Below, piece after piece: positions 1 to 64,000 of a stretch of DNA of 64,000 nucleotides (within the stretch, counting starts at the first letter, position 1; each line of letters begins with the position of its first letter). Made by a program: the position numbers and the translations under genes. The stretch spans positions 48,897 to 112,896 of IMG/VR virus record IMGVR_UViG_3300025736_000010. One strand, given 5' to 3'. The notes under the pieces were generated by a model. The model was not told the origin of the DNA. It did no database searches and saw only the letters and a program-made list of their open reading frames with translations. The DNA is from a virus.

Positions 1-329
1 CGTGGACAAACGCTACTACGACTAACGTTACTCCAGATACTGATTTTGAGATCGATTTACGCAATTCTGACTATTGCACAATCCAACTAGACTCTACAGC
101 GACGGCGAGCACTTCTTCTAGTATTGATTGCAACGTGTGGGCTAGCAATGACGGCGTTGTGTGGGATACACTAGCGAGATGGGACGGATATGATACACTT
201 GCGGATAATAAAATCCATTCATTCGCAATTACTCTCGGTGCTGCGTTTGTCAGACTGCGTTTGGATAACAACACTGGCTCCAGTAGGGCAGATGTTACAG
301 CTCGCGTATGGATTGGTTTGAAGAAATAG
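1..329 (+). CDS. 3' end of a phage surface/fibre-type protein (partial)
   Basis: Frame 3 is open from the left edge to a TAG at 327-329, giving about 108 residues with no start inside the window. The fragment is Thr/Ser/Asp rich, with motifs such as ASNDGVVWDTLARWDGYD, and looks beta-structured. It lies directly upstream of other fibre-like genes, so a virion decoration or fibre role is inferred from composition and position only. No family is recognised. Confidence 0.6.
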   Translation, partial: WTNATTTNVTPDTDFEIDLRNSDYCTIQLDSTATASTSSSIDCNVWASNDGVVWDTLARWDGYDTLADNKIHSFAITLGAAFVRLRLDNNTGSSRADVTARVWIGLKK

Positions 330-364
330 TTTAGGCGCGGCTTAATTATAGCGACAGGAGACAG

Positions 365-667
365 ATGGTAAGAATAAGGCCAGAACAGATTCGCGGACGA
401 GTGCTATCGACTCCACCTACAAATCCGTCAGAAGAAGATCTCTATCTAGACGACGGAACAAATACAGCGTCTGGAACATTAGGATTTAGGCGATATGACG
501 GAAGCGCGTGGGAAGATTTCGGCCTGCAATCTGGGGCTGGATCTGAAACACTTGAAGGGTTAACTGATGTTAGCATAACAAGCGTAGCTAATAGCAATCG
601 TCTTGTTTATGATAGCGCGAGTAGCAAATGGAAAAACGAGGACGTTATTGATGGCGGAAGTTTCTAG
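365..667 (+). CDS. small fibre/decoration-type protein
   Basis: A 100-residue protein. ATG follows a GGAG-type ribosome binding site (GACAGGAGACAG). The centre has a short 'LGFRRYDGSAWEDFG' stretch typical of phage fibre domains that describe a surface, and the protein ends in VIDGGSF. The next gene ends in nearly the same tail (VIDGGAFV), suggesting that the two share a C-terminal oligomerisation or attachment element. Function is not known; a structural role is inferred from this and from its neighbours. Confidence 0.6.
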   Translation: MVRIRPEQIRGRVLSTPPTNPSEEDLYLDDGTNTASGTLGFRRYDGSAWEDFGLQSGAGSETLEGLTDVSITSVANSNRLVYDSASSKWKNEDVIDGGSF

Positions 668-694
668 AAACAATATTAAAGGAGGATATGAATA

Positions 695-2155
695 ATGGCT
701 AACCAGATCCAGATTATGAGAGGAACTGCTGCTAACCTAGTTACCAAGGGTAACCTTGCAGCAGGCGAGTTGGGGTTCAGTACAGATACATTCCAGATGC
801 ACGTTGGTAGTGGGGCTGCGAATTATGAGTTCGTGATGCACCAGCTGTTTGGCGCTCAATCGATTATAGCAGCTACCGCTGATAACACACCGGCAGAGTT
901 GACTGTTGGAGAGCAAAGTGTTGTCGGGCGTATTACTAGCGGTAATGTAGCGGCATTGACAGGTGCAAACCTATGGACAATCCTTACCGGGCAGGCAGCT
1001 GCTGATGTTTCGATGAATTCTCACAAACTTACAAGCGTAACCGACCCTACTGGCGCACAAGATGCAGCGACTAAAGCATACGTAGACGCTCTAGTTCAGG
1101 GATTAAAAATTCACGATGCTGTGGCGTGCGCTACAACTGCAAATATTTCATTGACTGCCGAACAGACTCTTGACGGAATCCTTACATCTACAAGCAGAGT
1201 GCTTGTTAAAGATCAGACAGCTCCAGAAGAGAATGGTATTTACGTGTCTGCTGCCGGTGCATGGGCTCGTGCTGCCGATATGGATGCTGCTGCTGAAGTG
1301 CCGCAATCATTCGCATTCGTTTCTGGGGGAACAACGCTAGGATCTACCGGATGGGCATGTACTGTTGATCCAGACGGTTTCGTACTCGATACGACAGCAA
1401 TGCCTTGGGCGCAGTTCTCCAGCACTGGTTACGTTACAGCAAGCGCCGGATTAACAAAGACCGGCAACGATATTGCTCCCGATGGGAACCTTGAAGATCT
1501 AAACACAGTTGGCCCAGTAGATGGCGCTGATTACTTCTTGGCAGGAACTGCCGCTGGGGCGTTGGCGTGGGAAACTGGAGATACAGTTAGAACATCTCTT
1601 GGGTTAGCAATTGGAACAGATGTTCTTGCAGAGCAGACAATTGGTATTGCAAATGACAATCTATTAGAAGTAGACGGTACTCCATTAGATACAGAAGTAG
1701 CAGTGTTCACTGCAAATGGCATTAACGGTTTATCTAAGGCTGAGACAATGGCACACCTTTCTGCTGGCGCTACTGCTGATTTCTCGATGAACACTAATAA
1801 AATCACCGCAGTAAAAGATCCGACGGCAGATCAAGACGCTGCTACTTTCAAGTGGGTTACTGATAACTTTGCTTCTGGTTCTGCCGGTGCAAATACAGCA
1901 CTAAGCAACCTTGCAAGCGTTGCAATTAACCTACCGTTGCTTCCAGACGCAGCAGCTGCTGACGATTTCGGCTCTGCTACATTGCCGTTTAAGACAATGT
2001 TCTTTGCCGGTACCTCTGGAACTCCAGGCACGAATAATTTCCAATTAACTGGTGCAAGCACATCTGGAACGCGAACTGCGGCATTCCCAGATAAGTCTGG
2101 TTATGTGCTAATAACAACAGCTGCAAGCGTTATTGACGGAGGAGCATTTGTATAA
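695..2155 (+). CDS. fibre protein with Mtd-like N-terminal domain
   Basis: A 486-residue protein behind a strong AAAGGAGG site. Residues 1-50 (QIQIMRGTAANLVTKGNLAAGELG, interrupted here only by spacing) match the short beta domain found at the N-terminus of Mtd-like and other phage fibre proteins ('RxGTxAN...GELG...T..hVGDG'). The rest contains two copies of an 'MNxxKITxVxDPTxxQDAAT' motif (around residues 108 and 369), usual in phage tail fibres. The gene at 2865 carries a paralogous N-terminal domain. It lies before the head-tail connector genes, so it may be a head or neck fibre rather than a tail-tip fibre. No reverse transcriptase or diversity-generating repeat was seen near it. Confidence 0.7.
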   Translation: MANQIQIMRGTAANLVTKGNLAAGELGFSTDTFQMHVGSGAANYEFVMHQLFGAQSIIAATADNTPAELTVGEQSVVGRITSGNVAALTGANLWTILTGQAAADVSMNSHKLTSVTDPTGAQDAATKAYVDALVQGLKIHDAVACATTANISLTAEQTLDGILTSTSRVLVKDQTAPEENGIYVSAAGAWARAADMDAAAEVPQSFAFVSGGTTLGSTGWACTVDPDGFVLDTTAMPWAQFSSTGYVTASAGLTKTGNDIAPDGNLEDLNTVGPVDGADYFLAGTAAGALAWETGDTVRTSLGLAIGTDVLAEQTIGIANDNLLEVDGTPLDTEVAVFTANGINGLSKAETMAHLSAGATADFSMNTNKITAVKDPTADQDAATFKWVTDNFASGSAGANTALSNLASVAINLPLLPDAAAADDFGSATLPFKTMFFAGTSGTPGTNNFQLTGASTSGTRTAAFPDKSGYVLITTAASVIDGGAFV

Positions 2156-2158
2156 TAG

Positions 2159-2187
2159 TTGCAATTTAACTTATAATTGTGTATAAT
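2159..2187 (+). promoter_or_regulatory. sigma70-type promoter
   Basis: TTGCAA (2159-2164), 17-bp spacer, TATAAT (2182-2187). The predicted start is next to a hairpin (2195-2215) and the gene at 2248. Confidence 0.7.
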
Positions 2188-2194
2188 AACAAAA

Positions 2195-2215
2195 GGGGAG
2201 AGGCAATCTCTCCCC
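2195..2215 (+). other. 5'-UTR stem-loop
   Basis: GGGGAGAG-gcaat-CTCTCCCC forms an 8-bp stem at the predicted 5' end of the transcript. No U-tract follows, so it is more likely an mRNA-stabilising 5' hairpin than a terminator. Confidence 0.55.
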
Positions 2216-2247
2216 GATCTTAATAAATAAAAGGGAGGAGTATTAAT

Positions 2248-2865
2248 ATGATGGAAGAAGCAAAAATTAGCCAAGTAGCAAATGAAACGGCGAAGCCTGC
2301 TGGGATGCCAATGCTAGTTACAGAGGATGACCTTCAGCTCGAAATTGGTAGGTGGGTTGTGGCCTCGCTCAACAAGGACAAAATCCTCAACCGCATGGTT
2401 GAAATCCAGCAACAACAGTCGGCTGCCATTGCAAATATGAAGGCGACGATAGACGCAGCGGCTCCATTAGCTGAGTCTAACTCAAAGCTAGGCGCAAAGA
2501 ATAAAGAACTTGGCGATGCAATAACAGCTGTGAGGGCTGAGGCCAAGGCTGGAATAGACGCCGCCAAGAACGAGGCTAATGCAATAGTTGCAACAGCTAA
2601 GTCTGAATCTAAGGCGATGATAGCAACTGCTAAAAATGATGCAACAGCAAGTATATCTGCCGCTAAAGCAGACTCTGATGCAAGAGTAGTTATAGCAGAA
2701 GAAGATGCTGGCGCTAAAGCGGACGCAGAGGTAGTTGCAGTTAAAGAAGAAGCTAGAAAATTAGCGGATGAGGCTACAGAGAAACTAGAAAAGCAAGAGA
2801 AGATAATCGTTGATTTGAAAGCAAAGTTGGCAAAATTAAAGCCAGCTAAAAAGAGGAAGAAGTAA
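2248..2865 (+). CDS. alanine-rich coiled-coil protein
   Basis: A 205-residue protein with its own promoter and a GGGAGGAG site. After residue 55 it is an almost continuous Ala/Lys/Glu helix with repeating units such as IATAKSESKA and ISAAKADSDA, ending in a basic tail (KPAKKRKK). This is a long coiled coil. A scaffold or rod-like virion role is possible, but position is the only support and no family is recognised. The stop codon overlaps the next start as TAATG. Confidence 0.6.
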   Translation: MMEEAKISQVANETAKPAGMPMLVTEDDLQLEIGRWVVASLNKDKILNRMVEIQQQQSAAIANMKATIDAAAPLAESNSKLGAKNKELGDAITAVRAEAKAGIDAAKNEANAIVATAKSESKAMIATAKNDATASISAAKADSDARVVIAEEDAGAKADAEVVAVKEEARKLADEATEKLEKQEKIIVDLKAKLAKLKPAKKRKK

Positions 2866-3605
2866 TGTCAAATACAGTAAAGATTCGTAGTGGGACAGCG
2901 GCTAACCTTGTGACACTGGGGGCGCTTGAGGCAAGTGAACTTGGACGCGAGACAGACACAGACAAGGTATATATTGGAGATGGGGCTGCTAATCATGAGT
3001 TCGTTATGCACGATCTGTTTGATGCTCAGAGTGTCTTGGCAGCTACCGCTGATAATACTCCTGTGAAACTTACAATTGACGAACAAACAGTCGTAGGAAG
3101 GATCACAAGTGGCAATGTCGCAGCGTTGACAGTAGCACAGCTTCAGACGCTGGTACTGTCTGCGAACTTACCTGAGAACGTGACGATCAAGCTAGATCCA
3201 ATTCTCAGTGCGGATACGAAGTGGACAGGTACTACTCGTGATGTGGTAGCTGGAACAACTGCTCTTGTCTACGGATACTGTTACTACATGGCTGCTACCG
3301 GGAAATGGGAACTGACAAACGCTACTGCGATAGCCACTTCTCATGGTGAGGTTGGTATGTGCGTTGTCGCTGCTGCGACAGATGCGACCGGCACGTTGTT
3401 GATGAGTGGAATGATTCGTGCAGATGATGAGTTTGATACATTCACCAAGGGTAGTGACATCTTCTTGAGTGCTGCTAATGCCGGGAAGTTGACAGAAACA
3501 GCGCCTACAGGCACAACTGACTTCGTTGTGAGGATCGTGGCGGCAGCTCCAACGGCTGACAGCATATCGTTCACTGGCGAACAGGCATACGCGACATTGG
3601 CATAG
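2865..3605 (+). CDS. fibre/decoration protein with Mtd-like domain
   Basis: A 246-residue paralogue of the 695-2155 product in its first 90 residues ('IRSGTAANLVTLG', 'YIGDGAANHEFVMHDLF', 'LAATADNTPVKLTI'). The rest (from about residue 105) resembles a beta-sandwich, with 'AATGKWELTNA' and a terminal 'ISFTGEQAYATLA'. Such C-terminal domains are common in phage head decoration and fibre proteins. The start overlaps the upstream stop by one base, implying translational coupling. Confidence 0.65.
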   Translation: MSNTVKIRSGTAANLVTLGALEASELGRETDTDKVYIGDGAANHEFVMHDLFDAQSVLAATADNTPVKLTIDEQTVVGRITSGNVAALTVAQLQTLVLSANLPENVTIKLDPILSADTKWTGTTRDVVAGTTALVYGYCYYMAATGKWELTNATAIATSHGEVGMCVVAAATDATGTLLMSGMIRADDEFDTFTKGSDIFLSAANAGKLTETAPTGTTDFVVRIVAAAPTADSISFTGEQAYATLA

Positions 3606-3615
3606 GAGATAGATA

Positions 3616-3819
3616 ATGAATGGCAAGAAAGAAATAAGTCGAGATAACATACAAGCCGGCCGTAAAGCTGTTGACGCTTACCGTGAAGCCCACGCGAAAC
3701 TTCATGCAGGCGGTTGGCACAAGGGCATATCCGAGGATCACGCGCCGCTTTTGGAGAAGCTTGTCGCCACCCTTGAGAAACTGGGCATCACTTCGATTGA
3801 GAGGTTAAAATGGAGTTAG
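3616..3819 (+). CDS. small hypothetical protein
   Basis: A 67-residue, helical, charged protein starting after AGGAGATAGATA. It overlaps the next gene by 10 bp. No family is recognised; its position suggests a virion-associated or assembly role. Confidence 0.5.
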   Translation: MNGKKEISRDNIQAGRKAVDAYREAHAKLHAGGWHKGISEDHAPLLEKLVATLEKLGITSIERLKWS

Positions 3820-4553
3820 TCAAGCGAGAAACCTGCCAAGAATACTTTGAACGCCGCCTGCGAGAGGGCTGGAAATGCATCAGCCTTGAGGGGTATAATG
3901 CTGTCCTTTTGTCTCCTGATGGTATCAGGCGGGAACTTGACCTAAGGAATGACGTTGAAACCCTTAGACCCAGTGGAGGTTCCTTTGCCACGTTTGGTTA
4001 TTATGATGGTAGTTATCATGGTGGCCTGCGAGAGGAGAATTGGAAACAGGTTGATGAGGTTACTGCTGATGACGATGCCACTTTTGTATATCAGGCTATT
4101 ACGGCATGGTCCGAAGACCACTATACATTTCCAGCCCATTCTGATGGTTCAGGGACTATCAACAATATTAAAGTATACTGTCGTATGGTTGGACTCGGGG
4201 GAACAGAACAGAGTAAATGTGTAGCTTATGTTAATAGCGTTTTATATTACGGGGACGTAGAGACTTTAACTACGTCTTGGGCATCTTATTCCAAGACATG
4301 GACCAAAAACCCTAATACAGGACTTGATTGGACTTGGGATAATATAGATGCTTTAATAATTGGTGTTGCCCTTAATAACAATAACGGCACGGTGGCAAAA
4401 TGCACCCAAGTCTATGTTGAGGTTGATTACACGGCGTCTGGAGCAACCAGCATAAAAACAGTCCTCGGCGTACCAATTGCCGACATCAAGACAATCATGG
4501 GAGTGCCTATCGCCAATGTGAAGTCATTCCTTGGAGTATCGAATGTTAGTTAG
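3810..4553 (+). CDS. fibre-type protein with C-terminal LGVPI repeats
   Basis: A 247-residue protein. Residues 60-220 are Tyr/Trp/Asn rich and beta-like. The last 30 residues hold three tandem units, IKTVLGVPIAD / IKTIMGVPIAN / VKSFLGVSNVS. Short repeats of this kind close many phage structural proteins and are thought to help trimerise or display them. The role is inferred from this repeat pattern and its place in the fibre block. Confidence 0.6.
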   Translation: MELVKRETCQEYFERRLREGWKCISLEGYNAVLLSPDGIRRELDLRNDVETLRPSGGSFATFGYYDGSYHGGLREENWKQVDEVTADDDATFVYQAITAWSEDHYTFPAHSDGSGTINNIKVYCRMVGLGGTEQSKCVAYVNSVLYYGDVETLTTSWASYSKTWTKNPNTGLDWTWDNIDALIIGVALNNNNGTVAKCTQVYVEVDYTASGATSIKTVLGVPIADIKTIMGVPIANVKSFLGVSNVS

Positions 4554-4576
4554 GACAAATATAGGAGGTAATTAAA

Positions 4577-4900
4577 TTGGCAACAGTACAAGGAAGCATA
4601 CCAGAAACATGTCTATACGTTGACGATGCGCGTGATTTAGCGATAAGCGTTACTCGTGGCAATGTTTCAGGTAGCTATGCTGCCGTTACGCCGGATTCCG
4701 CGACAATAAAAGTTGATACAACCGATGGAACTGAAGTTATGGCAGAGGTAGCCGCTGGCGTTTCTGGGAGCCAAGTATATTACCCAATAAACACAGATAA
4801 CATTACTGACACTGCCAGGCGATTAGTTGTTACTTGGAAAGTAGTGTACGGTGACGAAATAGCACGCTTACTACATTATCTAACAATACAGGAAGTATAA
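4577..4900 (+). CDS. structural-region hypothetical protein
   Basis: A 107-residue protein using a TTG start 8 bases after a perfect AGGAGG. It is predicted beta-rich (YAAVTPDSATIKVDTTDGTE). The stop TAA ends at 4900, overlapping the next ATG. It resembles small head/neck accessory proteins in size and context only. Confidence 0.55.
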   Translation: MATVQGSIPETCLYVDDARDLAISVTRGNVSGSYAAVTPDSATIKVDTTDGTEVMAEVAAGVSGSQVYYPINTDNITDTARRLVVTWKVVYGDEIARLLHYLTIQEV

Positions 4901-5217
4901 TGGGACAGTATCGAGTTAGTAATATTACGATAGGATATTCTGGAGAGGATGAAACCGACCTATACAGATCGGCAGACACGAGCATAATGTATTCTATTAC
5001 AGAGTTATCCTTGCCGCTTTGGGTGCATACACACGGTTATTTTGCTGTGCCGTCAGAACAGATTGATGGTGAGAGAACTGACTTTACATTCCAAGGTAGC
5101 TACATGGAGATTTTGTTGAACGGAATACCGCAACTCTACACAAAGACGGCAACCGGAATAAGTTTAGATGAGGCTCCTGTTGTTGGAGATCATTTATGGG
5201 GATGGTGGACACTATAA
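4900..5217 (+). CDS. small surface-domain protein
   Basis: A 105-residue protein. The C-terminal 50 residues (FTFQGSYMEILLNGIPQLY ... DEAPVVGDHLWGWW) match the pattern of the following gene (FTLSETPITG ... SAEAPVTGDDVWCHYQ), so the two are paralogous small beta domains. They are probably virion decoration or fibre parts, as judged from context. Confidence 0.55.
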   Translation: MGQYRVSNITIGYSGEDETDLYRSADTSIMYSITELSLPLWVHTHGYFAVPSEQIDGERTDFTFQGSYMEILLNGIPQLYTKTATGISLDEAPVVGDHLWGWWTL

Positions 5218-5468
5218 CTTATCACATGCACAGATGGTACAGAGACAGCAGCAGTACGACTAATCCAGTTTCTGGTGTTGTTAACGGTGTGAATAAGACA
5301 TTCACTTTATCGGAAACGCCAATAACTGGGACTGTTAGAATGTTCGTGAATATGGAACAATTACCAACGGAAGATTTCACGGTGAGCGGACTGATTATAA
5401 CTTCTGCTGAGGCCCCAGTGACGGGTGACGATGTATGGTGCCACTATCAGATAGAGGTGGATGAGTGA
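5196..5468 (+). CDS. small surface-domain protein
   Basis: A 90-residue protein starting at the ATG after GTTGGAGATCATTT, inside the end of the previous gene. It carries a 'NGVNKTFTLSETPITGTVRM' type beta domain also common in phage structural proteins, and is a paralogue of the upstream gene product. Confidence 0.55.
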   Translation: MGMVDTITYHMHRWYRDSSSTTNPVSGVVNGVNKTFTLSETPITGTVRMFVNMEQLPTEDFTVSGLIITSAEAPVTGDDVWCHYQIEVDE

Positions 5469-5488
5469 TAAAACCAGATCATAAAAAC

Positions 5489-5517
5489 TTGACAAGTAAA
5501 CGTATTTATAGTATAAT
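5489..5517 (+). promoter_or_regulatory. sigma70-type promoter for neck/tail operon
   Basis: TTGACA (5489-5494), 17-bp spacer, TATAAT (5512-5517), 29 bp before the connector gene. Confidence 0.8.
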
Positions 5518-5545
5518 TAGTAGACGAAAAGGAGGCAATTAGAAG

Positions 5546-5998
5546 ATGTGGCATTATAGCGGAAACCCAGGAGACAGCAACATTGATGCTATTAGATTCT
5601 ACTCGCAACTTACAGATACTGACGATCAACGGTTAAGTGACGAAGAGCTTACTTTTTTGCGCACTAAAGAAGATACTAATATAGGTGCTGCTGCGCGTGC
5701 GTGCGAGACGTTAGCTGTGAAATATGCCTCTGAAGCGGACGTCAAGGTTGGAGCCAGTGGGGAATTTAGCATAAAAGCGTCTCAACTCTCCTCCCAGTTT
5801 TCCGCTATGGCTGTTGTGTTGCGTAGAGAAGCATCTAAACATGCATCTCCGTGGTCTGCGGGAATTAGCGTAAGCGAGAAGCTGGCGCAAGAAGAACGAA
5901 CTGACAGAGTAGAACCTGCATTTACAAGGGATCAGTTTGGAGGAGAAGGTGCTGGACAGAACGTATCACCTGAATGGGACGATGAGGGATATAGGTAA
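5546..5998 (+). CDS. head-tail connector (adaptor) protein
   Basis: A 150-residue protein behind AAAGGAGG. Its helical pattern (DEELTFLRTKEDTNIGAAAR, then SQFSAMAVVLRREASKHA) is that of small phage head-tail adaptors, which bind the portal ring after DNA packaging. It opens the classical order connector, neck, HK97 gp10-like, terminator, tail tube. The stop overlaps the next start (TAATG). The family call rests on pattern and synteny. Confidence 0.6.
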   Translation: MWHYSGNPGDSNIDAIRFYSQLTDTDDQRLSDEELTFLRTKEDTNIGAAARACETLAVKYASEADVKVGASGEFSIKASQLSSQFSAMAVVLRREASKHASPWSAGISVSEKLAQEERTDRVEPAFTRDQFGGEGAGQNVSPEWDDEGYR

Positions 5999-6675
5999 TG
6001 GCATTATCATATTCTAGCCAAGTAGATAAGTCGATAAAGTATATGCTTAACAGACTAGGATCGACAGTCACGTATAAGCGGCTGCAAGCGCCTGGCGAGT
6101 GGAATCCTGATCCATCTAAGGTTATTGACATTTTGTGGGAGTGGCCAACTTTCAAAGCAATTATATATGATGTTAAAACCTCTGATGTCGAGGAGAGCGG
6201 CGGCAGGCTTGAGTTAGGTGATAAGGCATTTGCTTTTCTTAGTGATGTGTTTACGTCGCATACAAATGAAGAATACATTAAATTCACCGCTGGCGCGACA
6301 GAGTTTATGGTAGGAGAATTGTTGACAGGTGCGACAAGCGGAGAAACAGCAAATGTGGTTAGCTCATACGAAGACAGCGGGACATGGGCTGCTGGTACAG
6401 CAGTTGGAGTAGTGTGGGTTAGCGGAGCTTCTGGTGAGTTTGGAGCGTCTGAAATTATTAATGGAAGTGTCGGCGGAACAAACATGGCGACAACTACAAA
6501 GACGAACACTTCTGGCGGGACTGACAGTGCTGCGCCGGAATCTGGTGACAAGATAGTTTATGGCGGGGATACGTATAAAGTTGATCTAGCTGCAACTGGC
6601 GGTGGAACAATTATACGAGAAGATATTACAGGGATAACAAGTACGATATGGGCGCGGGTGATAGAAAATGGCTAA
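5998..6675 (+). CDS. head-closure/neck-type protein
   Basis: A 225-residue protein in the position of the head-closure (stopper) gene. The N-terminus (NRLGSTVTYKRLQAPGEWNP) and C-terminus (DKIVYGGDTYKVDLAATGGG) are typical of small beta-barrel stopper proteins. An inserted central region (residues 85-180) is Gly/Ser/Thr rich and contains 'GELLTGATSGETANVVS', a domain also seen in phage fibre proteins. The fused extra domain is unusual for a stopper, which is normally about 110 residues. It overlaps the next gene by 8 bp. Confidence 0.5.
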   Translation: MALSYSSQVDKSIKYMLNRLGSTVTYKRLQAPGEWNPDPSKVIDILWEWPTFKAIIYDVKTSDVEESGGRLELGDKAFAFLSDVFTSHTNEEYIKFTAGATEFMVGELLTGATSGETANVVSSYEDSGTWAAGTAVGVVWVSGASGEFGASEIINGSVGGTNMATTTKTNTSGGTDSAAPESGDKIVYGGDTYKVDLAATGGGTIIREDITGITSTIWARVIENG

Positions 6676-7033
6676 TTCTGTACAATGGAAGTTGGAGGGT
6701 TTCTATGATAGAGCTGGAACGCAAACGCTTAGTTCTGGATTAATTACCAATACATTTACACAATTTGGTATTCAGAGCACTAGGGCTATGTTGAATAGAC
6801 TGCTTCCACAACTAGCGGCGGCGGCGACTGCTCTGTGTCCTAGAAGCGGACTAGAAAAGGCTCACTTGCAGGACTCAATAGAGTGGTTTGTTTCGCCAAC
6901 AGGATTGTGGGGCGCGTATGGATCTAATTTCCCATATGCAATTTTTGTTGAGGCAGGTACTGTAAATATGACCGGACGACATTTCTTAACTGGCGCACTT
7001 AACGTAATTAAAATGCAAAACTTGGGAGGCTAG
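6668..7033 (+). CDS. HK97 gp10-like tail completion protein
   Basis: A 121-residue protein with the hallmark ending of the HK97 gp10 family: 'GSNFPYAIFVEAGT' followed by 'GRHFLTGAL'. These proteins sit between head-closure protein and tail terminator and are needed for tail joining. Length and synteny agree. Confidence 0.75.
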   Translation: MANSVQWKLEGFYDRAGTQTLSSGLITNTFTQFGIQSTRAMLNRLLPQLAAAATALCPRSGLEKAHLQDSIEWFVSPTGLWGAYGSNFPYAIFVEAGTVNMTGRHFLTGALNVIKMQNLGG

Positions 7034-7034
7034 A

Positions 7035-7271
7035 ATGTTTTTAGTATTACACAGAATCGACACAGAACACGGAGTAATGGGCGCGGAACCAAAGTACATC
7101 GAGTACAATTTGCCTATAGATCTATTAGGGCCATTCGAGGTACATCCACAAGGAACAATGGTATACTTGCGAAACAACATGGGATATGTTATAATTAAAG
7201 AAACGACAGAGGCAGTACGCAACAAAGTAATGGAATTGATTACGAATGTTGCTCGGCAAAATAATGGGTAA
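7035..7271 (+). CDS. hypothetical protein in neck region
   Basis: A 78-residue protein whose ATG follows CTTGGGAGGCTAGA, one base after the previous stop. Compact alpha/beta sequence (LGPFEVHPQGTMVYLRNNMG). No family is recognised. Confidence 0.55.
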   Translation: MFLVLHRIDTEHGVMGAEPKYIEYNLPIDLLGPFEVHPQGTMVYLRNNMGYVIIKETTEAVRNKVMELITNVARQNNG

Positions 7272-7281
7272 GGGGTAGATT

Positions 7282-7701
7282 ATGGCAGACTTATCTACAG
7301 AGCTAGAAGAGGCGGTCTATAATTTGGCTGTCGCTGATAGCGATTTGTTGGATGAAGTTGGCGGAAGGATGAAAAACGGCAGACCTATTGCCGGATGGAC
7401 TTTCCCGTACATACTGTATAGTTTCCCAAATCTACCATCAACGAACGTATTTCAGTCAAGTTCACCAGTAGCGACATCCATTAGCATATATTTTGACGTT
7501 TTTAGCGAGAACGACTTTTTGGCGTCGGAGGCAGGACCCATAGCAGGTTACATAAAAACCGTTTTTAACGGTGCATCTCTGACAATGACTGGATATCAGA
7601 ATATGACTATCAAGTTAGTATCAGAGAGATCGACGCAAGAAGAAGAAACAGGACTGTGGCACGCGCAACTTGGATATCAAGGAATGGCGTGTACTACTTA
7701 A
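7282..7701 (+). CDS. tail terminator protein
   Basis: A 139-residue protein in the tail terminator position, directly before the tail tube gene. It shows the family pattern: helix (LEEAVYNLAVAD), a strand region around PYILYSFPN, then 'SISIYFDVFSEND' and a C-terminal strand 'TGLWHAQLGYQGMA'. Tail terminators form the ring that stops tube growth. The assignment rests on size, pattern and order. Confidence 0.65.
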   Translation: MADLSTELEEAVYNLAVADSDLLDEVGGRMKNGRPIAGWTFPYILYSFPNLPSTNVFQSSSPVATSISIYFDVFSENDFLASEAGPIAGYIKTVFNGASLTMTGYQNMTIKLVSERSTQEEETGLWHAQLGYQGMACTT

Positions 7702-7741
7702 TTAAGAGGATATACCTAGAAAATAGGTATGGAGGTGAAAT

Positions 7742-8143
7742 ATGACTGTTTATCAGGGCGCATCAGGCTACTTTATGGCAGCCGCAACTACTACCAGTGC
7801 AGCATTGGTTGGCGAGATTAACCGGTACACCATAACAAAAACTTCCGATGCGATTGATACTTCTGTATTCGGAACGCGATGGAAGAGCTATGTTAATGGG
7901 TCAGTGGGTTGGACCGCCAGCATTAGCGGGTTCTACTATTGCGGCGATGCGGCACAAGAGGATATCGAAGATTCAATTGATGACGGAACTGCAATCGATT
8001 TGTACGCCCATGTTAGTGATGATATTTATCACTATGGCGTTGGGTATACTACAAACTTTACAGTTGAGCAGTCGCACGACGGGGTCGCCACTCTTAGTGC
8101 GGACATTCAGGGGACAGATATTCTGTATCGTACCTGCCCGTAA
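7742..8143 (+). CDS. major tail tube protein
   Basis: A 133-residue protein behind GGAGGTGAAAT. It has the small tube-protein fold pattern: 'INRYTITKTSDAIDTSVFG ... W.ASISGFYY', 'DDGTAIDLYAH' and 'TLSADIQGTDILY'. A strong terminator follows the gene, as expected for the most highly expressed tail product. No contractile sheath gene is seen next to it. Confidence 0.7.
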   Translation: MTVYQGASGYFMAAATTTSAALVGEINRYTITKTSDAIDTSVFGTRWKSYVNGSVGWTASISGFYYCGDAAQEDIEDSIDDGTAIDLYAHVSDDIYHYGVGYTTNFTVEQSHDGVATLSADIQGTDILYRTCP

Positions 8144-8165
8144 ACTCGTGTTTTAGCGTACTTTA

Positions 8166-8195
8166 GGGCTTGGCGTAAAAACCAAGCCCTTTTTT
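8166..8195 (+). terminator. intrinsic terminator after tail tube gene
   Basis: GGGCTTGG-cgtaaaaa-CCAAGCCC (8 bp) followed by TTTTTT. Confidence 0.9.
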
Positions 8196-8197
8196 AC

Positions 8198-8226
8198 TTG
8201 ACAAACTTTGCTAAATAGTGTATAAT
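8198..8226 (+). promoter_or_regulatory. sigma70-type promoter (TTGACAAAC family)
   Basis: TTGACA (8198-8203), 17 bp, TATAAT (8221-8226), with the recurrent AAATAGTG before the -10. It starts two bases after the terminator U-tract and drives the HNH gene. Confidence 0.85.
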
Positions 8227-8252
8227 CATGCTATTGATGGGAGGCGGTTAAA

Positions 8253-8789
8253 ATAGAGTGGAGAGAAATTCCTGGTTATGAGGATAACTATTTGTGTTCC
8301 GATCATGGGGATATATTTAGTTTGTCTCACAACAAGATAAAAGGTAAAAGACTGTCTAACAACGGATACCTTAGAGTCAATCTATATAAGAAATGCAAGC
8401 AAGAAACAGCGCTTGTTCATTCTGTTGTGGCGAGAACGTTTATTGGTGAACGCCCAGAAGGAATGCAAATAAACCACAAAGATGGTGATAAAACCAACAA
8501 TCACGTATTAAATTTAGAGTACGTTACTAGTAAAGAAAACTCTAGCCACGCTATTCGCACAGGATTGTTTAATCCTGTAGGCGAAAATAATGCAAGCAGC
8601 AAACTGTTAGAATCTGATGTTGTGGAGATACAGTATATGATTGATAGCAAGAATTTTATGCAAAAACAGATTGCAGACAAATATCATGTTTCTTCCGCAA
8701 CAATATCGGCTATAGCGACTGGTAGAATCTGGGGCACAGTAACAAATATTGAGTACTGCCCCAAAAAGAGAATAAAGGAGAGTGCATAA
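8253..8789 (+). CDS. NUMOD4-HNH homing endonuclease, apparent AUA start
   Basis: A 178-residue free-standing homing endonuclease. N-terminal NUMOD4 motif 'EWREIPGYEDNYLCSDHG', HNH core 'VNLYKK ... VHSVVARTFIGERPEGMQIN' then 'HKDGDKTNNHVLNLEYVT', and a C-terminal helix-turn-helix (KQIADKYHVSSATISAIATG). The motif begins immediately after an ATA at 8253, 8 bases from GGGAGG, and no ATG, GTG or TTG exists in frame upstream before a stop. The next TTG (8292) would delete the NUMOD4 motif. So AUA is the likely initiation codon. It sits directly before glycosyltransferase genes. Confidence 0.8.
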   Translation: MEWREIPGYEDNYLCSDHGDIFSLSHNKIKGKRLSNNGYLRVNLYKKCKQETALVHSVVARTFIGERPEGMQINHKDGDKTNNHVLNLEYVTSKENSSHAIRTGLFNPVGENNASSKLLESDVVEIQYMIDSKNFMQKQIADKYHVSSATISAIATGRIWGTVTNIEYCPKKRIKESA

Positions 8790-9928
8790 TTAATATCTTG
8801 ATGTGTATATCTACAGAGCAAGACATAGAATCTCCGTCAATGGGATCGGAACGCGAAATGCTTGGCTATTCCGAGGCTTTAGCGGAAAGGGGGCACGTAG
8901 TATCAATTGTAAACGTACTTAGAGCGGCTCCTGACTGGAACATTGATTATGATGTTTGTCATCTGGTAAATGCAGGTGGATGGAAAGGCGCACCGATTCT
9001 AACAGCGCAAATGTGCAAGTTAAAAGGAATACCAGTTGTGATTTCTCCTGTCTACTGGCCCACAGATGAGATGCAGCGTGAAATCGCGGAAAAGTTCAAA
9101 AAAAATCCAGAACTTGTATCAGACCAATTTGGCGCACATCTACAAGGCGTTAAGAGCATGTTGGAAGAGGCTGATTGGTTGTTGCCAAACGCTGAAATTG
9201 AGATGGACAGAGTAGCAGAATTATTGTATGGCGATACATCAAATCTTTATGACGATGAAATAGATCAAATTGGATATACAGTTATCAGCAACGGTGTTGA
9301 TGTTGCGAACGAAACAGACATGGCGCTCCGCCTTAACTACGAGGAATTGCTATTTGACGATAGCCTTGAGGATATTCTAGCAGATAGATTTATTCTATGC
9401 GTTGGCAGGGTCGAAATTAGGAAAAACCAAGCATCTCTCGTCGAAGCGATGAAACCACTGTGGGAAGAAGATCCAGACCTACAGTTAGTATTGATGGGGG
9501 CAAAGTCAATACCATACGTAGATTACATCAAGGAAGAGATTAAAGGCAAGAATATTCTATTTTGTCCTCCAGGCCCTCCTGTAGCTGTTGCTAAGATGAT
9601 GCGTAGATGTGCCGTCCATGTTCTAGTATCGCTCATCGAAACTCCGGGATTAGTGAACCTAGAAGCTGCTGCCCTCAACAAACCTATCGTCGTAGCAGAC
9701 CGTGGTTCTGTCTCTGAGTATTTTGGCAGCGAACCAGGGGTCTTCTACTGCGATCCATTTGATATCGAAGGAATGACTTTTGCATTACGAGGCGCGTTGA
9801 AAATGAAGGAAGCCAATGTTCTTGGTGATTTTGTACGTAAAACGTATTCACACGCTAAGATTGCTGGTGATATCGAGGCAGTTTACGAGAAAGTTATTGC
9901 CTCAACGCGAAAAGGAAACATTAAATGA
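8786..9928 (+). CDS. GT4-like glycosyltransferase
   Basis: About 380 residues with two Rossmann-like halves (GT-B fold). The C-terminal half has 'FILCVGRVEIRKNQASLVEA', 'LQLVLMGAKS' and the donor-binding E-x7-E type region 'SLIETPGLVNLEAAALNKPI'. The first beta strand (INILMCISTE) begins at ATA 8786, whose ATAA overlaps the stop of the upstream gene and lies 5 bases after AAGGAG. TTG or ATG starts at 8798/8801 would cut the strand. It probably transfers a sugar to a virion or host surface component. It overlaps the next gene by 4 bp (ATGA). Confidence 0.8.
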   Translation: MINILMCISTEQDIESPSMGSEREMLGYSEALAERGHVVSIVNVLRAAPDWNIDYDVCHLVNAGGWKGAPILTAQMCKLKGIPVVISPVYWPTDEMQREIAEKFKKNPELVSDQFGAHLQGVKSMLEEADWLLPNAEIEMDRVAELLYGDTSNLYDDEIDQIGYTVISNGVDVANETDMALRLNYEELLFDDSLEDILADRFILCVGRVEIRKNQASLVEAMKPLWEEDPDLQLVLMGAKSIPYVDYIKEEIKGKNILFCPPGPPVAVAKMMRRCAVHVLVSLIETPGLVNLEAAALNKPIVVADRGSVSEYFGSEPGVFYCDPFDIEGMTFALRGALKMKEANVLGDFVRKTYSHAKIAGDIEAVYEKVIASTRKGNIK

Positions 9929-11574
9929 GGGCCGCACTTTTAACAAACCAACTATTTTTATGGGAAAACCCAAACGAACTAGCAATAGGCGGAGGAGAAC
10001 GGTTTTCGCTACAGTTTGCGCAATTGCTATTAGATCTTGGATACGAAGTTCATATATATCAGTATTCTCCGGTAGGATTTGACAAAATGCACAATGGAAC
10101 GCACGTTCACGGCATTCCTAATTTCAAAGGCGACGGACTATTGTGGACTGGAATGTGCGATTACTTTTACGATTACACGAAGCGCTTTGATCGTGTGTTT
10201 ATTAATCTTCCTGATTTCGCGGCTGGTAAAGTTCGCGGCGACGCAACGCTAATTACGCACGGGGTTCTCTGGTGCAATAAGCCAGTCGGCGAACTACCTG
10301 ACGATAAGAAAGAAAAACTTTGTAAGATATGGAGCAAGGTTTATAAGAATGTTGTCGTCCATGAATTTACGAGAGAAACAATTCGAGAACTTGGGTTAGA
10401 CGATGTTGCAGATAAGATAGTTTGCATAGGTAACTATGTTGATACAGATATATTTAAGCCAGCCAATAAGAAGCCAATTATTATATTTCCTGGCAGAGCG
10501 GAGGTTTTCAAGGGGACAGGACTAATGCAGGAAGTACTTGAGCGTCTTTCTGATACTGGTTGGGAGGTGGCGTGGGTTGGGGATGGAGCACAGTTTGATA
10601 AACTAAAGACGCTGGAAGACAAGTATAGTAATTTTAGCGCAATAAGCGTTCCTTTAGACACAATGCATGAAGTTTATTCACACGCATCAATATGTATGGT
10701 GTTTAATATATCATCTCGCGGTAACAGCTTGACGTTGATGGAGAGCATGGCTAGCGGTTGTGCGTGTATCGGAATTGACGGCGGAACAACGCTTATAGAA
10801 GATAAAGTAAACGGATTGTTGTGTAAGCCTAATGCGCAGGATGTGGCTGACAAAATTAAGCAGTTAATTGCAGATGAGGATCTACGCAACAGGCTTGGTT
10901 TTCAAAGCCGGAAAGACATTATTAGCGAACACAACAAAGAAAAGTGGGAAAGAGAATGGATTAATGTAATAGATGGAGAGGGAGGAAATATGACAGACAT
11001 TTACCAAGAACGCTATGTAAAGCACCAAGAGGCTAAGAAGAATATGACGGCTACAGATAAAAAGCCAGAATACACAGACACAGAGATTATGACGCTATTT
11101 AAGGTAATGCACGAACGCAGAAGCCAGAGATTGTTTAACGATGACAATATAGATACAGACAGGCTAAAGGGTATTATGAAAGCCGCAGAACTTGCTCCTT
11201 CTTCATGTAATCGCAAAGCCGTTAGGGCAGAATTGATTAGGTCGGAACATGATATATCGTTGTTGTCGAAGCTTCTTGTAGGTGGATCTGGTTGGTTAGA
11301 AAATGCGAACGCTGTTGTGTTGTTGCTTGCTGATATGGCCGCATATAAATCGCCAGCAGAGGTTGGGTTTATGCCGTTTCTTGACGCAGGCGTGATTGCG
11401 CAGAATATCTATCTTATCGGTGAGGCTCTTGGCGTTGGTGCGTGTTTCGTTAATCCAAATATTCGCGAGGCTGACAAGGAAGAATTTGATTCGTCGTTTT
11501 TGCCAGATGGATATCGATTCTGTGGAGCACTTGCTCTTGGGAATTATGATTTAAGGGAGGCAAAGCACGCTTGA
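9925..11574 (+). CDS. glycosyltransferase fused to nitroreductase-like domain
   Basis: A 549-residue protein. Residues 1-350 form a GT-B/GT4 glycosyltransferase ('LAIGGGERFSLQFAQLLLDL', 'IIFPGRAEVFKGTGLMQEVL', 'SLTLMESMASGCACIGIDGG'). Residues 356-549 resemble the FMN-dependent nitroreductase family ('FKVMHERRSQRLFNDD', 'AAELAPSSCNRKAVRAEL', 'DAGVIAQNIYLIGEALGVGA'). At the junction, GGGAGGAAAT precedes an in-frame ATG (10990), so the second domain could also be made separately as a 194-residue protein. The fusion is unusual; the joint role is unknown. Confidence 0.75.
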   Translation: MRAALLTNQLFLWENPNELAIGGGERFSLQFAQLLLDLGYEVHIYQYSPVGFDKMHNGTHVHGIPNFKGDGLLWTGMCDYFYDYTKRFDRVFINLPDFAAGKVRGDATLITHGVLWCNKPVGELPDDKKEKLCKIWSKVYKNVVVHEFTRETIRELGLDDVADKIVCIGNYVDTDIFKPANKKPIIIFPGRAEVFKGTGLMQEVLERLSDTGWEVAWVGDGAQFDKLKTLEDKYSNFSAISVPLDTMHEVYSHASICMVFNISSRGNSLTLMESMASGCACIGIDGGTTLIEDKVNGLLCKPNAQDVADKIKQLIADEDLRNRLGFQSRKDIISEHNKEKWEREWINVIDGEGGNMTDIYQERYVKHQEAKKNMTATDKKPEYTDTEIMTLFKVMHERRSQRLFNDDNIDTDRLKGIMKAAELAPSSCNRKAVRAELIRSEHDISLLSKLLVGGSGWLENANAVVLLLADMAAYKSPAEVGFMPFLDAGVIAQNIYLIGEALGVGACFVNPNIREADKEEFDSSFLPDGYRFCGALALGNYDLREAKHA

Positions 11575-11599
11575 CAAACTCCGAAAAATAGTGTATAAT
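11571..11599 (+). promoter_or_regulatory. sigma70-type promoter (TTGACAAAC family)
   Basis: TTGACA (11571-11576) overlaps the stop codon of the fusion gene; 17-bp spacer; TATAAT (11594-11599). Only about 45 nt separate its start from a terminator-like hairpin. Confidence 0.8.
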
Positions 11600-11628
11600 C
11601 ACTAACGTTACTCTTCTTTGTTGCTCCC

Positions 11629-11660
11629 GGCCCTGAGAAATCGGGGCCTCTCCTTTGTTA
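11629..11660 (+). terminator. terminator-like hairpin with GAAA loop
   Basis: GGCCCTGA-GAAA-TCGGGGCC, 8-bp stem with a GNRA-type tetraloop, followed by the imperfect U-rich run TCTCCTTTGTT. Confidence 0.65.
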
Positions 11661-11666
11661 ATACAC

Positions 11667-11695
11667 TTGACTTTTACACAAAAATATGTTATAAT
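11667..11695 (+). promoter_or_regulatory. sigma70-type promoter (TTGACTTTT family)
   Basis: TTGACT (11667-11672), 17 bp, TATAAT (11690-11695), directly before the tail chaperone gene. Confidence 0.8.
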
Positions 11696-11718
11696 AGGTT
11701 AATAAGGAGAGTGAAAAT

Positions 11719-12231
11719 ATGAAAGCAAGTGAACTAAGAAAGAAGATCAGTGTAAAGTATGCAGAGGGTATTGTTAAGACGGATGATGGCAAAGAGGTAG
11801 TTGTTCGATTTCCGTTGTTAACATCCGGTGACTGGGGAGAGTTCAAGGACATGACATCCATTGATATCTGGGATCTCTTGCTTTCCGTCAGTGCAGGCTC
11901 GGACAGTGCGAAAGTTGCCGATATGAACGAAGATGAATTGGCAGAGCATCAGAAAGAGACAAGTATTAATCTGCTTAAGAAGATCGATCAGAAGTCGCAG
12001 ATTGTTATGATCTATCTATCTCTAAGACGAGATGACGAAGAAGTAGAAATGGACGACGTTGACTGGATTGTGTCATACGGTATGAATCAGTCGGAATACA
12101 TCAAGATTGTTAACTTCTTGCTATACGGCGTAACTTCTGAGCAAGTAAAGGATCTCCAGGAAGACGGTGATACAAAAAACGAGCCAAAGGACAAGACGGC
12201 CAAAGTTGGGGATACGGAGGAAGATCTATAA
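11719..12231 (+). CDS. tail assembly chaperone, short (G-like) form
   Basis: A 170-residue acidic protein behind AAGGAGAG. It lies between the tail tube and tape measure genes, where the G/GT tail chaperones sit in siphoviruses. A canonical slippery heptamer A AAA AAC (12174-12180) lies in the zero frame 51 bases before the stop. The -1 frame is open from there through the next gene, as in lambda G/GT. These proteins coat the tape measure during tail assembly and are not in the finished virion. Confidence 0.8.
   Translation: MKASELRKKISVKYAEGIVKTDDGKEVVVRFPLLTSGDWGEFKDMTSIDIWDLLLSVSAGSDSAKVADMNEDELAEHQKETSINLLKKIDQKSQIVMIYLSLRRDDEEVEMDDVDWIVSYGMNQSEYIKIVNFLLYGVTSEQVKDLQEDGDTKNEPKDKTAKVGDTEEDL
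12174..12180 (+). other. programmed -1 frameshift site A AAA AAC
   Basis: The zero-frame codons ACA AAA AAC give the heptamer A-AAA-AAC. After a -1 slip, the frame stays open from 12180 to the stop at 12572. The predicted fusion is about 284 residues (154 zero-frame plus 130 codons). A 3' pseudoknot was not worked out by eye. Confidence 0.75.
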
Positions 12232-12572
12232 GTTGGGGCGGAATTAAGATATTCTTCGGAAAGTGGTATGGAATAAAAGAGGAGGATATGTGCCAGATGT
12301 ATTGGAGCGAGATTCTTGATAACGCTCAGGGCGTAATGATACTTGAGGGAATCGAGAACTCGCGCCAAGCTCTTCCGATGACAGATGCTTCTGGAATGAT
12401 GTCGTTTAGGACTCAGCAAAAAGAACAGATGAAAGGAATCTGGGAAATAATGTTCCCACATTCTGTGCAATATCATGAGGAAGAGGCAGAAAAGCTACAA
12501 GCGTTCAAGAGCAGGAAAGAGATGTATCAGAAGATGGCTGACGATATAAATCGGAAGAGGGGTATAAAGTAG
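12180..12572 (+). CDS. tail chaperone frameshift extension (T-like domain)
   Basis: This is the -1 frame part of the G-T type fusion. It runs through GISWGG-like codons and 'KIFFGKWYGIKEEDMCQMYW' to a Lys/Arg-rich helix (YQKMADDINRKRGIK). An ATG at 12288 follows GAGGAGGAT, so part of it could also be made alone (94 residues). The C-terminal half mentions no catalytic motif, and its length is typical for a T domain. Confidence 0.7.
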   Translation, partial: RAKGQDGQSWGYGGRSISWGGIKIFFGKWYGIKEEDMCQMYWSEILDNAQGVMILEGIENSRQALPMTDASGMMSFRTQQKEQMKGIWEIMFPHSVQYHEEEAEKLQAFKSRKEMYQKMADDINRKRGIK

Positions 12573-12583
12573 ATTAGTGCGCC

Positions 12584-12612
12584 TTGACAAACGGCTGTTG
12601 ATAGTGTATAAT
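12584..12612 (+). promoter_or_regulatory. sigma70-type promoter (TTGACAAAC family)
   Basis: TTGACA (12584-12589), 17 bp, TATAAT (12607-12612), with GATAGTG before the -10. Its product would end at the terminator at 12676-12698. Confidence 0.85.
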
Positions 12613-12616
12613 ATCG

Positions 12617-12698
12617 GTGTCGTCTAGGAGACTTGACACTCCAGGATGATACGTATAATATCATTACTTGACAGGAGCCTCGTTATAGCGGGGCTTTT
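12617..12698 (+). ncRNA. candidate small RNA with three stem-loops
   Basis: This stretch lies between a strong promoter and an intrinsic terminator, with no coding frame. Hairpin 1 is GTGTC-GTCT-agg-AGAC-tt-GACAC (12617-12639), hairpin 2 is ATGATA...TATCAT (12646-12664), and hairpin 3 is the terminator. An 80-85 nt stable RNA is the simplest reading. Its target is not known. Confidence 0.5.
12676..12698 (+). terminator. intrinsic terminator
   Basis: AGCCTCG-ttatag-CGGGGCT stem followed by TTTT; it ends the candidate small RNA. Confidence 0.8.
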
Positions 12699-12705
12699 GT
12701 CTTGC

Positions 12706-12734
12706 TTGACAAACGTTGGGGAATAGTGTATAAT
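12706..12734 (+). promoter_or_regulatory. sigma70-type promoter (TTGACAAAC family)
   Basis: TTGACA (12706-12711), 17 bp, TATAAT (12729-12734), starting 8 bases after the terminator. Drives the genes from 12770. Confidence 0.85.
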
Positions 12735-12769
12735 GGTTAATATACGAAGCACAAGGGAGAGTGATCGAC

Positions 12770-13003
12770 ATGCGAAAAGAAGAGTTGGACTATAATGCAG
12801 ATGATGTAGCATTGATTGGAGAGCGAGAAATAGCTGGCGGAGTATTTGAGATAACTGGTGGTATTGGTCGCTGGATTGAAGTTAACTTAGATGGGAAGGG
12901 AGAAGCACACACTGATTTTCAACGCACAAATATAAAGAGAGACGAATACGGGATAATAATTCTGGAATTTACAGAAATGCTAGATAAATATATCGTTGTT
13001 TAG
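12770..13003 (+). CDS. small hypothetical protein
   Basis: A 77-residue protein. The ATG at 12770 is placed 9 bases after AAGGGAGA; a GTG at 12761 is too close to that site. Beta-rich (GGVFEITGGIGRWIEVNLDG). Family not recognised. Confidence 0.55.
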   Translation: MRKEELDYNADDVALIGEREIAGGVFEITGGIGRWIEVNLDGKGEAHTDFQRTNIKRDEYGIIILEFTEMLDKYIVV

Positions 13004-13014
13004 CGGGGAGATAT

Positions 13015-14016
13015 ATGGCTAAACGTGTAACTGATGAAGAGAGGGTTAAGATTCTGAGTATGCGCGAACAAGGGATGACATATAAAGCGATTGGTTTAGA
13101 GATTGGAAGGGGGAGAACAACAGTTGCCTCTGTGTGCGATCCTAAATATAAGGCTTATGCAAAAGCATACGGACAGTCACCAGAGCGCAAGGAAAAACAA
13201 AAGGCACGAAGAGCAACGCCAGAATATAAAGCTTATGCTAAAGAGTACAACCAAAGGCCAGAGCAAAAGGCGTATATGAAAGCGTATCGGCACACCCCTC
13301 GTTATAAAGATGCGAGAAGTTTGTATATGAAGGAATATAAGGACTCTAAGGAGTTCAAGGAGTCTCGCAAGAAATATCGAGAATCGCCAAAAGGAAAGGC
13401 TACTATAAGAGCTTACGAACAATCTGCGAGCAGGAAGGCACATAGGTCAGCTTATGGAAAAGAATATTGGCAAAGACCGGAAGTTAAAGCAGCCAACATT
13501 GCATACAATCAATCTCCTGGGCGCATAGCTTATAGGCAATCGCAAAGACATAAAGATCTAAAGGCTGCCTACGGGAAAGAATATCGCCAAAGGCCAGAGG
13601 TCAAGGCAGCCAGAGAAGCTTATCAACAATCACCAGAATATAAAGCATTTATGAGCGACTATCAAAGGGGTCCTGGGCGGTTAGCGCATAACCTGCGCTC
13701 AAGGCTAACATCGGCAATTTATAGCGACCAAGCTGCTGGCGGCGCAATAGACGATCTTGGATGTACTATAGATGAACTAAGGGAATATCTTGAATTGCAA
13801 TTTAAGCCGGGGATGTCTTGGGACAACTGGGCTTTGGATGGCTGGCACATTGACCATATCCGCCCGCTAGCATCATTTGATCTTACAGACCGCGCTCAAT
13901 TTTTGGAGGCGTGCCACTACACAAACTTGCAGCCATTATGGGCAGAGGAGAATTGGAGCAAGGGCGACAGGTTGGATGTTGATGAGCATAAAATCACAGA
14001 CAACGGAGGTGATTAA
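13015..14016 (+). CDS. HNH endonuclease with basic YxQxP tandem repeats
   Basis: A 333-residue protein. Residues 1-45 form a helix-turn-helix (MTYKAIGLEIGRGRTTVASV). Residues 45-220 are about a dozen 12-15 residue Lys/Tyr/Arg-rich repeats of the form 'KAYxKEYxQRPExK'. The end carries an HNH domain: 'GWHIDHIRPLASFDL', 'YTNLQPLWAEENWSKGD'. The repeats are likely to contact DNA along its length. It is a free-standing mobile endonuclease inserted between chaperone and tape measure genes. Confidence 0.8.
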   Translation: MAKRVTDEERVKILSMREQGMTYKAIGLEIGRGRTTVASVCDPKYKAYAKAYGQSPERKEKQKARRATPEYKAYAKEYNQRPEQKAYMKAYRHTPRYKDARSLYMKEYKDSKEFKESRKKYRESPKGKATIRAYEQSASRKAHRSAYGKEYWQRPEVKAANIAYNQSPGRIAYRQSQRHKDLKAAYGKEYRQRPEVKAAREAYQQSPEYKAFMSDYQRGPGRLAHNLRSRLTSAIYSDQAAGGAIDDLGCTIDELREYLELQFKPGMSWDNWALDGWHIDHIRPLASFDLTDRAQFLEACHYTNLQPLWAEENWSKGDRLDVDEHKITDNGGD

Positions 14017-14017
14017 C

Positions 14018-14275
14018 GTGAACCTTAAAATTCTTGTTAAGGACGACTACTACAAGGGCGTATTTATTGACGGAGAGCCAATTCCAGAAGTCTATTTAGT
14101 TGAAATTAAAATAGCTACTCCTAGCGACGATAGTAACACTATCAAGGTATATCGCTACAAGAAAGAAAACGACAAAATTGTCATAGTAGATGATGAAGCA
14201 GTAACAATCATCGACGAGTACTTGGTTAAGGGCGAGATTGTCTTTGATACGGAAGTAATTCCAGTAGAAAAATAG
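14018..14275 (+). CDS. small hypothetical protein
   Basis: An 85-residue acidic protein with a GTG start 7 bases after GGAGGTGATTAA, two bases after the HNH stop. Predicted beta sheet (IKVYRYKKENDKIVIVDDEA). No family is recognised. Confidence 0.55.
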   Translation: MNLKILVKDDYYKGVFIDGEPIPEVYLVEIKIATPSDDSNTIKVYRYKKENDKIVIVDDEAVTIIDEYLVKGEIVFDTEVIPVEK

Positions 14276-14286
14276 AGGGGGCAGAC

Positions 14287-14670
14287 ATGAGTGATAAAAT
14301 AAGGGTGTATACGAAAAATGCGCCAAGTTTAGAAAGCCTGCAAGAGATGCAAGCGACACGTGACTGTTTAGAGGATGAAGCCGATGAGATTGCAGAACAA
14401 ATAAGGTCGGCGGAGGCCGTATATCACAAGACCAGAGTATTTGCTGACCCAGATTGGTATTGCCGTGCTAAGAACGCTCTCAAGATTAAGCGCAAAATGA
14501 AGGCCCGCCTTGATCGAACTATTAGCCTGCATCGGAAATCTGAGAGCGAGAAAAAGTCAGCTACCTTTGAGCGATTCTTTATCGAAGAGGCTCGCAGTGT
14601 CTTGTCAACCGAGGAATTCGACAGCATAATTGAATCTACAAAACGAAGAACAGACGTAAGCCAACTTTAG
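14287..14670 (+). CDS. coiled-coil hypothetical protein
   Basis: A 127-residue, highly charged helical protein (LEDEADEIAEQIRSAEAVYH; SLHRKSESEKKSATFERF) behind GAGGGGGCAGAC. It precedes a terminator, so it closes the 12770 operon. Function unknown. Confidence 0.55.
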   Translation: MSDKIRVYTKNAPSLESLQEMQATRDCLEDEADEIAEQIRSAEAVYHKTRVFADPDWYCRAKNALKIKRKMKARLDRTISLHRKSESEKKSATFERFFIEEARSVLSTEEFDSIIESTKRRTDVSQL

Positions 14671-14718
14671 ATAAGACACAAGCGTAGTCCCTACTTTCTT
14701 GATGCATCTCCTTTCACT

Positions 14719-14746
14719 AGGCTTCGGGTAAAACCGAGGCCTTTTT
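14719..14746 (+). terminator. intrinsic terminator
   Basis: AGGCTTCGG-gtaaaa-CCGAGGCCT (9 bp) followed by TTTTTCT. Confidence 0.85.
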
Positions 14747-14760
14747 CTATGTAAATACAC

Positions 14761-14789
14761 TTGACTTTTCCCCTAATATATGGTATAAT
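14761..14789 (+). promoter_or_regulatory. sigma70-type promoter (TTGACTTTT family)
   Basis: TTGACT (14761-14766), 17 bp, TATAAT (14784-14789) with an extended TGG element. Transcribes the LAGLIDADG gene and the tape measure gene. Confidence 0.85.
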
Positions 14790-14876
14790 AGTAAGAATAG
14801 AAGAATAGCGCAAAGAAAGAACGTAAGCGAATAAGAGGGATGTTTGATAAAAAATGGGGAGAGGGGTATCGAATAG

Positions 14877-15815
14877 ATGGGCGTAAAAAGAGTAACGCCG
14901 GAAGAAAGCGCCTTAATGATAACTGCATACGAGAATGGAGCTACTGGGAAAGAAGCTGCTGCTCTTTGCGGTAAGTCTACACGTACATTTTATGGCGTTC
15001 TGAGAAGGGCTGGTAAAGAGTCTAGAGGCAATAGGAAGTATTCGCTCGACGAGGACTTCTTTGGGGTTATAGACTCTGAAGAGAAGGCATACTGGTTGGG
15101 ATTTATAGCCGCTGATGGCGGGGTTTATAAGCGCACGCTTGAAATTACATTAAAATCATCCGACGTAGGACATTTAAGAAAATTTGCCTCTGCTATTAAT
15201 TCAGATTGCCCAATCAAAGGGATTAGAAAAGATGGAATAATAACAAAATATAGAATACGAATAAACTCGGTGAAGGTTGTAAAAGATCTGAGTATGCTTG
15301 GGATCGTTCCGAATAAAACTTTCATTGTGCGCCCAACACCGGGCATTTCAAAATCTCTGTTAAGACATTATTGGAGAGGAGTAGTAGATGGGGATGGTTG
15401 TTTGCGTATTTTTAAAAGCCATCGATCTACTGGCAAATTACAGGCACGAGTTGCACTTGCTGGTAGTTTTTGGATAGTCGATGGGTTTAGAGAGTTTGTT
15501 TTGGGGTTTACGAATTCGCGTACAAAGCCATATAAAAAGGAAAACATATTTCAAATAGATTATTGTGGCCTCGGGCTTCCGCAAAATATTGTGTCTGTGT
15601 TATATAGCAATGTGCGTATCGCGCTAGACAGAAAAGACGATCTTGCAAAACAAATATTAGCATTAAAAAAGTTTGAATCAAAATATATTCATATAACAAA
15701 AGATATTATTCTTTCCGCATATAAGGATGCAGGGAGTTGGAAGGGTGCTGCCCGCAAACTAGCAATTCCAGAGACAAGCTTGTGTCGTATCCGCGACAAT
15801 CTTATGGTGATATAA
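14877..15815 (+). CDS. LAGLIDADG homing endonuclease
   Basis: A 312-residue protein with two LAGLIDADG helices: 'AYWLGFIAADGGVYK' (about residue 63) and 'HYWRGVVDGDGCLRIF' (about residue 162). An N-terminal helix-turn-helix (GKEAAALCGKSTRTFYGVLR) and a C-terminal one (WKGAARKLAIPETSLCRIRD) flank the nuclease. It is free-standing. It ends immediately before the tape measure ATG and may target the matching intein-free allele there or another tail gene. Confidence 0.85.
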   Translation: MGVKRVTPEESALMITAYENGATGKEAAALCGKSTRTFYGVLRRAGKESRGNRKYSLDEDFFGVIDSEEKAYWLGFIAADGGVYKRTLEITLKSSDVGHLRKFASAINSDCPIKGIRKDGIITKYRIRINSVKVVKDLSMLGIVPNKTFIVRPTPGISKSLLRHYWRGVVDGDGCLRIFKSHRSTGKLQARVALAGSFWIVDGFREFVLGFTNSRTKPYKKENIFQIDYCGLGLPQNIVSVLYSNVRIALDRKDDLAKQILALKKFESKYIHITKDIILSAYKDAGSWKGAARKLAIPETSLCRIRDNLMVI

Positions 15816-15816
15816 T

Positions 15817-18800
15817 ATGCCCGCACTCGGAGCAATGGCTGGATCTGCTGTTACTGGCAATATAGGGAGCGCATGGGTAACTGTAGGAGCGAATACAAGC
15901 CAGCTTGTTAGTGGTATGGGCGCAGCGACAACGTCCATGAAGACATTTGGAAAAGCTGCTATGGTCCTGTATGCTGTTGTCGCTGCTGTTAAAGCAACTA
16001 CAAGCGCATTCATTGAATTTGATCGCCAATTGAAAAACACATGGACATTGCTCGATTCGTCATCTAAACAGATGGACGCTACAGGCAATAGTGTAAGGAC
16101 AATGGCTAGGCAGTATCAAACAGGCGCTGCCGAGGCACAAGAAGCGCTTTATCATATCGTCAGCGCCACCTTCTATAATGCAGATGCCATGCGCATTCTA
16201 GAAGAAGCCACCAAAGGCGCAGCCGCTGGACTTGCATCTCTTGGCTCTACCGGCGACATGCTCACAACTGTATTGAATGCGTATAGAATGTCTGCTAGCG
16301 AGGCTACTACAATTAGTGATTATTTGTTCCAGACAATCCGTTACGGGAAGTGTGTGACAGGCGATACTAGAGTTCTTCTGTCAAACGGAAAATACGAGAG
16401 AATCGATGGTTTAGAGAATGGCGCAGAGGTTGTCTCGTTTGATGGTGAGCGTTTTGTTCCTAAAAACGCTGAATGGGTATATCAAGGTGAAAAGATTGTT
16501 GTAAAACTTACGACACAACTGGGTCGCGAGATTAAAACGACATTTAATCATCCTTATCTTACAAAAGACGGCTGGAAAAAGGTGATGGACCTTTCTGTCG
16601 GTGATGAGATAGCAGTACCGACAAACATCCCATACTTTGGTAACGTTCATGTTGATAAGAATAAAGCAGCGTTCTTAGGCTTATGGATTGCTGAGAGTGC
16701 GCCAGAAGCCGGTTGCCCGAGGATAACAACCTCTCTATATAAAGACAAGCTAGAAGAAGTTGCTAAATATTTTGGATGCACTATTAATAATGTTGAGAAA
16801 AGGCCTGGCAAGACTCCGGTGTACGATTTCTCTAATAACTATAACGGGAATAAGGCGATGGAGTTCTTGCGCGAAACTGGGCTAGACAACTGCACTACTG
16901 CGACAAAATACGTGCCAGATGAAGTGTTTTCTTGGGACAAAGAATCAGTGGCTGAGTTTTTGCATTGGTATTTTAACGGTGATGGGTGGTTGAACAGGGG
17001 GATAGATAAAGGGCGAGGGTATAATCACCAGCTTGGCGTTTGTTCAAAGTCAGAAATCCTTATTAGGCAAGTTAGCCATCTATTATTGCGCTTTGGCATT
17101 GTAGGCAGAGTTAGGAAGAGACGATACTCTGAAAAAATAATAAAGAGCCTTGTAAGAGAGAACAATAACGAGTTTTGGGTATGGGAATGTGCTAGGAACA
17201 CTGATATACGTAGATTTGTAAAATTTATAGGAATAGACAGGGAATTTGCTGAAGAGGCTGCTAATAGACCATTCGCCGAAAGGCGCGATCATGCTAACTG
17301 TAAAATATCGTCTGATGATGTGATTAGCATTCACGAGCTATACGCAGCTGGTGAACATACCGCCACGGAAATATCAAAGATGTTCGGCATTAGCCAACAG
17401 TACGTTTCTGATATTGTACGCGGAAAGAGAAGAGGGGAAAGTCTTGTATTCCCTAAATCACTTGACGTTAAAACACACTATAGATATGACAAGATAGTTG
17501 AGATCGAAGAACTGCATAAAGAGAAGGTATACGATTTAGTTGTTCCAGATTTGCACAACTTTGTCGCGGAAGATATTATTGCCCACAATACCACCATGTC
17601 AGAGCTGGCGCACCAAATGGGTCGTTTGAGCGGAGTTGCTGCGCCGGTAGGTGCCTCATTCTCGGATATGAGTGCAGCAGTGGCGACGCTAACAAGACAA
17701 GGAATTAGAACTGACTGGGCAATCACGAGTCTGCGCCAAACTCTCATGCAATTCATCAAACCTGTTAAAAATCTCAAAATGGCGCTGAAATCTCTTGGAT
17801 ATGAGTCAGGTGCTGTGCTAATCAAGCAAGAAGGGTTTGCTGGCGCGCTGAAGCTGATCACTAAATACGCTGAAGAAAACGGCATTGAGATGGAGCAAAT
17901 GTTCACCAACGTTCGTGCCATCACTGCTGTTCTTCCTTTGGCCACGACTGCTGCTGGCGAGTACGCAAAAGATCTTGACAGAATGGCGCATTCTAGTGGC
18001 GCCGCAACTGCTGCGTTTGAAAAACAGACTCAATCATGGTCATATCAGATACAAAAGTTTACTACAATGCTTAATGATTTTGCTATTAGCCTGGGCGAGC
18101 TATTAATGCCAGCACTGAAGGGCGTAATGGTGGTTATAGAGGGAATTACAACCGCGTTGCGGCCCGTTTTGGCGTTATTTAAGATGCTCGGAGGGGATCT
18201 TTTATTGGGGGTCGTTTCAACTGCCGGGGCTATGGCTGTTGCTGTGTGGTTGTCCGTAAAGGCGTGGGCTGCATTAGCGGCAACGGTGTCGAAGGCGGCA
18301 GCCGCGATGGGGATTGCTACGGCGGCTACTGTTGCTTTAACGAAGGCCCAACAAGCATTAGCCTTGTCTACATATACAACTGGCGGACTTATTCCGAACG
18401 TTTCTATGGCTTTTGCTGGAGGGGCTACCGGTGCCGCTGGGACGGTTGGATTTTTAGCATCGTTAAAAAAATCAATAGGTAAAATTATTTCAAAGTTTGG
18501 TGCCTTGAAGTTGTTGGGGGCGGGCCTGGCCGGGGCTTTTGCAGTTAAACAAATAATGAATATTGAGGTCGAGCCCGTTATAAAGATGGGACAGGTGCAA
18601 GGGGGCGCGACAGCAAGGAAGGCCCTAAGTGATTCGCTGAATAATGTGCTTGGTGGGGTTGCTGGTGGAGCAGTAATGGGGGCTATGATTGGCGGGCCGT
18701 GGGGAGCGCTTGCTGGTGGCGTGACGGCCGGTGTTGGCATAATAATAAGAATAGTCCATGAAATAAGAACAACTCAAGCAGAACTAGACGCTCCAAGAAT

Positions 18801-21800
18801 AGAAGAGCTGAAAAGTAAATTCATAGCTGAGTTTGATTTTCCTGAAGGAATAAAAGGAACCATAGAAACAGTAGAAGATTTTTTACGCAGTTTCGATAAC
18901 GTTCCAGATGGTGCACTTGATGCTATAGTGAAAGAACTTGAAAGATTTTATGATGTTGAGTGGGATTTTCTTACGCCTGAAACGCACGTTCTTACAAAGA
19001 CAGCCTCTGAGTTCAAGAAGTTTTTTGGCGACATGTCGTTTATTGCTTCTGCTGGGATGGATGAAGTTCTATCTTCATTTGAATCTGCTTGGAGAAGTAG
19101 CAAAGTATTAGAACTTACTGGTGGTGCGGCCACTCCAACTTCGTCTGAACTAATGCTTATGGGTGAGGATGCTTCGGCATTTTGGACAGCAGCAAGGAAT
19201 TTGCGAACAGACACAATGGACGAAGCAAATATTGGCGACATTCTTGACTTTTATGCAGAACAAGGAGCGGAAGTAAGGGCCGCTATTTATGGCGGACTAG
19301 CTTCAGAAGAGATAGATACAATATCTGTGCAAAGAGCAATATATGAGGCCATAAATGCTTACAAGGGGGAAAATAATCCAGCACAGGCAAGAAAGGCTCT
19401 TGAGCTGGCCGTGAAACCGTTGCTAGATGTTCTTGACGCAGATCAAATACTTGCATTTATAAGTGAAGGATTCGTCGGGACGGCCCCTGGCATGATAAAA
19501 ACAATTCTAGACGCGGCTGGTAAGACTATAGAAGAATATTTATCATTCCTTGAATCTTCCGCAACAATGCCAAATGTTCCGCAGATTGAAATGGCCGGAA
19601 TAAGCGAAGGCATGTTTAGCCTGTCTCTGGCGGCGACTGGGCTTGATCCTCTTGTGTCTAAATTAGGTAGTGAGTTTTACGTTTTGTGGAAAGCGATGGA
19701 CGAGGCGGACCTTGCGGACAAGGCGGCTGAGTGGAAAAAAATGAGCGACTTGCTGGACGATTGGACTGAGAGAGTGGAGATTCTAGCACAAGCAGACGAG
19801 ATTACAGAAGCCCAGGCAAATATGCTTGTTTTAACCATAGGAAAACTTGGGGATGCAATAGGGATAACAAACAAAGAAACTAAATCCTTAGTAGACAGTC
19901 TGAACGAAATTAAACTTTCAAATCTTTTGAAAGGTCTTAATAATCTAGACACATTAATGGTAGATGCAGTTAAGGAGTCATTATCTACTAGATATATTCC
20001 TTCTGATATCTCGCCAACAGGTACATCCAACATTGATCAATCTGCTTCAGCCTTTTCTGGTATTGACCAAACGGTTGGGGCTTTTAGCGATTCAGTTTTC
20101 TCATTTACGGGTGGAATAGAAAAGATCAATCAAGGCATTGAAAGTTTTGTAGAAACCGGAATAGAAGGAGTTGAGTCTCTAAATGCAGGCGCAGATCTAT
20201 CTGGATTTGTAAGTGCAATACAGGAAGCTGTAGGAATTGCAACATCGCTTGGAACAATTATAGAAGGAATTGGGGCGTGGATAGACATGGGGAGTCTTGA
20301 CAAATTCACAGAGGAACAACAGAGAGAAATTCTTGAGCATTACGAAACCCTAAAGGCGCTTAAAGAAAAATACGATGCTGCTGAACTTGCCAGGGCCAAG
20401 GCAACCGCAGATGCTATAAGAAGAGCAGATCTCTGGGGTGCCATTATTGAAGGAATGGAGTCTGTTGCGAACGCATTGGCATCAGCAATAATGCCAGAGG
20501 ATTCAAACTATAAGGGCACAGCATCGTCTGTAATTGGACTAGGAACAACGGCTGCTTCTTATGCTCTTGGGCTTATTAGCGGACCTGTTGGGTGGATAGC
20601 AGCAGCCGGAACTTTAATTGCAAGTGTTATAACTGACTCTGCCAACGCGATGAAAAAAGCTAAAGAAAAAGCGATGCAAACATTTTCTGAAATAGTGTCC
20701 ATTGGCTCCGATATATTCGACGGCCTAAAGAACGCCATTACTACTACAATATCGTTGTTCGGCGATCTTTCAGATGGAACACAGAAACTTATAAATGGAT
20801 TTGCAAGCCTATTCACACAAACTGAGGTATACGGGAGATTGCAAAGCGCTCTAGCCTCTGCGCAAAGTACAATATTCAACATGCTTCTAGGATTCCTATG
20901 GCCTATCGTTGCTGTTTTCGAGGCGCTCTTCGGAGTAACTACAGAAGTAGCTGAGGTAATAGAAAAAGAAACTGAGGCGAGAATGGCAAGCCTTAATGTG
21001 CCTTCTGGATACAAAGTAACTAGGGCAGAGTGGGAAGCAGCTACCCCTGGGCAACCTGGTATGCCGACTACAACTACAGACACACCAGACATACCAGACA
21101 AGCCAGACTCGGACCTACCTGAATGGGTACAAGAATTCATAGACCAGTGGGGTAGTGCGATTGATGACGCGATAGAGCCACTGAAAAGATTTGGCGACGC
21201 TTTAATAGAAATGTGGCAAGTATTAATGCCTGGAGTAATGGATGCGCTTCTTGAGTCTGTACATGAGTTTGGAACAAACATGCTTGGAATTGCGGAAAGG
21301 ATAAGAACAGACTTGTTGCCTGTGCTTGAAGATACTCTGCCGAACACTATATCAGGATTGTTCGATTTCTTTGCTGGGGCAATCGAAGGTGTCGCGATAT
21401 TGTTTGTTGATGTACTGACAAATACGATGCCGAGCATAGAAGGATTTGCAATCGCACTTGGACTGCTTGGAGATGAATTTCCAAGGCTTGCAGAACAACT
21501 TGCAGAAGGATTAAGCCCCGCGATAACTTCTTTAATCGACGGCATATCAACTCTTATAAACGTGTTAATAGGGACTGAGGGGTTCGATTGGACTAACTTA
21601 TTTGGAGATGGTTTTGATTGGACTAACTTTTTCGGAGATGTAGACATTGATTGGGAAGATATGCTTAGTGGTATATCGCCGTTCTTTGACTGGCTGAATG
21701 AAAATCTTAGTGATATCGAACTTACGGCGTTAGATGACATTGTTAGAACTGTGACCGGCGCATTTAATCTATTAGCCGGGGCAGTTGAAGGAATAATAAA

Positions 21801-22836
21801 CTTCTTTGTTGGACTAACATTGCCTAATTTGGACTCTATTGCAGATTTATTTGATGTTCTTGGCGATATAGGTACATTGCTCCCTGATTTGGGGCTAGCA
21901 ATAGGGCTTGGATTGGCACCAGTTATGCAGACAATTTTAGAAGGAGCATTAATTCCATTAGCTGGGTGGATAAGGGACACGTTTATTCCTGATCTTGAGG
22001 GTTTATTTGGTGCATTTGGTAGTTGGTGGATTACTAATATGGACCCGTGGCTTCAAGATGACTTCTTCCCAAGGATAGCTGGATGGTTGGAAACCATATA
22101 TGGTTATTTAGATCCAATATTTGAATGGCTGTCAGGTGATGTTTGGGATTGGTTTTCTGGTCCAGTTTGGGATGCAATACAACCTTTTGTTGATTCTGTT
22201 CTTGAAATGTTTGAGGAATTTGGTGAATGGGTTGACGAAAACTGGGATGAGATATCAGAATTCTTAACCACAGTGTTAGCAGAGAAACTCGGCGACCTTC
22301 TTAGCGAATTAGATGGTTTTCTCGAAACCGTGAAAGAATGGACAACTGGTGGCAACCCAATGGCTAATGCACTCAGCAATCTTAAAGATTCATTTGTTTT
22401 ATTGTGGGATGTGCTAAAGCCGCTTGTTGGGCCTATATTTTATGCTGCTATCCTTCTACTTACGGCAGGAATAAGTATATTAGCTGGCGTTGTTTTAGGA
22501 GTTTTGATTGCGGTAGTGGCTGTTTTAAATGCAGTTATATGGGCGTGGAATAATCTTATACCATTTTCAACCAATATTGACTATATTGATTATCCAAGCC
22601 TGGATGTTGGCGGTGAAATACTGAGTAGCGGAATTGCATTAGTCCATAAGGGAGAAGTTGTTGCACCGGCAGGAACAGCTCCGCTTGGCAATTATAGTGG
22701 CGGCGGGAAGGCTATAGATAACACAATAGTTCTAGACGGCAATGTTTTATATAGAGGAATGAGAAAAGTAAATCAACGAGAACAACGAAGGAAAACAGGA
22801 TCGTCAATAGGGGGGAGGGCGTGGAACAGTGCGTAG
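15817..22836 (+). CDS. tail tape measure protein containing an intein
   Basis: A 2339-residue precursor, about 1926 after intein removal. The N-terminal region matches TP901-type tape measure proteins ('YQTGAAEAQEALYHIVSATF', 'ISDYLFQTIRYGK|TTMSELA', 'DMSAAVATLTRQGIRTDWAI'). Hydrophobic segments lie at about residues 770-960, 1570-1610 and near the C-terminus (ISILAGVVLGVLIAVVAVL), fitting a protein that enters the cell membrane at infection. The C-terminal half has Trp/Asp-rich repeats (GFDWTNLFGDGFDWTNFFGD). At about 1.5 angstrom per residue the tail would be near 290 nm long. It is co-transcribed with the upstream endonuclease. Confidence 0.9.
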   Translation: MPALGAMAGSAVTGNIGSAWVTVGANTSQLVSGMGAATTSMKTFGKAAMVLYAVVAAVKATTSAFIEFDRQLKNTWTLLDSSSKQMDATGNSVRTMARQYQTGAAEAQEALYHIVSATFYNADAMRILEEATKGAAAGLASLGSTGDMLTTVLNAYRMSASEATTISDYLFQTIRYGKCVTGDTRVLLSNGKYERIDGLENGAEVVSFDGERFVPKNAEWVYQGEKIVVKLTTQLGREIKTTFNHPYLTKDGWKKVMDLSVGDEIAVPTNIPYFGNVHVDKNKAAFLGLWIAESAPEAGCPRITTSLYKDKLEEVAKYFGCTINNVEKRPGKTPVYDFSNNYNGNKAMEFLRETGLDNCTTATKYVPDEVFSWDKESVAEFLHWYFNGDGWLNRGIDKGRGYNHQLGVCSKSEILIRQVSHLLLRFGIVGRVRKRRYSEKIIKSLVRENNNEFWVWECARNTDIRRFVKFIGIDREFAEEAANRPFAERRDHANCKISSDDVISIHELYAAGEHTATEISKMFGISQQYVSDIVRGKRRGESLVFPKSLDVKTHYRYDKIVEIEELHKEKVYDLVVPDLHNFVAEDIIAHNTTMSELAHQMGRLSGVAAPVGASFSDMSAAVATLTRQGIRTDWAITSLRQTLMQFIKPVKNLKMALKSLGYESGAVLIKQEGFAGALKLITKYAEENGIEMEQMFTNVRAITAVLPLATTAAGEYAKDLDRMAHSSGAATAAFEKQTQSWSYQIQKFTTMLNDFAISLGELLMPALKGVMVVIEGITTALRPVLALFKMLGGDLLLGVVSTAGAMAVAVWLSVKAWAALAATVSKAAAAMGIATAATVALTKAQQALALSTYTTGGLIPNVSMAFAGGATGAAGTVGFLASLKKSIGKIISKFGALKLLGAGLAGAFAVKQIMNIEVEPVIKMGQVQGGATARKALSDSLNNVLGGVAGGAVMGAMIGGPWGALAGGVTAGVGIIIRIVHEIRTTQAELDAPRIEELKSKFIAEFDFPEGIKGTIETVEDFLRSFDNVPDGALDAIVKELERFYDVEWDFLTPETHVLTKTASEFKKFFGDMSFIASAGMDEVLSSFESAWRSSKVLELTGGAATPTSSELMLMGEDASAFWTAARNLRTDTMDEANIGDILDFYAEQGAEVRAAIYGGLASEEIDTISVQRAIYEAINAYKGENNPAQARKALELAVKPLLDVLDADQILAFISEGFVGTAPGMIKTILDAAGKTIEEYLSFLESSATMPNVPQIEMAGISEGMFSLSLAATGLDPLVSKLGSEFYVLWKAMDEADLADKAAEWKKMSDLLDDWTERVEILAQADEITEAQANMLVLTIGKLGDAIGITNKETKSLVDSLNEIKLSNLLKGLNNLDTLMVDAVKESLSTRYIPSDISPTGTSNIDQSASAFSGIDQTVGAFSDSVFSFTGGIEKINQGIESFVETGIEGVESLNAGADLSGFVSAIQEAVGIATSLGTIIEGIGAWIDMGSLDKFTEEQQREILEHYETLKALKEKYDAAELARAKATADAIRRADLWGAIIEGMESVANALASAIMPEDSNYKGTASSVIGLGTTAASYALGLISGPVGWIAAAGTLIASVITDSANAMKKAKEKAMQTFSEIVSIGSDIFDGLKNAITTTISLFGDLSDGTQKLINGFASLFTQTEVYGRLQSALASAQSTIFNMLLGFLWPIVAVFEALFGVTTEVAEVIEKETEARMASLNVPSGYKVTRAEWEAATPGQPGMPTTTTDTPDIPDKPDSDLPEWVQEFIDQWGSAIDDAIEPLKRFGDALIEMWQVLMPGVMDALLESVHEFGTNMLGIAERIRTDLLPVLEDTLPNTISGLFDFFAGAIEGVAILFVDVLTNTMPSIEGFAIALGLLGDEFPRLAEQLAEGLSPAITSLIDGISTLINVLIGTEGFDWTNLFGDGFDWTNFFGDVDIDWEDMLSGISPFFDWLNENLSDIELTALDDIVRTVTGAFNLLAGAVEGIINFFVGLTLPNLDSIADLFDVLGDIGTLLPDLGLAIGLGLAPVMQTILEGALIPLAGWIRDTFIPDLEGLFGAFGSWWITNMDPWLQDDFFPRIAGWLETIYGYLDPIFEWLSGDVWDWFSGPVWDAIQPFVDSVLEMFEEFGEWVDENWDEISEFLTTVLAEKLGDLLSELDGFLETVKEWTTGGNPMANALSNLKDSFVLLWDVLKPLVGPIFYAAILLLTAGISILAGVVLGVLIAVVAVLNAVIWAWNNLIPFSTNIDYIDYPSLDVGGEILSSGIALVHKGEVVAPAGTAPLGNYSGGGKAIDNTIVLDGNVLYRGMRKVNQREQRRKTGSSIGGRAWNSA
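16351..17589 (+). mobile_element. intein with LAGLIDADG endonuclease in tape measure gene
   Basis: A 413-residue intein. It begins CVTGDTRVLLSNG (block A, Cys1), has block B 'TTFNHPYLTKDGW', LAGLIDADG-type blocks 'AFLGLWIAESAPEAG' and 'FLHWYFNGDGWLNRG', a helix-turn-helix (TATEISKMFGISQQYVSDIV), and ends with block F/G 'VYDLVVPDLHNFVAEDIIAH' plus Asn. The +1 residue is Thr. Removing it restores the conserved YGK-TT motif of tape measure proteins. All splicing residues look intact. Confidence 0.9.
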
Positions 22837-24367
22837 TATGGTGAACGGAGACTCAACAACAGAATGTTTGCCTCGCATTAAAGTCAAAGATGGCGACGGA
22901 ACGTGGATAGACCTTACTGATCGGCTATATTCAGTTAGCCTTGACGATAGTTTAGAGGCAGATTCAGCGTCAGTGAGTCTTGAGTTTAGAAATAACTCGG
23001 ACAAATACGTGTCTGGTGCATCTAATTACAATCTAGATCCACTAGACGTGTCTTCATTGTACTACAAAAATTCTGAGCCGATATTCGGTCGATACCACGA
23101 AGTGAAGCTTGAGGTTAGCAAAAACGACGGCGTAAATTACTATGAAGTATTTCGTGGATACGCAGGCCCGGAAACAGTCAACGTTACAACTTCAACAGAC
23201 AGAGATGATACAATAACGCTTAGGCCCTGCGATTTGAGCTTCCCGTACAAAGAGTTCCACTTTTATGACAGCCTCATATACAAATCGGCGGACGCTGTGA
23301 GCATAATGACGCAGATATTCACCGACCATGGGTTTAACGAAACAGTAGAAGAGGTTGATGCCCCTGCATTTCACGTTGAAGAGGTTCGCACAGGAGAAAC
23401 AAATGTTTGGGCTGCGCAGAAAGCATTAATTGGCCCTACAGGATATATATACAGAATCAAATGGAACGAGGACGTAACGTCTGCTTTCAAACCATGCGTA
23501 TACGACCCAGACAGAACTAAGACAGTTCCAGACGCAGCTTTTGCAGGAACATTCCAACACAGAAGAATAGATATAAGCGAGGCGGATGTAAGGACAAAGG
23601 TTGTAGTAATTTACAGGCACAGAGACAGCGGAACAATTGAATACGCGCAGGCCGAGAGCGAAGCAGCAAGAGACAAGTACGGGATTCCTGATGGGAGTGG
23701 AAACAGAAAACATAAAACAATGTGGCTAGCGGTTCAAGGTACCGGAACGAATTATAGTTTGATAGACACAGGACCAGAGGCGAAAGACCTTGCCGATTAC
23801 GTGTTATACGACTTGAAAGAGCCTGTTCCAGATATCGAGGTTAGGATACCACGAATCATCCCTGGAATTGAGATACACGACCTTCTCTCGTTTATAGGAG
23901 ATGACTACACTGTGACCATGGGCGTAACCTCAGTTAACTGGGACTGGAATACCGATAACAAAATAGGAACTACAACTGTTCGTGGAACTACCGATAGGGT
24001 AATTGGGGAGTTCGGGCTTTGGCTCGCTCAAGATGCCCACTCGCCAGAAGTTATGCGGGATTTGCAATTGGCATTCTTACAAGGGGATGGAATGCCGCCA
24101 GCGAAACCTGCGACGCCTGAGTTGCTTTCGTTTAGAGGAGTTGATTCGGCTACTGGGAAAGAGACTTCGGTTGTTGTGGCGACGGCAACGCCGAATTCTG
24201 AGTGGGACATTTCTCATTATAGGTTTTTTTGGCAAATTGTAGGCGAGGCGGAAACTGAAAGTCGTGTAGAAACTAAACCAAGACTGGTCATAAAAGACTT
24301 GCCGGTAGGAGCAACAGTTAAAATTTGGGTACAGGCAGTCGATTGGAGCGCAAGTGGCTTGTCTTAG
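22829..24367 (+). CDS. tail tip / baseplate hub-type protein
   Basis: A 512-residue protein with a GTG start overlapping the tape measure stop. N-terminal part: 'GTWIDLTDRLYSVSLDDSLE ... SVSLEFRN' and 'YYEVFRGYAGPETV', typical of distal hub proteins that follow tape measure genes. The C-terminal 90 residues form a fibronectin III-like domain (LVIKDLPVGATVKIWVQAVD). It likely forms part of the tail tip that binds fibres. Confidence 0.7.
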   Translation: MRSMVNGDSTTECLPRIKVKDGDGTWIDLTDRLYSVSLDDSLEADSASVSLEFRNNSDKYVSGASNYNLDPLDVSSLYYKNSEPIFGRYHEVKLEVSKNDGVNYYEVFRGYAGPETVNVTTSTDRDDTITLRPCDLSFPYKEFHFYDSLIYKSADAVSIMTQIFTDHGFNETVEEVDAPAFHVEEVRTGETNVWAAQKALIGPTGYIYRIKWNEDVTSAFKPCVYDPDRTKTVPDAAFAGTFQHRRIDISEADVRTKVVVIYRHRDSGTIEYAQAESEAARDKYGIPDGSGNRKHKTMWLAVQGTGTNYSLIDTGPEAKDLADYVLYDLKEPVPDIEVRIPRIIPGIEIHDLLSFIGDDYTVTMGVTSVNWDWNTDNKIGTTTVRGTTDRVIGEFGLWLAQDAHSPEVMRDLQLAFLQGDGMPPAKPATPELLSFRGVDSATGKETSVVVATATPNSEWDISHYRFFWQIVGEAETESRVETKPRLVIKDLPVGATVKIWVQAVDWSASGLS

Positions 24368-24387
24368 AGGTAAAAATAGTGTATAAT
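24359..24387 (+). promoter_or_regulatory. sigma70-type promoter
   Basis: TTGTCT (24359-24364), 17 bp, TATAAT (24382-24387) with the recurrent AATAGTG; a weak -35. It overlaps the end of the tail-tip gene. Confidence 0.65.
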
Positions 24388-24410
24388 GTAAGTATCAGGA
24401 GGATTGACTA

Positions 24411-25010
24411 ATGGACAAAAGTTTAACGACCGTGCTGGCATCAACAACGATTGCTGCCGGAGAGACATCTATTTTGGCATCGGCCACCGCAACTGACTGC
24501 TCAAGAGGAACACAATTAATATACACAGTTCATGCTACTTTTAACGCTTCTGCAACTGAGGGGCTTATGGTATACCTTTTCACCAGCACAGATAATGCAA
24601 CCTGGGACAGCGTGGCTTGGGATTCTTGGGAAGTAGATAACGTTAGGCAAATCGGATATACCGCTGGCGATCTGTCGTGGATGTTCGGGGAGACTGTGAC
24701 TGGGCAGTCAGGTGGTACTGGGACGGTCGAGAATTGGTCTTTAGATTCTGGAACATGGGCTTTGGATACTGCCGCCGGAAATGTTTATTTAAGTTCCCTG
24801 ACAGGCACGTTTACAGACACTGAAACGCTCACGGGGTCTGATAGTGGATGTGTGGCAACACAGAGCGGCTCTGTGGCTGCGCACGCTCTTACCGCGACGT
24901 ATTTTTCCACGACGCCAACTCCGATGTTCATTAAAGCAAGGGTTCATAATCTAGATACTACACAATCAATTACGCTGTGCAGTTTGGGGGCTGTAAGCCA
25001 GACTATCTAA
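24411..25010 (+). CDS. tail-region structural protein
   Basis: A 199-residue, Thr/Ser/Ala-rich beta protein behind CAGGAGGATTGACTA. It includes an inserted 'GETVTGQSGGTGTVENWS' stretch similar to the one inserted in the neck gene at 5998. Likely a tail tip or fibre component, judging from position and composition. Family not recognised. Confidence 0.55.
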   Translation: MDKSLTTVLASTTIAAGETSILASATATDCSRGTQLIYTVHATFNASATEGLMVYLFTSTDNATWDSVAWDSWEVDNVRQIGYTAGDLSWMFGETVTGQSGGTGTVENWSLDSGTWALDTAAGNVYLSSLTGTFTDTETLTGSDSGCVATQSGSVAAHALTATYFSTTPTPMFIKARVHNLDTTQSITLCSLGAVSQTI

Positions 25011-25012
25011 TC

Positions 25013-25855
25013 ATGCCAAAGCGACTAGATCTAGACGATGCTGACATAGTGCGCAGATACAAATCTGGCGAGTCCCAGTTATCAATAGCAACTAGTCTTG
25101 GCATTACTTCGCCGCCGATATTTAGGAGGCTGCAAGAAGCTGGAGCATCACTTTGTTCAACTAAAGCTGAAAATACATACAATAATATGGAGTGGCTAAT
25201 AGAAGAATATGTAGTTAAGAAAAGATCCGGCAGGGATATTGCGAGAGGATGCGGTGTCGGTCACCACACTATTTTTGCACGTATTGACAAATATAATATT
25301 GAAAGGTCTGCGAATCAAGAAGTTGTAGATTTGAGTGGGCAAAGATTTGGCAGGCTCGTCGCAATTAGCCTAGAAGAAGGAAGAAGAGGGTGGGGAGGTA
25401 CATCATGGGAATGTCGTTGCGATTGCGGTAGCGCAGTAAGCGTGTTATCAGGCAATCTTGTTTCTGGGCATACGCAAAGTTGTGGGTGTTTAAATGAGGA
25501 AATAATAGCAAAATTCAGGTTTAAGCGCGGCGAGGAGCACCCAAACTGGAGTTATGATAAAACAGATGAAGAACGTAAAAGGGAACGTAGTTATCCTGGA
25601 TATAAAAAATGGCGGAAAGCCATTGTGGTAAGAGATAATTATACGTGTCAAAAATGCATGGAATCTGGAGGCGATTTGCGGGCGCATCATATAGAATCTC
25701 ATAACCTGAACAAGGGGTTGAGGCTTGTGCTAGAGAACGGAATTACATTATGCGCCGGTTGTCACAAAAACTTTCACCGCATCTACGGCCTCGGGAATAA
25801 CACCAGCGAACAATTCAACGAATTCATGCTAATGGATGGTGATTCTAATTCCTAA
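25013..25855 (+). CDS. HNH homing endonuclease with AP2-like zinc domain
   Basis: A 280-residue protein. Two N-terminal helix-turn-helix segments (SQLSIATSLGITSPPIFRRL; GRDIARGCGVGHHTIFARI), then an AP2/zinc-type phage domain 'DLSGQRFGRLVAISLEEG ... WECRCDCG ... SGHTQSCGC', then HNH 'WRKAIVVRDNYTCQKC', 'LRAHHIESHN', 'ITLCAGCHKNFHR'. It starts two bases after the preceding stop and separates two tail genes. The ribosome binding site is weak. Confidence 0.85.
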   Translation: MPKRLDLDDADIVRRYKSGESQLSIATSLGITSPPIFRRLQEAGASLCSTKAENTYNNMEWLIEEYVVKKRSGRDIARGCGVGHHTIFARIDKYNIERSANQEVVDLSGQRFGRLVAISLEEGRRGWGGTSWECRCDCGSAVSVLSGNLVSGHTQSCGCLNEEIIAKFRFKRGEEHPNWSYDKTDEERKRERSYPGYKKWRKAIVVRDNYTCQKCMESGGDLRAHHIESHNLNKGLRLVLENGITLCAGCHKNFHRIYGLGNNTSEQFNEFMLMDGDSNS

Positions 25856-27779
25856 TCGTGAATTAATAATGGAACTGAACAGCGAACAAACAAACCTCGC
25901 TAGAACTGGCGTCTCAATAGCTTCTGACGTTGCAACCATCACGGTAGTTGGTGATGAATTAAGCCCCTCCGCTCCGACAGGTCCTTCAGCAACCCAGATC
26001 CCACAAGGTATTAAGGTGACTTGGCAAAACCCATCTACAAACTCAGATGGTTCAGTGTGTTATGATATGCGCTGGACAAAACTGTATTATTCAGCAACAT
26101 CTCCTGTCACAACAAGCGATTCATCCTATACAGTCGCTGCACGCGCTGGAACTTCCTCTGCATTCTCTGATACTGTAGCCGTTGCAACCGCTCGCTACTA
26201 TATCATCACAGCTCTAGATAATTCTGGAAACGAGTCTACCGCAAGCAGTGAAGTCAATTCTACTGGCGGTCCTATTACTCCTACAACTGACATCCCCACA
26301 GATGCCAGTGGTCTGATCTTCGACGATACTGTAGGGACGGAAGGCGTGGTAGTTGGTGATGGAATCCTTGGAATTGCATTTCTAAATCCAGTTGACACTT
26401 GGGTAAACTTCGATCACTTTCGTCTATGGTATGCTGAAGATGATGGCGGCGGATTTGGCGCATGGGTTGAAATATCCCCAACCAACCGTATTGGCTATAT
26501 ACACAAAGGGCTTGACACAACTCATGATTACCGCTACAAAGCTACTGTTGTTTCTACTGACGGCGAAGAGAGCACAACTCCAGATAAGGCAAAATCTGAC
26601 GATTCTGGATATACGCCAAGCGGCTCTAACAATGATTTAATTGTAGCCGAGCTTGTGTTTGCAGAGAATATAGTTGCCGTAAACGAAGTCCGTGGAAACA
26701 ATTTCTACGCATCAAGTTACCTACATATCGGGGCTGACAGCTGGCAAGGTGACGGGATACAATCAGAATATAATTCAGGCGATCCTAGATTTTACGTAGG
26801 TAACGGCACTGCTGTTGCGGACGCCGCTGCTAGATTCTTTCAATTTGACGGAACCAACACAAGATGGAAAGGAGCGAACACAGAACTTGATGCCAGTGGA
26901 AACCTAATTGCTACTAGCGCGACGTTAACAGGTGTAATTACAGCGGACACAGGGTACATTGGCGGAACAAGCGGATGGGTTATAGCAGCAGGAAAACTCA
27001 CGTCAACTGATATTGGCATGGCAACTACGGAAGGCGACGCTACCTATGCGTTCTGGGCGGGGAATGATACTCCCGCTAGCGCGGAATTTAGCGTAACTCA
27101 TGCGGGCGCGTTAGTCGCTGGTGGATTTACAATAGACATTGATAATGGCCTCTATGCGGGCGCTGGGGCAACTAGGGTTCAAATGAAGCCTGGCGTTGGA
27201 TTCTGGGCTGGGGCGACGGCATTTGTAGACGCTCCATTCAGTGTAGATGAAGTTGGCAATATGGCCCTTGGAGTTACTATTTTTACATGGGATGTAGCCA
27301 CATCTACTGCCATTATGCAAGGAACGACGAAGACGGCTAATTCAGGAGAGCGCCTTGCAATCTTTGGGGCTGGCACCGATGCACACAACATGTTTGCATA
27401 CGATGCTGCTGGAATCCGCGCTTCAATCAACTCAGACGACATTCGTGTTTTCGGATCAGCTTGGGATGGAGACTCAGGAACCAAAGCAGCTGCAACGTTG
27501 AGCGTATTCCCATCGACGCCAGCGACTGTAGCACATATAGGTAACGACGAAGTGATTATAGACAACGACTTAATCGTAGGAAGGGCGACTGATCCATCGA
27601 CGGGAGATGCGCTACACGTAACAGGGACAGGTCTCTTCACGAGCACAGTAGTTGTTGGAGACCACGGAGAGAGTACGACTCCAAGCATTGTCAACGTGCT
27701 GTTTTACACGACTGGAAACATCCCAGATGCCGATACTACCCCCAGAGGTACATTTGCTGTACAGGTGCCAGCAGCGTGA
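25836..27779 (+). CDS. tail fibre/tip protein with fibronectin III domains
   Basis: A 647-residue protein. Residues 45-150 (SPSAPTGPSATQIPQGIKVT ... YYIITALDNSGNES) and about 170-265 are fibronectin III-like. The later part has 'ELVFAENIVAVNEVRGNNFY' and the 'ITADTGYIGGTSGWVIAAGK' signature common in tail tip (J-like) proteins. The start is uncertain: ATG 25836 lies inside the HNH gene; ATG 25869 lies just after it and lacks a clear ribosome binding site. The HNH insertion may have displaced the original start. Confidence 0.7.
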   Translation: MVILIPNRELIMELNSEQTNLARTGVSIASDVATITVVGDELSPSAPTGPSATQIPQGIKVTWQNPSTNSDGSVCYDMRWTKLYYSATSPVTTSDSSYTVAARAGTSSAFSDTVAVATARYYIITALDNSGNESTASSEVNSTGGPITPTTDIPTDASGLIFDDTVGTEGVVVGDGILGIAFLNPVDTWVNFDHFRLWYAEDDGGGFGAWVEISPTNRIGYIHKGLDTTHDYRYKATVVSTDGEESTTPDKAKSDDSGYTPSGSNNDLIVAELVFAENIVAVNEVRGNNFYASSYLHIGADSWQGDGIQSEYNSGDPRFYVGNGTAVADAAARFFQFDGTNTRWKGANTELDASGNLIATSATLTGVITADTGYIGGTSGWVIAAGKLTSTDIGMATTEGDATYAFWAGNDTPASAEFSVTHAGALVAGGFTIDIDNGLYAGAGATRVQMKPGVGFWAGATAFVDAPFSVDEVGNMALGVTIFTWDVATSTAIMQGTTKTANSGERLAIFGAGTDAHNMFAYDAAGIRASINSDDIRVFGSAWDGDSGTKAAATLSVFPSTPATVAHIGNDEVIIDNDLIVGRATDPSTGDALHVTGTGLFTSTVVVGDHGESTTPSIVNVLFYTTGNIPDADTTPRGTFAVQVPAA

Positions 27780-29830
27780 GTACCGAGGTAACATTCCACA
27801 GCACTACCAGTGATGGGTATATGTACTCTAAGACAGACTCCAATTTTAGTGTAGCGAGAGATGCTGGGACTGCCGACGGGATTGATGCAGTAACTGATCG
27901 TCTTGGAGTTGGTCTTGACTATCCGAATGCTGCTGGAGACAAATACCGTTTCTACAGAACGTATCTATACTTTGACACATCATCTATCCCCGATGGGGCA
28001 ACGATCATAGCCGCAGAGATTAAACTATATGCAATAGGAGAATACACTATAATCACACCTGGGTTTTCTCTTGTTCTTATGAAAGACACAGATGAAACAT
28101 ACCCTCACGATCCTCTTGTTGTGGGCGATTTTGACCGAGCGTTCTATATTGGCGGTGGCGCTTCTTCACAATCTATCTACACTGGGCAATCAGGCTATAA
28201 GACATTCACATTTAATGAGGTCGGAAAAGCACTCTGGGTAAACGATACAGGAACATCAAAGTTTGTTGTCATGTCATCGCTAGATATTGGGTACACAATC
28301 CCTACGACGAAAATGTTCACTACGCTCTACTCGAACGAAGAAGGAGATGGTTATTGGCCAGAACTAAAGCTGACATATGCAACTCAATGCACTGTGACAA
28401 CAGGGGCAGCAACAGTAATTCTGGCGAGCGGCGCTACAGGTAATGGGAACGTCACAGATGCTGGTAGCGAAACAGTCACAACACGCGGAGTAATCTGGAA
28501 TGATGATGGTACTGATCCTGTTGACTGGGACAGTAAGGACAATTTTGCGGCGGCGGTTGCTGGCGGAACAGGAGCATTCACAGCAGAGATAACTGGATGC
28601 GATGCAGAGACATCGTACTACTACAGGGCGTATGCAACGTCGTGGGCAGAGGATGTCGGCCCGAATGGTACATCTGTTGGCGCAGCAGTCCAGTTCACAA
28701 CTACGGCTGACTCAACTATCCTCACGGTAACAACGCAGGCAGCAACAGACGTTGCTATTACAACCGTGACTGCCAATGGAACAATTATTGAGGATGCAGC
28801 TCACGATGTAACTGCATACGGATTTGTCTACAAACTTAGCGGCGATCCTGGGGTGCCAGCTGATCCAACAACCGCAGATAACTACACAGATGAAGGCGCT
28901 GAATCATCGCCAGCAGAAGGTGCATTTACGTCTGTTAATGACCCAATAACTGGCCTTACTTCGGCATCAACATATTTCATCCGTGCTTATGCTACTACAT
29001 CTGAAGATGGGACTGCCTATGGAGCATTAGACGTATTCTACACGGGAACTGAAACAACGGCGACTCTTTACTCATCCACAAGCGATGGCTACATTCATTG
29101 CAAGGGATCGTATCACACCAATTGGTCTACAACTTGGAATATGGCGCACGATAGCGATGGAAGTGCTGGGGGTTCTTATACTTCTGTAGACCAGGATGTA
29201 ACCGGGGATGATATCTATGCTTACGTTAATGCTGGTACTAACGCATACAACATATATCGCGGGTATCTGTTCTTCGATACAAGCGGCATCCCAGCCGGAG
29301 TTACTGTTATTTCTGCTACTCTATCTCTTTATATTAAAGGGAAGTACAAGGCAGACAGGGATTCGTCACTCGTCATTCAAAAGGGGGCAACAGGCTATCC
29401 GCACGACCCGTTGGAAAACACTGACTACGATTATACAGAATACTCAGGCAGTTACGGATCATTAGCGTATGACGACGCAACAATATCCCAATACAACGAC
29501 ATAGTGCTTGATACGGGCATCATTGTTGCTGGAGGAGACACCAATCTATGCGTGCGCGAGGGGGAATATGATGTTGCCGATAGTGCATCGGGACTTGGAT
29601 CTGATGATTACGCAGGTTTCATATTCTATGCGGCTGAAAAACTGACTACGTATAGACCAAAGCTGGTTGTGGTCTACTCAGTAGCACAAGAACCATCATT
29701 CCCATTGGTTAACATTGGCGATGCGTGGGTAGCACCTCTTAACATATTAGTTAACATTGGCGATGAATGGATTTCATATCTAGATCTTGACGTGAACATT
29801 GGAGACGCTTGGGTTGCGCCGGTTGAATAA
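27776..29830 (+). CDS. fibre protein with duplicated DNRLRE-like domains
   Basis: A 684-residue protein with a GTG start in a GTGA overlap. Two homologous beta-sandwich domains, 'YRFYRTYLYFDTSSIPDGAT' (residue 62) and 'YNIYRGYLFFDTSGIPAGVT' (residue 487), resemble DNRLRE/CBM-like adhesion domains. Between them are two fibronectin-like repeats (SYYYRAYATSWAED; STYFIRAYATTSED). The C-terminus ends in three repeats of 'VNIGDxW(V/I)', also seen as short DNA repeats. Probably a receptor-binding or adhesion fibre. Confidence 0.65.
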   Translation: MSTEVTFHSTTSDGYMYSKTDSNFSVARDAGTADGIDAVTDRLGVGLDYPNAAGDKYRFYRTYLYFDTSSIPDGATIIAAEIKLYAIGEYTIITPGFSLVLMKDTDETYPHDPLVVGDFDRAFYIGGGASSQSIYTGQSGYKTFTFNEVGKALWVNDTGTSKFVVMSSLDIGYTIPTTKMFTTLYSNEEGDGYWPELKLTYATQCTVTTGAATVILASGATGNGNVTDAGSETVTTRGVIWNDDGTDPVDWDSKDNFAAAVAGGTGAFTAEITGCDAETSYYYRAYATSWAEDVGPNGTSVGAAVQFTTTADSTILTVTTQAATDVAITTVTANGTIIEDAAHDVTAYGFVYKLSGDPGVPADPTTADNYTDEGAESSPAEGAFTSVNDPITGLTSASTYFIRAYATTSEDGTAYGALDVFYTGTETTATLYSSTSDGYIHCKGSYHTNWSTTWNMAHDSDGSAGGSYTSVDQDVTGDDIYAYVNAGTNAYNIYRGYLFFDTSGIPAGVTVISATLSLYIKGKYKADRDSSLVIQKGATGYPHDPLENTDYDYTEYSGSYGSLAYDDATISQYNDIVLDTGIIVAGGDTNLCVREGEYDVADSASGLGSDDYAGFIFYAAEKLTTYRPKLVVVYSVAQEPSFPLVNIGDAWVAPLNILVNIGDEWISYLDLDVNIGDAWVAPVE

Positions 29831-29850
29831 TATAGTTTCAGTGCAATCAC

Positions 29851-29879
29851 TTGACATTTGATACAAAATATGGTATAAT
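29851..29879 (+). promoter_or_regulatory. sigma70-type promoter (ATATGGTATAAT family)
   Basis: TTGACA (29851-29856), 17 bp, TATAAT (29874-29879) with extended TGG. Confidence 0.85.
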
Positions 29880-29934
29880 AGAGCATGGTTCAAGGAGAAG
29901 ACTTGGAAAGGAATAAAACAGGAGGAAGATAGTT

Positions 29935-31848
<1,914 letters not shown>

Positions 31849-31898
31849 GGATTGGCGGTGTATCAAACGTAAGCTAAATAATAAATAGGGAGATACTT

Positions 31899-32801
31899 AT
31901 GGTAATTGAAACTACAAAGATTAGCGTTTATTCTATTTGTCGAAATGAGGAAGCAAGTTGCAGAGTAGCATGGGAATCAGTAAAGGACGCTGACGAGCTT
32001 GTAGTAGTGATTGATAGCCGCACATCTGATAATACAGAGGAAATTGCGCGAGAATTTACCGATAAAATTTATCATTTTGATTGGTCCGAAAGTTTCTCAG
32101 AAATGAAAAACTTCGCTGCATCTATGTGTTCGCATAATTGGGTATTCCACCTCGGAGGAGCTAAGACACTAGAAGAAGGTGGGATAGAAAAGATGAGGTC
32201 TATCATACATGAGCACGGTGACGCACATGATTCCTTTCTAGTCAAACTTGTATCAAAGACAGTTTCAGAACATTCCCATTATCTACCGCATCTTTATCGA
32301 AAGGATAATGTAGAGTACAGCGGCGCAATCCACGAGGTGATTACTGATACAGGATTCTACGCTGGCGATGTGGTAATTACATGGGGACAAAATCCGAACC
32401 ATAAAGCAGATCCTGACAGGAACATGCGTATCCTAAAAAAAGAGGTTGCTAAAATTACGAATGGTGCTAGGTGGAAATTCTATTTAGCCAGGGAGTACTA
32501 TTACAGGAATGATTGGGAAAAGTCATTTAATTTGTTTAGCGAGTATATCAAGATTTCAAAGTTTAAAGCGGAGAAAGGAGACGCATACCTGCTTGCTTCT
32601 AAGTGTTTGTTTCAGTTGGGGAGGGGCAATGAAGCAAGAGAGCATTGCCTGCGCTCGATAGAGATAAACCCTGACCATGAGGAGGCCCTTCGCTTTATGG
32701 CAGACTTGCACTATGAACCATGGAAAAGAAAATGGCTTCAATTCGCTGATATGGCTGAAAATAATGGCGTACTTTTCGTCGTTAAAAGAGCGAACTTGTG
32801 A
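31899..32801 (+). CDS. GT2 glycosyltransferase with TPR-like tail
   Basis: A 300-residue protein. The N-terminal GT-A fold is recognised by 'ISVYSICRNEEASCRVAWES', 'DELVVVIDSRTSDNTEEIA' (DxD-like region) and 'VWHLGG-type NWVFHLGGAK'. The C-terminal 100 residues form two tetratricopeptide-like helices pairs (GDAYLLASKCLFQLGRGNEA; CLRSIEINPDHEEALRFMA). This GT2-TPR arrangement is common in bacteria. It may glycosylate fibre or host surface. Confidence 0.8.
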   Translation: MVIETTKISVYSICRNEEASCRVAWESVKDADELVVVIDSRTSDNTEEIAREFTDKIYHFDWSESFSEMKNFAASMCSHNWVFHLGGAKTLEEGGIEKMRSIIHEHGDAHDSFLVKLVSKTVSEHSHYLPHLYRKDNVEYSGAIHEVITDTGFYAGDVVITWGQNPNHKADPDRNMRILKKEVAKITNGARWKFYLAREYYYRNDWEKSFNLFSEYIKISKFKAEKGDAYLLASKCLFQLGRGNEAREHCLRSIEINPDHEEALRFMADLHYEPWKRKWLQFADMAENNGVLFVVKRANL

Positions 32802-32827
32802 AAAGTGTAAAATATGGAAACGCCGCC

Positions 32828-32856
32828 TTGACAGAAAATTATCTATGTAGTATAAT
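32828..32856 (+). promoter_or_regulatory. sigma70-type promoter
   Basis: TTGACA (32828-32833), 17 bp, TATAAT (32851-32856). Confidence 0.8.
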
Positions 32857-32878
32857 ATAACTAATTGGAGGCAACAAA

Positions 32879-33325
32879 TTGCAGTCTAATATAGAACTTC
32901 TAGAGGAATTAACGAAGAACCTACCGATATTAGATCCTTTAATGTTTGCTGGAATAAGCAATTCTACAGTGTCTTATGCCGTTGAGTGCGGAGAAGGAAC
33001 CGCTAAAAACCTCATGAACATTGACGGAATTGCAGTAGCCAATTGTATCTTTTCGCCAGACACCGTGTTGCCGAGACACAATCACGAAGAAAAGGAGTGG
33101 TTTTTAGTCTATTCTGGAACGCTTGATGTTGCCATAGATGGACTAGCCACAGAAGACATCGGGAGATTGATGGGCAACGGGAGCAATTTTATGCTAAAAG
33201 CAGGCGATTTTATCTTTGTTCCTCCGAGAATACCGCATGTTGTGTCTTCGACCAATGGCGCTAAATTTATTGCGATCACTATCCCAAGTTCTCCTGCATT
33301 TCCGGGTGACGATGCCAGAGAATAA
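32879..33325 (+). CDS. cupin-fold protein
   Basis: A 148-residue protein with a TTG start 8 bases after TTGGAGG. It carries both cupin motifs: 'TVLPRHNHEEKEWFLVYSG' (metal ligands H, H, E) and 'GDFIFVPPRIPHVVSS' (H). Single-domain cupins bind a metal and often a sugar or small acid; the substrate here is not known. It may act with the adjacent glycosyltransferase. It overlaps the next gene. Confidence 0.75.
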   Translation: MQSNIELLEELTKNLPILDPLMFAGISNSTVSYAVECGEGTAKNLMNIDGIAVANCIFSPDTVLPRHNHEEKEWFLVYSGTLDVAIDGLATEDIGRLMGNGSNFMLKAGDFIFVPPRIPHVVSSTNGAKFIAITIPSSPAFPGDDARE

Positions 33326-33617
33326 CGGAGATGGGTGGGCGAATTGGGCCAATCATGTATTAGCCGAGCTAAAGAGGAACGCCGACGGAAATCAACGCAT
33401 AGAAGATAAGCTAGACACAATGAACGAACAATTGACTCGCCATGAAGTGTACATCGAGGAAGCAAAAGACAAGGATATCATTGGCAAGGTTGTAAATAAC
33501 ACAAAGTTTGTCACCAACGTTAATAAACTCGTGTGGAAACTTGTCGGAACCGCTCTTGTATCCGCCGGAGGAATAACTGGACTTGTGAACTATCTGTCTG
33601 GTGCCTTTACCAAATAA
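33312..33617 (+). CDS. holin-like/XhlA-type membrane protein
   Basis: A 101-residue protein starting within the cupin gene end. An N-terminal coiled coil (NQRIEDKLDTMNEQLTRHEV) is followed by one transmembrane segment (LVGTALVSAGGITGLVNYL). This is the architecture of XhlA/haemolysin-type phage lysis helpers. The lysis role is inferred. Confidence 0.55.
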   Translation: MPENNGDGWANWANHVLAELKRNADGNQRIEDKLDTMNEQLTRHEVYIEEAKDKDIIGKVVNNTKFVTNVNKLVWKLVGTALVSAGGITGLVNYLSGAFTK

Positions 33618-33625
33618 AACTCGCC

Positions 33626-33654
33626 TTGCAATCATCTTCCTAATAGTGTATAAT
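33626..33654 (+). promoter_or_regulatory. sigma70-type promoter
   Basis: TTGCAA (33626-33631), 17 bp, TATAAT (33649-33654). A Shine-Dalgarno-like AAGGGAGG follows with no gene start, then a second promoter; a gene may have been lost here. Confidence 0.65.
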
Positions 33655-33688
33655 CATATCAATAAGGGAGGACATCAAACCAAAAGAC

Positions 33689-33717
33689 TTGACAAACTGG
33701 TAGATTTGTGGTATACT
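33689..33717 (+). promoter_or_regulatory. sigma70-type promoter (TTGACAAAC family)
   Basis: TTGACA (33689-33694), 17 bp, TATACT (33712-33717), upstream of the PKD lipoprotein gene. Confidence 0.75.
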
Positions 33718-33742
33718 TGGTTAAATTATTGAGGAGGCTTAT

Positions 33743-34369
33743 ATGAAGAAGATTAAGATTGGGCTGCTAGTGGGAGTTTTAGTGGCCATGTGTATTGGGT
33801 TGGCGTCGTGTATGTTGCCCGGAGAGTTGGTAGGAGGCGCTGTGCCAGTGGCCAGCTTTGATGTAACAATTGACGACCTTGCGGTGACGTTTGACGGCAG
33901 CAATTCCTATGATGTTTATGGTGGAGCTATTTCGTATGATTGGTATTTTGGTGACGGAGCAATTAGCGCTCGTAAGAAGCCGCGACATACGTATGCGAAT
34001 TACGGTACATATAGCGTGTTGTTGATTGTCACCAACGAAAGTGGGGATACTGGACGGGCTGAAAGAGAGATAACTATCACAGGCGAGCTTGACTTTGATC
34101 CGGTCGTTTTGTTTTCATACATTCCGGCTAAAATTCAGACTGATTCAATCGTAATATTTAATGGCAGCGAATCACACGCGATTGGCACGAAAATCTATTG
34201 GTGTAGATGGGATTTTGGTGATGGAGAAACAACCGGAAAGGAAAGTTGGGAGAAGGCAAAAACAGTTTGGCATACATATCAAGACGCCGGAATTTATACG
34301 GTATTCCTAACAGTATGGGATGGCAATGGAAAAGTTAAGTCTACGTGGCATAGTATAACTGTCAAATAG
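33743..34369 (+). CDS. lipoprotein with two PKD domains
   Basis: A 208-residue protein. The signal peptide (KIKIGLLVGVLVAMCIGLAS) ends in lipobox LASC, so it should be lipid-anchored. Two PKD domains follow: 'FDGSNSYDVYGGAISYDWYF-GDG' and 'FNGSESHAIGTKI ... WDFGDGETTG', each with the usual 'HTY...G.Y.V' strand. Probably displayed on the host cell surface or periplasm; superinfection exclusion or adhesion are possible but not shown. It has its own promoter. Confidence 0.8.
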   Translation: MKKIKIGLLVGVLVAMCIGLASCMLPGELVGGAVPVASFDVTIDDLAVTFDGSNSYDVYGGAISYDWYFGDGAISARKKPRHTYANYGTYSVLLIVTNESGDTGRAEREITITGELDFDPVVLFSYIPAKIQTDSIVIFNGSESHAIGTKIYWCRWDFGDGETTGKESWEKAKTVWHTYQDAGIYTVFLTVWDGNGKVKSTWHSITVK

Positions 34370-34370
34370 G

Positions 34371-34399
34371 TTGACTTTTTGACGAAACTATGGTATAAT
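34371..34399 (+). promoter_or_regulatory. sigma70-type promoter (TTGACTTTT family)
   Basis: TTGACT (34371-34376), 17 bp, TATAAT (34394-34399) with extended TGG, just after the PKD gene stop. Confidence 0.85.
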
Positions 34400-34420
34400 A
34401 TTAATCAGTAATGGAGGTAC

Positions 34421-34696
34421 ATGATGGAAGAAAAGAAAGGAGGGGCATTTTTCGAGTGGCTGAAGGCGCGAGGGGCTGGTTTTCTAGTTTGGATTCTCCG
34501 CACAGCTATTTGGCGAATCTTAGTTAAGATTCTAGAAAAGGCCAATTCGGCTGATATTGCAGACAAGGTTCGTCCTTACCTGCGAAGTTTGTATAAGAAA
34601 CTTGGTCCAGACGCACAGGTTGCGATTACTGAGGCTATTAGGAAGATGGCGGCATTTGCCGAGGAACTATTAGAAAATGAAGAAGTAGGAAATTAA
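34421..34696 (+). CDS. small amphipathic/membrane-associated protein
   Basis: A 91-residue protein behind GGAGGTAC. The N-terminal half is hydrophobic and Trp-rich (GAGFLVWILRTAIWRILVKI), the C-terminal half helical. It may be membrane associated. Its place near the holin-like gene allows a lysis role, unproven. Confidence 0.5.
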   Translation: MMEEKKGGAFFEWLKARGAGFLVWILRTAIWRILVKILEKANSADIADKVRPYLRSLYKKLGPDAQVAITEAIRKMAAFAEELLENEEVGN

Positions 34697-34712
34697 ATCT
34701 AGGAGGTTTATA

Positions 34713-35183
34713 ATGAAGAAGTTTTTGATTGCACTTATTACGCTTGTCGCTTTGAGTACGGCTGTTTTTGCTGGCGGTCCATTGCTTGGTGTTGCTATTA
34801 CCCCAATCAACGGTCAAAATAGTATGCTTACATTTGGGTATGACTTCGGTGACGTGAATCTTGAAATTCAGAAGGATGACTTGTCGACTCCATTTCTTCT
34901 TTGGAATTCCGCAGTTATGTGGACCCCGCGACTTCCAGACGGTTTTGGCTATAGGGCCGGGGCAAAGTTAACAATGAATTATGCACAGATAAGAAACACC
35001 AATACCGGCAGACTGCAATATAATCAGTTTTCATTTGCACTTGGTGTTTCTAAAACATGGGGGCCTCTACAACTTTATGGCGATCTAAATCTTTCACCAA
35101 GAGGAGCTGGCAATCTTATCGTTCTTCCTGTTATCGGAGTTAACTTTCTGTTCGGGGATCTGATCCCAGACGTAAGTATCTAG
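34713..35183 (+). CDS. exported beta-barrel-like protein
   Basis: A 156-residue protein with a Sec signal peptide (KKFLIALITLVALSTAVFA, cleavage near AFA-GG). The mature part has alternating strands (MLTFGYDFGDVNLEIQ; FGYRAGAKLTMNYAQIR; LQLYGDLNLSPRGAGNLIVL) and ends in strand-like residues. It resembles a small outer-membrane barrel, which would suggest a diderm host. Role unknown; possibly surface modification during infection. Confidence 0.6.
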   Translation: MKKFLIALITLVALSTAVFAGGPLLGVAITPINGQNSMLTFGYDFGDVNLEIQKDDLSTPFLLWNSAVMWTPRLPDGFGYRAGAKLTMNYAQIRNTNTGRLQYNQFSFALGVSKTWGPLQLYGDLNLSPRGAGNLIVLPVIGVNFLFGDLIPDVSI

Positions 35184-35193
35184 CATTACAAAA

Positions 35194-35219
35194 GCGTGGC
35201 GGAATAAACGCCGCCACGC
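35194..35219 (+). terminator. 9-bp hairpin between exported-protein genes
   Basis: GCGTGGCGG-aataaacg-CCGCCACGC perfect stem. The U-tract is absent, so it may be a weak terminator or an mRNA-protecting hairpin. Confidence 0.5.
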
Positions 35220-35242
35220 ACATCTTATAAAAGGGAGAAAAC

Positions 35243-36028
35243 ATGAAACGAATTCTAACACTAATTCTTCTTCTATCTCTATCACTTATGTATGGGTGTT
35301 TTGAGGCGCCTAGTGTGGTAGTAATCGAAGTAGTTTTGATTTCGCCAGAAGGCACTATAAACGCACCGCTGCTTAACGGCCAGCCGTTTGGGTATAATAC
35401 GCCACAGCCTGGGAATGCGCTGCTTGTTAGTTTTGCGTCTTACGTTGACCAATACGGTGCAAGCACTGGGCTATCCGACGACGAGAAATATACTGTAAAG
35501 AACGCTACATTCAGGATGCCATCTAAGTGTGAGAACGACACAGTATTTTGGACAGTAGACTTGCCGAGGAATCAGTTTAGGGTTGTGCCAGGTTGGACAG
35601 GAACTATTAACCCGTATAATGGATTTGAATGGGCACCGTTCATTGGATGGGAACCTTACAAGTTTGATTGCAAAATGGAATATGGATCACAACTTCCTTA
35701 TGGTATGCCAGAAGGTGACGCCGAGATGTTTGTTGAGGCAGAGGCCAACAAAATTGACGTTGAGTTTGCTGCCGACCCCACGTTCGGAACCAGATACCCT
35801 GGAGGGTATTACAAACTTGACGTGTCGTACTCAGACAAGATCAATACACACAGATTTGTTGCAGAAATAGAAGAGCCTGGAGTTTACGATGTTAATTACT
35901 ATGATGTTGGTGGAAAACTGGTTGGTTCGTGGCGATACACAGTCCCGGCGACTTGGTTTACGATCGACGAGTTGTTCTATGTTCATGTTGGTGGAAATGG
36001 GCAGTGTGCGTTATCGGGAGAAAAATGA
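35243..36028 (+). CDS. lipoprotein
   Basis: A 261-residue protein. Signal peptide (KRILTLILLLSLSLMYG) with lipobox LMYGC. The mature part is aromatic and beta-rich with no known domain (NPYNGFEWAPFIGWEPYKFD). It overlaps the next gene by ATGA. It joins the neighbouring exported genes in a probable cell-surface module. Confidence 0.6.
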   Translation: MKRILTLILLLSLSLMYGCFEAPSVVVIEVVLISPEGTINAPLLNGQPFGYNTPQPGNALLVSFASYVDQYGASTGLSDDEKYTVKNATFRMPSKCENDTVFWTVDLPRNQFRVVPGWTGTINPYNGFEWAPFIGWEPYKFDCKMEYGSQLPYGMPEGDAEMFVEAEANKIDVEFAADPTFGTRYPGGYYKLDVSYSDKINTHRFVAEIEEPGVYDVNYYDVGGKLVGSWRYTVPATWFTIDELFYVHVGGNGQCALSGEK

Positions 36029-36537
36029 ACACAATACGAAGAATAGGGGCTTGGCTGAGGAAGTGGCTTACTCTTAAAAACACTGTAGTTGTGCCAGAAC
36101 CGCCGACTCCAATTAATGACAACGGAGTTTACATCACAGCTAAACAGGCTAACGATATCATTGTTGCTGCATTGGGAAAGCGGTTGGCATCACGCTCGCA
36201 CATTCATTTAGCTGACGCGGAATATTACTGTCCGTCAAAGGAATACGTTGAACACCTAGTTGAGCAAGACAACACAGACTCGAATATATACGCTGCTGAG
36301 CGTTTTGACTGCGATGATTTTTCGTTCACACTAAAGGCTAGTTTTTGTATAGATGCGTATAGGAATGGAGTTCGCCGGTCTGCACATGCAGCAGGTATTG
36401 TGTGGGGAAAGATACCACATCCGCACGCTATGAACTGGGTTATCACTGACGATCTGAAGTTGAGATTGATTGAACCGCAAACCGACGCATGGAAAGAATG
36501 GGGAGATAAGTTCTCTATATGGTTGATGGCCGCTTAA
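36025..36537 (+). CDS. MOA-lectin-related (cysteine protease-like) domain protein
   Basis: A 170-residue protein starting at the ATGA overlap. The region 'AAERFDCDDFSFTLKASFCI', 'HAAGIVWGKIPHPHAMNWVI' and 'LRLIEPQTDAWKEWG' is the pattern of the C-terminal domain of MOA-type lectins found in phage proteins, with a transglutaminase-like Cys/His arrangement (C in DCDD, H in HAMN). Catalytic activity and substrate are not known; peptidoglycan or protein cleavage is conceivable. Confidence 0.55.
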   Translation: MNTIRRIGAWLRKWLTLKNTVVVPEPPTPINDNGVYITAKQANDIIVAALGKRLASRSHIHLADAEYYCPSKEYVEHLVEQDNTDSNIYAAERFDCDDFSFTLKASFCIDAYRNGVRRSAHAAGIVWGKIPHPHAMNWVITDDLKLRLIEPQTDAWKEWGDKFSIWLMAA

Positions 36538-36548
36538 TTGGAGGGAGA

Positions 36549-37190
36549 ATGACAGATAACTTACGAATTTGGAATAACGTAAAACAGCCACCGGCAGAAA
36601 TGTTGAAGCCGATTCCGGCAGGTCGATTGAAGGGATTTACTGATATTGATCCGACATGGCGATTGATGGAACTTACTAAACAGTTTGGGATGTGCGGAAT
36701 TGGATGGAAGTATACTATTGAAAATAAGTGGCTAGAGGAAGCCGCATTTGATGAGGTAATCGCGTTTGTTGACATTTTTCTGTATGTTAAAGGCGACGAT
36801 GGTTGGTCGGATGCAATCCCGGGACACGGAAGTTCAAAATTTACAGTGAAGGAAAGGAACGGACTATATAACAACGATGAAGCATATAAAATGGCATTAA
36901 CGGATAGCTTCTCGGTTGCGTGCAAGGCGCTTGGTTTCGGCGCTGACATTTATCTTGGACGCTGGGACGGTGCTAATTACGCTAATTATACTGTTGATGA
37001 GTCCAAGGTAGACGAGTGGCTCTCTGAGTGTGAGGCCGCTAGCAATTCCAGTGCAGATGTTTTTGCTGAGTGGTGGACAGGAAATAGGGATCAAATCAAG
37101 AACGAATGCGGAGACGCCGGAGCTGTAGAAGTCTACAATCTATTTACCGCATATCATGAAAGGCTAAAGAAAGAAGCGTCTGGTAGCTAA
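36549..37190 (+). CDS. Rad52-superfamily single-strand annealing protein
   Basis: A 213-residue protein behind GGAGGGAGA. It shows the phage recombinase pattern 'DIDPTWRLMELTKQFGMCGI', 'DEVIAFVDIFLYV', and 'DEAYKMALTDSFSVACKALG' followed by 'FGADIYLGRWD', as in Sak/DUF1071-like annealing proteins. It would anneal complementary single strands produced by the adjacent exonuclease. The stop lies 2 bases before the exonuclease start. Confidence 0.7.
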   Translation: MTDNLRIWNNVKQPPAEMLKPIPAGRLKGFTDIDPTWRLMELTKQFGMCGIGWKYTIENKWLEEAAFDEVIAFVDIFLYVKGDDGWSDAIPGHGSSKFTVKERNGLYNNDEAYKMALTDSFSVACKALGFGADIYLGRWDGANYANYTVDESKVDEWLSECEAASNSSADVFAEWWTGNRDQIKNECGDAGAVEVYNLFTAYHERLKKEASGS

Positions 37191-37192
37191 CA

Positions 37193-37795
37193 ATGCGTAT
37201 AATTGACTGCGAACAGCGGACAGACGAGTGGTATAAGGCGCGTTTGGGAATCCCCAGCGCGTCCAATTACGGGAAAATCGTTGACGGGAGCGGTAAGCCG
37301 TCTAAGTCTCAGAAGGACTATCTTAATAGACTAGCTGCTGAGAGGATAACCGGTGTGCGCGAAGAGACACATACATCGGCTGCTATGCAGACAGGTATTG
37401 ATAGAGAAGATCTATCTCGCGGTGTGTACGCCATGACATATGAGGTCACGGTTGAGGAGGTTGGGTTCTGCCTTAGTGATTCAGGCAGATACGGCGCATC
37501 CCCAGATGGATTTGTGGGCGAGAATGGACTAGTCGAACTAAAGAATCCTTTGGCAAAAACCGCTGTTGGGTATCTTCGCAGTGGGAAACTTCCGTCTATC
37601 TATTTCCAACAAGTTGAAGGACAACTTCTCGTTACAAAGCGCGAGTGGTGCGATTTTGTGACGTACTATCCCGGTCTTCCGCTATTTGTTGTTCGTGTTG
37701 AACGAGACGAAGAGTTTTTGGCTCGTTTGGAAGATGAGCTTAATGTGTTCTGCGACAAACTAGATAAAGTTTGTAAGGAGTTAGGTGAGGAATGA
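37193..37795 (+). CDS. YqaJ/lambda-type exonuclease
   Basis: A 200-residue protein. The N-terminal 'EQRTDEWYKARLGIPSASNY' motif is diagnostic of YqaJ-family recombinases. Catalytic residues D105 (GASPDGF), E115 and K117 (LVELKNP) and the 'YFQQVEGQLLVT' motif are intact. It degrades one strand of double-stranded DNA to feed the annealing protein upstream. Confidence 0.85.
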   Translation: MRIIDCEQRTDEWYKARLGIPSASNYGKIVDGSGKPSKSQKDYLNRLAAERITGVREETHTSAAMQTGIDREDLSRGVYAMTYEVTVEEVGFCLSDSGRYGASPDGFVGENGLVELKNPLAKTAVGYLRSGKLPSIYFQQVEGQLLVTKREWCDFVTYYPGLPLFVVRVERDEEFLARLEDELNVFCDKLDKVCKELGEE

Positions 37796-37806
37796 ACTTT
37801 TCTCGC

Positions 37807-37835
37807 TTGACAAAACGTTAGAAATAGTGTATAAT
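37807..37835 (+). promoter_or_regulatory. sigma70-type promoter (TTGACAAAC family)
   Basis: TTGACA (37807-37812), 17 bp, TATAAT (37830-37835). Predicted transcription start coincides with the first base of the leader structure. Confidence 0.85.
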
Positions 37836-37841
37836 ATAAAC

Positions 37842-37920
37842 GTTGGCGGCAAGGGCATCAGGCAGCATTGCCTATCCTACGGGTTGCCCGGTCGTCAACA
37901 AATAAACTTGCCGTAGGAGG
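37842..37920 (+). promoter_or_regulatory. structured leader RNA with RBS-masking pseudoknot
   Basis: P1 is GTTGGCG (37842-37848) with CGTCAAC (37893-37899). A hairpin AGGCA-gcat-TGCCT lies within. The loop sequence CCTACGG (37876-37882) is fully complementary to CCGTAGG (37911-37917), whose last bases are part of the AGGAGG ribosome binding site. The same layout, with different bases but the same pairs, precedes the HNH gene at 53941. Conserved positions include GGCGGC...AAG, ATTG and ACAAATAA. This looks like a cis-regulatory RNA controlling translation. Confidence 0.65.
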
Positions 37921-37926
37921 TCGAGA

Positions 37927-38484
37927 ATGAAAGAGAAGTACGATGAAGAAATTATTGGAGAACGATGGGAACCAGTTGTTGGCTATAAAGGATGGTACGA
38001 GGTTAGCGATATTGGAAGAGCGCGTAATGTAGCGGACAGAAAGCATACATTCGTTGGTAAGATTCTGAAGCAACGCATAATTAGCAGTGGCTATTGCGGC
38101 ATTAGTCTTTGTAGAAATGGCGATCAACATGATGCGATTGTCCACCGACTAGTTATGGCCGCATTCGTCGGCCAATGCCCAGAAGGCAAAGAGGTCAACC
38201 ATAAGGATGGCGATAAAACCAACAATAGATTGGACAACCTAGAGTATGTAACACAATCTGAGAATATGATTCACGCATTTGATACTGGACTACATTCTCT
38301 CGGTGGCGAGAAAAACAATATGAGTAAATTGACTGAGGAGAACGTGCATGAAATTAGGCGGCTTTTGCGTGCTGGGTTGACGCATAAATCTATTAGCGCT
38401 CTTTTCAATGTTTCTCGCTCTTGTATTGGCCTGATCGCAACAGGGGAAAGATGGGCCTATCTAAAAGAAGAAGGGGAGGAATAG
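37927..38484 (+). CDS. NUMOD4-HNH homing endonuclease
   Basis: A 185-residue protein. NUMOD4 'WEPVVGYKGWYEVSDIGRAR', HNH 'AIVHRLVMAAFVGQCPEGKE' then 'VNHKDGDKTNNRLDNLEYVT', and a C-terminal helix-turn-helix (GLTHKSISALFNVSRSCIGL). A paralogue lies at 53941-54483. It is inserted between exonuclease and ATPase genes, with its own promoter and structured leader. The stop overlaps the next start (TAGTG). Confidence 0.9.
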   Translation: MKEKYDEEIIGERWEPVVGYKGWYEVSDIGRARNVADRKHTFVGKILKQRIISSGYCGISLCRNGDQHDAIVHRLVMAAFVGQCPEGKEVNHKDGDKTNNRLDNLEYVTQSENMIHAFDTGLHSLGGEKNNMSKLTEENVHEIRRLLRAGLTHKSISALFNVSRSCIGLIATGERWAYLKEEGEE

Positions 38485-39746
38485 TGGTAATTACAAAATT
38501 ATTGCTACAAAATGTGTTAAAAATCAAAGCCGTGAATATAACTCCAATGGGGAATATTGTAAAAATCACTGGCAGGAACGCTCAAGGGAAATCGAGCATA
38601 CTAGACGGCATAGAAATTCTGCTAAGAGGGCCTTCTTCTTTCCCGGATAAGCCTATTAGGGAAGGAGAAAAACAGGGCGCTGGCCAGATTGATTTTGGAG
38701 ATTTTGTAATCACAAGAACAATCGATCCACACAAATTAACAGTTGTCTATAAAGGGTCTGACGAAAAGATCAAGAGGCCGCAAGAGTTCCTGGATAGTCT
38801 TCTCAATAAATACACCTGCGATCCGTTGAAATTAATGGGCTTGTCGCCTTCTGAACAAATGAACGAAGTTAAGAATATTTTAGGTATTGACTTCACCGAC
38901 TTAGACAAAGAATACGATTCTATCTATGAAACTCGCCGAGATCTAAATCGGGACGCGAAAGCCTTGAATTCTCTAACTAAAGGATATAGTGCCGACTCTC
39001 CAGTAGATCAAATAGACGATAGCGAACTTCTGGCAAAACATAGTAATGCGCGAGAAGTAAATACTGCGAATGCTAAACTAAGATTCGAGCTTGAAACAGA
39101 ACGTGATCGCGTTAAGTCGTTGAAGGAAGATGCGGCAAAGTTAGAAGATCAACTTCGTTCGATCAATGAAGAGATAGACAAGCGAACGGAGTCAGGTAAG
39201 GCATTGGCGGAAACAGTAGCTGGCCTTGTAGACGTTGACGACGCCAATCTGTTTGCAGAAATACAACGTATCCAAAAACACAATAGCGAGGCAAGCAAGA
39301 ACAAAGAGGTGGTAGGACTAGTCGTTGAGCTAAATGACAACGTAGCTGCGATAGAAAAGATAGAAGCCAGGATGGAAGAAATTAAGGAATACAAGATCAG
39401 CGTTATTAGGGACGCAAAGTTTTCTATTGAGGGCTTGACTATACAGGATAATGCGTTATACTATGCAGGCGTGCCGCTCAACCAAGCGAGTCAGGCCGAA
39501 AAATTGCGTGTGTGTATGGCGTTATCAATAGCAGGTAAGCCAGAAATAAAAGTCATCCTCATGCCGCAAGCTTCGCTGTTAGATGAAGACAATATGGAAT
39601 TAGTATCAAAAATGGCGGAAGAGTTGGACTTTCAGATATGGATGGAAATCGTTGGTGATGGTGATCCTCTTTCTTTCGTGATTGAGGACGGCGAGGTAAA
39701 ACATTCCCCTGACGGCGACGTTGTGGGACAAGAGAAGTTATTTTAG
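38484..39746 (+). CDS. SMC/RecF-like phage ATPase
   Basis: A 420-residue protein with a GTG start after GGGGAGGAA, overlapping the HNH stop. Walker A 'ITGRNAQGKSSILDGIEILL' at residues 28-38, a central coiled coil (residues 150-290), and a C-terminal head with 'NQASQAEKLRVCMALSIAGK' (signature-like) and a degenerate Walker B 'VILMPQASLLDEDN'. This family accompanies phage annealing proteins and SSB. It may load or handle DNA ends. The short coiled coil and modified Walker B are typical of the phage group. Confidence 0.75.
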   Translation: MVITKLLLQNVLKIKAVNITPMGNIVKITGRNAQGKSSILDGIEILLRGPSSFPDKPIREGEKQGAGQIDFGDFVITRTIDPHKLTVVYKGSDEKIKRPQEFLDSLLNKYTCDPLKLMGLSPSEQMNEVKNILGIDFTDLDKEYDSIYETRRDLNRDAKALNSLTKGYSADSPVDQIDDSELLAKHSNAREVNTANAKLRFELETERDRVKSLKEDAAKLEDQLRSINEEIDKRTESGKALAETVAGLVDVDDANLFAEIQRIQKHNSEASKNKEVVGLVVELNDNVAAIEKIEARMEEIKEYKISVIRDAKFSIEGLTIQDNALYYAGVPLNQASQAEKLRVCMALSIAGKPEIKVILMPQASLLDEDNMELVSKMAEELDFQIWMEIVGDGDPLSFVIEDGEVKHSPDGDVVGQEKLF

Positions 39747-39754
39747 GGGGTAGT

Positions 39755-40153
39755 ATGTTAAATAAAGTTATGTTTATTGGGAGACTTACGCGGAATCCCG
39801 AACTAAAGACTGTTGGATCAGGAAAGTCCGTTACAACGTTTGGGCTTGCTCTGAACCGGAAATATAAAGACGCGCACGGCGATCTACAGGAAGACGTAAC
39901 GTTTGTAGACATTGTTTGCTGGGACAAGCTCGCAGAAAACGTCGCTAAGTACCAGACAAAGGGAAAGAGAGTTTACGTTGAGGGGCGATTACAAATTGAC
40001 GCAGTTGACGGAGAAGACGGCCGCAAGAAGTATTTCACCAAGATTGTCGCTCATACCGTGTTGTTCCTTGACAATCGTGAGGACTCAGAGCGAGCAAAGC
40101 CAGTATATGGCGACAACGTACCGTATAAAGGCAACGAGGAAGTACCGTTCTAA
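39755..40153 (+). CDS. ssb: single-stranded DNA-binding protein
   Basis: A 132-residue protein with the OB-fold signature 'MLNKVMFIGRLTRNPELKTV', 'FVDIVCWDKLAENVAKY' and 'KGKRVYVEGRLQIDA'. The acidic tail ends NEEVPF, equivalent to the bacterial protein-interaction tip DDDIPF. It coats single strands during replication and recombination. Short spacing to neighbours suggests one operon. Confidence 0.95.
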   Translation: MLNKVMFIGRLTRNPELKTVGSGKSVTTFGLALNRKYKDAHGDLQEDVTFVDIVCWDKLAENVAKYQTKGKRVYVEGRLQIDAVDGEDGRKKYFTKIVAHTVLFLDNREDSERAKPVYGDNVPYKGNEEVPF

Positions 40154-40164
40154 AGGAGGGGATA

Positions 40165-40911
40165 GTGGCTATTTGCGAGCGATGGGGTCCACTCAGAAAG
40201 GCACAGTTTGGCTCGCTTAACAATTGTAGCATTGGGGCTGAGATGCTTTATACAAGAATCTTGGCCCGATGTGACTGCAACGGAAGTTATTTTGCGACGC
40301 CGGAAAAGATTAACGGACGTTTGTTTGAGAGCCGCCACATAAACGGAGAAACATCGCCGTCAATTATAGAAGAGTGGATTGACGAACTAGAGAACAACGG
40401 ACTGATAGTTGTGTTTTCTGATGGCGGAGAAGAATATTTGAATATAGTTGGTGTGTTCAGTAGCCGAGATAACGAAGTAAAGGCCGAGTTTCCAATACCG
40501 GACTTTTTAGAGGAGGTATTAGCTTCTAGAGAATCTAATGATGCTGGATTGCAAGCACGCAATAGGGCTGCCGATAGGATAACTGATTACATAAACGAGA
40601 CTGCTAAGAAATACAACGTGAGTTTTAGCTATCGGCACTCTAAGACATCTAGGAATGTTATTATCCCTAGAATGCGCGACGACGGATATGTCGAATATGA
40701 CCTAAAGTTAGTCGTAGAGCATAAATGCATGGAGTGGCTTGGTGATGATAAGATGATGGGATTTGTCAGGCCAATAACGCTTTTCAGGGCGTCCAAGTTT
40801 GAGGGGTATCTTAACTCTGCTAGGGCATGGGCGGCAGGCGGAAAGAGACAGAAGGGCGGATTGTATAGAGGACAAGAATCAAAGGATGACTATGGAGCAG
40901 TGGTGCGTTGA
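40165..40911 (+). CDS. phage replication initiation-type protein
   Basis: A 248-residue protein with a GTG start after AAAGGAGGGGATA. The N-terminal 90 residues resemble a winged helix (SIGAEMLYTRILARCDCNGS; EWIDELENNGLIVVFSDGGE) as in replisome-organiser proteins, and it lies directly before the DnaC-like loader. It could bind the origin or the loader. Its C-terminal region ends in a basic Gly/Lys segment. The family assignment is by context and pattern. Confidence 0.55.
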   Translation: MAICERWGPLRKAQFGSLNNCSIGAEMLYTRILARCDCNGSYFATPEKINGRLFESRHINGETSPSIIEEWIDELENNGLIVVFSDGGEEYLNIVGVFSSRDNEVKAEFPIPDFLEEVLASRESNDAGLQARNRAADRITDYINETAKKYNVSFSYRHSKTSRNVIIPRMRDDGYVEYDLKLVVEHKCMEWLGDDKMMGFVRPITLFRASKFEGYLNSARAWAAGGKRQKGGLYRGQESKDDYGAVVR

Positions 40912-41558
40912 TAATCAATCGAGATTTAATTGGAGATAGGTTCGCCGAGTGTTCATTCGATAGCTTTGAAGTGCTGTCAGCGGCGCATAGGAAGGCCCTG
41001 GATGCGTGTAAGTCGCTGTTAGATGGAACTTCTGGCGGCGTTGTGCTTACTGGGCCTGTTGGTCGTGGCAAGACGCACCTGCTTGTGTCTCTGGCTAACG
41101 AGTTTAATAGAGAGGCTGATCTAGAACTACTTGACGATAACGACTATGTATTAGTTACTGATCCTGGTAACTGCGTAGTGTTCTGGCCGCACAAAGAACT
41201 ATTCAGGGCTGTTACGGATGGGTTTTCAGACGGGTCTTCTTCTGGATATATTGAGGAATGCAAGGCTGCTGATCTTCTTATTATTGACGAACTTATGTCT
41301 GAAGGAACTGGCAATGATGGAAAAATAAGCCCGTATGTAAAGGAGCTTACTGAAGAGATAATAGAGCATAGGTACAATAAAGAGCTTCCAATAGCCATAT
41401 CAAGCAATTTAGGATTTGCACAAATGGGCGGCGCGTATAGCCCTCGTGTTGTTTCTAGGCTTGCTGATATGTGTGGAGATTGTATTATATTACTTAATGG
41501 AGATGAGGACTACAGGCTGAAGAAAAACGGGAGGAGAGATGGCAAAAAGAGATCCTGA
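40908..41558 (+). CDS. DnaC/IstB-like helicase loader ATPase
   Basis: A 216-residue AAA+ protein starting at a TTG that overlaps the upstream stop. Walker A GPVGRGKTH (residues 49-57), Walker B 'ADLLIIDELMSEG', sensor 1 'LPIAISSNL' and arginine-finger motif 'RVVSRLADMCGD' are in order. It should load the DnaB-type helicase encoded at 56064. It overlaps the next gene by 20 bp. Confidence 0.85.
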   Translation: MIINRDLIGDRFAECSFDSFEVLSAAHRKALDACKSLLDGTSGGVVLTGPVGRGKTHLLVSLANEFNREADLELLDDNDYVLVTDPGNCVVFWPHKELFRAVTDGFSDGSSSGYIEECKAADLLIIDELMSEGTGNDGKISPYVKELTEEIIEHRYNKELPIAISSNLGFAQMGGAYSPRVVSRLADMCGDCIILLNGDEDYRLKKNGRRDGKKRS

Positions 41559-42495
41559 CTTTAGGAAAGACGTGCTGGCGCTTGATGGGTATCGTTGTGT
41601 TATTTGTGGGTTCAATGGAGAAGATGAGGAGTATGTTGGATTCTTGCAGGCCGACCATGTTAGCCCTAGAGGATCTGGCGGTGACCCTACAAAGGACGAT
41701 AGAAAGAATGGAATGACGTTGTGTTCTAAGTGTCATAGCTTGAAAACAGATGAGATCATTCAGATCAAAGATAACGAGTGGGATCGCGAAGACAAAGAAA
41801 ACGGATTGACAGTATTCCAGAATGGAGCAATCAGAGATAGAGATACGTTGTGGTTCTATATAAAGCACGACAAGGAACTATTGGAACAGAGTATTGACGC
41901 TCTATCAGCAATGGCTTCCAGCGAAGCGCATAGGGCTAAGATCCTGGCGTTTGTATGGGAGCACTATAGCCTTTCTGGTGATTCTAAGTCGCCTCAACAG
42001 CTAGTCGCGGGACTTGGATTAGATCCTAATCAGTCTGAGAAAGAAGCAAGGGCATACGCACAACTAGAATCGTTAGGGCTAGAATGGAACGACGGCGTAA
42101 ACTACTCGAAAATAGAACTAATACTAAGCGCACTAGAGGGCAAGTCGTCTCTTACTGTAGAAGAGAACGCAAAATACACTGAGATATTGTTGCAAGCACG
42201 ATCAGCGTCATTCACTGATCTTAAGAAGGATTTCGTGGAAGATGGGCTGATAGAACCCAACGGTAATGGTTCGAGTAAAGAAAAGCTATACGTTGCGTGC
42301 AACAAGGATGATTTCTTCAAGCATTGCCGCCCAGTATTCGCTAAGGAAGGTGGAATTCCGCTGGACGACAATCAAATACTATTACGAGTTGATAAGGTAT
42401 ATTCGCCGATGCGTAAGCGTGCTGGTAGAGTTTTTGTTATGAATGGATTGATTGAAGAGGAAGTCAAGGTGGATAGTTATGAACCTACTACGTAA
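41539..42495 (+). CDS. HNH nuclease-domain protein with long C-terminal region
   Basis: A 318-residue protein. The N-terminal HNH domain is complete: 'LDGYRCVICGFNGE', 'LQADHVSPRGSGG', 'NGMTLCSKCHSLK'. The following 200 residues look like two DNA-binding or scaffold domains (KSSLTVEENAKYTEILLQA; YSPMRKRAGRVFVMNGLIEE) and are not recognised. It is translated directly after the loader, so it could be a replication-linked nuclease rather than a homing enzyme. Its 3' end overlaps the minus-strand gene by 19 bp. Confidence 0.75.
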   Translation: MAKRDPDFRKDVLALDGYRCVICGFNGEDEEYVGFLQADHVSPRGSGGDPTKDDRKNGMTLCSKCHSLKTDEIIQIKDNEWDREDKENGLTVFQNGAIRDRDTLWFYIKHDKELLEQSIDALSAMASSEAHRAKILAFVWEHYSLSGDSKSPQQLVAGLGLDPNQSEKEARAYAQLESLGLEWNDGVNYSKIELILSALEGKSSLTVEENAKYTEILLQARSASFTDLKKDFVEDGLIEPNGNGSSKEKLYVACNKDDFFKHCRPVFAKEGGIPLDDNQILLRVDKVYSPMRKRAGRVFVMNGLIEEEVKVDSYEPTT

Positions 42496-42839
42496 TTGGG
42501 AATCTCTGCTCTGTCGGCTTCCTCCAGCGCGTTCTTTGTTTCGCCGGGCTTGCCGCTATAAAACGCAATTACTCTGTCTGACTCTCCGATCATTTCTTTA
42601 TCACGGATAAGTCCAGCAATCGCACCAAAGCTTTCTCTGTCTGCTGGATAGCACTTGAATTCAATGTCGCTATCCAGCGCGTACTTTTTCGCCAACGATG
42701 ATGCTCCCTTGCTATCGCTTGAAATGATACTGATTGTTTCCTCAGCATGGATGTCTACGAACGTATCTAAGACAGATTTCATGCCAGGATAGTCGTTGAA
42801 ACTTTTGTCTCCGATAATCGCAATCCTTAGATCAGTCAT
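42477..42839 (-). CDS. SLOG/DUF2493-like nucleotide-binding protein
   Basis: A 120-residue protein, last of six minus-strand genes. The fold pattern 'LRIAIIGDKSFNDYPGMKSV', 'ISIISSDSKGASSLAKKYAL', and 'SDRVIAFYSGKPGETKNALE' matches the DUF2493/SLOG (Rossmann-like) family, with the Gly-rich loop. Such proteins bind nucleotide-derived ligands. The start overlaps the upstream stop (TAATG). Confidence 0.7.
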   Translation of the reverse strand: MTDLRIAIIGDKSFNDYPGMKSVLDTFVDIHAEETISIISSDSKGASSLAKKYALDSDIEFKCYPADRESFGAIAGLIRDKEMIGESDRVIAFYSGKPGETKNALEEADRAEIPNYVVGS

Positions 42840-43195
42840 TAAACACGTCCTCCGCAATGATCGCAATAGTTATCGAAGTCAAGCACAAGTTCCATAGGTT
42901 CAGATGAATCAAATGCATCTTCCCATGAACCCCCCGGGGCGTATGTGAGACTTGCTAGTGCTGCAATCTGGCCCCAAGGAGACGATCCTTTCCAAAAGAA
43001 GAACGCAATCGCCTTAACATTATCGGACTCCTTTTCAATTAGATATTCGCAAATACCTCGCATAGTTTCTTCGTATGGATTTTTACTAGCAGTAGTCATC
43101 CTGTAGATGATTCGCTTAGTATCGTTCTTGGCGTTCACCGTATCTAGCATTACTTCTCGTTCCTGAATTGTTACATAACTTGGTAATTTATCCAT
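42839..43195 (-). CDS. hypothetical protein
   Basis: A 118-residue protein with a terminal Cys-x2-Cys (NYCDHCGGRV). The middle (AIAFFFWKGSSPWGQIAALA) is hydrophobic. No family is recognised. It overlaps both neighbours by a few bases, so it is part of the minus operon. Confidence 0.55.
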   Translation of the reverse strand: MDKLPSYVTIQEREVMLDTVNAKNDTKRIIYRMTTASKNPYEETMRGICEYLIEKESDNVKAIAFFFWKGSSPWGQIAALASLTYAPGGSWEDAFDSSEPMELVLDFDNYCDHCGGRV

Positions 43196-43511
43196 CGTTA
43201 TCCTCCTCCCACTTGCCTTCTTTTATAAGCCTAAGTATCTTCTCGAATGGAACTAGCGCGTATGCCTCGCCTCTGTCTTCTCGAAATACAACGATATCAA
43301 CACCGTCGTCTATTCTAAGATATTCGGGTAACTTCTTCCTGCGTTTCGCTTGAATCCGCACCCCGCCAATAACCACATCGACTTCTTTTACTTCTCCTAG
43401 AGCGCGGCCATCGCTGGCGTATGACCTTTCGGCCTCTATGCCAATTTCTTTTGCTTTATTTACAAGCTCCCTCTCAAAAACATTCCCCTTCACCTTATTT
43501 GGATGCGTCAC
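43188..43511 (-). CDS. Hjc-like Holliday junction resolvase / PDDEXK nuclease
   Basis: A 107-residue protein starting at GTG (43511), in a GTGA overlap with the upstream gene. 'NKVKGNVFERELVNKAKEIG', 'SDGRALGEVKEVDVVIGGVR' then 'IQAKRRKKLPEYLRI' follow the archaeal-Hjc pattern: early Glu, Asp, then Q-x-K in place of the usual E-x-K. It likely cleaves branched DNA made by replication or recombination. The Gln in the active site is an oddity, also known in a few PDDEXK subfamilies. Confidence 0.65.
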   Translation of the reverse strand: MTHPNKVKGNVFERELVNKAKEIGIEAERSYASDGRALGEVKEVDVVIGGVRIQAKRRKKLPEYLRIDDGVDIVVFREDRGEAYALVPFEKILRLIKEGKWEEDNDG

Positions 43512-43690
43512 GCTATATAAACCTCCGTAATAGGGCATATCAAGTATGTCAAGCTAGTTAAGGGCGATTTCTTACGTGCAAATAAAATAGCAGTTTTGCA
43601 CATGCTAAAACACTGTCCCTGTACGGGTTTGCGCGCGCATCTTTCGCCTATTTTGCTAAAACGCTTCAAACGCCCTCGGATTACGCTCAT
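43508..43690 (-). CDS. small basic protein
   Basis: A 60-residue protein, Arg/Lys-rich (RGRLKRFSKIGERCARK), starting in an ATGA overlap with the upstream stop and ending in a GTGA overlap with the next gene. These exact junctions support it being real. Function unknown. Confidence 0.5.
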   Translation of the reverse strand: MSVIRGRLKRFSKIGERCARKPVQGQCFSMCKTAILFARKKSPLTSLTYLICPITEVYIA

Positions 43691-44019
43691 CTTCCCTTGT
43701 TGGCGATAACGCTTGCCAATGAGCCAGCCTTGCGCGGTGATTTAATCAATAAAGACTGAATCGGTATTCTTCCAGAAACACTAATGACGTAAGGATGCTT
43801 AGTAGTTGACAACTCAAGCCCATTTTTATTGATTTTGAAAAACGGTGACTCAAGAAGTGCTCGTGTTATTACCGGTATATGAGAACCAACTTCAGCAGTC
43901 CCTTCTTTGGCCGATCTAGCGGAAAAGTAAATACAAACTTCTTGCTCGTCGTCCTTAAGCCCATTTTTGTCCGGTACATTTTCTCCATTCCATTTCGATG
44001 AGTACTGTAACTTAGCCAT
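43687..44019 (-). CDS. hypothetical protein
   Basis: A 110-residue protein in the minus operon behind a GGGGGAAC-like site (AGGTAAGGGGGAAC). Contains 'EVCIYFSARSAKEGTAEVGS'. No family is recognised. Confidence 0.5.
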   Translation of the reverse strand: MAKLQYSSKWNGENVPDKNGLKDDEQEVCIYFSARSAKEGTAEVGSHIPVITRALLESPFFKINKNGLELSTTKHPYVISVSGRIPIQSLLIKSPRKAGSLASVIANKGR

Positions 44020-44027
44020 GTTCCCCC

Positions 44028-44219
44028 TTACCTCTCTCCGAATATAGCGTCAATATTATTAGGATGCCACCCAGCAGCCAATAGAACTGGCCTGATTAGC
44101 TCGTCTACCATTTGATCCATGTCAGGGTCCCAATTAGGAATCCCTACACTGTAAGCGCATGTACCTTCTGGATAGTCAACCTCCAACGTCAATCTAGTTG
44201 CGCACTTGTCTTCAATCAT
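44028..44219 (-). CDS. small acidic protein
   Basis: A 63-residue protein, first of the minus operon. ATG at 44219 follows GGAGGCGCT. Beta-alpha composition (TRLTLEVDYPEGTCAYSVGI). Not recognised. Confidence 0.5.
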   Translation of the reverse strand: MIEDKCATRLTLEVDYPEGTCAYSVGIPNWDPDMDQMVDELIRPVLLAAGWHPNNIDAIFGER

Positions 44220-44243
44220 AGCGCCTCCTTCAATACAAACACA

Positions 44244-44272
44244 ATTATACACTAATCAACGCCAAAAAGCAA
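44244..44272 (-). promoter_or_regulatory. minus-strand sigma70-type promoter
   Basis: On the minus strand TTGCTT (44272-44267), 17 bp, TATAAT (44249-44244) with GATTAGTG before it. Its -35 is 4 bp from the -35 of the divergent plus-strand promoter. Confidence 0.8.
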
Positions 44273-44276
44273 GCCA

Positions 44277-44305
44277 TTGACAAACGCCTTGAAATACTGT
44301 ATGAT
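44277..44305 (+). promoter_or_regulatory. sigma70-type promoter (TTGACAAAC family)
   Basis: TTGACA (44277-44282), 17 bp, TATGAT (44300-44305), divergent from the minus promoter. Confidence 0.75.
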
Positions 44306-44330
44306 TGTGATCGTAGCGAAAGGAGTACCA

Positions 44331-44939
44331 ATGAGACGAAAAGCAGATAAGATTTTGGTCTGTGATGTAGAAAGTACCTGTTGGGCTGGATTCCCGCCAA
44401 AGGGTGAAAGAAGCGAAATCATAGAAATCGGAGTAGTTCCAGTTGATCTTAGAACGCATGAAATCGGTGAGGGTGAATCAATATATGTTTATCCAGAAAG
44501 ATCGACGGTTTCAGATTATTGCACTGACCTTACTGGAATAACTACTAAAATACTAAAAGACAAAGGCGTAAAGTATGTAGATGCCATTAGAACGCTAACT
44601 GAGAAGTACGATTCGAGAAAGTACACTATGATCTCGTGGGGCGATTACGATAAGAATATGTTCTGGAAGATGGCTGATCTTCATGTAACTGATTATCCAT
44701 TTCCGCCAACGCATATTAACCTGAAGTATTTCTTCGGAATGTGGATAGGGATGACAAACTTGATTGGCCTAAAGAAGGCGCTGGATAAGTTGGGAATGGA
44801 ATTTGAGGGAGTCCAACACTGTGGAAGAGACGATGCCTATAACACTGCTAGGATATTTGTGGCGATGCTTGATTCATTTAAGCTCGTGCGGGATATGAGC
44901 ATTGGCGAGCATCATGCGGAATGGGAGTCCCATAAATAG
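44331..44939 (+). CDS. DnaQ-like 3'-5' exonuclease
   Basis: A 202-residue DEDDh-type exonuclease starting at ATG after AAAGGAGTACCA. ExoI 'KILVCDVESTC' (D12, E14), ExoII 'TMISWGDYDKNMFW' and ExoIII 'HCGRDDAYNTARI' are present. It may proofread for a polymerase not seen here, or process RNA as in ERI-1-like members. Confidence 0.85.
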   Translation: MRRKADKILVCDVESTCWAGFPPKGERSEIIEIGVVPVDLRTHEIGEGESIYVYPERSTVSDYCTDLTGITTKILKDKGVKYVDAIRTLTEKYDSRKYTMISWGDYDKNMFWKMADLHVTDYPFPPTHINLKYFFGMWIGMTNLIGLKKALDKLGMEFEGVQHCGRDDAYNTARIFVAMLDSFKLVRDMSIGEHHAEWESHK

Positions 44940-44952
44940 CACACATAACAAA
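44926..44952 (+). repeat. 27-bp direct repeat, copy 1
   Basis: AGTCCCATAAATA + GCACACATAACAAA. It matches copy 2 (45532-45558) in 26 of 27 bases. Copy 1 includes the stop codon of the exonuclease gene; the two copies bracket two small genes. Confidence 0.85.
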
Positions 44953-44985
44953 GGAGAATACATACGCGAAACATAAGGAGGAATG

Positions 44986-45240
44986 ATGAAGAAATGCTTG
45001 CGGCTTGAGGATGAGACTGGACACCATATCGGTGATGTCAACGAAAAGGTTCTTGTCGATATTAAGAAATTGCGAAAGCTTGAAAAGGCTGGCGTTTACA
45101 AATACTCTGCGCGTGAAGGTCTTGGTGGCGCCTATTACGAAATATGTGAGGGTGGTTGCCCTGTATGTAAACGAGATATGAAGCGCGATAAACATAAGCC
45201 AGGCTGCTGGTTAGGGAATTTGTTAAATGACAAGGAGTGA
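44986..45240 (+). CDS. small zinc-binding-like protein
   Basis: An 84-residue protein. ATG at 44986 is chosen over 44983 for better distance from TAAGGAGG. The C-terminus has C-x2-C plus further Cys/His (GGCPVCKRDMKRDKHKPGCW). Function unknown. Confidence 0.55.
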   Translation: MKKCLRLEDETGHHIGDVNEKVLVDIKKLRKLEKAGVYKYSAREGLGGAYYEICEGGCPVCKRDMKRDKHKPGCWLGNLLNDKE

Positions 45241-45243
45241 ATA

Positions 45244-45519
45244 ATGAGCGGTGGACATTTTGATTACGAATGCTTTAAGATTCAACACTTTGCGGATCAG
45301 TTGCGATGTGAAATTGACAACAATGAAAAAGAGGGAGACTTTGGCTACTTCTATGGCTTCAGCGAAGAGACTATCTCGCTGCTAAATGTTGCACAACAAA
45401 TGATTGATAACGCAGCAAAATTAGCATATCAAATCGAATGGTTATATTCTGGCGATATTGGAGAGGAACAACTTGTTGAGAGGATTAGTAAGGTTATGGC
45501 TGGATTAGATGCTTCTTAA
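45244..45519 (+). CDS. conserved MSGGHFDY-family phage protein
   Basis: A 91-residue protein that begins with the widely conserved phage motif MSGGHFDYECFKI. The rest is helical (ETISLLNVAQQMIDNAAKLA). The family is common in phages; function is unknown. It lies inside the cassette bounded by the 27-bp repeats. Confidence 0.75.
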   Translation: MSGGHFDYECFKIQHFADQLRCEIDNNEKEGDFGYFYGFSEETISLLNVAQQMIDNAAKLAYQIEWLYSGDIGEEQLVERISKVMAGLDAS

Positions 45520-45531
45520 GAAACATAAGTC

Positions 45532-45558
45532 AGTCCCATAAATAACACACATAACAAA
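45532..45558 (+). repeat. 27-bp direct repeat, copy 2
   Basis: Second copy of the repeat at 44926-44952, differing at one base, just upstream of the nrdD promoter. Confidence 0.85.
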
Positions 45559-45564
45559 TAAAAC

Positions 45565-45593
45565 TTGAAAATCAACTGAATATATGGTATACT
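45565..45593 (+). promoter_or_regulatory. sigma70-type promoter for nrdD
   Basis: TTGAAA (45565-45570), 17 bp, TATACT (45588-45593) with an ATATATGG extension, the ATATGGTATAAT family. Confidence 0.75.
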
Positions 45594-45632
45594 ATTAGTC
45601 CGCATTAAAACGGAGAGAAAATTCAAATAAAT

Positions 45633-48482
45633 ATGACAAAATTAAATAGGATAGATAGGTACTTGAGTCGGGAAGGCTGGGAAATCAGAGAGAATAGCAA
45701 TATGGGGTACTCGCTACAGGGTTTGAACGTGAGTATAACTGAAAATGAAATTTCAAAATATTGGCTGAATGAGGTATATCCCAAGGATATTAAGGAGGCG
45801 CACGAGAGCGGGGACTTTCATATTCACGACCTTGGAACGTTGGGCTCATACTGTGTGGGATGGGACTTAATGGACCTTCTTACTAAGGGATTTAAGGGTG
45901 TTCGAGGGAAGATCGAATCTCTCCCAGCAAAACATCTAAGAGTTGCGATGTTGCAGATAGTTAATTTCATGTATACGCTACAGGGGGAAACGGCAGGAGC
46001 ACAAGCGTTCTCTAATGTCGATACATTTCTTGCTGCTTTTATTAGGTCTGACAATGTTTCATACGAAGATTTGAAACAAAATGTCCAAGAATTTATATTC
46101 AATTTGAACGTCCCGACTCGCGTTGGGGCGCAAGCGCCATTCACAAACTTCACTTTAGATTTAGTCGTTCCAGACCATCTAAAGAAACTCCCAGCCATCG
46201 TTGGAGGGAAGCCGTGCGATTTTACGTATGGTGAACTACAGCATGAAGTTGACATGTTTAACAGAGCATTCGCTGAAATTATGATTGAGGGCGATGCTGG
46301 TGAAAGACCATTCACGTTCCCAATTCCCACATATAATCTAACAGAAGATTTTGACTGGGAAAACCCTATATACAATCCAATTTGGGAAATGACGGCCAAG
46401 TACGGCACCCCGTATTTTTCTAATTTTATTAACAGCGATATGAATCCCGAGGATGTCAGAAGCATGGCTATTCTTGGTTCACAGAATGTAATATATAAGA
46501 ATGGGAATGGGAGGGTTTCTATAGATGAAATTAGAAACATTGTTTCTAGGTGGATAAGCAGCAAAGAAAAACCAAGCTATAGCATACTTAATAATGGAAA
46601 ATTTGTTAGCATCTCAGACATGTTTGAAGTCCCGTATGATAAATACGATAAGTATGTGTCTATCATGCTTGATAATGGGTTGAAGCAGAATTTCTCGATG
46701 CAGCATAAATGCCCTGTGGTGCGCGACGGAGAGATAACAAACGTTGAGAGCCAAGACCTAATTGCTGGCGATATGCTTCTTTTTGCAAAAAGAGCATATG
46801 ATATAGATGAGGCAATTGGTAGCTACGAAGCCGGATTAATGGTTGGTTATTTTCTTGGAGAAGGATGGAAACAAACACATAGTGATTCTGAAATAAACTT
46901 CGCCATAAACATAGAAAGGGAAGACATAGTTAAAAGGATATATGATTTCTTTACTGCAATCGGGTGTGAAGTATCGTATTATAAACAGGAAGATGTGCAC
47001 ATATTCAAGGTTCACGTTTATGGCAGACAGGCCGTTGGGTTTGTATCTCAATATATTCGTGGTACAACAGCAAAGACAAAAAGGATAGACTATAAAACGT
47101 GGAACACAAGCCTTCTTTTTAGGGAGGGAATGTTTGAAGGATACCAAGATACTGATGGAAGTAAAAAGGTAAGAAATATAGCACACACTACTAATAAAAA
47201 GCTCGTTGAAGATCTTGTTGTCCTTTGTTCTTCTATTGGTAGAGGAGTTTCTTATTCTGTGAATAAAAACAATACCAGATACTTCAAGAAGGATAAGTCG
47301 GATTTTGAACGCTTTACAAGCTATAAGCTGGAAGAAAGAGATTACAACGATTTTAATGACGACTATTATACTGTTGATGTTAAGTCTGTTTCTTTTGAGA
47401 ACTCAAAATCGGATGTTGTTTATAATTTTACAGTTTCTACAAAAGAACATCTATATGAACTTCCTAATGGTATAGTCACACACCAATGCTGTAGGCTGCG
47501 GATCAACAACGGAGATCTATACAAAAGGGGCGGCGGGTTATTTGGAGCAAATCCCAAGACTGGAAGTTTAGGTGTAGTCACAATTAATTTGCCTAGAATT
47601 GGGTGTATCGCAGATAACGAAGAGGAGTTTTTAGATATTCTTACTGGGCTTATGTGGAAGGCAAAAGACTCTTTAGAAATTAAGAGAGAACTTCTAGAAA
47701 AGCTAACAGAACAAGGGCTTTATCCGTACTCTGAGTTTTATCTTAGAGATATTAGTGTTAGTGGGAAAGGATACTGGCATAATCATTTTTCGACAATCGG
47801 CACAATTGGGATGAATGATGCTTTGTACAATTTGCTCGATACAGATATTATGTCTGAAGAGGGGAAGGAATTTGCAATTAGGGTTTTATCGCATATGAGA
47901 GAGGTCATTTCATTGTTTCAGAACAACACTGGGAATATTTACAACTTGGAAGCAACCCCCGCAGAATCCGCAAGCTTCAAACTAGCGCTGAAAGACCTTA
48001 AATATCTTGACGACATCAAGTTTTATAACATAGACGTTGTTGGCGGGGATACTCCGTATTATACGAATTCTTCCCAATTGCCTGCATCATCTGGGCTTAA
48101 TTTATTTGATTCTCTAGATTTACAAGACGAGCTACAGGTATTGTACACTGGAGGGACTGTGTTCCATACTTTCCTTGGCGAGCGAGCGCCTGATATTGGC
48201 TCGTTGAAGGCTCTCATCAAAAAGATTGCGACAAACTATCATTTGCCTTACTTTTCCATAACTCCGACCTTTTCCGTATGCCCTAATCATGGGTACGTTG
48301 CTGGAGAACATTTGTTTTGCCCAGAATGTGAGGAAAGATGCGAGATATATTCCCGTGTTGTTGGCTACATAAGGCCGCTTGATGCGTTTAATGATGCCAA
48401 GGTCGCCGAGTTCTTCCAAAGAGACAACTATACAGTTTCTGGGGATGTTCCAGAAGACGACTTGACAAACACCAAAGAATAG
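45633..48482 (+). CDS. nrdD: anaerobic (class III-type) ribonucleotide reductase NrdD with intein
   Basis: A 949-residue precursor, about 609 after splicing. Extein motifs 'HESGDFHIHDLGTLGSYCVG', 'QAFSNVDTFLAAF', 'NFINSDMNPEDVRSM|CCRLR', 'GGLFGANPKTGSLGVVTINL' and the C-terminal zinc site (CPNH ... FCPEC) place it in the short class III family without an ATP cone. The C-terminus reads 'RVVGYIRPLDAFNDAKVAEF'. The family has 'WNxGKxxEF' here, with the glycyl radical Gly, so the radical glycine appears to be Ala (codon GCC). If real, radical chemistry must differ, be supplied in trans, or be lost. The gene uses an ATG after a weak GGAGAG site. Confidence 0.85.
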   Translation: MTKLNRIDRYLSREGWEIRENSNMGYSLQGLNVSITENEISKYWLNEVYPKDIKEAHESGDFHIHDLGTLGSYCVGWDLMDLLTKGFKGVRGKIESLPAKHLRVAMLQIVNFMYTLQGETAGAQAFSNVDTFLAAFIRSDNVSYEDLKQNVQEFIFNLNVPTRVGAQAPFTNFTLDLVVPDHLKKLPAIVGGKPCDFTYGELQHEVDMFNRAFAEIMIEGDAGERPFTFPIPTYNLTEDFDWENPIYNPIWEMTAKYGTPYFSNFINSDMNPEDVRSMAILGSQNVIYKNGNGRVSIDEIRNIVSRWISSKEKPSYSILNNGKFVSISDMFEVPYDKYDKYVSIMLDNGLKQNFSMQHKCPVVRDGEITNVESQDLIAGDMLLFAKRAYDIDEAIGSYEAGLMVGYFLGEGWKQTHSDSEINFAINIEREDIVKRIYDFFTAIGCEVSYYKQEDVHIFKVHVYGRQAVGFVSQYIRGTTAKTKRIDYKTWNTSLLFREGMFEGYQDTDGSKKVRNIAHTTNKKLVEDLVVLCSSIGRGVSYSVNKNNTRYFKKDKSDFERFTSYKLEERDYNDFNDDYYTVDVKSVSFENSKSDVVYNFTVSTKEHLYELPNGIVTHQCCRLRINNGDLYKRGGGLFGANPKTGSLGVVTINLPRIGCIADNEEEFLDILTGLMWKAKDSLEIKRELLEKLTEQGLYPYSEFYLRDISVSGKGYWHNHFSTIGTIGMNDALYNLLDTDIMSEEGKEFAIRVLSHMREVISLFQNNTGNIYNLEATPAESASFKLALKDLKYLDDIKFYNIDVVGGDTPYYTNSSQLPASSGLNLFDSLDLQDELQVLYTGGTVFHTFLGERAPDIGSLKALIKKIATNYHLPYFSITPTFSVCPNHGYVAGEHLFCPECEERCEIYSRVVGYIRPLDAFNDAKVAEFFQRDNYTVSGDVPEDDLTNTKE
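46467..47486 (+). mobile_element. NrdD intein (Ala1, C-terminal Gln) with LAGLIDADG domain
   Basis: A 340-residue intein (precursor residues 279-618) inserted directly before the Cys-Cys of the active-site loop (SM|CC). It begins AILGSQNVIYKNGNG, so residue 1 is Ala, and ends 'VVYNFTVSTKEHLYELPNGI' then VTHQ, so the last residue is Gln with the penultimate His kept. LAGLIDADG-like helices are 'GLMVGYFLGEGWK' and 'GMFEGYQDTDGSK'. Ala1 inteins splice by attack of the +1 Cys on the N-terminal bond, which fits the +1 Cys here. Confidence 0.85.
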
Positions 48483-48490
48483 TATATAAT
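48462..48490 (+). promoter_or_regulatory. sigma70-type promoter (TTGACAAAC family)
   Basis: TTGACA (48462-48467), 17 bp, TATAAT (48485-48490), inside the end of nrdD. The predicted start is the first base of the leader helix. Confidence 0.85.
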
Positions 48491-48496
48491 GATTTT

Positions 48497-48612
48497 TGTG
48501 CGGTTGCGGCTTCTTAGGAAGATCTGACGTGCGAACGGCAGGCGGAAAGCAAGTCGATATGACCACTGCAACCCATAAGATCGGGAAGGCACGGCTCCCG
48601 GCCAGCCGCACA
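48497..48612 (+). promoter_or_regulatory. structured leader RNA, possibly cobalamin-riboswitch-like
   Basis: A 10-bp closing helix pairs TGTGCGGTTG (48497-48506) with CAGCCGCACA (48603-48612). Inside are blocks resembling the cobalamin riboswitch in the same order: GGAA...GTGCGAA, GCGGAAAGC, ACCACTG and GGGAAGGC. GGTTGC (48502-48507) can also pair with GCAACC (48568-48573), an alternative to the closing helix. The length is shorter than most cobalamin riboswitches. A structured leader is well supported; the cobalamin identity is tentative. Confidence 0.55.
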
Positions 48613-48636
48613 ATCTAAAGCAACAAGGGAGAAACC

Positions 48637-48927
48637 ATGAAAACAGTAGAAGTGCATCTGGGGTATTTCAAACAGGGGGATGATTTACAGTCCTGCATAG
48701 AGGAAGAAGGCAACAACGCAAAGGCACTTTATTTGCTTGCTGAAAGATTAGAGGGAGTCGTTAAACACATTGACAGCATTTCTAGTGTCTTCACCTCAAA
48801 AACTCACATAGATATATGTGCCGACACTCATTACATTGCTATTACATGCGAAGACGAAGTAGCGCAAAAACTAGTAGATGAGGGCTTGGCATATTTTCCA
48901 GAATACGATGAAGAAGATGGCCTATGA
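48637..48927 (+). CDS. hypothetical protein after leader RNA
   Basis: A 96-residue acidic protein behind AAGGGAGA. Alpha/beta sequence (DICADTHYIAITCEDEVAQK). It is the first gene after the structured leader, so its expression should respond to it. The stop overlaps the next start (ATGA). Family unknown. Confidence 0.6.
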   Translation: MKTVEVHLGYFKQGDDLQSCIEEEGNNAKALYLLAERLEGVVKHIDSISSVFTSKTHIDICADTHYIAITCEDEVAQKLVDEGLAYFPEYDEEDGL

Positions 48928-49097
48928 AACTACTAACAGAAGACGTGCAAGAGATAAGGCGTTATAGCGACACGCAGGAGCAAATCGCTGAATACTTTAG
49001 TGTTGACGAAGACATGCTTGGCGCAATTGTTCCCGGCACAACATTCGCTTCGTTGAGAGAACTAAGAGAGAACGAGGATGTGTACGAAATTTACTGA
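48924..49097 (+). CDS. small helix-turn-helix protein
   Basis: A 57-residue protein beginning in an ATGA overlap. 'LLTEDVQEIRRYSDTQEQIA' and 'EYFSVDEDMLGAIVPG' match the C-terminal DNA-binding domain of the HNH proteins in this window (compare 'KLTEENVHEIRRLL'). It is either a freed DNA-binding domain or a remnant of a homing gene. Confidence 0.6.
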   Translation: MKLLTEDVQEIRRYSDTQEQIAEYFSVDEDMLGAIVPGTTFASLRELRENEDVYEIY

Positions 49098-49111
49098 CAA
49101 AGGGAGATATC

Positions 49112-49435
49112 ATGGAGAAATTTGACCTCAAAACAAAATGCCATTGCCTTAACTGTGAATTTGAAGGAACATACGACGAGCTAGAATATACAGACTTTAA
49201 TCGAGGAGAGCCATCATGTCCTTATTGTGGATGCGGAGAAATTGAAGAAGGAGCCTTTACGTTGCTTTCCGACATGGTTGAAATTTCACGCGAAACACTA
49301 GAAGAACTCCGAGACTGGCTATCATATCCGCAAACAACTGGCGGTAGCTTTCCTATGGAAACACACAGAGCTGAATCAGAGGGGTTAGATCACATATATA
49401 GCGAGATAGTTGATGCGATTGAAGGAGGAGAATAA
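49112..49435 (+). CDS. zinc-ribbon-like small protein
   Basis: A 107-residue protein behind AAAGGGAG. C-x-C-x2-C ... C-x2-C-x-C (KCHCLNCEFEG; SCPYCGCGE) suggests a zinc ribbon in the first 45 residues, followed by an acidic helix. Function unknown. Confidence 0.6.
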   Translation: MEKFDLKTKCHCLNCEFEGTYDELEYTDFNRGEPSCPYCGCGEIEEGAFTLLSDMVEISRETLEELRDWLSYPQTTGGSFPMETHRAESEGLDHIYSEIVDAIEGGE

Positions 49436-49605
49436 TGAACGAAGACGCGCTTAGTATTGCCGAATCTATCCAATATAACCTTAAGAATTTAGTTAGACTG
49501 GCTGACAATCCTTCTTATAGCACTATATATATGGTTATTTGCGGCCAGGTTGATACACTTGTAGGATTATTGGAGGATGAGTATGAAGAGGACGGTGCGT
49601 TATAA
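49435..49605 (+). CDS. small acidic helical protein
   Basis: A 56-residue protein starting in a TAATG overlap and preceded by GAAGGAGGAG. Helical (ALSIAESIQYNLKNLVRLAD). Its stop overlaps the ATA proposed as the start of the next gene. Confidence 0.55.
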   Translation: MNEDALSIAESIQYNLKNLVRLADNPSYSTIYMVICGQVDTLVGLLEDEYEEDGAL

Positions 49606-50264
49606 ATATTGTAAGGGTAGAACCTGTCTCAACCGTCGATTTTCCTGGAGAAGTATCCTCAGTGTTCTTTGCGTCTGGGTGCAATTTCCGGTGTCCATGG
49701 TGTTTCAATAAAGAGTTGGTGCCATTTGACACAGATGGACGAAAAGTGTATTCATTGGATGAAGCACTCAAGTTAGTCCCTAAACAAATAGACTGCATAG
49801 TTTTATCAGGTGGCGAGGCGTTCGCTCAAGAAGGAATCATAGAGACAATCCATGCGTTGAAAAGCAAAGGATACAGGGTAGCCGTTCATACTAACGGCAG
49901 TTTCCCAAAACTTATCGAACAGGTTATCTACTTGCTAGACTACATCGCCATGGACATAAAAGGCAAACTTAACATGTATTCAATGCGTTGTGGTACAAAT
50001 GTTAACACTACAGACATATTTGATAGTATTCAGTTGATAACAGACAGTGGCATTCCGCACGAGTTTAGGACAACGGCAGCGCCAGGAATTAGGCATTCAG
50101 AAATACACGCCATAGGTAAACTGCTTAGTGACTTAAACGCACATATATACTACTTACAACCGTATATTGAGGTGAGGGATAAGCTGAAGAATGATTATCT
50201 GACAGTTGGCGAACTTCGTGAAATTGCAAAGACGCTGCCGATAAAGACGTTGGTAAGGGGGTAA
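49602..50264 (+). CDS. nrdG: NrdG-like radical SAM activase
   Basis: About 220 residues. The radical SAM motif CNFRCPWC (C-x3-C-x2-C) and 'CIVLSGGEAFAQEGIIETIH' (GGE) are intact. The family N-terminus ('...PLSTxDYPG') is matched by 'VRVEPVSTVDFPGEVSSVFF', which extends upstream of the first in-frame GTG (49662). The best start is ATA 49602, forming an ATAA overlap with the previous stop (ATT 49608 is an alternative). It would generate the NrdD radical, which makes the missing radical glycine in NrdD puzzling. Confidence 0.8.
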   Translation: MNIVRVEPVSTVDFPGEVSSVFFASGCNFRCPWCFNKELVPFDTDGRKVYSLDEALKLVPKQIDCIVLSGGEAFAQEGIIETIHALKSKGYRVAVHTNGSFPKLIEQVIYLLDYIAMDIKGKLNMYSMRCGTNVNTTDIFDSIQLITDSGIPHEFRTTAAPGIRHSEIHAIGKLLSDLNAHIYYLQPYIEVRDKLKNDYLTVGELREIAKTLPIKTLVRG

Positions 50265-50266
50265 AA

Positions 50267-50662
50267 ATGAAGATAAAGAAAGAGCCAAAGAAGCCTGCGC
50301 GGATAAAGAACAAACAATATGAGAAGGAGATATTCGAGGGAGAAAGCCTTAAATCTATAGTCGATTTTCTGGCCGAACAAGGTATTGATCTTGCGAGTGT
50401 AACGATAGACAAAAAACGCGAGTATTGGGATGATTATTATATTGTATACCTTTACTGGAAGGCTGATGAATCGGACGAAGAATTCTCCAAACGAACGAAA
50501 GCTTATAACACAAAGCTCGCAAATTATAAGAAGTGGTGCAGTGAAAACGAGTCGGAAATAAAAGCGGAAATAGAAAAGCGAGAAGAGGAAGAAGAAAAGA
50601 AACACCAAAGAGAAATAGTTAGGTTAGAGACAAAGTTAAAGAAGCTAAAGGAAGGAGAGTAA
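50267..50662 (+). CDS. coiled-coil protein
   Basis: A 131-residue, very charged protein. The C-terminal third is a Glu/Lys coiled coil (AEIEKREEEEEKKHQREIVR). The start lies 2 bases after the activase stop, behind AAGGGGGTAAAA. Function unknown. Confidence 0.55.
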   Translation: MKIKKEPKKPARIKNKQYEKEIFEGESLKSIVDFLAEQGIDLASVTIDKKREYWDDYYIVYLYWKADESDEEFSKRTKAYNTKLANYKKWCSENESEIKAEIEKREEEEEKKHQREIVRLETKLKKLKEGE

Positions 50663-50666
50663 TAAC

Positions 50667-51017
50667 ATGAAAATAGCACAAGAAACAGCTGAGTACATCT
50701 ACAACAGACAGATATCTGACTACCCGATGTACGTTGACGAACTTGAGTCGTTCATTGCGTTTAAGATTAACGGCGGTGAAACACCAAAACATATCAAGGT
50801 TAATCTTGACCTTATTCCAGTAAAAGAATGTTTGCCTACAAACAAAGAGGCAATGTGGTGTCTTGAGATTGTACGCATAAACACATGCGGAGAACGCGAA
50901 CGTGATTTCGCTGAATATGATGATGGCCGGTGGTTGGCTGTTGACGGGACAGGCGATATATACAAAAAAGTGACTCATTGGTCAACAATCCCCGGCTTGA
51001 CAAACGCCGAAGAGTAG
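50667..51017 (+). CDS. DUF551-like protein
   Basis: A 116-residue protein with the DUF551-like pattern 'LIPVKECLPTNKEAMWCLEI', 'DFAEYDDGRWLAVDG', 'KVTHWSTIPGL'. These small proteins are common in phages; role unknown. The tmRNA promoter overlaps its 3' end. Confidence 0.6.
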   Translation: MKIAQETAEYIYNRQISDYPMYVDELESFIAFKINGGETPKHIKVNLDLIPVKECLPTNKEAMWCLEIVRINTCGERERDFAEYDDGRWLAVDGTGDIYKKVTHWSTIPGLTNAEE

Positions 51018-51025
51018 TGTATAAT
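50997..51025 (+). promoter_or_regulatory. sigma70-type promoter for tmRNA
   Basis: TTGACA (50997-51002), 17 bp, TATAAT (51020-51025), about 28 bp before the mature tmRNA 5' end. Confidence 0.85.
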
Positions 51026-51053
51026 TAGTACATATAGGAGGCAAAAAATATAT

Positions 51054-51418
51054 GGGGGCGACTTTGGAATCGAGCGGTTACAGGAAGACATGATTGCAAG
51101 CGTAGCGCCAACTACTAAACTGGCAACAAAAACAAAGTTCAACATTAAAACACTCTTCGCTAATGCGAAGGATCGAGTCGTAAGCTTCGTCAGTGGACTC
51201 TTCTCGGTCAACGCCACACTGGCAAACGCAGTACCTGTCCCAGCTTAGAGCAAGGGACCTACAGAGGCTTTCCTGGTTGAGCCAATACTAATCGACCAAG
51301 TGGTGGAACGACCGAAGCTGGTCAACCCCAAGGCATCCATGCCTAACTGGATATGCTTGTAGACGTTGTGTAGAATGTAGATCGTGACTCGGTGTTCGAA
51401 TCACCGACGCCTCCACCA
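51054..51418 (+). ncRNA. ssrA: tmRNA (ssrA), phage-encoded
   Basis: A 365-nt one-piece tmRNA. Acceptor stem GGGGGCG (51054-51060) pairs with CGCCTCC before ACCA; the 3' CCA is encoded. T-arm CGGTG-TTCGAAT-CACCG and the conserved 5' GGAATCGAGCGG and 3' GTAGACG blocks are present. A H-type pseudoknot (GCGAAG/CTTCGT at 51165-51190 and GAGTC/GACTC at 51174-51200) is the likely PK1. The tag frame ends ...ANAVPVPA then TAG (51246-51248), the stop lying in a GTCCC/GGGAC hairpin loop as usual. The resume codon is probably GCC 51213 or GCA 51222. Rescues stalled ribosomes, with host SmpB; no smpB is seen here. Confidence 0.93.
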
Positions 51419-51421
51419 GAG

Positions 51422-52018
51422 ATGGTGATAAAGATGAAAACAGTTACAATAAAATGCGCTGAATGCGGGCAGTTGTTTGATAAACCCAAGAAGGAGATAA
51501 CGAGACAGAACAAAAAGGGGAATAATAGATTCTTTTGCTCGCTTTCTTGTGCCGTAATATATGGCAACAAGGGTAGAAAACTTCCAATGATAAACGTAAT
51601 GTGTGAATATTGCGGGGAAGAGTTTGAAACTTCGTCTGGGTGCAGACAAGCCAGATTCTGTTCTCGTTCATGTGCTAGCGCTGGTAGCGTTACAGATTAC
51701 CGTAGGTCAAAGCAACGCGAAGCGGGGCTAAACTCTAAGAACCGAGAGGCGCTTAGATCGCATATAGGAGACAGTCTACGCGCTAGAGAGTGGTGGAAAT
51801 ACGCAGATATTAATAGCTTTATTGACAAACGAGGCGACATGAAGAAGATGCGGATGGAAGATGTAACTCATATCTGTGCTAATGCTTGCGAATTCATTCA
51901 AGAAGCGTTGATGGAATTTGACATTTACTTATCCGATGAAAAAGAAGACAAGGTGTTCGACGCCATCTTAGCAATCCTTGAACTTGAAGGCGAAGGGGAT
52001 TACAAGAGCTATAATTAA
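51422..52018 (+). CDS. double zinc-finger protein
   Basis: About 198 residues (ATG 51422, or 51434 four codons later). Two zinc fingers, 'IKCAECGQLFDKP ... FFCSLSCAVIYGN' and 'VMCEYCGEEFETS ... RFCSRSCASAG', are followed by a helical region (EDVTHICANACEFIQEALME). It begins 3 bases after the tmRNA 3' end. The fingers resemble those of phage HNH-type proteins but no nuclease motif follows. Confidence 0.65.
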   Translation: MVIKMKTVTIKCAECGQLFDKPKKEITRQNKKGNNRFFCSLSCAVIYGNKGRKLPMINVMCEYCGEEFETSSGCRQARFCSRSCASAGSVTDYRRSKQREAGLNSKNREALRSHIGDSLRAREWWKYADINSFIDKRGDMKKMRMEDVTHICANACEFIQEALMEFDIYLSDEKEDKVFDAILAILELEGEGDYKSYN

Positions 52019-52028
52019 GGGAGGATTT

Positions 52029-52229
52029 ATGAAATTAGAAGCGGGAGACGTAGTAAAGGCAACATCTTTAATGGGAGAATGTTGGCAGCATAGTGAACGC
52101 GGAGAATGTCTGGGAGAAAACGTAACAGTAATCGGACCTAAAGACAATGGCTATGAGGTTAACGTATTCTTAGGCGGAGAACTAAAATCGTTCGTATTTG
52201 CACCAAGCGAATTATCGGAACTAGACTGA
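52029..52229 (+). CDS. small SH3-like hypothetical protein
   Basis: A 66-residue protein behind AAGGGAGGATTT. 'MKLEAGDVVKATSLMGECWQ' and 'VTVIGPKDNGYEVNVFLGGE' suggest a small beta barrel. The stop overlaps the next ATG. Confidence 0.55.
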   Translation: MKLEAGDVVKATSLMGECWQHSERGECLGENVTVIGPKDNGYEVNVFLGGELKSFVFAPSELSELD

Positions 52230-52609
52230 TGAAAAAGTGGATTGCTGCATCAGGTGTCTCGAAAATGCTCAATTGCAACGTATATACTGTATATAAAGCC
52301 GCAAGTAATGGCAAATGGGAATATAAGATGGGAAAGCCTCCGAAGGGTGGGGGTAAAAGCCCGAAGTTGTACCTATCCTCAGATGCTATGTCGTGGAAGA
52401 AAATGCTCGATAGCAACAAGGCTGGTAACGGGACGAACAGTGCTTTTGGCGATATTCTAAAGTTGGTTAAGTGGGCGGATGCACTTTCTGCTTATCCGAG
52501 TGACGCAGAAATCGAAAAGCACACCACATTCACCTATAGAGTTCCTGATATTGTGAGCGTTATTGAGAATAGGGTTGCGAGAGGATTCGCTGAGTTAAAG
52601 ATGGTATAA
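52229..52609 (+). CDS. Mu-type winged-helix DNA-binding protein
   Basis: A 126-residue protein. Residues 1-55 (WIAASGVSKMLNCNVYTVYK ... KPPKGGGKSPKLYLSSDAM) resemble the N-terminal DNA-binding domain of Mu transposase/repressor-type proteins. The remainder is unrecognised. Likely a transcription or DNA-binding regulator. Confidence 0.6.
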   Translation: MKKWIAASGVSKMLNCNVYTVYKAASNGKWEYKMGKPPKGGGKSPKLYLSSDAMSWKKMLDSNKAGNGTNSAFGDILKLVKWADALSAYPSDAEIEKHTTFTYRVPDIVSVIENRVARGFAELKMV

Positions 52610-52619
52610 GGGAGATAAT

Positions 52620-52820
52620 ATGAAATCTACAGCCGTTATTGGTCTATTGGTTGTTTTTGGCGGACTTGTCCTGTTGAGCGCTGTTCCCGTGTGGCTATTG
52701 TGGAATGGAGTGCTAGTAAATGTAGTCTCAGGGGTTTCAGAGGTTAGTTTCTGGCAGGCGTTGGGGATGACGTTCCTTTGTTCGATGTTGTTTAAGTCTT
52801 ACAATACGACGGCAAAATAA
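52620..52820 (+). CDS. two-segment membrane protein
   Basis: A 66-residue protein with two transmembrane helices (AVIGLLVVFGGLVLLSAVPV; FWQALGMTFLCSMLF). Similar small membrane proteins are common in phage early regions. Role unknown. Confidence 0.6.
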   Translation: MKSTAVIGLLVVFGGLVLLSAVPVWLLWNGVLVNVVSGVSEVSFWQALGMTFLCSMLFKSYNTTAK

Positions 52821-52832
52821 AAGGAGGCAACA

Positions 52833-53054
52833 ATGGAAAAGACACTTAGGGTGATCGCGGAGTGCTTTGCTAATAGGATTGACAAGATTGACCAGAATAT
52901 TGTAGGGATACTAAGAGAACCTGCGCTATGGTTCTCTCCTAAAATCAGGCGAGATCAGAAACGCATAAAAGACTTGAGGTTTCGCAAAATGATACTATTA
53001 GACATTAGCATAGCGTTAACAAGTGCGTCGATTGAGCTTGGAAAAGAGAAATAA
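52833..53054 (+). CDS. small helical protein
   Basis: A 73-residue protein behind AAAGGAGGCAACA. Ends in an alpha helix (MILLDISIALTSASIELGKE). Overlaps the next gene by one base. No family. Confidence 0.5.
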   Translation: MEKTLRVIAECFANRIDKIDQNIVGILREPALWFSPKIRRDQKRIKDLRFRKMILLDISIALTSASIELGKEK

Positions 53055-53338
53055 TGGGCATTGAAAGCACTAGATATATCACAAGAGAAGATGCTATTGA
53101 TAGGATTAAAGGCATGTCTCAGTTATTCATAGAGCGCAATTATTTGGAAATAGAGGCGCATTCATTTGAACAAGGCATAGGAGGTGGGAGAATGCTGGAA
53201 TTCGTTGATAATTGGAATCCTGATGAGGTTTATGGATTTGAAAATTGGACGGATGAAATGCTTGGTAACTATATGGACAATCCGTTTTTCAGGTATGCGA
53301 TGTTTGAGAATTACTTGATTGAGGAGGAAAACAAATGA
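53054..53338 (+). CDS. small acidic hypothetical protein
   Basis: A 94-residue protein translationally coupled to both neighbours (TAATG; ATGA). Aromatic and acidic (WNPDEVYGFENWTDEMLGNY). Not recognised. Confidence 0.5.
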   Translation: MGIESTRYITREDAIDRIKGMSQLFIERNYLEIEAHSFEQGIGGGRMLEFVDNWNPDEVYGFENWTDEMLGNYMDNPFFRYAMFENYLIEEENK

Positions 53339-53796
53339 CACAAAAAGAAATAAACGCAATGACAGATGAGGAGTTACGTGTCAAGGCTGATGAATTACTC
53401 CACCCTGGCAATAGAATCAACTTCTTTTGTGATAAATTGGCTAGATTCTATCCTGGCGACTACGAAGAATATGATTGGGTCCCAGATTATCCTAACGATA
53501 TAGCAGCAGCGCGGGGGTTGGTTGATCTTGTATTTGCCGACAACAACGCAGACCAGATGGAGTATCACGAGTTCTACTTGGATAATTCACATCTTATACA
53601 TGTTGGGGCAAAGCCATTTTTAGAACACAGTTTAGCGGAAAGATACATTCAGGCATTATGTGAGGTTGTTGATGTACGTCCACTTGGCTTGGCTTACTCC
53701 GATTTTGGGTCTGTGTCTTACGGCGATCTGTCTAAATTAATCTATGCGCATCCAAACACAATCACAAAAGCGTTCATACTTGCATCGACGGGTTGA
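53335..53796 (+). CDS. phage hypothetical protein (PDYPNDIAAA type)
   Basis: A 153-residue protein. The 'VPDYPNDIAAARGLVDLVFA' and terminal 'TITKAFILAS' patterns resemble a common phage family of unknown function (PDYxNDLNAM...AFLxA). Last gene before the next promoter. Confidence 0.6.
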   Translation: MTQKEINAMTDEELRVKADELLHPGNRINFFCDKLARFYPGDYEEYDWVPDYPNDIAAARGLVDLVFADNNADQMEYHEFYLDNSHLIHVGAKPFLEHSLAERYIQALCEVVDVRPLGLAYSDFGSVSYGDLSKLIYAHPNTITKAFILASTG

Positions 53797-53819
53797 TAAG
53801 CTGGAAGAAACACTAATAC

Positions 53820-53848
53820 TTGACAAATAGCATAAAATAGTGTATAAT
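53820..53848 (+). promoter_or_regulatory. sigma70-type promoter (TTGACAAAC family)
   Basis: TTGACA (53820-53825), 17 bp, TATAAT (53843-53848). Its start falls at the base of the leader helix. Confidence 0.85.
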
Positions 53849-53856
53849 GATAGATG

Positions 53857-53934
53857 CAGGCGGCCTAAGTCGTGGGTCATATTGATCCATCTCATGGAAC
53901 GATGCGGGTCGCCTGACAAAATAACCATGAGGTG
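53857..53934 (+). promoter_or_regulatory. structured leader RNA with RBS-masking pseudoknot
   Basis: P1 CAGGCG (53857-53862) pairs with CGCCTG (53910-53915). Hairpin TGGGTCA-tat-TGATCCA is internal. Loop CTCATGG (53891-53897) is complementary to CCATGAG (53925-53931), which overlaps the GAGGTG ribosome binding site. Pairs differ in sequence but not in layout from the leader at 37842-37920, which is covariation. Confidence 0.65.
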
Positions 53935-53940
53935 TTAGGA

Positions 53941-54483
53941 ATGAAGGAGATGGAAAATTGGAAAGACGTAGTTGGCTATGAAGGATGGTATGAGATTAGT
54001 GATTGGGGGAATGTCAAGAGGGTAAAGAAATGGAAAGGCGCAGTTGTGGGGAGGGTTCTCAGGAATCAGACAGATAAGTATGGATACAGGAGTGTCTATC
54101 TCAATAGAGACGGGAGCCGCAGGTTTTTCAGAATCCATCGTCTAGTCGCGGCGGCGTTTATTGGTGTATGCCCTGACGGCAAGGAAGTTAATCATAAAGA
54201 TGGGCGTAAGGCGAATAACCATTTAGAGAATCTTGAATATGTAACATCGTCTGAAAACCAACGCCATTCGTATGCCATGGGATTAAGGTCTAATCGCGGG
54301 GAGAAGGCGCCAAACAGCAAGTTGAAAGAAGAAGATGTGCGTAAGATAATTCTGCGTATTGGGAAAGAAACGCATAAATCAATCGCTGCGGATTTTAACG
54401 TAGGGAGATCGACCATTGCTGCTATTGCGTGCGGTCAAAATTGGGCGTATCTAAAAGAGGAGGACGATGACGAACGAACTTAA
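53941..54483 (+). CDS. NUMOD4-HNH homing endonuclease
   Basis: A 180-residue paralogue of the 37927 gene product. NUMOD4 'WKDVVGYEGWYEISDWGNVK', HNH 'FRIHRLVAAAFIGVCPDGKE' then 'VNHKDGRKANNHLENLEYVT', helix-turn-helix 'HKSIAADFNVGRSTIAAIA'. ATG 53941 fits the GAGGTG site hidden in the leader; GTG 53932 is too close. It is inserted directly upstream of, and overlaps, the terminase gene. Confidence 0.9.
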   Translation: MKEMENWKDVVGYEGWYEISDWGNVKRVKKWKGAVVGRVLRNQTDKYGYRSVYLNRDGSRRFFRIHRLVAAAFIGVCPDGKEVNHKDGRKANNHLENLEYVTSSENQRHSYAMGLRSNRGEKAPNSKLKEEDVRKIILRIGKETHKSIAADFNVGRSTIAAIACGQNWAYLKEEDDDERT

Positions 54484-56071
54484 AATAACAGAAAGCGATA
54501 TCGCTAAGCTGAACAGTTTAGAATGGAGTAAGCGCAATAGGATGGTCAAGTCTAAGATTGAACTGAAGTATGTCCCGTTTTCAATAGACACACCGCCGTA
54601 TATATATCCCTTTCTAAAAGAAATCTACTATAGCCGCTCGATAGGCGGACCAAGACATCTTGTGATAATGAAGCCAAGGCAAATTGGCGCTACTGAACTT
54701 GCAATTAACTCGGCATTTTACGCTAACGACGTTTTTTCCGCAAATGTGATCTATTGCTTACCCGGGCAGACGGATCTGAGAAAATTCGCAGGCGCAAGAA
54801 TTAACGAAATAATAAGAAGCTCCCCTAGGATAAGGTCGAATTTTACGGCAATTGATAATTTGGAGCTAAAAGTAGGGCGAAATGCGTCTATCCATCTGAA
54901 AGGTATGCAGTCTGAGGCGGGGCTTGAAGAAACGCCCGCTGACTATATTATACGTGATGAAATAGACCAAATGCCACCTGCTAACGCGGCAATGATACTT
55001 GAGGCACTTGGGGGTTCGTTCCTGAAGTGGATTCTTGATTTGAGCCACCCGACATATCCTGGCAAAGGCATACATGAATCATATCGAGAGTCGAGTCAAG
55101 GCACTTGGATGTTTATCTGCCCTTACTGTGGCGCTAAACAAAATCTGAGCTGGGAGGGGAACGTAGATGTTGTGAACCACTGCTATAAATGCGCTCAGTG
55201 TTATAAGCGTCTTGAGAAGAAAGATTTTTGGACTGGTTTTTACGAGCATAAGATTCCAGATCATCGTGTTAGGGGCTTCCAGTTTAACCAGATAATGAGT
55301 CCTACCGTGGACCTTTCTGACCAAATTATTAAGTGGAACCTATCACAAGGAATTCCTTATAAGATGCGGATTTTTCACAATACTGTGCTTGGTCTTCCGT
55401 ACGCAGAGAATTCAAAAAAACTAACTGAAGAGGCTGTACGCGATCTTATGAAAGACCAGCCGCACATGGTATTTAAGGCGGCTGAATCTGTTATGGGTCT
55501 AGATGTTGGCAGCGGATTACATTTATGGGTGCAGTCCGGCGAAAATCTGTTGACCGTTGCGTTGTTAGATGATTGGGGAGAGCTAGATAAATATGTCGAT
55601 AGGTACAACCCAAAATGCGTCGTTATTGATGCTGGGCCGGAAGGTCACGCCGCCAAGACAATGGTTGAGGCGCTAAGAGAAAAGGGGATAGATGCCTGGA
55701 TGTGCATGAGGTCTGATGGGTTGGCTGGGCATAGAATTATTGACGACAATACAATGACGATAAAAGTAAATAAGACTGAACAATTTGATGAGTTTTACGC
55801 TCGCCTTTTAGGGATGAACTTGCCGTCTAATCTACCGCAGGAAGCAATTGACCAACTAGTCGCCCCAGTAAGGACGTACAGAACAGCGCCAGACGGCAGC
55901 AAGAAGGGCATATATGACAAAGGCATCTGCCACTATGCGGACAGCGCGTCATACGCAATGGAAGCCGCAAAACAAATGGAATCACGCTACATCATACCCA
56001 AAGACATCATAGTGCCACAGATAACCGGAAAAAGTAGATGGAAAGGTAAACTAACGGGGGATAATGGCTGA
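54467..56071 (+). CDS. terL: terminase large subunit (GpA-like)
   Basis: A 534-residue packaging motor. ATPase: Walker A 'MKPRQIGATE' (about residues 68-77), Walker B 'DYIIRDEIDQM' (159-169). A zinc finger-like insert (CPYCGAK ... CYKCAQC) is typical of GpA-type terminases. The nuclease domain has 'VMGLDVGSG', 'CVVIDAGPEGH' and 'HYADSASYAMEA' acidic residues. The motor translocates and cuts DNA at the portal. It overlaps the DnaB gene by 8 bp and lies far from the virion genes within the window. Confidence 0.9.
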   Translation: MTNELKITESDIAKLNSLEWSKRNRMVKSKIELKYVPFSIDTPPYIYPFLKEIYYSRSIGGPRHLVIMKPRQIGATELAINSAFYANDVFSANVIYCLPGQTDLRKFAGARINEIIRSSPRIRSNFTAIDNLELKVGRNASIHLKGMQSEAGLEETPADYIIRDEIDQMPPANAAMILEALGGSFLKWILDLSHPTYPGKGIHESYRESSQGTWMFICPYCGAKQNLSWEGNVDVVNHCYKCAQCYKRLEKKDFWTGFYEHKIPDHRVRGFQFNQIMSPTVDLSDQIIKWNLSQGIPYKMRIFHNTVLGLPYAENSKKLTEEAVRDLMKDQPHMVFKAAESVMGLDVGSGLHLWVQSGENLLTVALLDDWGELDKYVDRYNPKCVVIDAGPEGHAAKTMVEALREKGIDAWMCMRSDGLAGHRIIDDNTMTIKVNKTEQFDEFYARLLGMNLPSNLPQEAIDQLVAPVRTYRTAPDGSKKGIYDKGICHYADSASYAMEAAKQMESRYIIPKDIIVPQITGKSRWKGKLTGDNG

Positions 56072-57458
56072 TATACGAGAATTGCCTAAAAACATAGAGG
56101 CAGAGCAGGTTGTATTGGGATCTGTTATGCTTGAGCCGGAATCAGTGTGTCGTATTGTCCAGGAGAAAAAGTTAGAGCCTGAGCATTTCTACGAAGCGCG
56201 ACATCGTGTTATATACGCCTCTATTAAAGAGCTATTAGATGCTGGTGATCCGCCGGATATTGTAATACTGTCAAATCACCTAGAAGACAAGAACGACATG
56301 GAGAAAGCTGGCGGTAGAATGTACCTTAACGAGTTATTGGATCGTACTTCTACGACCGCAAGTATAGAGCATTATATTGACATTGTGAAAACTAAGTCTG
56401 CTATGAGGCAGATAATCGAAGCTGGGGCAAAGATTGAAGAGGTCGGATATAAAGAAAACGTTGATATTGCTGAAGTGTTTTCTAAGGCGACACAAATAAT
56501 AGGCGACATTGATATGCCTGAAGATAAACCGCCTTACGTTATGTTAGGCGACGAAGTAGCTGAACAAATTAGTATTCTTGAGCAGATACACGCGCAAGGC
56601 GGCGGTGGGGTCGTTGGCGTTCCTAGTGGGTTCGCTGAATTAGATAAGATTACGTCTGGTTTTAGAGACTCTGATTTGATTATAATTGCAGCTCGCCCAG
56701 GCGTTGGAAAAAGCGCGATGACTACATCAATAGCTAGAAGGGCGGCGCTCGATGGCTATAAAGTTGGGTTCTTTTCACTTGAAATGTCGCGGGAACAAAT
56801 GCTACAAAGGTTACTGTGCGGTGAGGCTCGCGTTAATCTCCAGAAGATGCGCGGTGGGTATATGGGCATGGAGGATTGGCGGCGTCTAACTGATGTTGCT
56901 GGCAAGATTAGGTCTGCGCCGATATATGTAGATGACACTCCAGGAAATCCGCTATCGGATATTGTTTCAAGAGCGCGAAGAATGAAAGAGAACGAGGCGA
57001 TTGATATGCTGTTTATAGATTACTTGCAGTTAATCGAGATACCAGGATTCACTCGTAACCGCGAGAACGAAGTTGCTAAGACAGCTAGAACGCTGAAGAA
57101 GCTTGCCAGGGAGCTTGAGATACCTATTATCGCGCTGTCTCAGTTGAATAGAAACACAGAACAGCGAACAGTTAAGAATAAGAGACCAACGCTAGCTGAT
57201 CTGAGAGAATCCGGTGCCCTGGAACAAGATACGGATATGGTGATATTCATATATAGGGATGACTACTATAATACAGAAACCGAAGAGATTGATACTGTTG
57301 TTCCCGCCGAGCTTATCATTGCAAAGCAACGTAACGGACCACTGGGCAGGGTACACGTATCATTCCACAAATCATTTGTAGACTTTTACCCGAACGTTTA
57401 CGCCGACGAATATAAGGGATTTGGGTTTACGCCCGAACAGGATGGACAATATGAATGA
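56064..57458 (+). CDS. dnaB: replicative DNA helicase, DnaB-like
   Basis: A 464-residue protein. N-terminal DnaB domain 'PKNIEAEQVVLGSVMLEPES', RecA fold with Walker A 'RPGVGKSA' (211-218), H1a 'VGFFSLEMSREQM', Walker B 'IDMLFIDYLQLI', 'IIALSQLNRNTEQR' and 'RESGALEQDTDMVIFIYRDD'. Full length, all motifs intact. Loaded by the DnaC-like protein (40908). Confidence 0.95.
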   Translation: MADIRELPKNIEAEQVVLGSVMLEPESVCRIVQEKKLEPEHFYEARHRVIYASIKELLDAGDPPDIVILSNHLEDKNDMEKAGGRMYLNELLDRTSTTASIEHYIDIVKTKSAMRQIIEAGAKIEEVGYKENVDIAEVFSKATQIIGDIDMPEDKPPYVMLGDEVAEQISILEQIHAQGGGGVVGVPSGFAELDKITSGFRDSDLIIIAARPGVGKSAMTTSIARRAALDGYKVGFFSLEMSREQMLQRLLCGEARVNLQKMRGGYMGMEDWRRLTDVAGKIRSAPIYVDDTPGNPLSDIVSRARRMKENEAIDMLFIDYLQLIEIPGFTRNRENEVAKTARTLKKLARELEIPIIALSQLNRNTEQRTVKNKRPTLADLRESGALEQDTDMVIFIYRDDYYNTETEEIDTVVPAELIIAKQRNGPLGRVHVSFHKSFVDFYPNVYADEYKGFGFTPEQDGQYE

Positions 57459-58065
57459 AATACAGGAATATAACGAGAAGGAGCTTGTATCAGAGAGGCG
57501 TAAAGAGCAGTTTGAAATGCGCCTACGTGGTATTAAGCGCGGAAAGATTACCGAAGAATTGAGTGCCAAATATGGTGTTGTTCCGGCCACTATTGACCAA
57601 GATTGGCAACGAAAATCAGACTGGTGGCTAGATGTTATCGGCATTAATGACGTATCTGGATTGGTTGTAACTACAATTGGATCGTTTAATCTTTCGCAAG
57701 ACTTCAGAAAGCAACTTTTCGAGGGGCTATTGGGCCTTGCTAACAAGATTTCGCCGGATAAAGACGATGATGATACGCTGACATTAGATGAATTAGAGGC
57801 ATTACCGGCAGTTTGGGGTATTATGATGAAACTTTTGAATGATATGGACGCCGCCGAAAAAACAAAGTCTGATATTCTAACCAAATTAGGCATATTGAAG
57901 GAGGCTCCGAAAAAAGTTGAGGTCAGAGAGACGAGGGTTGAGCATAAACTTGACTGGGCTAAGTTTACTGAGGGGTTGGATGACGAAACACGTCGAAAAT
58001 TCTTTGATGAAATAGGCGGAATAAATACATCTGGAGCAATAGATATTGAAGGAGGGGAGGAATAA
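57442..58065 (+). CDS. helix-turn-helix protein, possible small terminase
   Basis: A 207-residue protein. The N-terminal 60 residues contain a helix-turn-helix (RGKITEELSAKYGVVPATID) followed by helices and an acidic C-terminus. It is two genes downstream of TerL, so a small terminase or a regulatory role is possible. Start uncertain between ATG 57442 and ATG 57451, both inside the helicase end. Confidence 0.5.
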   Translation: MDNMNEIQEYNEKELVSERRKEQFEMRLRGIKRGKITEELSAKYGVVPATIDQDWQRKSDWWLDVIGINDVSGLVVTTIGSFNLSQDFRKQLFEGLLGLANKISPDKDDDDTLTLDELEALPAVWGIMMKLLNDMDAAEKTKSDILTKLGILKEAPKKVEVRETRVEHKLDWAKFTEGLDDETRRKFFDEIGGINTSGAIDIEGGEE

Positions 58066-58067
58066 TC

Positions 58068-58316
58068 ATGGCTAAGGAACTATTATCCACAGAAGAAAAG
58101 AAAAGACGCAGAAGTGAGTACTATCGAAAATACTACATAGAACACAGGAAGGAAATTCGCGCTCAACAGAAAGATCATTACGCAGAGAATCGAGAAGAGA
58201 TAAGGGCGAACCAAAACAAGAACTATTGGGCGAACCGCGATAATATTTTGTCTAAGCGTAAATCCAAGAAGCTTGGAGCTGCGATTAAAAGGATCGAGGA
58301 GAAGAAAAATGCATAG
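58068..58316 (+). CDS. basic repeat protein
   Basis: An 82-residue, very basic protein with repeated 'YYxxxREEIRAxQxxYY' units (KEIRAQQKDHYAENREEIRA). Similar basic repeats precede HNH domains in phage homing proteins, but the nuclease domain is absent here; it may be a truncated homing gene or a DNA-binding protein. Confidence 0.5.
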   Translation: MAKELLSTEEKKRRRSEYYRKYYIEHRKEIRAQQKDHYAENREEIRANQNKNYWANRDNILSKRKSKKLGAAIKRIEEKKNA

Positions 58317-58533
58317 TCTACCCATATTTCTAGAACATATTGTAGGAGAGACTAGAGATTATTTGGCCGATGTTAGGAAAGATCACATCGAGTTCAAACT
58401 TTGGTTCAATGGAGACGAGGGTATGTACAATTGTAAGTTCTCCTATGGCCGAGTTGGGCGTGGCTCAAAGATAGAAAGTGTATGCGCCGCTATAGCCAAC
58501 GCAATACTGGCAATCGACGAAGATGGGCCGTAA
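58309..58533 (+). CDS. small hypothetical protein
   Basis: A 74-residue protein, ATG after GAGGAGAAGAAAA and overlapping the previous stop. 'HIEFKLWFNGDEGMYNCKF' is beta-rich. The terminator hairpin follows immediately. Confidence 0.55.
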   Translation: MHSLPIFLEHIVGETRDYLADVRKDHIEFKLWFNGDEGMYNCKFSYGRVGRGSKIESVCAAIANAILAIDEDGP

Positions 58534-58547
58534 AAAGCCCATTTTTC
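58523..58547 (+). terminator. intrinsic terminator
   Basis: ATGGGC-cgtaaaaa-GCCCAT with TTTTT; it overlaps the stop codon of the preceding gene. Confidence 0.75.
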
Positions 58548-58574
58548 GCCGAATATCCTAATAATCGTCACCCA

Positions 58575-58739
58575 CTAAAGAATAGTCATGTTCTCGAATT
58601 CTCTAGCATTTCTGTATTCGTCTTTTATTTTGATTGTGGCGGCAATGAATGATGTTGCATACACTAAAGCATATGCGCGAGCATCTTCATATCCCTGGCA
58701 ATAATGATCGTACATAAACCACACTAGAAATGTCTTCAT
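58575..58739 (-). CDS. small protein on minus strand
   Basis: A 54-residue protein. ATG (58739) is 3 bases after AGGGAGG. Aromatic/Ala-rich (MKTFLVWFMYDHYCQGYEDA). It has its own promoter and structured leader. Function unknown. Confidence 0.6.
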   Translation of the reverse strand: MKTFLVWFMYDHYCQGYEDARAYALVYATSFIAATIKIKDEYRNAREFENMTIL

Positions 58740-58871
58740 ACATCCTCCCTTTGTTGTTGAGCGACTAGTCAAGCCTAAGAGCTACCTGCCCATAAGGGCC
58801 GCTGGGTCTTTCGAGGTTACTCGTTTGCTCAACGCTACTGTTAACCTTTGTTCGCTATAGTCGCTCGATTC
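58740..58871 (-). promoter_or_regulatory. structured leader with mutually exclusive helices
   Basis: In minus-strand RNA, GAGCGACTA (58866-58858) pairs with TAGTCGCTC (58767-58759), closing a 108-nt domain. GTTGAGC (58833-58827, read in the minus sense) can instead pair with GCTCAAC (58762-58756). The two share GCTC, so only one can form, and the shared segment is 6 bases from the ribosome binding site. A regulatory switch is likely; ligand unknown. Confidence 0.5.
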
Positions 58872-58877
58872 TGTCAG

Positions 58878-58906
58878 ATCATACACTAAAACTCCAATGA
58901 TGTCAA
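58878..58906 (-). promoter_or_regulatory. minus-strand sigma70-type promoter
   Basis: On the minus strand TTGACA (58906-58901), 17 bp, TATGAT (58883-58878) with the TTTTAGTG element. Confidence 0.8.
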
Positions 58907-58922
58907 CCATATAGTTAGCGGC

Positions 58923-58950
58923 TTGCAATCGGTACGTTTTTGTGTATACT
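58923..58950 (+). promoter_or_regulatory. sigma70-type promoter
   Basis: TTGCAA (58923-58928), 16 bp, TATACT (58945-58950). Divergent from the minus-strand promoter. Confidence 0.65.
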
Positions 58951-58975
58951 GTGGCTATCTGAAGGAGGCGCGACA

Positions 58976-59125
58976 ATGAAGATAGAACGATTGGAAGAGA
59001 TAGTAGAACACGCTGCTGCAATAGTGAATAAGTTGCCAACTACTCATCCAATGTTTCAATCAGCTCATACTCAGTGGTTTATGTTGGAGAAAGAACTAAC
59101 GGAAGCAGAGAAGGAGGCAGAATGA
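58976..59125 (+). CDS. small helical protein
   Basis: A 49-residue protein behind GAAGGAGGCGCGACA. Two helices (KIERLEEIVEHAAAIVNKL; QWFMLEKELTEAEKEAE). Overlaps the next gene by ATGA. Confidence 0.55.
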   Translation: MKIERLEEIVEHAAAIVNKLPTTHPMFQSAHTQWFMLEKELTEAEKEAE

Positions 59126-59451
59126 GCGATATAACAAGACTAGATGGCGAGGGAGATATTCGCACAACAACGCATGTTCACCGGCGAATCGAATGTGAAG
59201 AGTGCGGAGAACCTGCACATTACAAGTATTCATTTCTATTTGAAGGGATGAGATCAAATCCCGCATCATCGGCATACGGGTGTGATGATTGCAGTTGGTG
59301 CTCAGATGTTGACGTATTCACATGTAAAGGATGCCACCCTACTGTTCCGAATGGGTGCGTAAATACACCATCGCGCTATACGATGGGCGAGCGATTTGCG
59401 CACATGTTCTTGGAGTGGGATCTTGTTGATGAAGTAATCGAGAAGGAGTGA
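59122..59451 (+). CDS. zinc-binding small protein
   Basis: A 109-residue protein with eight Cys in pairs (IECEECGEPAHYK; YGCDDCSWCSD; FTCKGCHP), probably binding two zinc ions. Function unknown; possibly nucleic-acid or protein binding. Confidence 0.6.
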   Translation: MSDITRLDGEGDIRTTTHVHRRIECEECGEPAHYKYSFLFEGMRSNPASSAYGCDDCSWCSDVDVFTCKGCHPTVPNGCVNTPSRYTMGERFAHMFLEWDLVDEVIEKE

Positions 59452-59453
59452 CA

Positions 59454-59828
59454 ATGTACGGATACCGCACAAGATATATGCTAACGCATCCACATAAGAT
59501 GATCCATCGCACATTCCGCGAGATACGATGGGCATGGCAACGAGTTGTTCGTGGATGGGATGATACGGTATGGTGGAGCCTTGACAGTTATCTTTGCCCG
59601 ATTATTATTCACACACTAACAAAGCTAAAGGAAGACGGGAACGGATACCCTTCTGACACGACTCTTGAAAAATGGGAAGAAGTACTTATGGAGATGATAG
59701 ACGGATTCAAGGCGGCGCAAGAAGCGTTAAATGACAATCTTAGTAGCGAGGAATATGAAGCCGCAATGGTGCGATACCGCCGAGGAATGGATCTATTCAA
59801 GGATAATTTCTTCAACTTGTGGGATTAG
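59454..59828 (+). CDS. hypothetical protein
   Basis: A 124-residue protein. ATG 59454 follows GAAGGAGTGACA; the upstream GTG is within the site. Trp-rich N-terminus (FREIRWAWQRVVRGWDDTVW) then helical acidic part (YRRGMDLFKDNFFNLWD). Seen often as phage hypothetical with similar Trp-rich start; role unknown. Confidence 0.6.
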   Translation: MYGYRTRYMLTHPHKMIHRTFREIRWAWQRVVRGWDDTVWWSLDSYLCPIIIHTLTKLKEDGNGYPSDTTLEKWEEVLMEMIDGFKAAQEALNDNLSSEEYEAAMVRYRRGMDLFKDNFFNLWD

Positions 59829-59868
59829 AACGCAAACTCAACTAAATCATACATAAAGAGGCAGATAA

Positions 59869-60009
59869 ATGCTAACAGTATTAGGCATAGCAGTGTTCGC
59901 TTTTTTCGTATCGTGTACAGCAGTAACTGACAACGGAGTGTATATTACTTTGGGATTAATTGCGCTTGTTTGGTGTTTGTGTTCGCAACAGACAAAACGC
60001 AGTGAATAG
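59869..60009 (+). CDS. tiny membrane protein
   Basis: A 46-residue protein with two hydrophobic segments (MLTVLGIAVFAFFVSC; VYITLGLIALVWCLC). Shine-Dalgarno GAGG is 7 bases upstream. Too short for ordinary gene calls. Confidence 0.5.
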   Translation: MLTVLGIAVFAFFVSCTAVTDNGVYITLGLIALVWCLCSQQTKRSE

Positions 60010-60100
60010 GACATTTGTCCAGTCTAATTTCCATGTTTCTTCCATTAACATTTGAGCGGAAATACAGTAGGGTGTAAATATCAAAAGGGAGTGATCGTAA

Positions 60101-60442
60101 ATGGGTGATCGAGCAAACGTAAGAGTAGACGGTTCTGGTTCTGTTTATCTCTACACGCATTGGAATGGGTCAGAGCTGCCAGAAACACTGCAAAGGGCTT
60201 TGATGGCCGGAAGAAGCAGATGGGGCGATCCAATTTATCTGGCAAGGATAATCTTTTGCGAAATGGTTAGCGGACAAGAACGAGACATAACTGGTTTTGG
60301 TATCTCTGGAAATGTGGGTGATGGCGATAACCGTGTCCTCATTGTCGATGCTCGTGGCGGCACAGTTACATTTCCTAACGAGGATACATTGACGTTTGAG
60401 GAATATATAAACATTGATGATCCTGTTTGGCGAGATTCGTAG
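60101..60442 (+). CDS. conserved MGDRANV-family phage protein
   Basis: A 113-residue protein beginning with the conserved motif MGDRANVRV and 'VYLYTHWNGSELPETLQRAL', recurring in phage and bacterial small proteins. Function is unknown. ATG follows AAGGGAGTGATCGTAA. Confidence 0.75.
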   Translation: MGDRANVRVDGSGSVYLYTHWNGSELPETLQRALMAGRSRWGDPIYLARIIFCEMVSGQERDITGFGISGNVGDGDNRVLIVDARGGTVTFPNEDTLTFEEYINIDDPVWRDS

Positions 60443-60450
60443 TACGGCAA

Positions 60451-60523
60451 ACGCCCGTAGCTCAGCGGACAGAGCAGCGGTCTTCTAAACCGCTGGCCGA
60501 AGGTTCAAATCCTTCCGGGTGTA
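60451..60523 (+). tRNA. tRNA-Arg(UCU)
   Basis: Cloverleaf: acceptor ACGCCCG/CGGGTGT (7 bp with one G-U), D-arm GCTC...GAGC, anticodon arm GCGGT-CTTCTAA-ACCGC with anticodon TCT, T-arm GAAGG-TTCAAAT-CCTTC, discriminator A. CCA is not encoded. Reads AGA/AGG, which are frequent in these genes. Confidence 0.93.
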
Positions 60524-60548
60524 TAGGCAAGAAAAGGAGAGTAACACT

Positions 60549-61100
60549 ATGAGTGAAACAAGGCGAAAGACATTTGTTCACCTGAAAGAAGCATGGTATG
60601 GAGAAGCATCTCTAGGAAATAATGGCGAACGCCCTAATAGAATCGTAGATTCTGTGCTTATCATGCTACAGGACGAAGAAGACGATGGATGTTTTTACGA
60701 GTTTTCTATAGACTGGATACTATTGGGCGGCGATTTGTGTCCAGAACTGAGCATATTTAGTGATGCGTGGAAGGCGTTCGCTGAGTTTGGAGAACTATTC
60801 CACGAACTTGTACGGCGACATGGACAAGATCCAACGCCGGAATCAATCTGCGAGCTGCTGGAAGAATTACACTATGAAAATGTTACACCAACAAAATACC
60901 CGTATAATAGGAGCGATGACATGCAAATGGTAACTTACACTGGACATGACGAGGTTTTAGTATGTCCGCTAGAAGAAGAGCATAGAATGTTGGCTGAGTA
61001 CTTTGAGCCTGATAACCGCAATCTTGATGAGTACGACCGCGATGTGTGTACCTATGTTGTTCGTGTTAGCACTAGCCTTCGATCTGAAGTTACTGACTAG
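60549..61100 (+). CDS. hypothetical protein
   Basis: A 183-residue acidic protein starting after AAAAGGAGAGTAACACT. 'YEFSIDWILLGGDLCPELSI' and 'FELFHELVRRHGQDPTPESI'-like helices; no known family. First gene after tRNA-Arg. Confidence 0.55.
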   Translation: MSETRRKTFVHLKEAWYGEASLGNNGERPNRIVDSVLIMLQDEEDDGCFYEFSIDWILLGGDLCPELSIFSDAWKAFAEFGELFHELVRRHGQDPTPESICELLEELHYENVTPTKYPYNRSDDMQMVTYTGHDEVLVCPLEEEHRMLAEYFEPDNRNLDEYDRDVCTYVVRVSTSLRSEVTD

Positions 61101-61239
61101 AAGTGTATTAAACTACGACAGCTAGATTCGGTCATCATTATGTAACGTTCGATACCTGAAACAGCGTGTTATACTAACTTTACTAGCAACAGTGTTGGCG
61201 CAGAAACGTAGCGACCTTTGTATAGTTTTAGGAGGAAAA

Positions 61240-61413
61240 ATGGAATCATGGGTATGCTTGAAAATGTGGAAACTAATCCTATCAGTAGTCATGTTGCTTG
61301 CAAGTGGCGCACTATCGCTTAGGAAGAACAAGGCGGCTACTAGTGGATCAATCGCCTTGCTAATTGCTGCATGGATGGTTATAATGATACCTACGATTGA
61401 AGGAGGCGGATGA
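61240..61413 (+). CDS. membrane protein
   Basis: A 57-residue protein behind TTTTAGGAGGAAAA with two transmembrane segments (LILSVVMLLASGALSL; SIALLIAAWMVIMIP). Stop TGA touches the next gene. Confidence 0.55.
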   Translation: MESWVCLKMWKLILSVVMLLASGALSLRKNKAATSGSIALLIAAWMVIMIPTIEGGG

Positions 61414-61414
61414 A

Positions 61415-61678
61415 ATGGATGATAAGGACATCACAAGCGAAGACAAGCACGAGGAGATACTAGGCTTACTCCGCAAAGACTTTGATGGATACCCACTATA
61501 CGACATGGAAACCGAGGAGCCTGAGAAAACTCTAGAACTGGCACTTGAATACTTAGATAACCTAAGAGAATCAGGACGGATCAACATGTTTGGCGCTGCT
61601 AGTTGGCTTGAGGAAGAGTTTAGTTTCCCAAAACAAGTAGCGAAAGGCGTGTTGGGATATTGGATGGAGACGTTCTAG
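61415..61678 (+). CDS. small acidic protein
   Basis: An 87-residue protein starting after GGAGGCGGATGAA. Helical and acidic (EDKHEEILGLLRKDFDGYPL). Function unknown. Confidence 0.55.
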   Translation: MDDKDITSEDKHEEILGLLRKDFDGYPLYDMETEEPEKTLELALEYLDNLRESGRINMFGAASWLEEEFSFPKQVAKGVLGYWMETF

Positions 61679-61679
61679 A

Positions 61680-61883
61680 ATGATTGATCGGGTCCATAAC
61701 TCAAGGGGAGCAAGAAAAATATTGCTCCAGAGAGTGTCAGGAAATTGGTAGACGAAAGGTTGAGTGGCCAACTAAGGAAACCTTAAAGAACGACCTGGAA
61801 GACAACAGTTTTGCGGTGTTGGGAGAAAATACGGAGTTAGTAATAACTCTATCAGGAAGTGGATAAAACATTATGGGTTGTAA
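61680..61883 (+). pseudogene. zinc-finger/helix-turn-helix gene broken by two frameshifts
   Basis: Frame 1 begins MIDRVHNSRGARK; the next part 'KYCSRECQEIGRRKVEWPTK' continues in another frame; and the end 'GRKYGVSNNSIRKWIKHYGL' in a third, closing with TAA at 61881. Together these form one common phage type (CSREC ... RRKVxxPSKEEL ... YGVSxxxIRKW). Restoring it needs one more A in the AAAAA run near 61716 and one more G in the GGG run near 61820. Either a pseudogene or two homopolymer sequencing errors. Confidence 0.75.
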
Positions 61884-61908
61884 TTATACCGGAGAATGAA
61901 GTATATGC

Positions 61909-61984
61909 GCTCCCGTAGCTCAGTTGGAAGAGTATCGGTCTTATATGCCGGTTGCCGCAGGTTCGAGTCCTGCCGGGAGTACCA
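61909..61984 (+). tRNA. tRNA-Ile(UAU)
   Basis: Cloverleaf: acceptor GCTCCCG/CGGGAGT, D-arm GCTC...GAGT, anticodon arm TCGGT-CTTATAT-GCCGG with anticodon TAT, T-arm GCAGG-TTCGAGT-CCTGC, CCA encoded. Reads AUA directly, unlike the bacterial lysidine CAU tRNA. Anticodon stem has two G-U ends. Confidence 0.9.
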
Positions 61985-62008
61985 GAAAAAGACGTGACAT
62001 TTGTCCTC

Positions 62009-62037
62009 TTGACATTCTACGCGACTTAGATTATGAT
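62009..62037 (+). promoter_or_regulatory. sigma70-type promoter
   Basis: TTGACA (62009-62014), 17 bp, TATGAT (62032-62037), downstream of tRNA-Ile. Confidence 0.7.
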
Positions 62038-62076
62038 ATTTGTACGGATCTTAGAAAAGCAAAAAGGAGATACAAC

Positions 62077-62274
62077 ATGACAGCAAAGGCAGCAGCAAAG
62101 GCAGCAGCGAAACCTGAAGGCGTACTGGACAAACTTTCTTTGTACTTCCCAAAGAAGAAGGTAGAGTCTCACGCCCCAATCGAACGACTGGCGAACATGG
62201 CCGAAAAGAAGGATCGCTCTATCAACTATCTGGTAGTAGAGGCGATTCTAGCCTATTTGGAGGCGAACGAGTAG
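62077..62274 (+). CDS. small ribbon-helix-helix-like protein
   Basis: A 65-residue protein behind AAAAAGGAGATACAAC. An Ala/Lys N-terminus is followed by 'SHAPIERLANMAEKKDRSIN' and 'YLVVEAILAYLEA', the pattern of a CopG/Arc-type ribbon-helix-helix regulator. Likely a DNA-binding regulator. Confidence 0.6.
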   Translation: MTAKAAAKAAAKPEGVLDKLSLYFPKKKVESHAPIERLANMAEKKDRSINYLVVEAILAYLEANE

Positions 62275-62282
62275 GAAATTGA

Positions 62283-62336
62283 TGGCTGCGGCGAGACGCA
62301 AGCGTTTCGGCAATCCGGCTCGAACCCGGCCAGCCG
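62283..62336 (+). ncRNA. tRNA-like three-helix element
   Basis: GGCTG/CAGCC closes a 54-nt structure containing CGAGACG-caag-CGTTTCG and CCGG-CTCGAAC-CCGG. The last arm has a T-loop-like heptanucleotide directly before the closing strand, as in a tRNA. D-arm and a normal anticodon arm are missing. A tRNA remnant, a mini tRNA-like or the leader of the next genes are all possible. Confidence 0.4.
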
Positions 62337-62355
62337 CTCTTCAAGGAGGTATGTA

Positions 62356-62418
62356 ATGGGTCTATTTACAATTGGCATACTGGTATTTGCGCTGTTTTGG
62401 TGTCTTAACGAGATGTAA
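62356..62418 (+). CDS. tiny hydrophobic protein
   Basis: 20 residues (MGLFTIGILVFALFWCLNEM) behind a strong AAGGAGG. One membrane helix. Followed by the next gene at 62429. Confidence 0.45.
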   Translation: MGLFTIGILVFALFWCLNEM

Positions 62419-62428
62419 AGGAGCTAAC

Positions 62429-62695
62429 ATGAAGACGATAGAATTTGAGATAGCTAACAGTAAAAATCGTATACGAGGAATTGTGTATAGTGAAGTTCCG
62501 AATGGATCTGTATTTACAGGGTTAGTTTATACACCCGGCGGTGACGGTGAGGGTATGTTCGTCAAGGCCAATAATGGTGCATTTATAGCCGTTATCTACC
62601 ATCCATGCCTTGCTCCGGGAAGCAAGTGGACTGGATGCAATAAGATTTCTTTCTATGGCTATAAGGCAGTAAACAAAATCACAGTTGAGGTGTAG
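62429..62695 (+). CDS. hypothetical protein
   Basis: An 88-residue beta-rich protein behind AAAGGAGCTAAC (MKTIEFEIANSKNRIRGIVY). Function unknown. Confidence 0.6.
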   Translation: MKTIEFEIANSKNRIRGIVYSEVPNGSVFTGLVYTPGGDGEGMFVKANNGAFIAVIYHPCLAPGSKWTGCNKISFYGYKAVNKITVEV

Positions 62696-62696
62696 C

Positions 62697-62999
62697 ATGT
62701 ACAAAGAATGTAGAAAAGACGCCAGGATAGTAAACGCAGCAAAAGACGCATATAACGCCCTGGATTCTCTTAACTTACACCATGTACTCGTAGAATGGTA
62801 TGAAGTAGTACGCCTAGCTATTGGTGCTTACGCTTCAGATCACGGACTTGGACTTGATTGGGTTGAAGGCCATCCGCTACACATAGTAATGTTGCATAAG
62901 ATAAGTGAATTGATGGGATTTGAGTTTCGGGAGAATGCAAACGCTGACATTGATAACGCCTACGATTGGGCATCTTCGCTGATAAAAGAACATGAATAA
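62697..62999 (+). CDS. hypothetical protein
   Basis: A 100-residue helical protein one base after the previous stop, with GAGGTG as ribosome binding site. 'ARIVNAAKDAYNALDSLNLH' and 'HIVMLHKISELMGFEF'. No family. Confidence 0.55.
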   Translation: MYKECRKDARIVNAAKDAYNALDSLNLHHVLVEWYEVVRLAIGAYASDHGLGLDWVEGHPLHIVMLHKISELMGFEFRENANADIDNAYDWASSLIKEHE

Positions 63000-63021
63000 C
63001 CATCTCCACCTCCTTGAACTA

Positions 63022-63050
63022 GGGGCCATTAGTTATGAGCTGGTGGTCCC
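63022..63050 (+). terminator. terminator-like hairpin
   Basis: GGGGCCA pairs with TGGTCCC around a 15-nt loop, followed by GCTCCTTTATT; a moderate candidate. Confidence 0.5.
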
Positions 63051-63079
63051 GCTCCTTTATTCAAAACGCCTGAAAGGGC

Positions 63080-63107
63080 TTGACAACGAGCGCGGAATGC
63101 GTATACT
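63080..63107 (+). promoter_or_regulatory. sigma70-type promoter
   Basis: TTGACA (63080-63085), 16 bp, TATACT (63102-63107). Confidence 0.7.
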
Positions 63108-63132
63108 GAGGTTGTAGAACAGGGGAGGAATT

Positions 63133-63327
63133 ATGAAGTGCGTATGCGGGTATGAGTACGAAGTGGACTGGAGTAACGGACAGCGCAAGGCTTTATCTGG
63201 TGATGAAGAATTCATCACAGTTGATACGAAGGCTACAATAGAATATACGGGATACCATGGAGGAAACCACGATGTTACCGTATGCGCCTGTCCGAAATGC
63301 GGAACACTCCGAATTGATAGGCACTAA
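63133..63327 (+). CDS. zinc-ribbon small protein
   Basis: A 64-residue protein behind GGGGAGGAATT. C-x-C (MKCVCGYEYEVDW) and C-x-C-x2-C (VCACPKCGTLRI) flank a beta region, a typical zinc ribbon. Confidence 0.6.
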   Translation: MKCVCGYEYEVDWSNGQRKALSGDEEFITVDTKATIEYTGYHGGNHDVTVCACPKCGTLRIDRH

Positions 63328-63406
63328 ACAACGGTGGTTGAACCCTAATTGCGAAGTTAAAAAGAGTAACCCCAATAGAGTATACAATAGGAAAGGGGAG
63401 GATAGA

Positions 63407-63544
63407 ATGGACAGTAGAGACTTTGCGGAACTGGTAACAAAAGCATATGACGAATATGACGAAGGTGAGACTACCTTAAACGACTTTGAGAACGCAATCC
63501 GTGATTTAGTAGCAAACTTTATAGAAGGGGCTTACAATGGATAA
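63407..63544 (+). CDS. small acidic protein
   Basis: A 45-residue protein starting after AGGGGAGGATAGA (DSRDFAELVTKAYDEYDEGE). Overlaps the next ATG. Confidence 0.5.
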   Translation: MDSRDFAELVTKAYDEYDEGETTLNDFENAIRDLVANFIEGAYNG

Positions 63545-63719
63545 TGACTGGACGAAGACAATCGCGGGATTGAGAAAAAAGAACGATGAGATGGCAATAC
63601 TGTTGAAATGTGCGCTTGCTGATCTTGAGGGCATCATGCCGGATTATGAACGATCACATCCTGGATGGACTACGATTGAAGAAATACGAGCATTTCTTAA
63701 CTTTGGCGATAACACTTGA
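63537..63719 (+). CDS. small helical protein
   Basis: A 60-residue protein behind AGAAGGGGCTTACA. Helical (LRKKNDEMAILLKCALADLE). Function unknown. Confidence 0.5.
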   Translation: MDNDWTKTIAGLRKKNDEMAILLKCALADLEGIMPDYERSHPGWTTIEEIRAFLNFGDNT

Positions 63720-63801
63720 AACATATAAAGTGAAAAACGACGTTAATCCCTAACTGAAGCCCTTTAAACAAAGACATAAGGTAAGGTAGAGGAGTGATAG
63801 A

Positions 63802-64000
63802 ATGAACGATCTTACTAAGACAAAGGAGAGCGAAACGCCTGATTTTGTGTGCCCACACTGCGGTATGAAGTGGGACGAAACAGGAGAATATTGGCGCGAC
63901 GGAGAATATGGGTATTTCACGCTAGACGAAGGTAAAAGCATGGCCTTCTTTACCTGCGCTCACTATCGCAGTACTCTTAATGGGCGAAAGCTAGTACATG
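63802..64000 (+). CDS. zinc-binding protein (3' truncated by window)
   Basis: Begins at ATG after AGAGGAGTGATAGA and is open to the right edge. C-x2-C (FVCPHCGMKW) and a later Cys-x-His (FFTCAHYRS) suggest a zinc ribbon. Confidence 0.6.
   Translation, partial: MNDLTKTKESETPDFVCPHCGMKWDETGEYWRDGEYGYFTLDEGKSMAFFTCAHYRSTLNGRKLVH

Follow-up and report, generated by a model that had tools for sequence, protein, structure and literature searches.

A family of structured mRNA 5' leaders, approximately 81 to 90 nt in length and apparently undescribed, was identified in a group of related uncultured phages. Each leader contains a pseudoknot whose 3' strand lies at or within the Shine-Dalgarno (SD) sequence, and we consider it likely that these leaders occlude the ribosome binding site (RBS) and hold translation low by default, mainly on genes for HNH homing-type endonucleases. 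At the level of sequence comparison, covariation establishes the fold as well as the pseudoknot and where it sits on the SD, and we infer the repression, the default-off state, and the reason for its use. The family is regarded as real because the fold is preserved among relatives from other uncultured phages even though their letters differ. It combines clear covariation with absence from Rfam, and the leader is small, self-contained, and readily testable by reporters.

The window referred to below is the whole stretch of 64,000 nucleotides that was analyzed, comprising bases 48897 to 112896 of a ~112.9-kb contig of an uncultured phage. The contig is probably a complete genome, since a 193-bp terminal repeat is present.

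Two leaders in the window

Leaders 1 and 2, together with their promoters and downstream genes, lie on the plus strand, and both begin at a sigma-70-like transcription start, as the sequence-only reading had proposed. The TTGACA-17-TATAAT promoter of leader 1 occupies positions 37807 to 37835 (-10 box, 37830 to 37835) and that of leader 2 positions 53820 to 53848 (-10 box, 53843 to 53848), with the closing helix P1 beginning 6 nt and 8 nt past the -10 box, respectively. This promoter type is not peculiar to the leaders, as 24 ATAGTGTATAAT-like sites were found in the window versus 7.7 expected.

The two leaders are 84 to 85 nt long, and their minimum-energy folds contain P1, P2, and P3 in each case, in agreement with the common helix and hairpin layout noted earlier. 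P1 encloses P2, which in turn encloses the P3 hairpin and the 5' strand of the pseudoknot (PK); the 3' strands of P2 and P1 follow, and after a spacer comes the PK 3' strand, overlapping the SD. In leader 1 (37842 to 37926; 59.6 bits with covariance model R3, the seed of which includes this leader), P1 is formed by GUUGGCGGC (37842 to 37850) and GUCGUCAAC (37891 to 37899), P2 by GGGCA (37853 to 37857) and its partner at 37885 to 37889, and P3 by the hairpin AGGCA-GCAU-UGCCU (37860 to 37873), whereas the PK strands are CCUACGG (37876 to 37882) and CCGUAGG (37911 to 37917), the latter overlapping the SD AGGAGGU. The interval first assigned to this leader, 37842 to 37920, was correctly placed but ended slightly too early. 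Leader 2 (53857 to 53940; 55.9 bits with R3, which likewise has this leader in its seed) has a P1 of CAGGCGGCC (53857 to 53865) and GGUCGCCUG (53907 to 53915), a P2 of UCGU (53870 to 53873) and its partner at 53899 to 53902, a P3 hairpin GGGUCA-UAU-UGAUCC (53874 to 53888), and the PK strands CUCAUGG (53891 to 53897) and CCAUGAG (53925 to 53931), which overlaps the SD GAGGUG.

One long, mostly unpaired stretch remains in each minimum-energy fold and is an exact complement to the SD region of the same leader, so that the proposed pairing of a 7-nt loop with the RBS holds letter for letter; it can be extended to 8 bp in leader 1 and 10 bp in leader 2, with one G-U. A P1 helix plus SD pseudoknot of equal or better score occurred in only 7 (leader 1) and 2 (leader 2) of 20,000 dinucleotide shuffles, and the folding z-scores, calculated without the pseudoknot, were -3.1 to -4.7. 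A covariance model built on leader 1 alone recovered leader 2 in a search of the window (E = 0.0036).

Both leaders precede genes for NUMOD4 plus HNH_3 endonucleases (37927 to 38484, 185 amino acids, and 53941 to 54483, 180 amino acids), the proteins of which are ~55% identical. The upstream neighbor of leader 1 is a YqaJ gene, and the terminase large subunit gene adjoins the second HNH gene on its downstream side. A third NUMOD4-HNH_3 gene of the phage (8227 to 8789; ~8253 to 8789) has the same promoter type and a short unstructured leader; ATG, GTG, and TTG are absent at its apparent N terminus, and an ATA follows the SD.

Several other elements of the window were recorded. A 145-nt leader at 48496 to 48640, with the same promoter type and closed by UUGUGCGG/CCGCACAA, lies 5' of a 96-amino-acid ORF; its fold z-score is -1.7, and it had no meaningful Rfam match. 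Directly 3' of another TTGACA..TATAAT promoter is a tmRNA gene (51054 to 51418; RF00023, 57.1 bits, above the gathering threshold), for which ARAGORN made no call. The tape-measure gene (15817 to 22836) contains an intein (Intein_splicing plus LAGLIDADG), and the gene for an anaerobic ribonucleotide reductase (45633 to 48482; 949 amino acids) looks split by an insert, possibly another intein. Genes for tRNA-Arg(TCT) and tRNA-Ile(TAT) are located at 60451 to 60523 and 61909 to 61984, respectively.

Relatives in other phages and covariation

Searches for relatives covered proteins, sequence patterns, and structure. Contigs reached via P0001, P0002, and the terminase were, without exception, copies of the window phage with 100% identity and thus offered no variation, a scan for the promoter plus GGCGGC returned the same phage and chance matches only, and nucleotide searches of INPHARED and PLSDB (including some 50,000 phage records) yielded no relatives. 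A simple P1-plus-PK descriptor was weakly specific (2 of 108 and 6 of 80 control leaders scored at least 17) and served only as a filter. An HNH profile scan over viral contigs led to L204/L205 (IMGVR 3300023235_000114 and 3300023292_000132) and L232 (3300013120_000025), the leaders of which have the layout of leaders 1 and 2 and the PK CCUACAG/CUGUAGG. When viral contigs were scanned for this PK, the interior being left variable, L296/L297 (3300031227_000580 and 3300035698_003166) and L289 (3300020171_000437) emerged, in which the leaders lie directly 3' of a -10 box and 5' of HNH genes.

Covariance model R2 was seeded with L204, L232, L296, and L289 only, and the pseudoknot was not modeled. 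On the full ~113-kb genome of the window phage, its only two matches at E ≤ 10 were leader 2 (E = 0.014) and leader 1 (E = 0.29), both of which were therefore recovered by a model built without them, the E values of these models being rough. R2 also matched L325 at 2842 to 2925 (E = 0.0063), 5' of an HNH_3 gene and with the PK CUAUGAU/AUCAUAG, and L319 at 15410 to 15496 (E = 0.0075), 5' of a ParB-like gene and with the PK CUUUGAG/CUCAAAG; both reside in the same phages that supplied the R2 relatives. Since the pseudoknot was not part of the model and the PK letters of these two members differ from the R2 consensus, they could not have been picked by pseudoknot pairing. Weak matches in L315, L320, L330 to L332, and L333 (a bacterial genome) were rejected as spurious, as they covered the SD tail only or fell in coding sequence.

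In total, the searches added six members, from the contigs of four further uncultured phages, and the further covarying homologues that a covariance model search was expected to yield, if the reading of leaders 1 and 2 was right, thus exist. The impression that the two leaders match no known riboswitch also stood up: against Rfam 15, leader 2 had no match at E ≤ 10, leader 1 had only chance matches to snoRNAs, and the relatives had no match at E ≤ 1, with no family above the gathering threshold that would explain the leaders.

Covariation was assessed on eight leaders (leaders 1 and 2, L204, L232, L296, L289, L325, and L319). Standard pairs filled 96.5% of the pair cells, compared to 76.5 ± 1.9% after shuffling, and when the structure was slid by 1 to 3 columns, 36 to 53% of the cells were paired. 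Both sides had changed in 22 of the 26 pairs, versus 7.4 ± 2.2 in shuffles, and such changes were present in every helix: P1 (9 of 11), P2 (4 of 4), P3 (3 of 4), and the pseudoknot (6 of 7), in which the C-G at the SD end is invariant. As it was a covariance model that aligned the rows, the pair counts for P1 to P3 are biased toward the structure. After hand annotation with bulges corrected, none of the eight leaders had a noncanonical pair in any helix. Five PK types occur among them (CCUACGG/CCGUAGG, CUCAUGG/CCAUGAG, CCUACAG/CUGUAGG, CUAUGAU/AUCAUAG, and CUUUGAG/CUCAAAG), and the independent lineages number about six, L232, L296, and L289 being alike. L289 and L296 were chosen by their PK sequence, so that their pseudoknots add nothing, and the evidence for the pseudoknot comes from the nonseed members. 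What had been a two-member case of complementarity kept under differing bases thereby extends to eight leaders. The gene upstream of L232 encodes, as judged by eye, a C terminus resembling the one encoded by the YqaJ neighbor of leader 1, and for this reason the two leaders appear to occupy orthologous sites, with different letters and the same fold.

Downstream genes and other structured leaders

Seven of the eight members lie 5' of HNH endonuclease genes, which fall into three Pfam architectures (five NUMOD4 plus HNH_3, one HNH [PF01844], and one HNH_3), and one precedes a ParB-like gene; the names NUMOD4 for L232, ParB-like, and SpoU-type are based on sequence reading, without a profile match. 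The leader is missing from close HNH relatives in L208, L209, L211, and L212 and from the third HNH gene in the window phage. This indicates that HNH function does not require the leader, which characterizes this group of phages and not HNH proteins as such.

Leaders of similar topology were also seen 5' of other genes. In the window phage, one such leader (G000:C1:20165-20243; PK CCUCCGUG/CACGGAGG) lies 5' of an HTH_36 gene, but it matched neither R2 nor R3 (searched in L026), so that the likeness is one of topology alone. Others precede a SpoU-type methyltransferase gene (G003) and a ParB-like gene (G005); they are not significant members by the covariance models, and they have a core of their own and pseudoknots that covary with each other. 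Because HTH, SpoU-type, and ParB-like genes carry such leaders, the device appears to be HNH rich and not HNH exclusive. The proposed link to HNH homing-type endonuclease genes therefore stands for seven of the eight members, whereas the description of a switch for homing endonucleases was too narrow, given the ParB-like member and these look-alikes.

The HTH_36 leader, which is outside the window, is long and has two domains (G000:C1:20054-20243; L026:54-243). Its 5' domain contains UAGUGAAC/GUUCACUA crossing a GCAGCG/CGCUGC helix, and the second domain is a 16- to 17-bp hairpin with the loop CCUCCGUG, the pairing partner of the SD CACGGAGG; the two-domain leader had no Rfam match. The second leader type of the related phages, at L326:13257-13346 (minus strand) and at the G003 start codon 1999 (minus strand), has the core GGAGCCTTGC..GCAAGTCGCTTCA[PK]GGGTGACTCGCCC, with the PKs CUUUGG/CCAAAG and UUACUGG/CCAGUAA, and is found 5' of a ParB-like gene and a SpoU-type RNA methyltransferase gene.

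HNH leaders elsewhere (D6E L030, L034, L060, and Selenomonadaceae) are structured and of other kinds, and L030, L034, and L060 failed the model. The HNH leader in L034 (1340 to 1498) has, by eye, an apparent 18-bp long-range complement (including 2 G-U), CAATGCCCTGCGTGCTTG/CAAGTATGCAGGGCATTG, across the closing helix. That of L060 (1405 to 1495), an unrelated phage contig, consists of a P1, a hairpin, and a second hairpin of 10 bp, in which the loop CCAAUAC is the partner of the SD GUAUUGG; this is the same idea in another layout. The NUMOD4-HNH relatives in L127, L130, L131, L137, L144, L148, L150, L169, and L175 (mostly Selenomonadaceae MAGs) share a different conserved leader, in which the 3' strand (CGUUUC) of a 5' hairpin can instead pair with the SD GGAGCG. 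This suggests an RBS mask with two states; those searched had no Rfam match at the gathering threshold.

Proposed translational masking, alternatives, and known systems

In all eight leaders, P1 starts 4 to 8 nt past the -10 box, and the PK 3' strand ends 9 to 11 nt upstream of the start codon, i.e., at or within the SD. Transcription would thus start at or within a few nucleotides of P1, sealing the 5' end of the message in a helix, and P1, P2, and the P3 hairpin would keep the 7-nt PK 5' strand unpaired. Once the SD region has been transcribed, this strand would pair with it, block binding of the 30S subunit, and leave translation at a low default level; the protein would be made from the fraction of messages that is unfolded, or when some condition or factor opened the pseudoknot. 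Low or delayed translation may be useful for a DNA-cutting enzyme, and the same phages have the leader on other genes too. The extended PK duplex is predicted at -12.4 (leader 1) and -14.0 (leader 2) kcal/mol, no weaker than the SD:anti-SD duplex with -11.4 and -9.4 kcal/mol, and the PK is modest in some members, where the 7-bp core reaches -5.5 and -6.4 kcal/mol. By inspection, no U-run follows the P1 3' strand in these leaders, so that there is no intrinsic terminator in the leader and the platform is read as translational.

The spacer of 5 to 11 nt is short for crossing P1 plus P2 (about 13 to 16 bp), and the PK and full P1 may compete or need a bend. The domain therefore probably bends at the P1 purine bulge or at J1/2, or frays at its base, and the bend or fray point is where a regulator could act. 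Such tension, exploitable by a binder, is among the features that make a regulated operator, in which a phage or host protein or a small RNA locks or opens the pseudoknot in trans and several genes form a regulon, a quite plausible, if tentative, alternative. It would account for one fold being used on three HNH architectures and a ParB-like gene, with several copies per phage, and for the RU dinucleotide before the PK 5' strand and the UA-ending, often AACCUA-like spacer in six of the eight leaders; against it, primary sequence conserved across all members is scant and no candidate factor emerged. More doubtful, but possible, is a phage regulon in which the pseudoknot leaders on several genes per phage are switched by one trans factor or infection signal and the leader travels with homing endonuclease genes between phages. 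The gene set would then comprise the endonucleases, the ParB-like gene, and possibly the HTH and SpoU-type genes.

Autogenous control, in which each HNH protein binds its own leader, is favored by the seven HNH genes among the eight members defined by the covariance models and by the precedent of the T4 gene 32 product gp32 and its pseudoknot operator (PMC3014915). We consider it unlikely, because HNH relatives and the third HNH gene of the window phage are without the leader and other genes carry similar ones; the ParB-like member and the three different HNH architectures also speak against it. Similarly improbable is a structure that chiefly shields the mRNA 5' end from decay, with the SD pairing being secondary. 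The position of P1 at +1, 4 to 8 nt past the -10 box in all members, is as such protection would have it, but protection needs no pseudoknot, and the pseudoknot is fixed on the SD and covaries there in all members.

A metabolite-sensing riboswitch, which the sequence-only reading had offered as one option, is less probable still. SD-masking pseudoknots are common riboswitch platforms, and the J1/2 internal loop and the P1 purine bulge could make a pocket; however, the junctions vary, no unpaired nucleotides are conserved across the eight members as an aptamer core would require, Rfam gave no meaningful match at the thresholds above, and the downstream genes share no metabolic theme. An origin by chance folding, or by coincidence between two copies, for which one could cite that SD complements are possible in any leader and that a loose P1 plus PK arises in ~11 to 19% of shuffles, is refuted by the covariation and by the recovery of the leaders with a model from other phages.

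In the SD-masking pseudoknot riboswitches, e.g., preQ1, SAM-II, and c-di-GMP-II, the PK 3' strand includes or abuts the SD. The leaders are like these in the position of that strand and differ in having no aptamer core, Rfam match, or metabolic context. The rpsO operator of ribosomal protein S15, named in PMC3014915, also has a pseudoknot in a translational operator, but that of a bacterial ribosomal protein gene. In T4 gene 32 mRNA, the pseudoknot operator is likewise in a phage 5' UTR and tied to translational control, and a 2010 review called it possibly the only viral example in translational autoregulation (PMC3014915). The gp32 pseudoknot, at a distance of 67 nt upstream, serves to nucleate cooperative binding that extends into the RBS (PMC3014915), whereas in the leaders the PK strand is itself the SD.

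Masking of the RBS by RNA hairpins is established for the phage homing endonuclease genes of I-TevI and Aeh1 mobE (PMC2988022, PMC3014915). In the T4-like systems (I-TevI, I-TevII, I-TevIII, segB, and Aeh1 mobE), which include free-standing HNH genes, RNA structure likewise masks the SD of homing endonuclease genes in phages, by means of a simple local hairpin that forms on upstream-initiated transcripts and is absent from the late-promoter transcript (PMC2988022, PMC3014915). In the leaders, the partner of the SD is a strand that lies within the P1 domain, on the other side of the P1 3' strand, and there is no local stem. The family would thus be functionally T4-hairpin-like yet not a member of that class, because its SD is held in a long-range pseudoknot and the structure lies on the gene's own promoter transcript; compared with the T4-like hairpins, it is a conserved family of nested pseudoknots that is also found on non-HNH genes.
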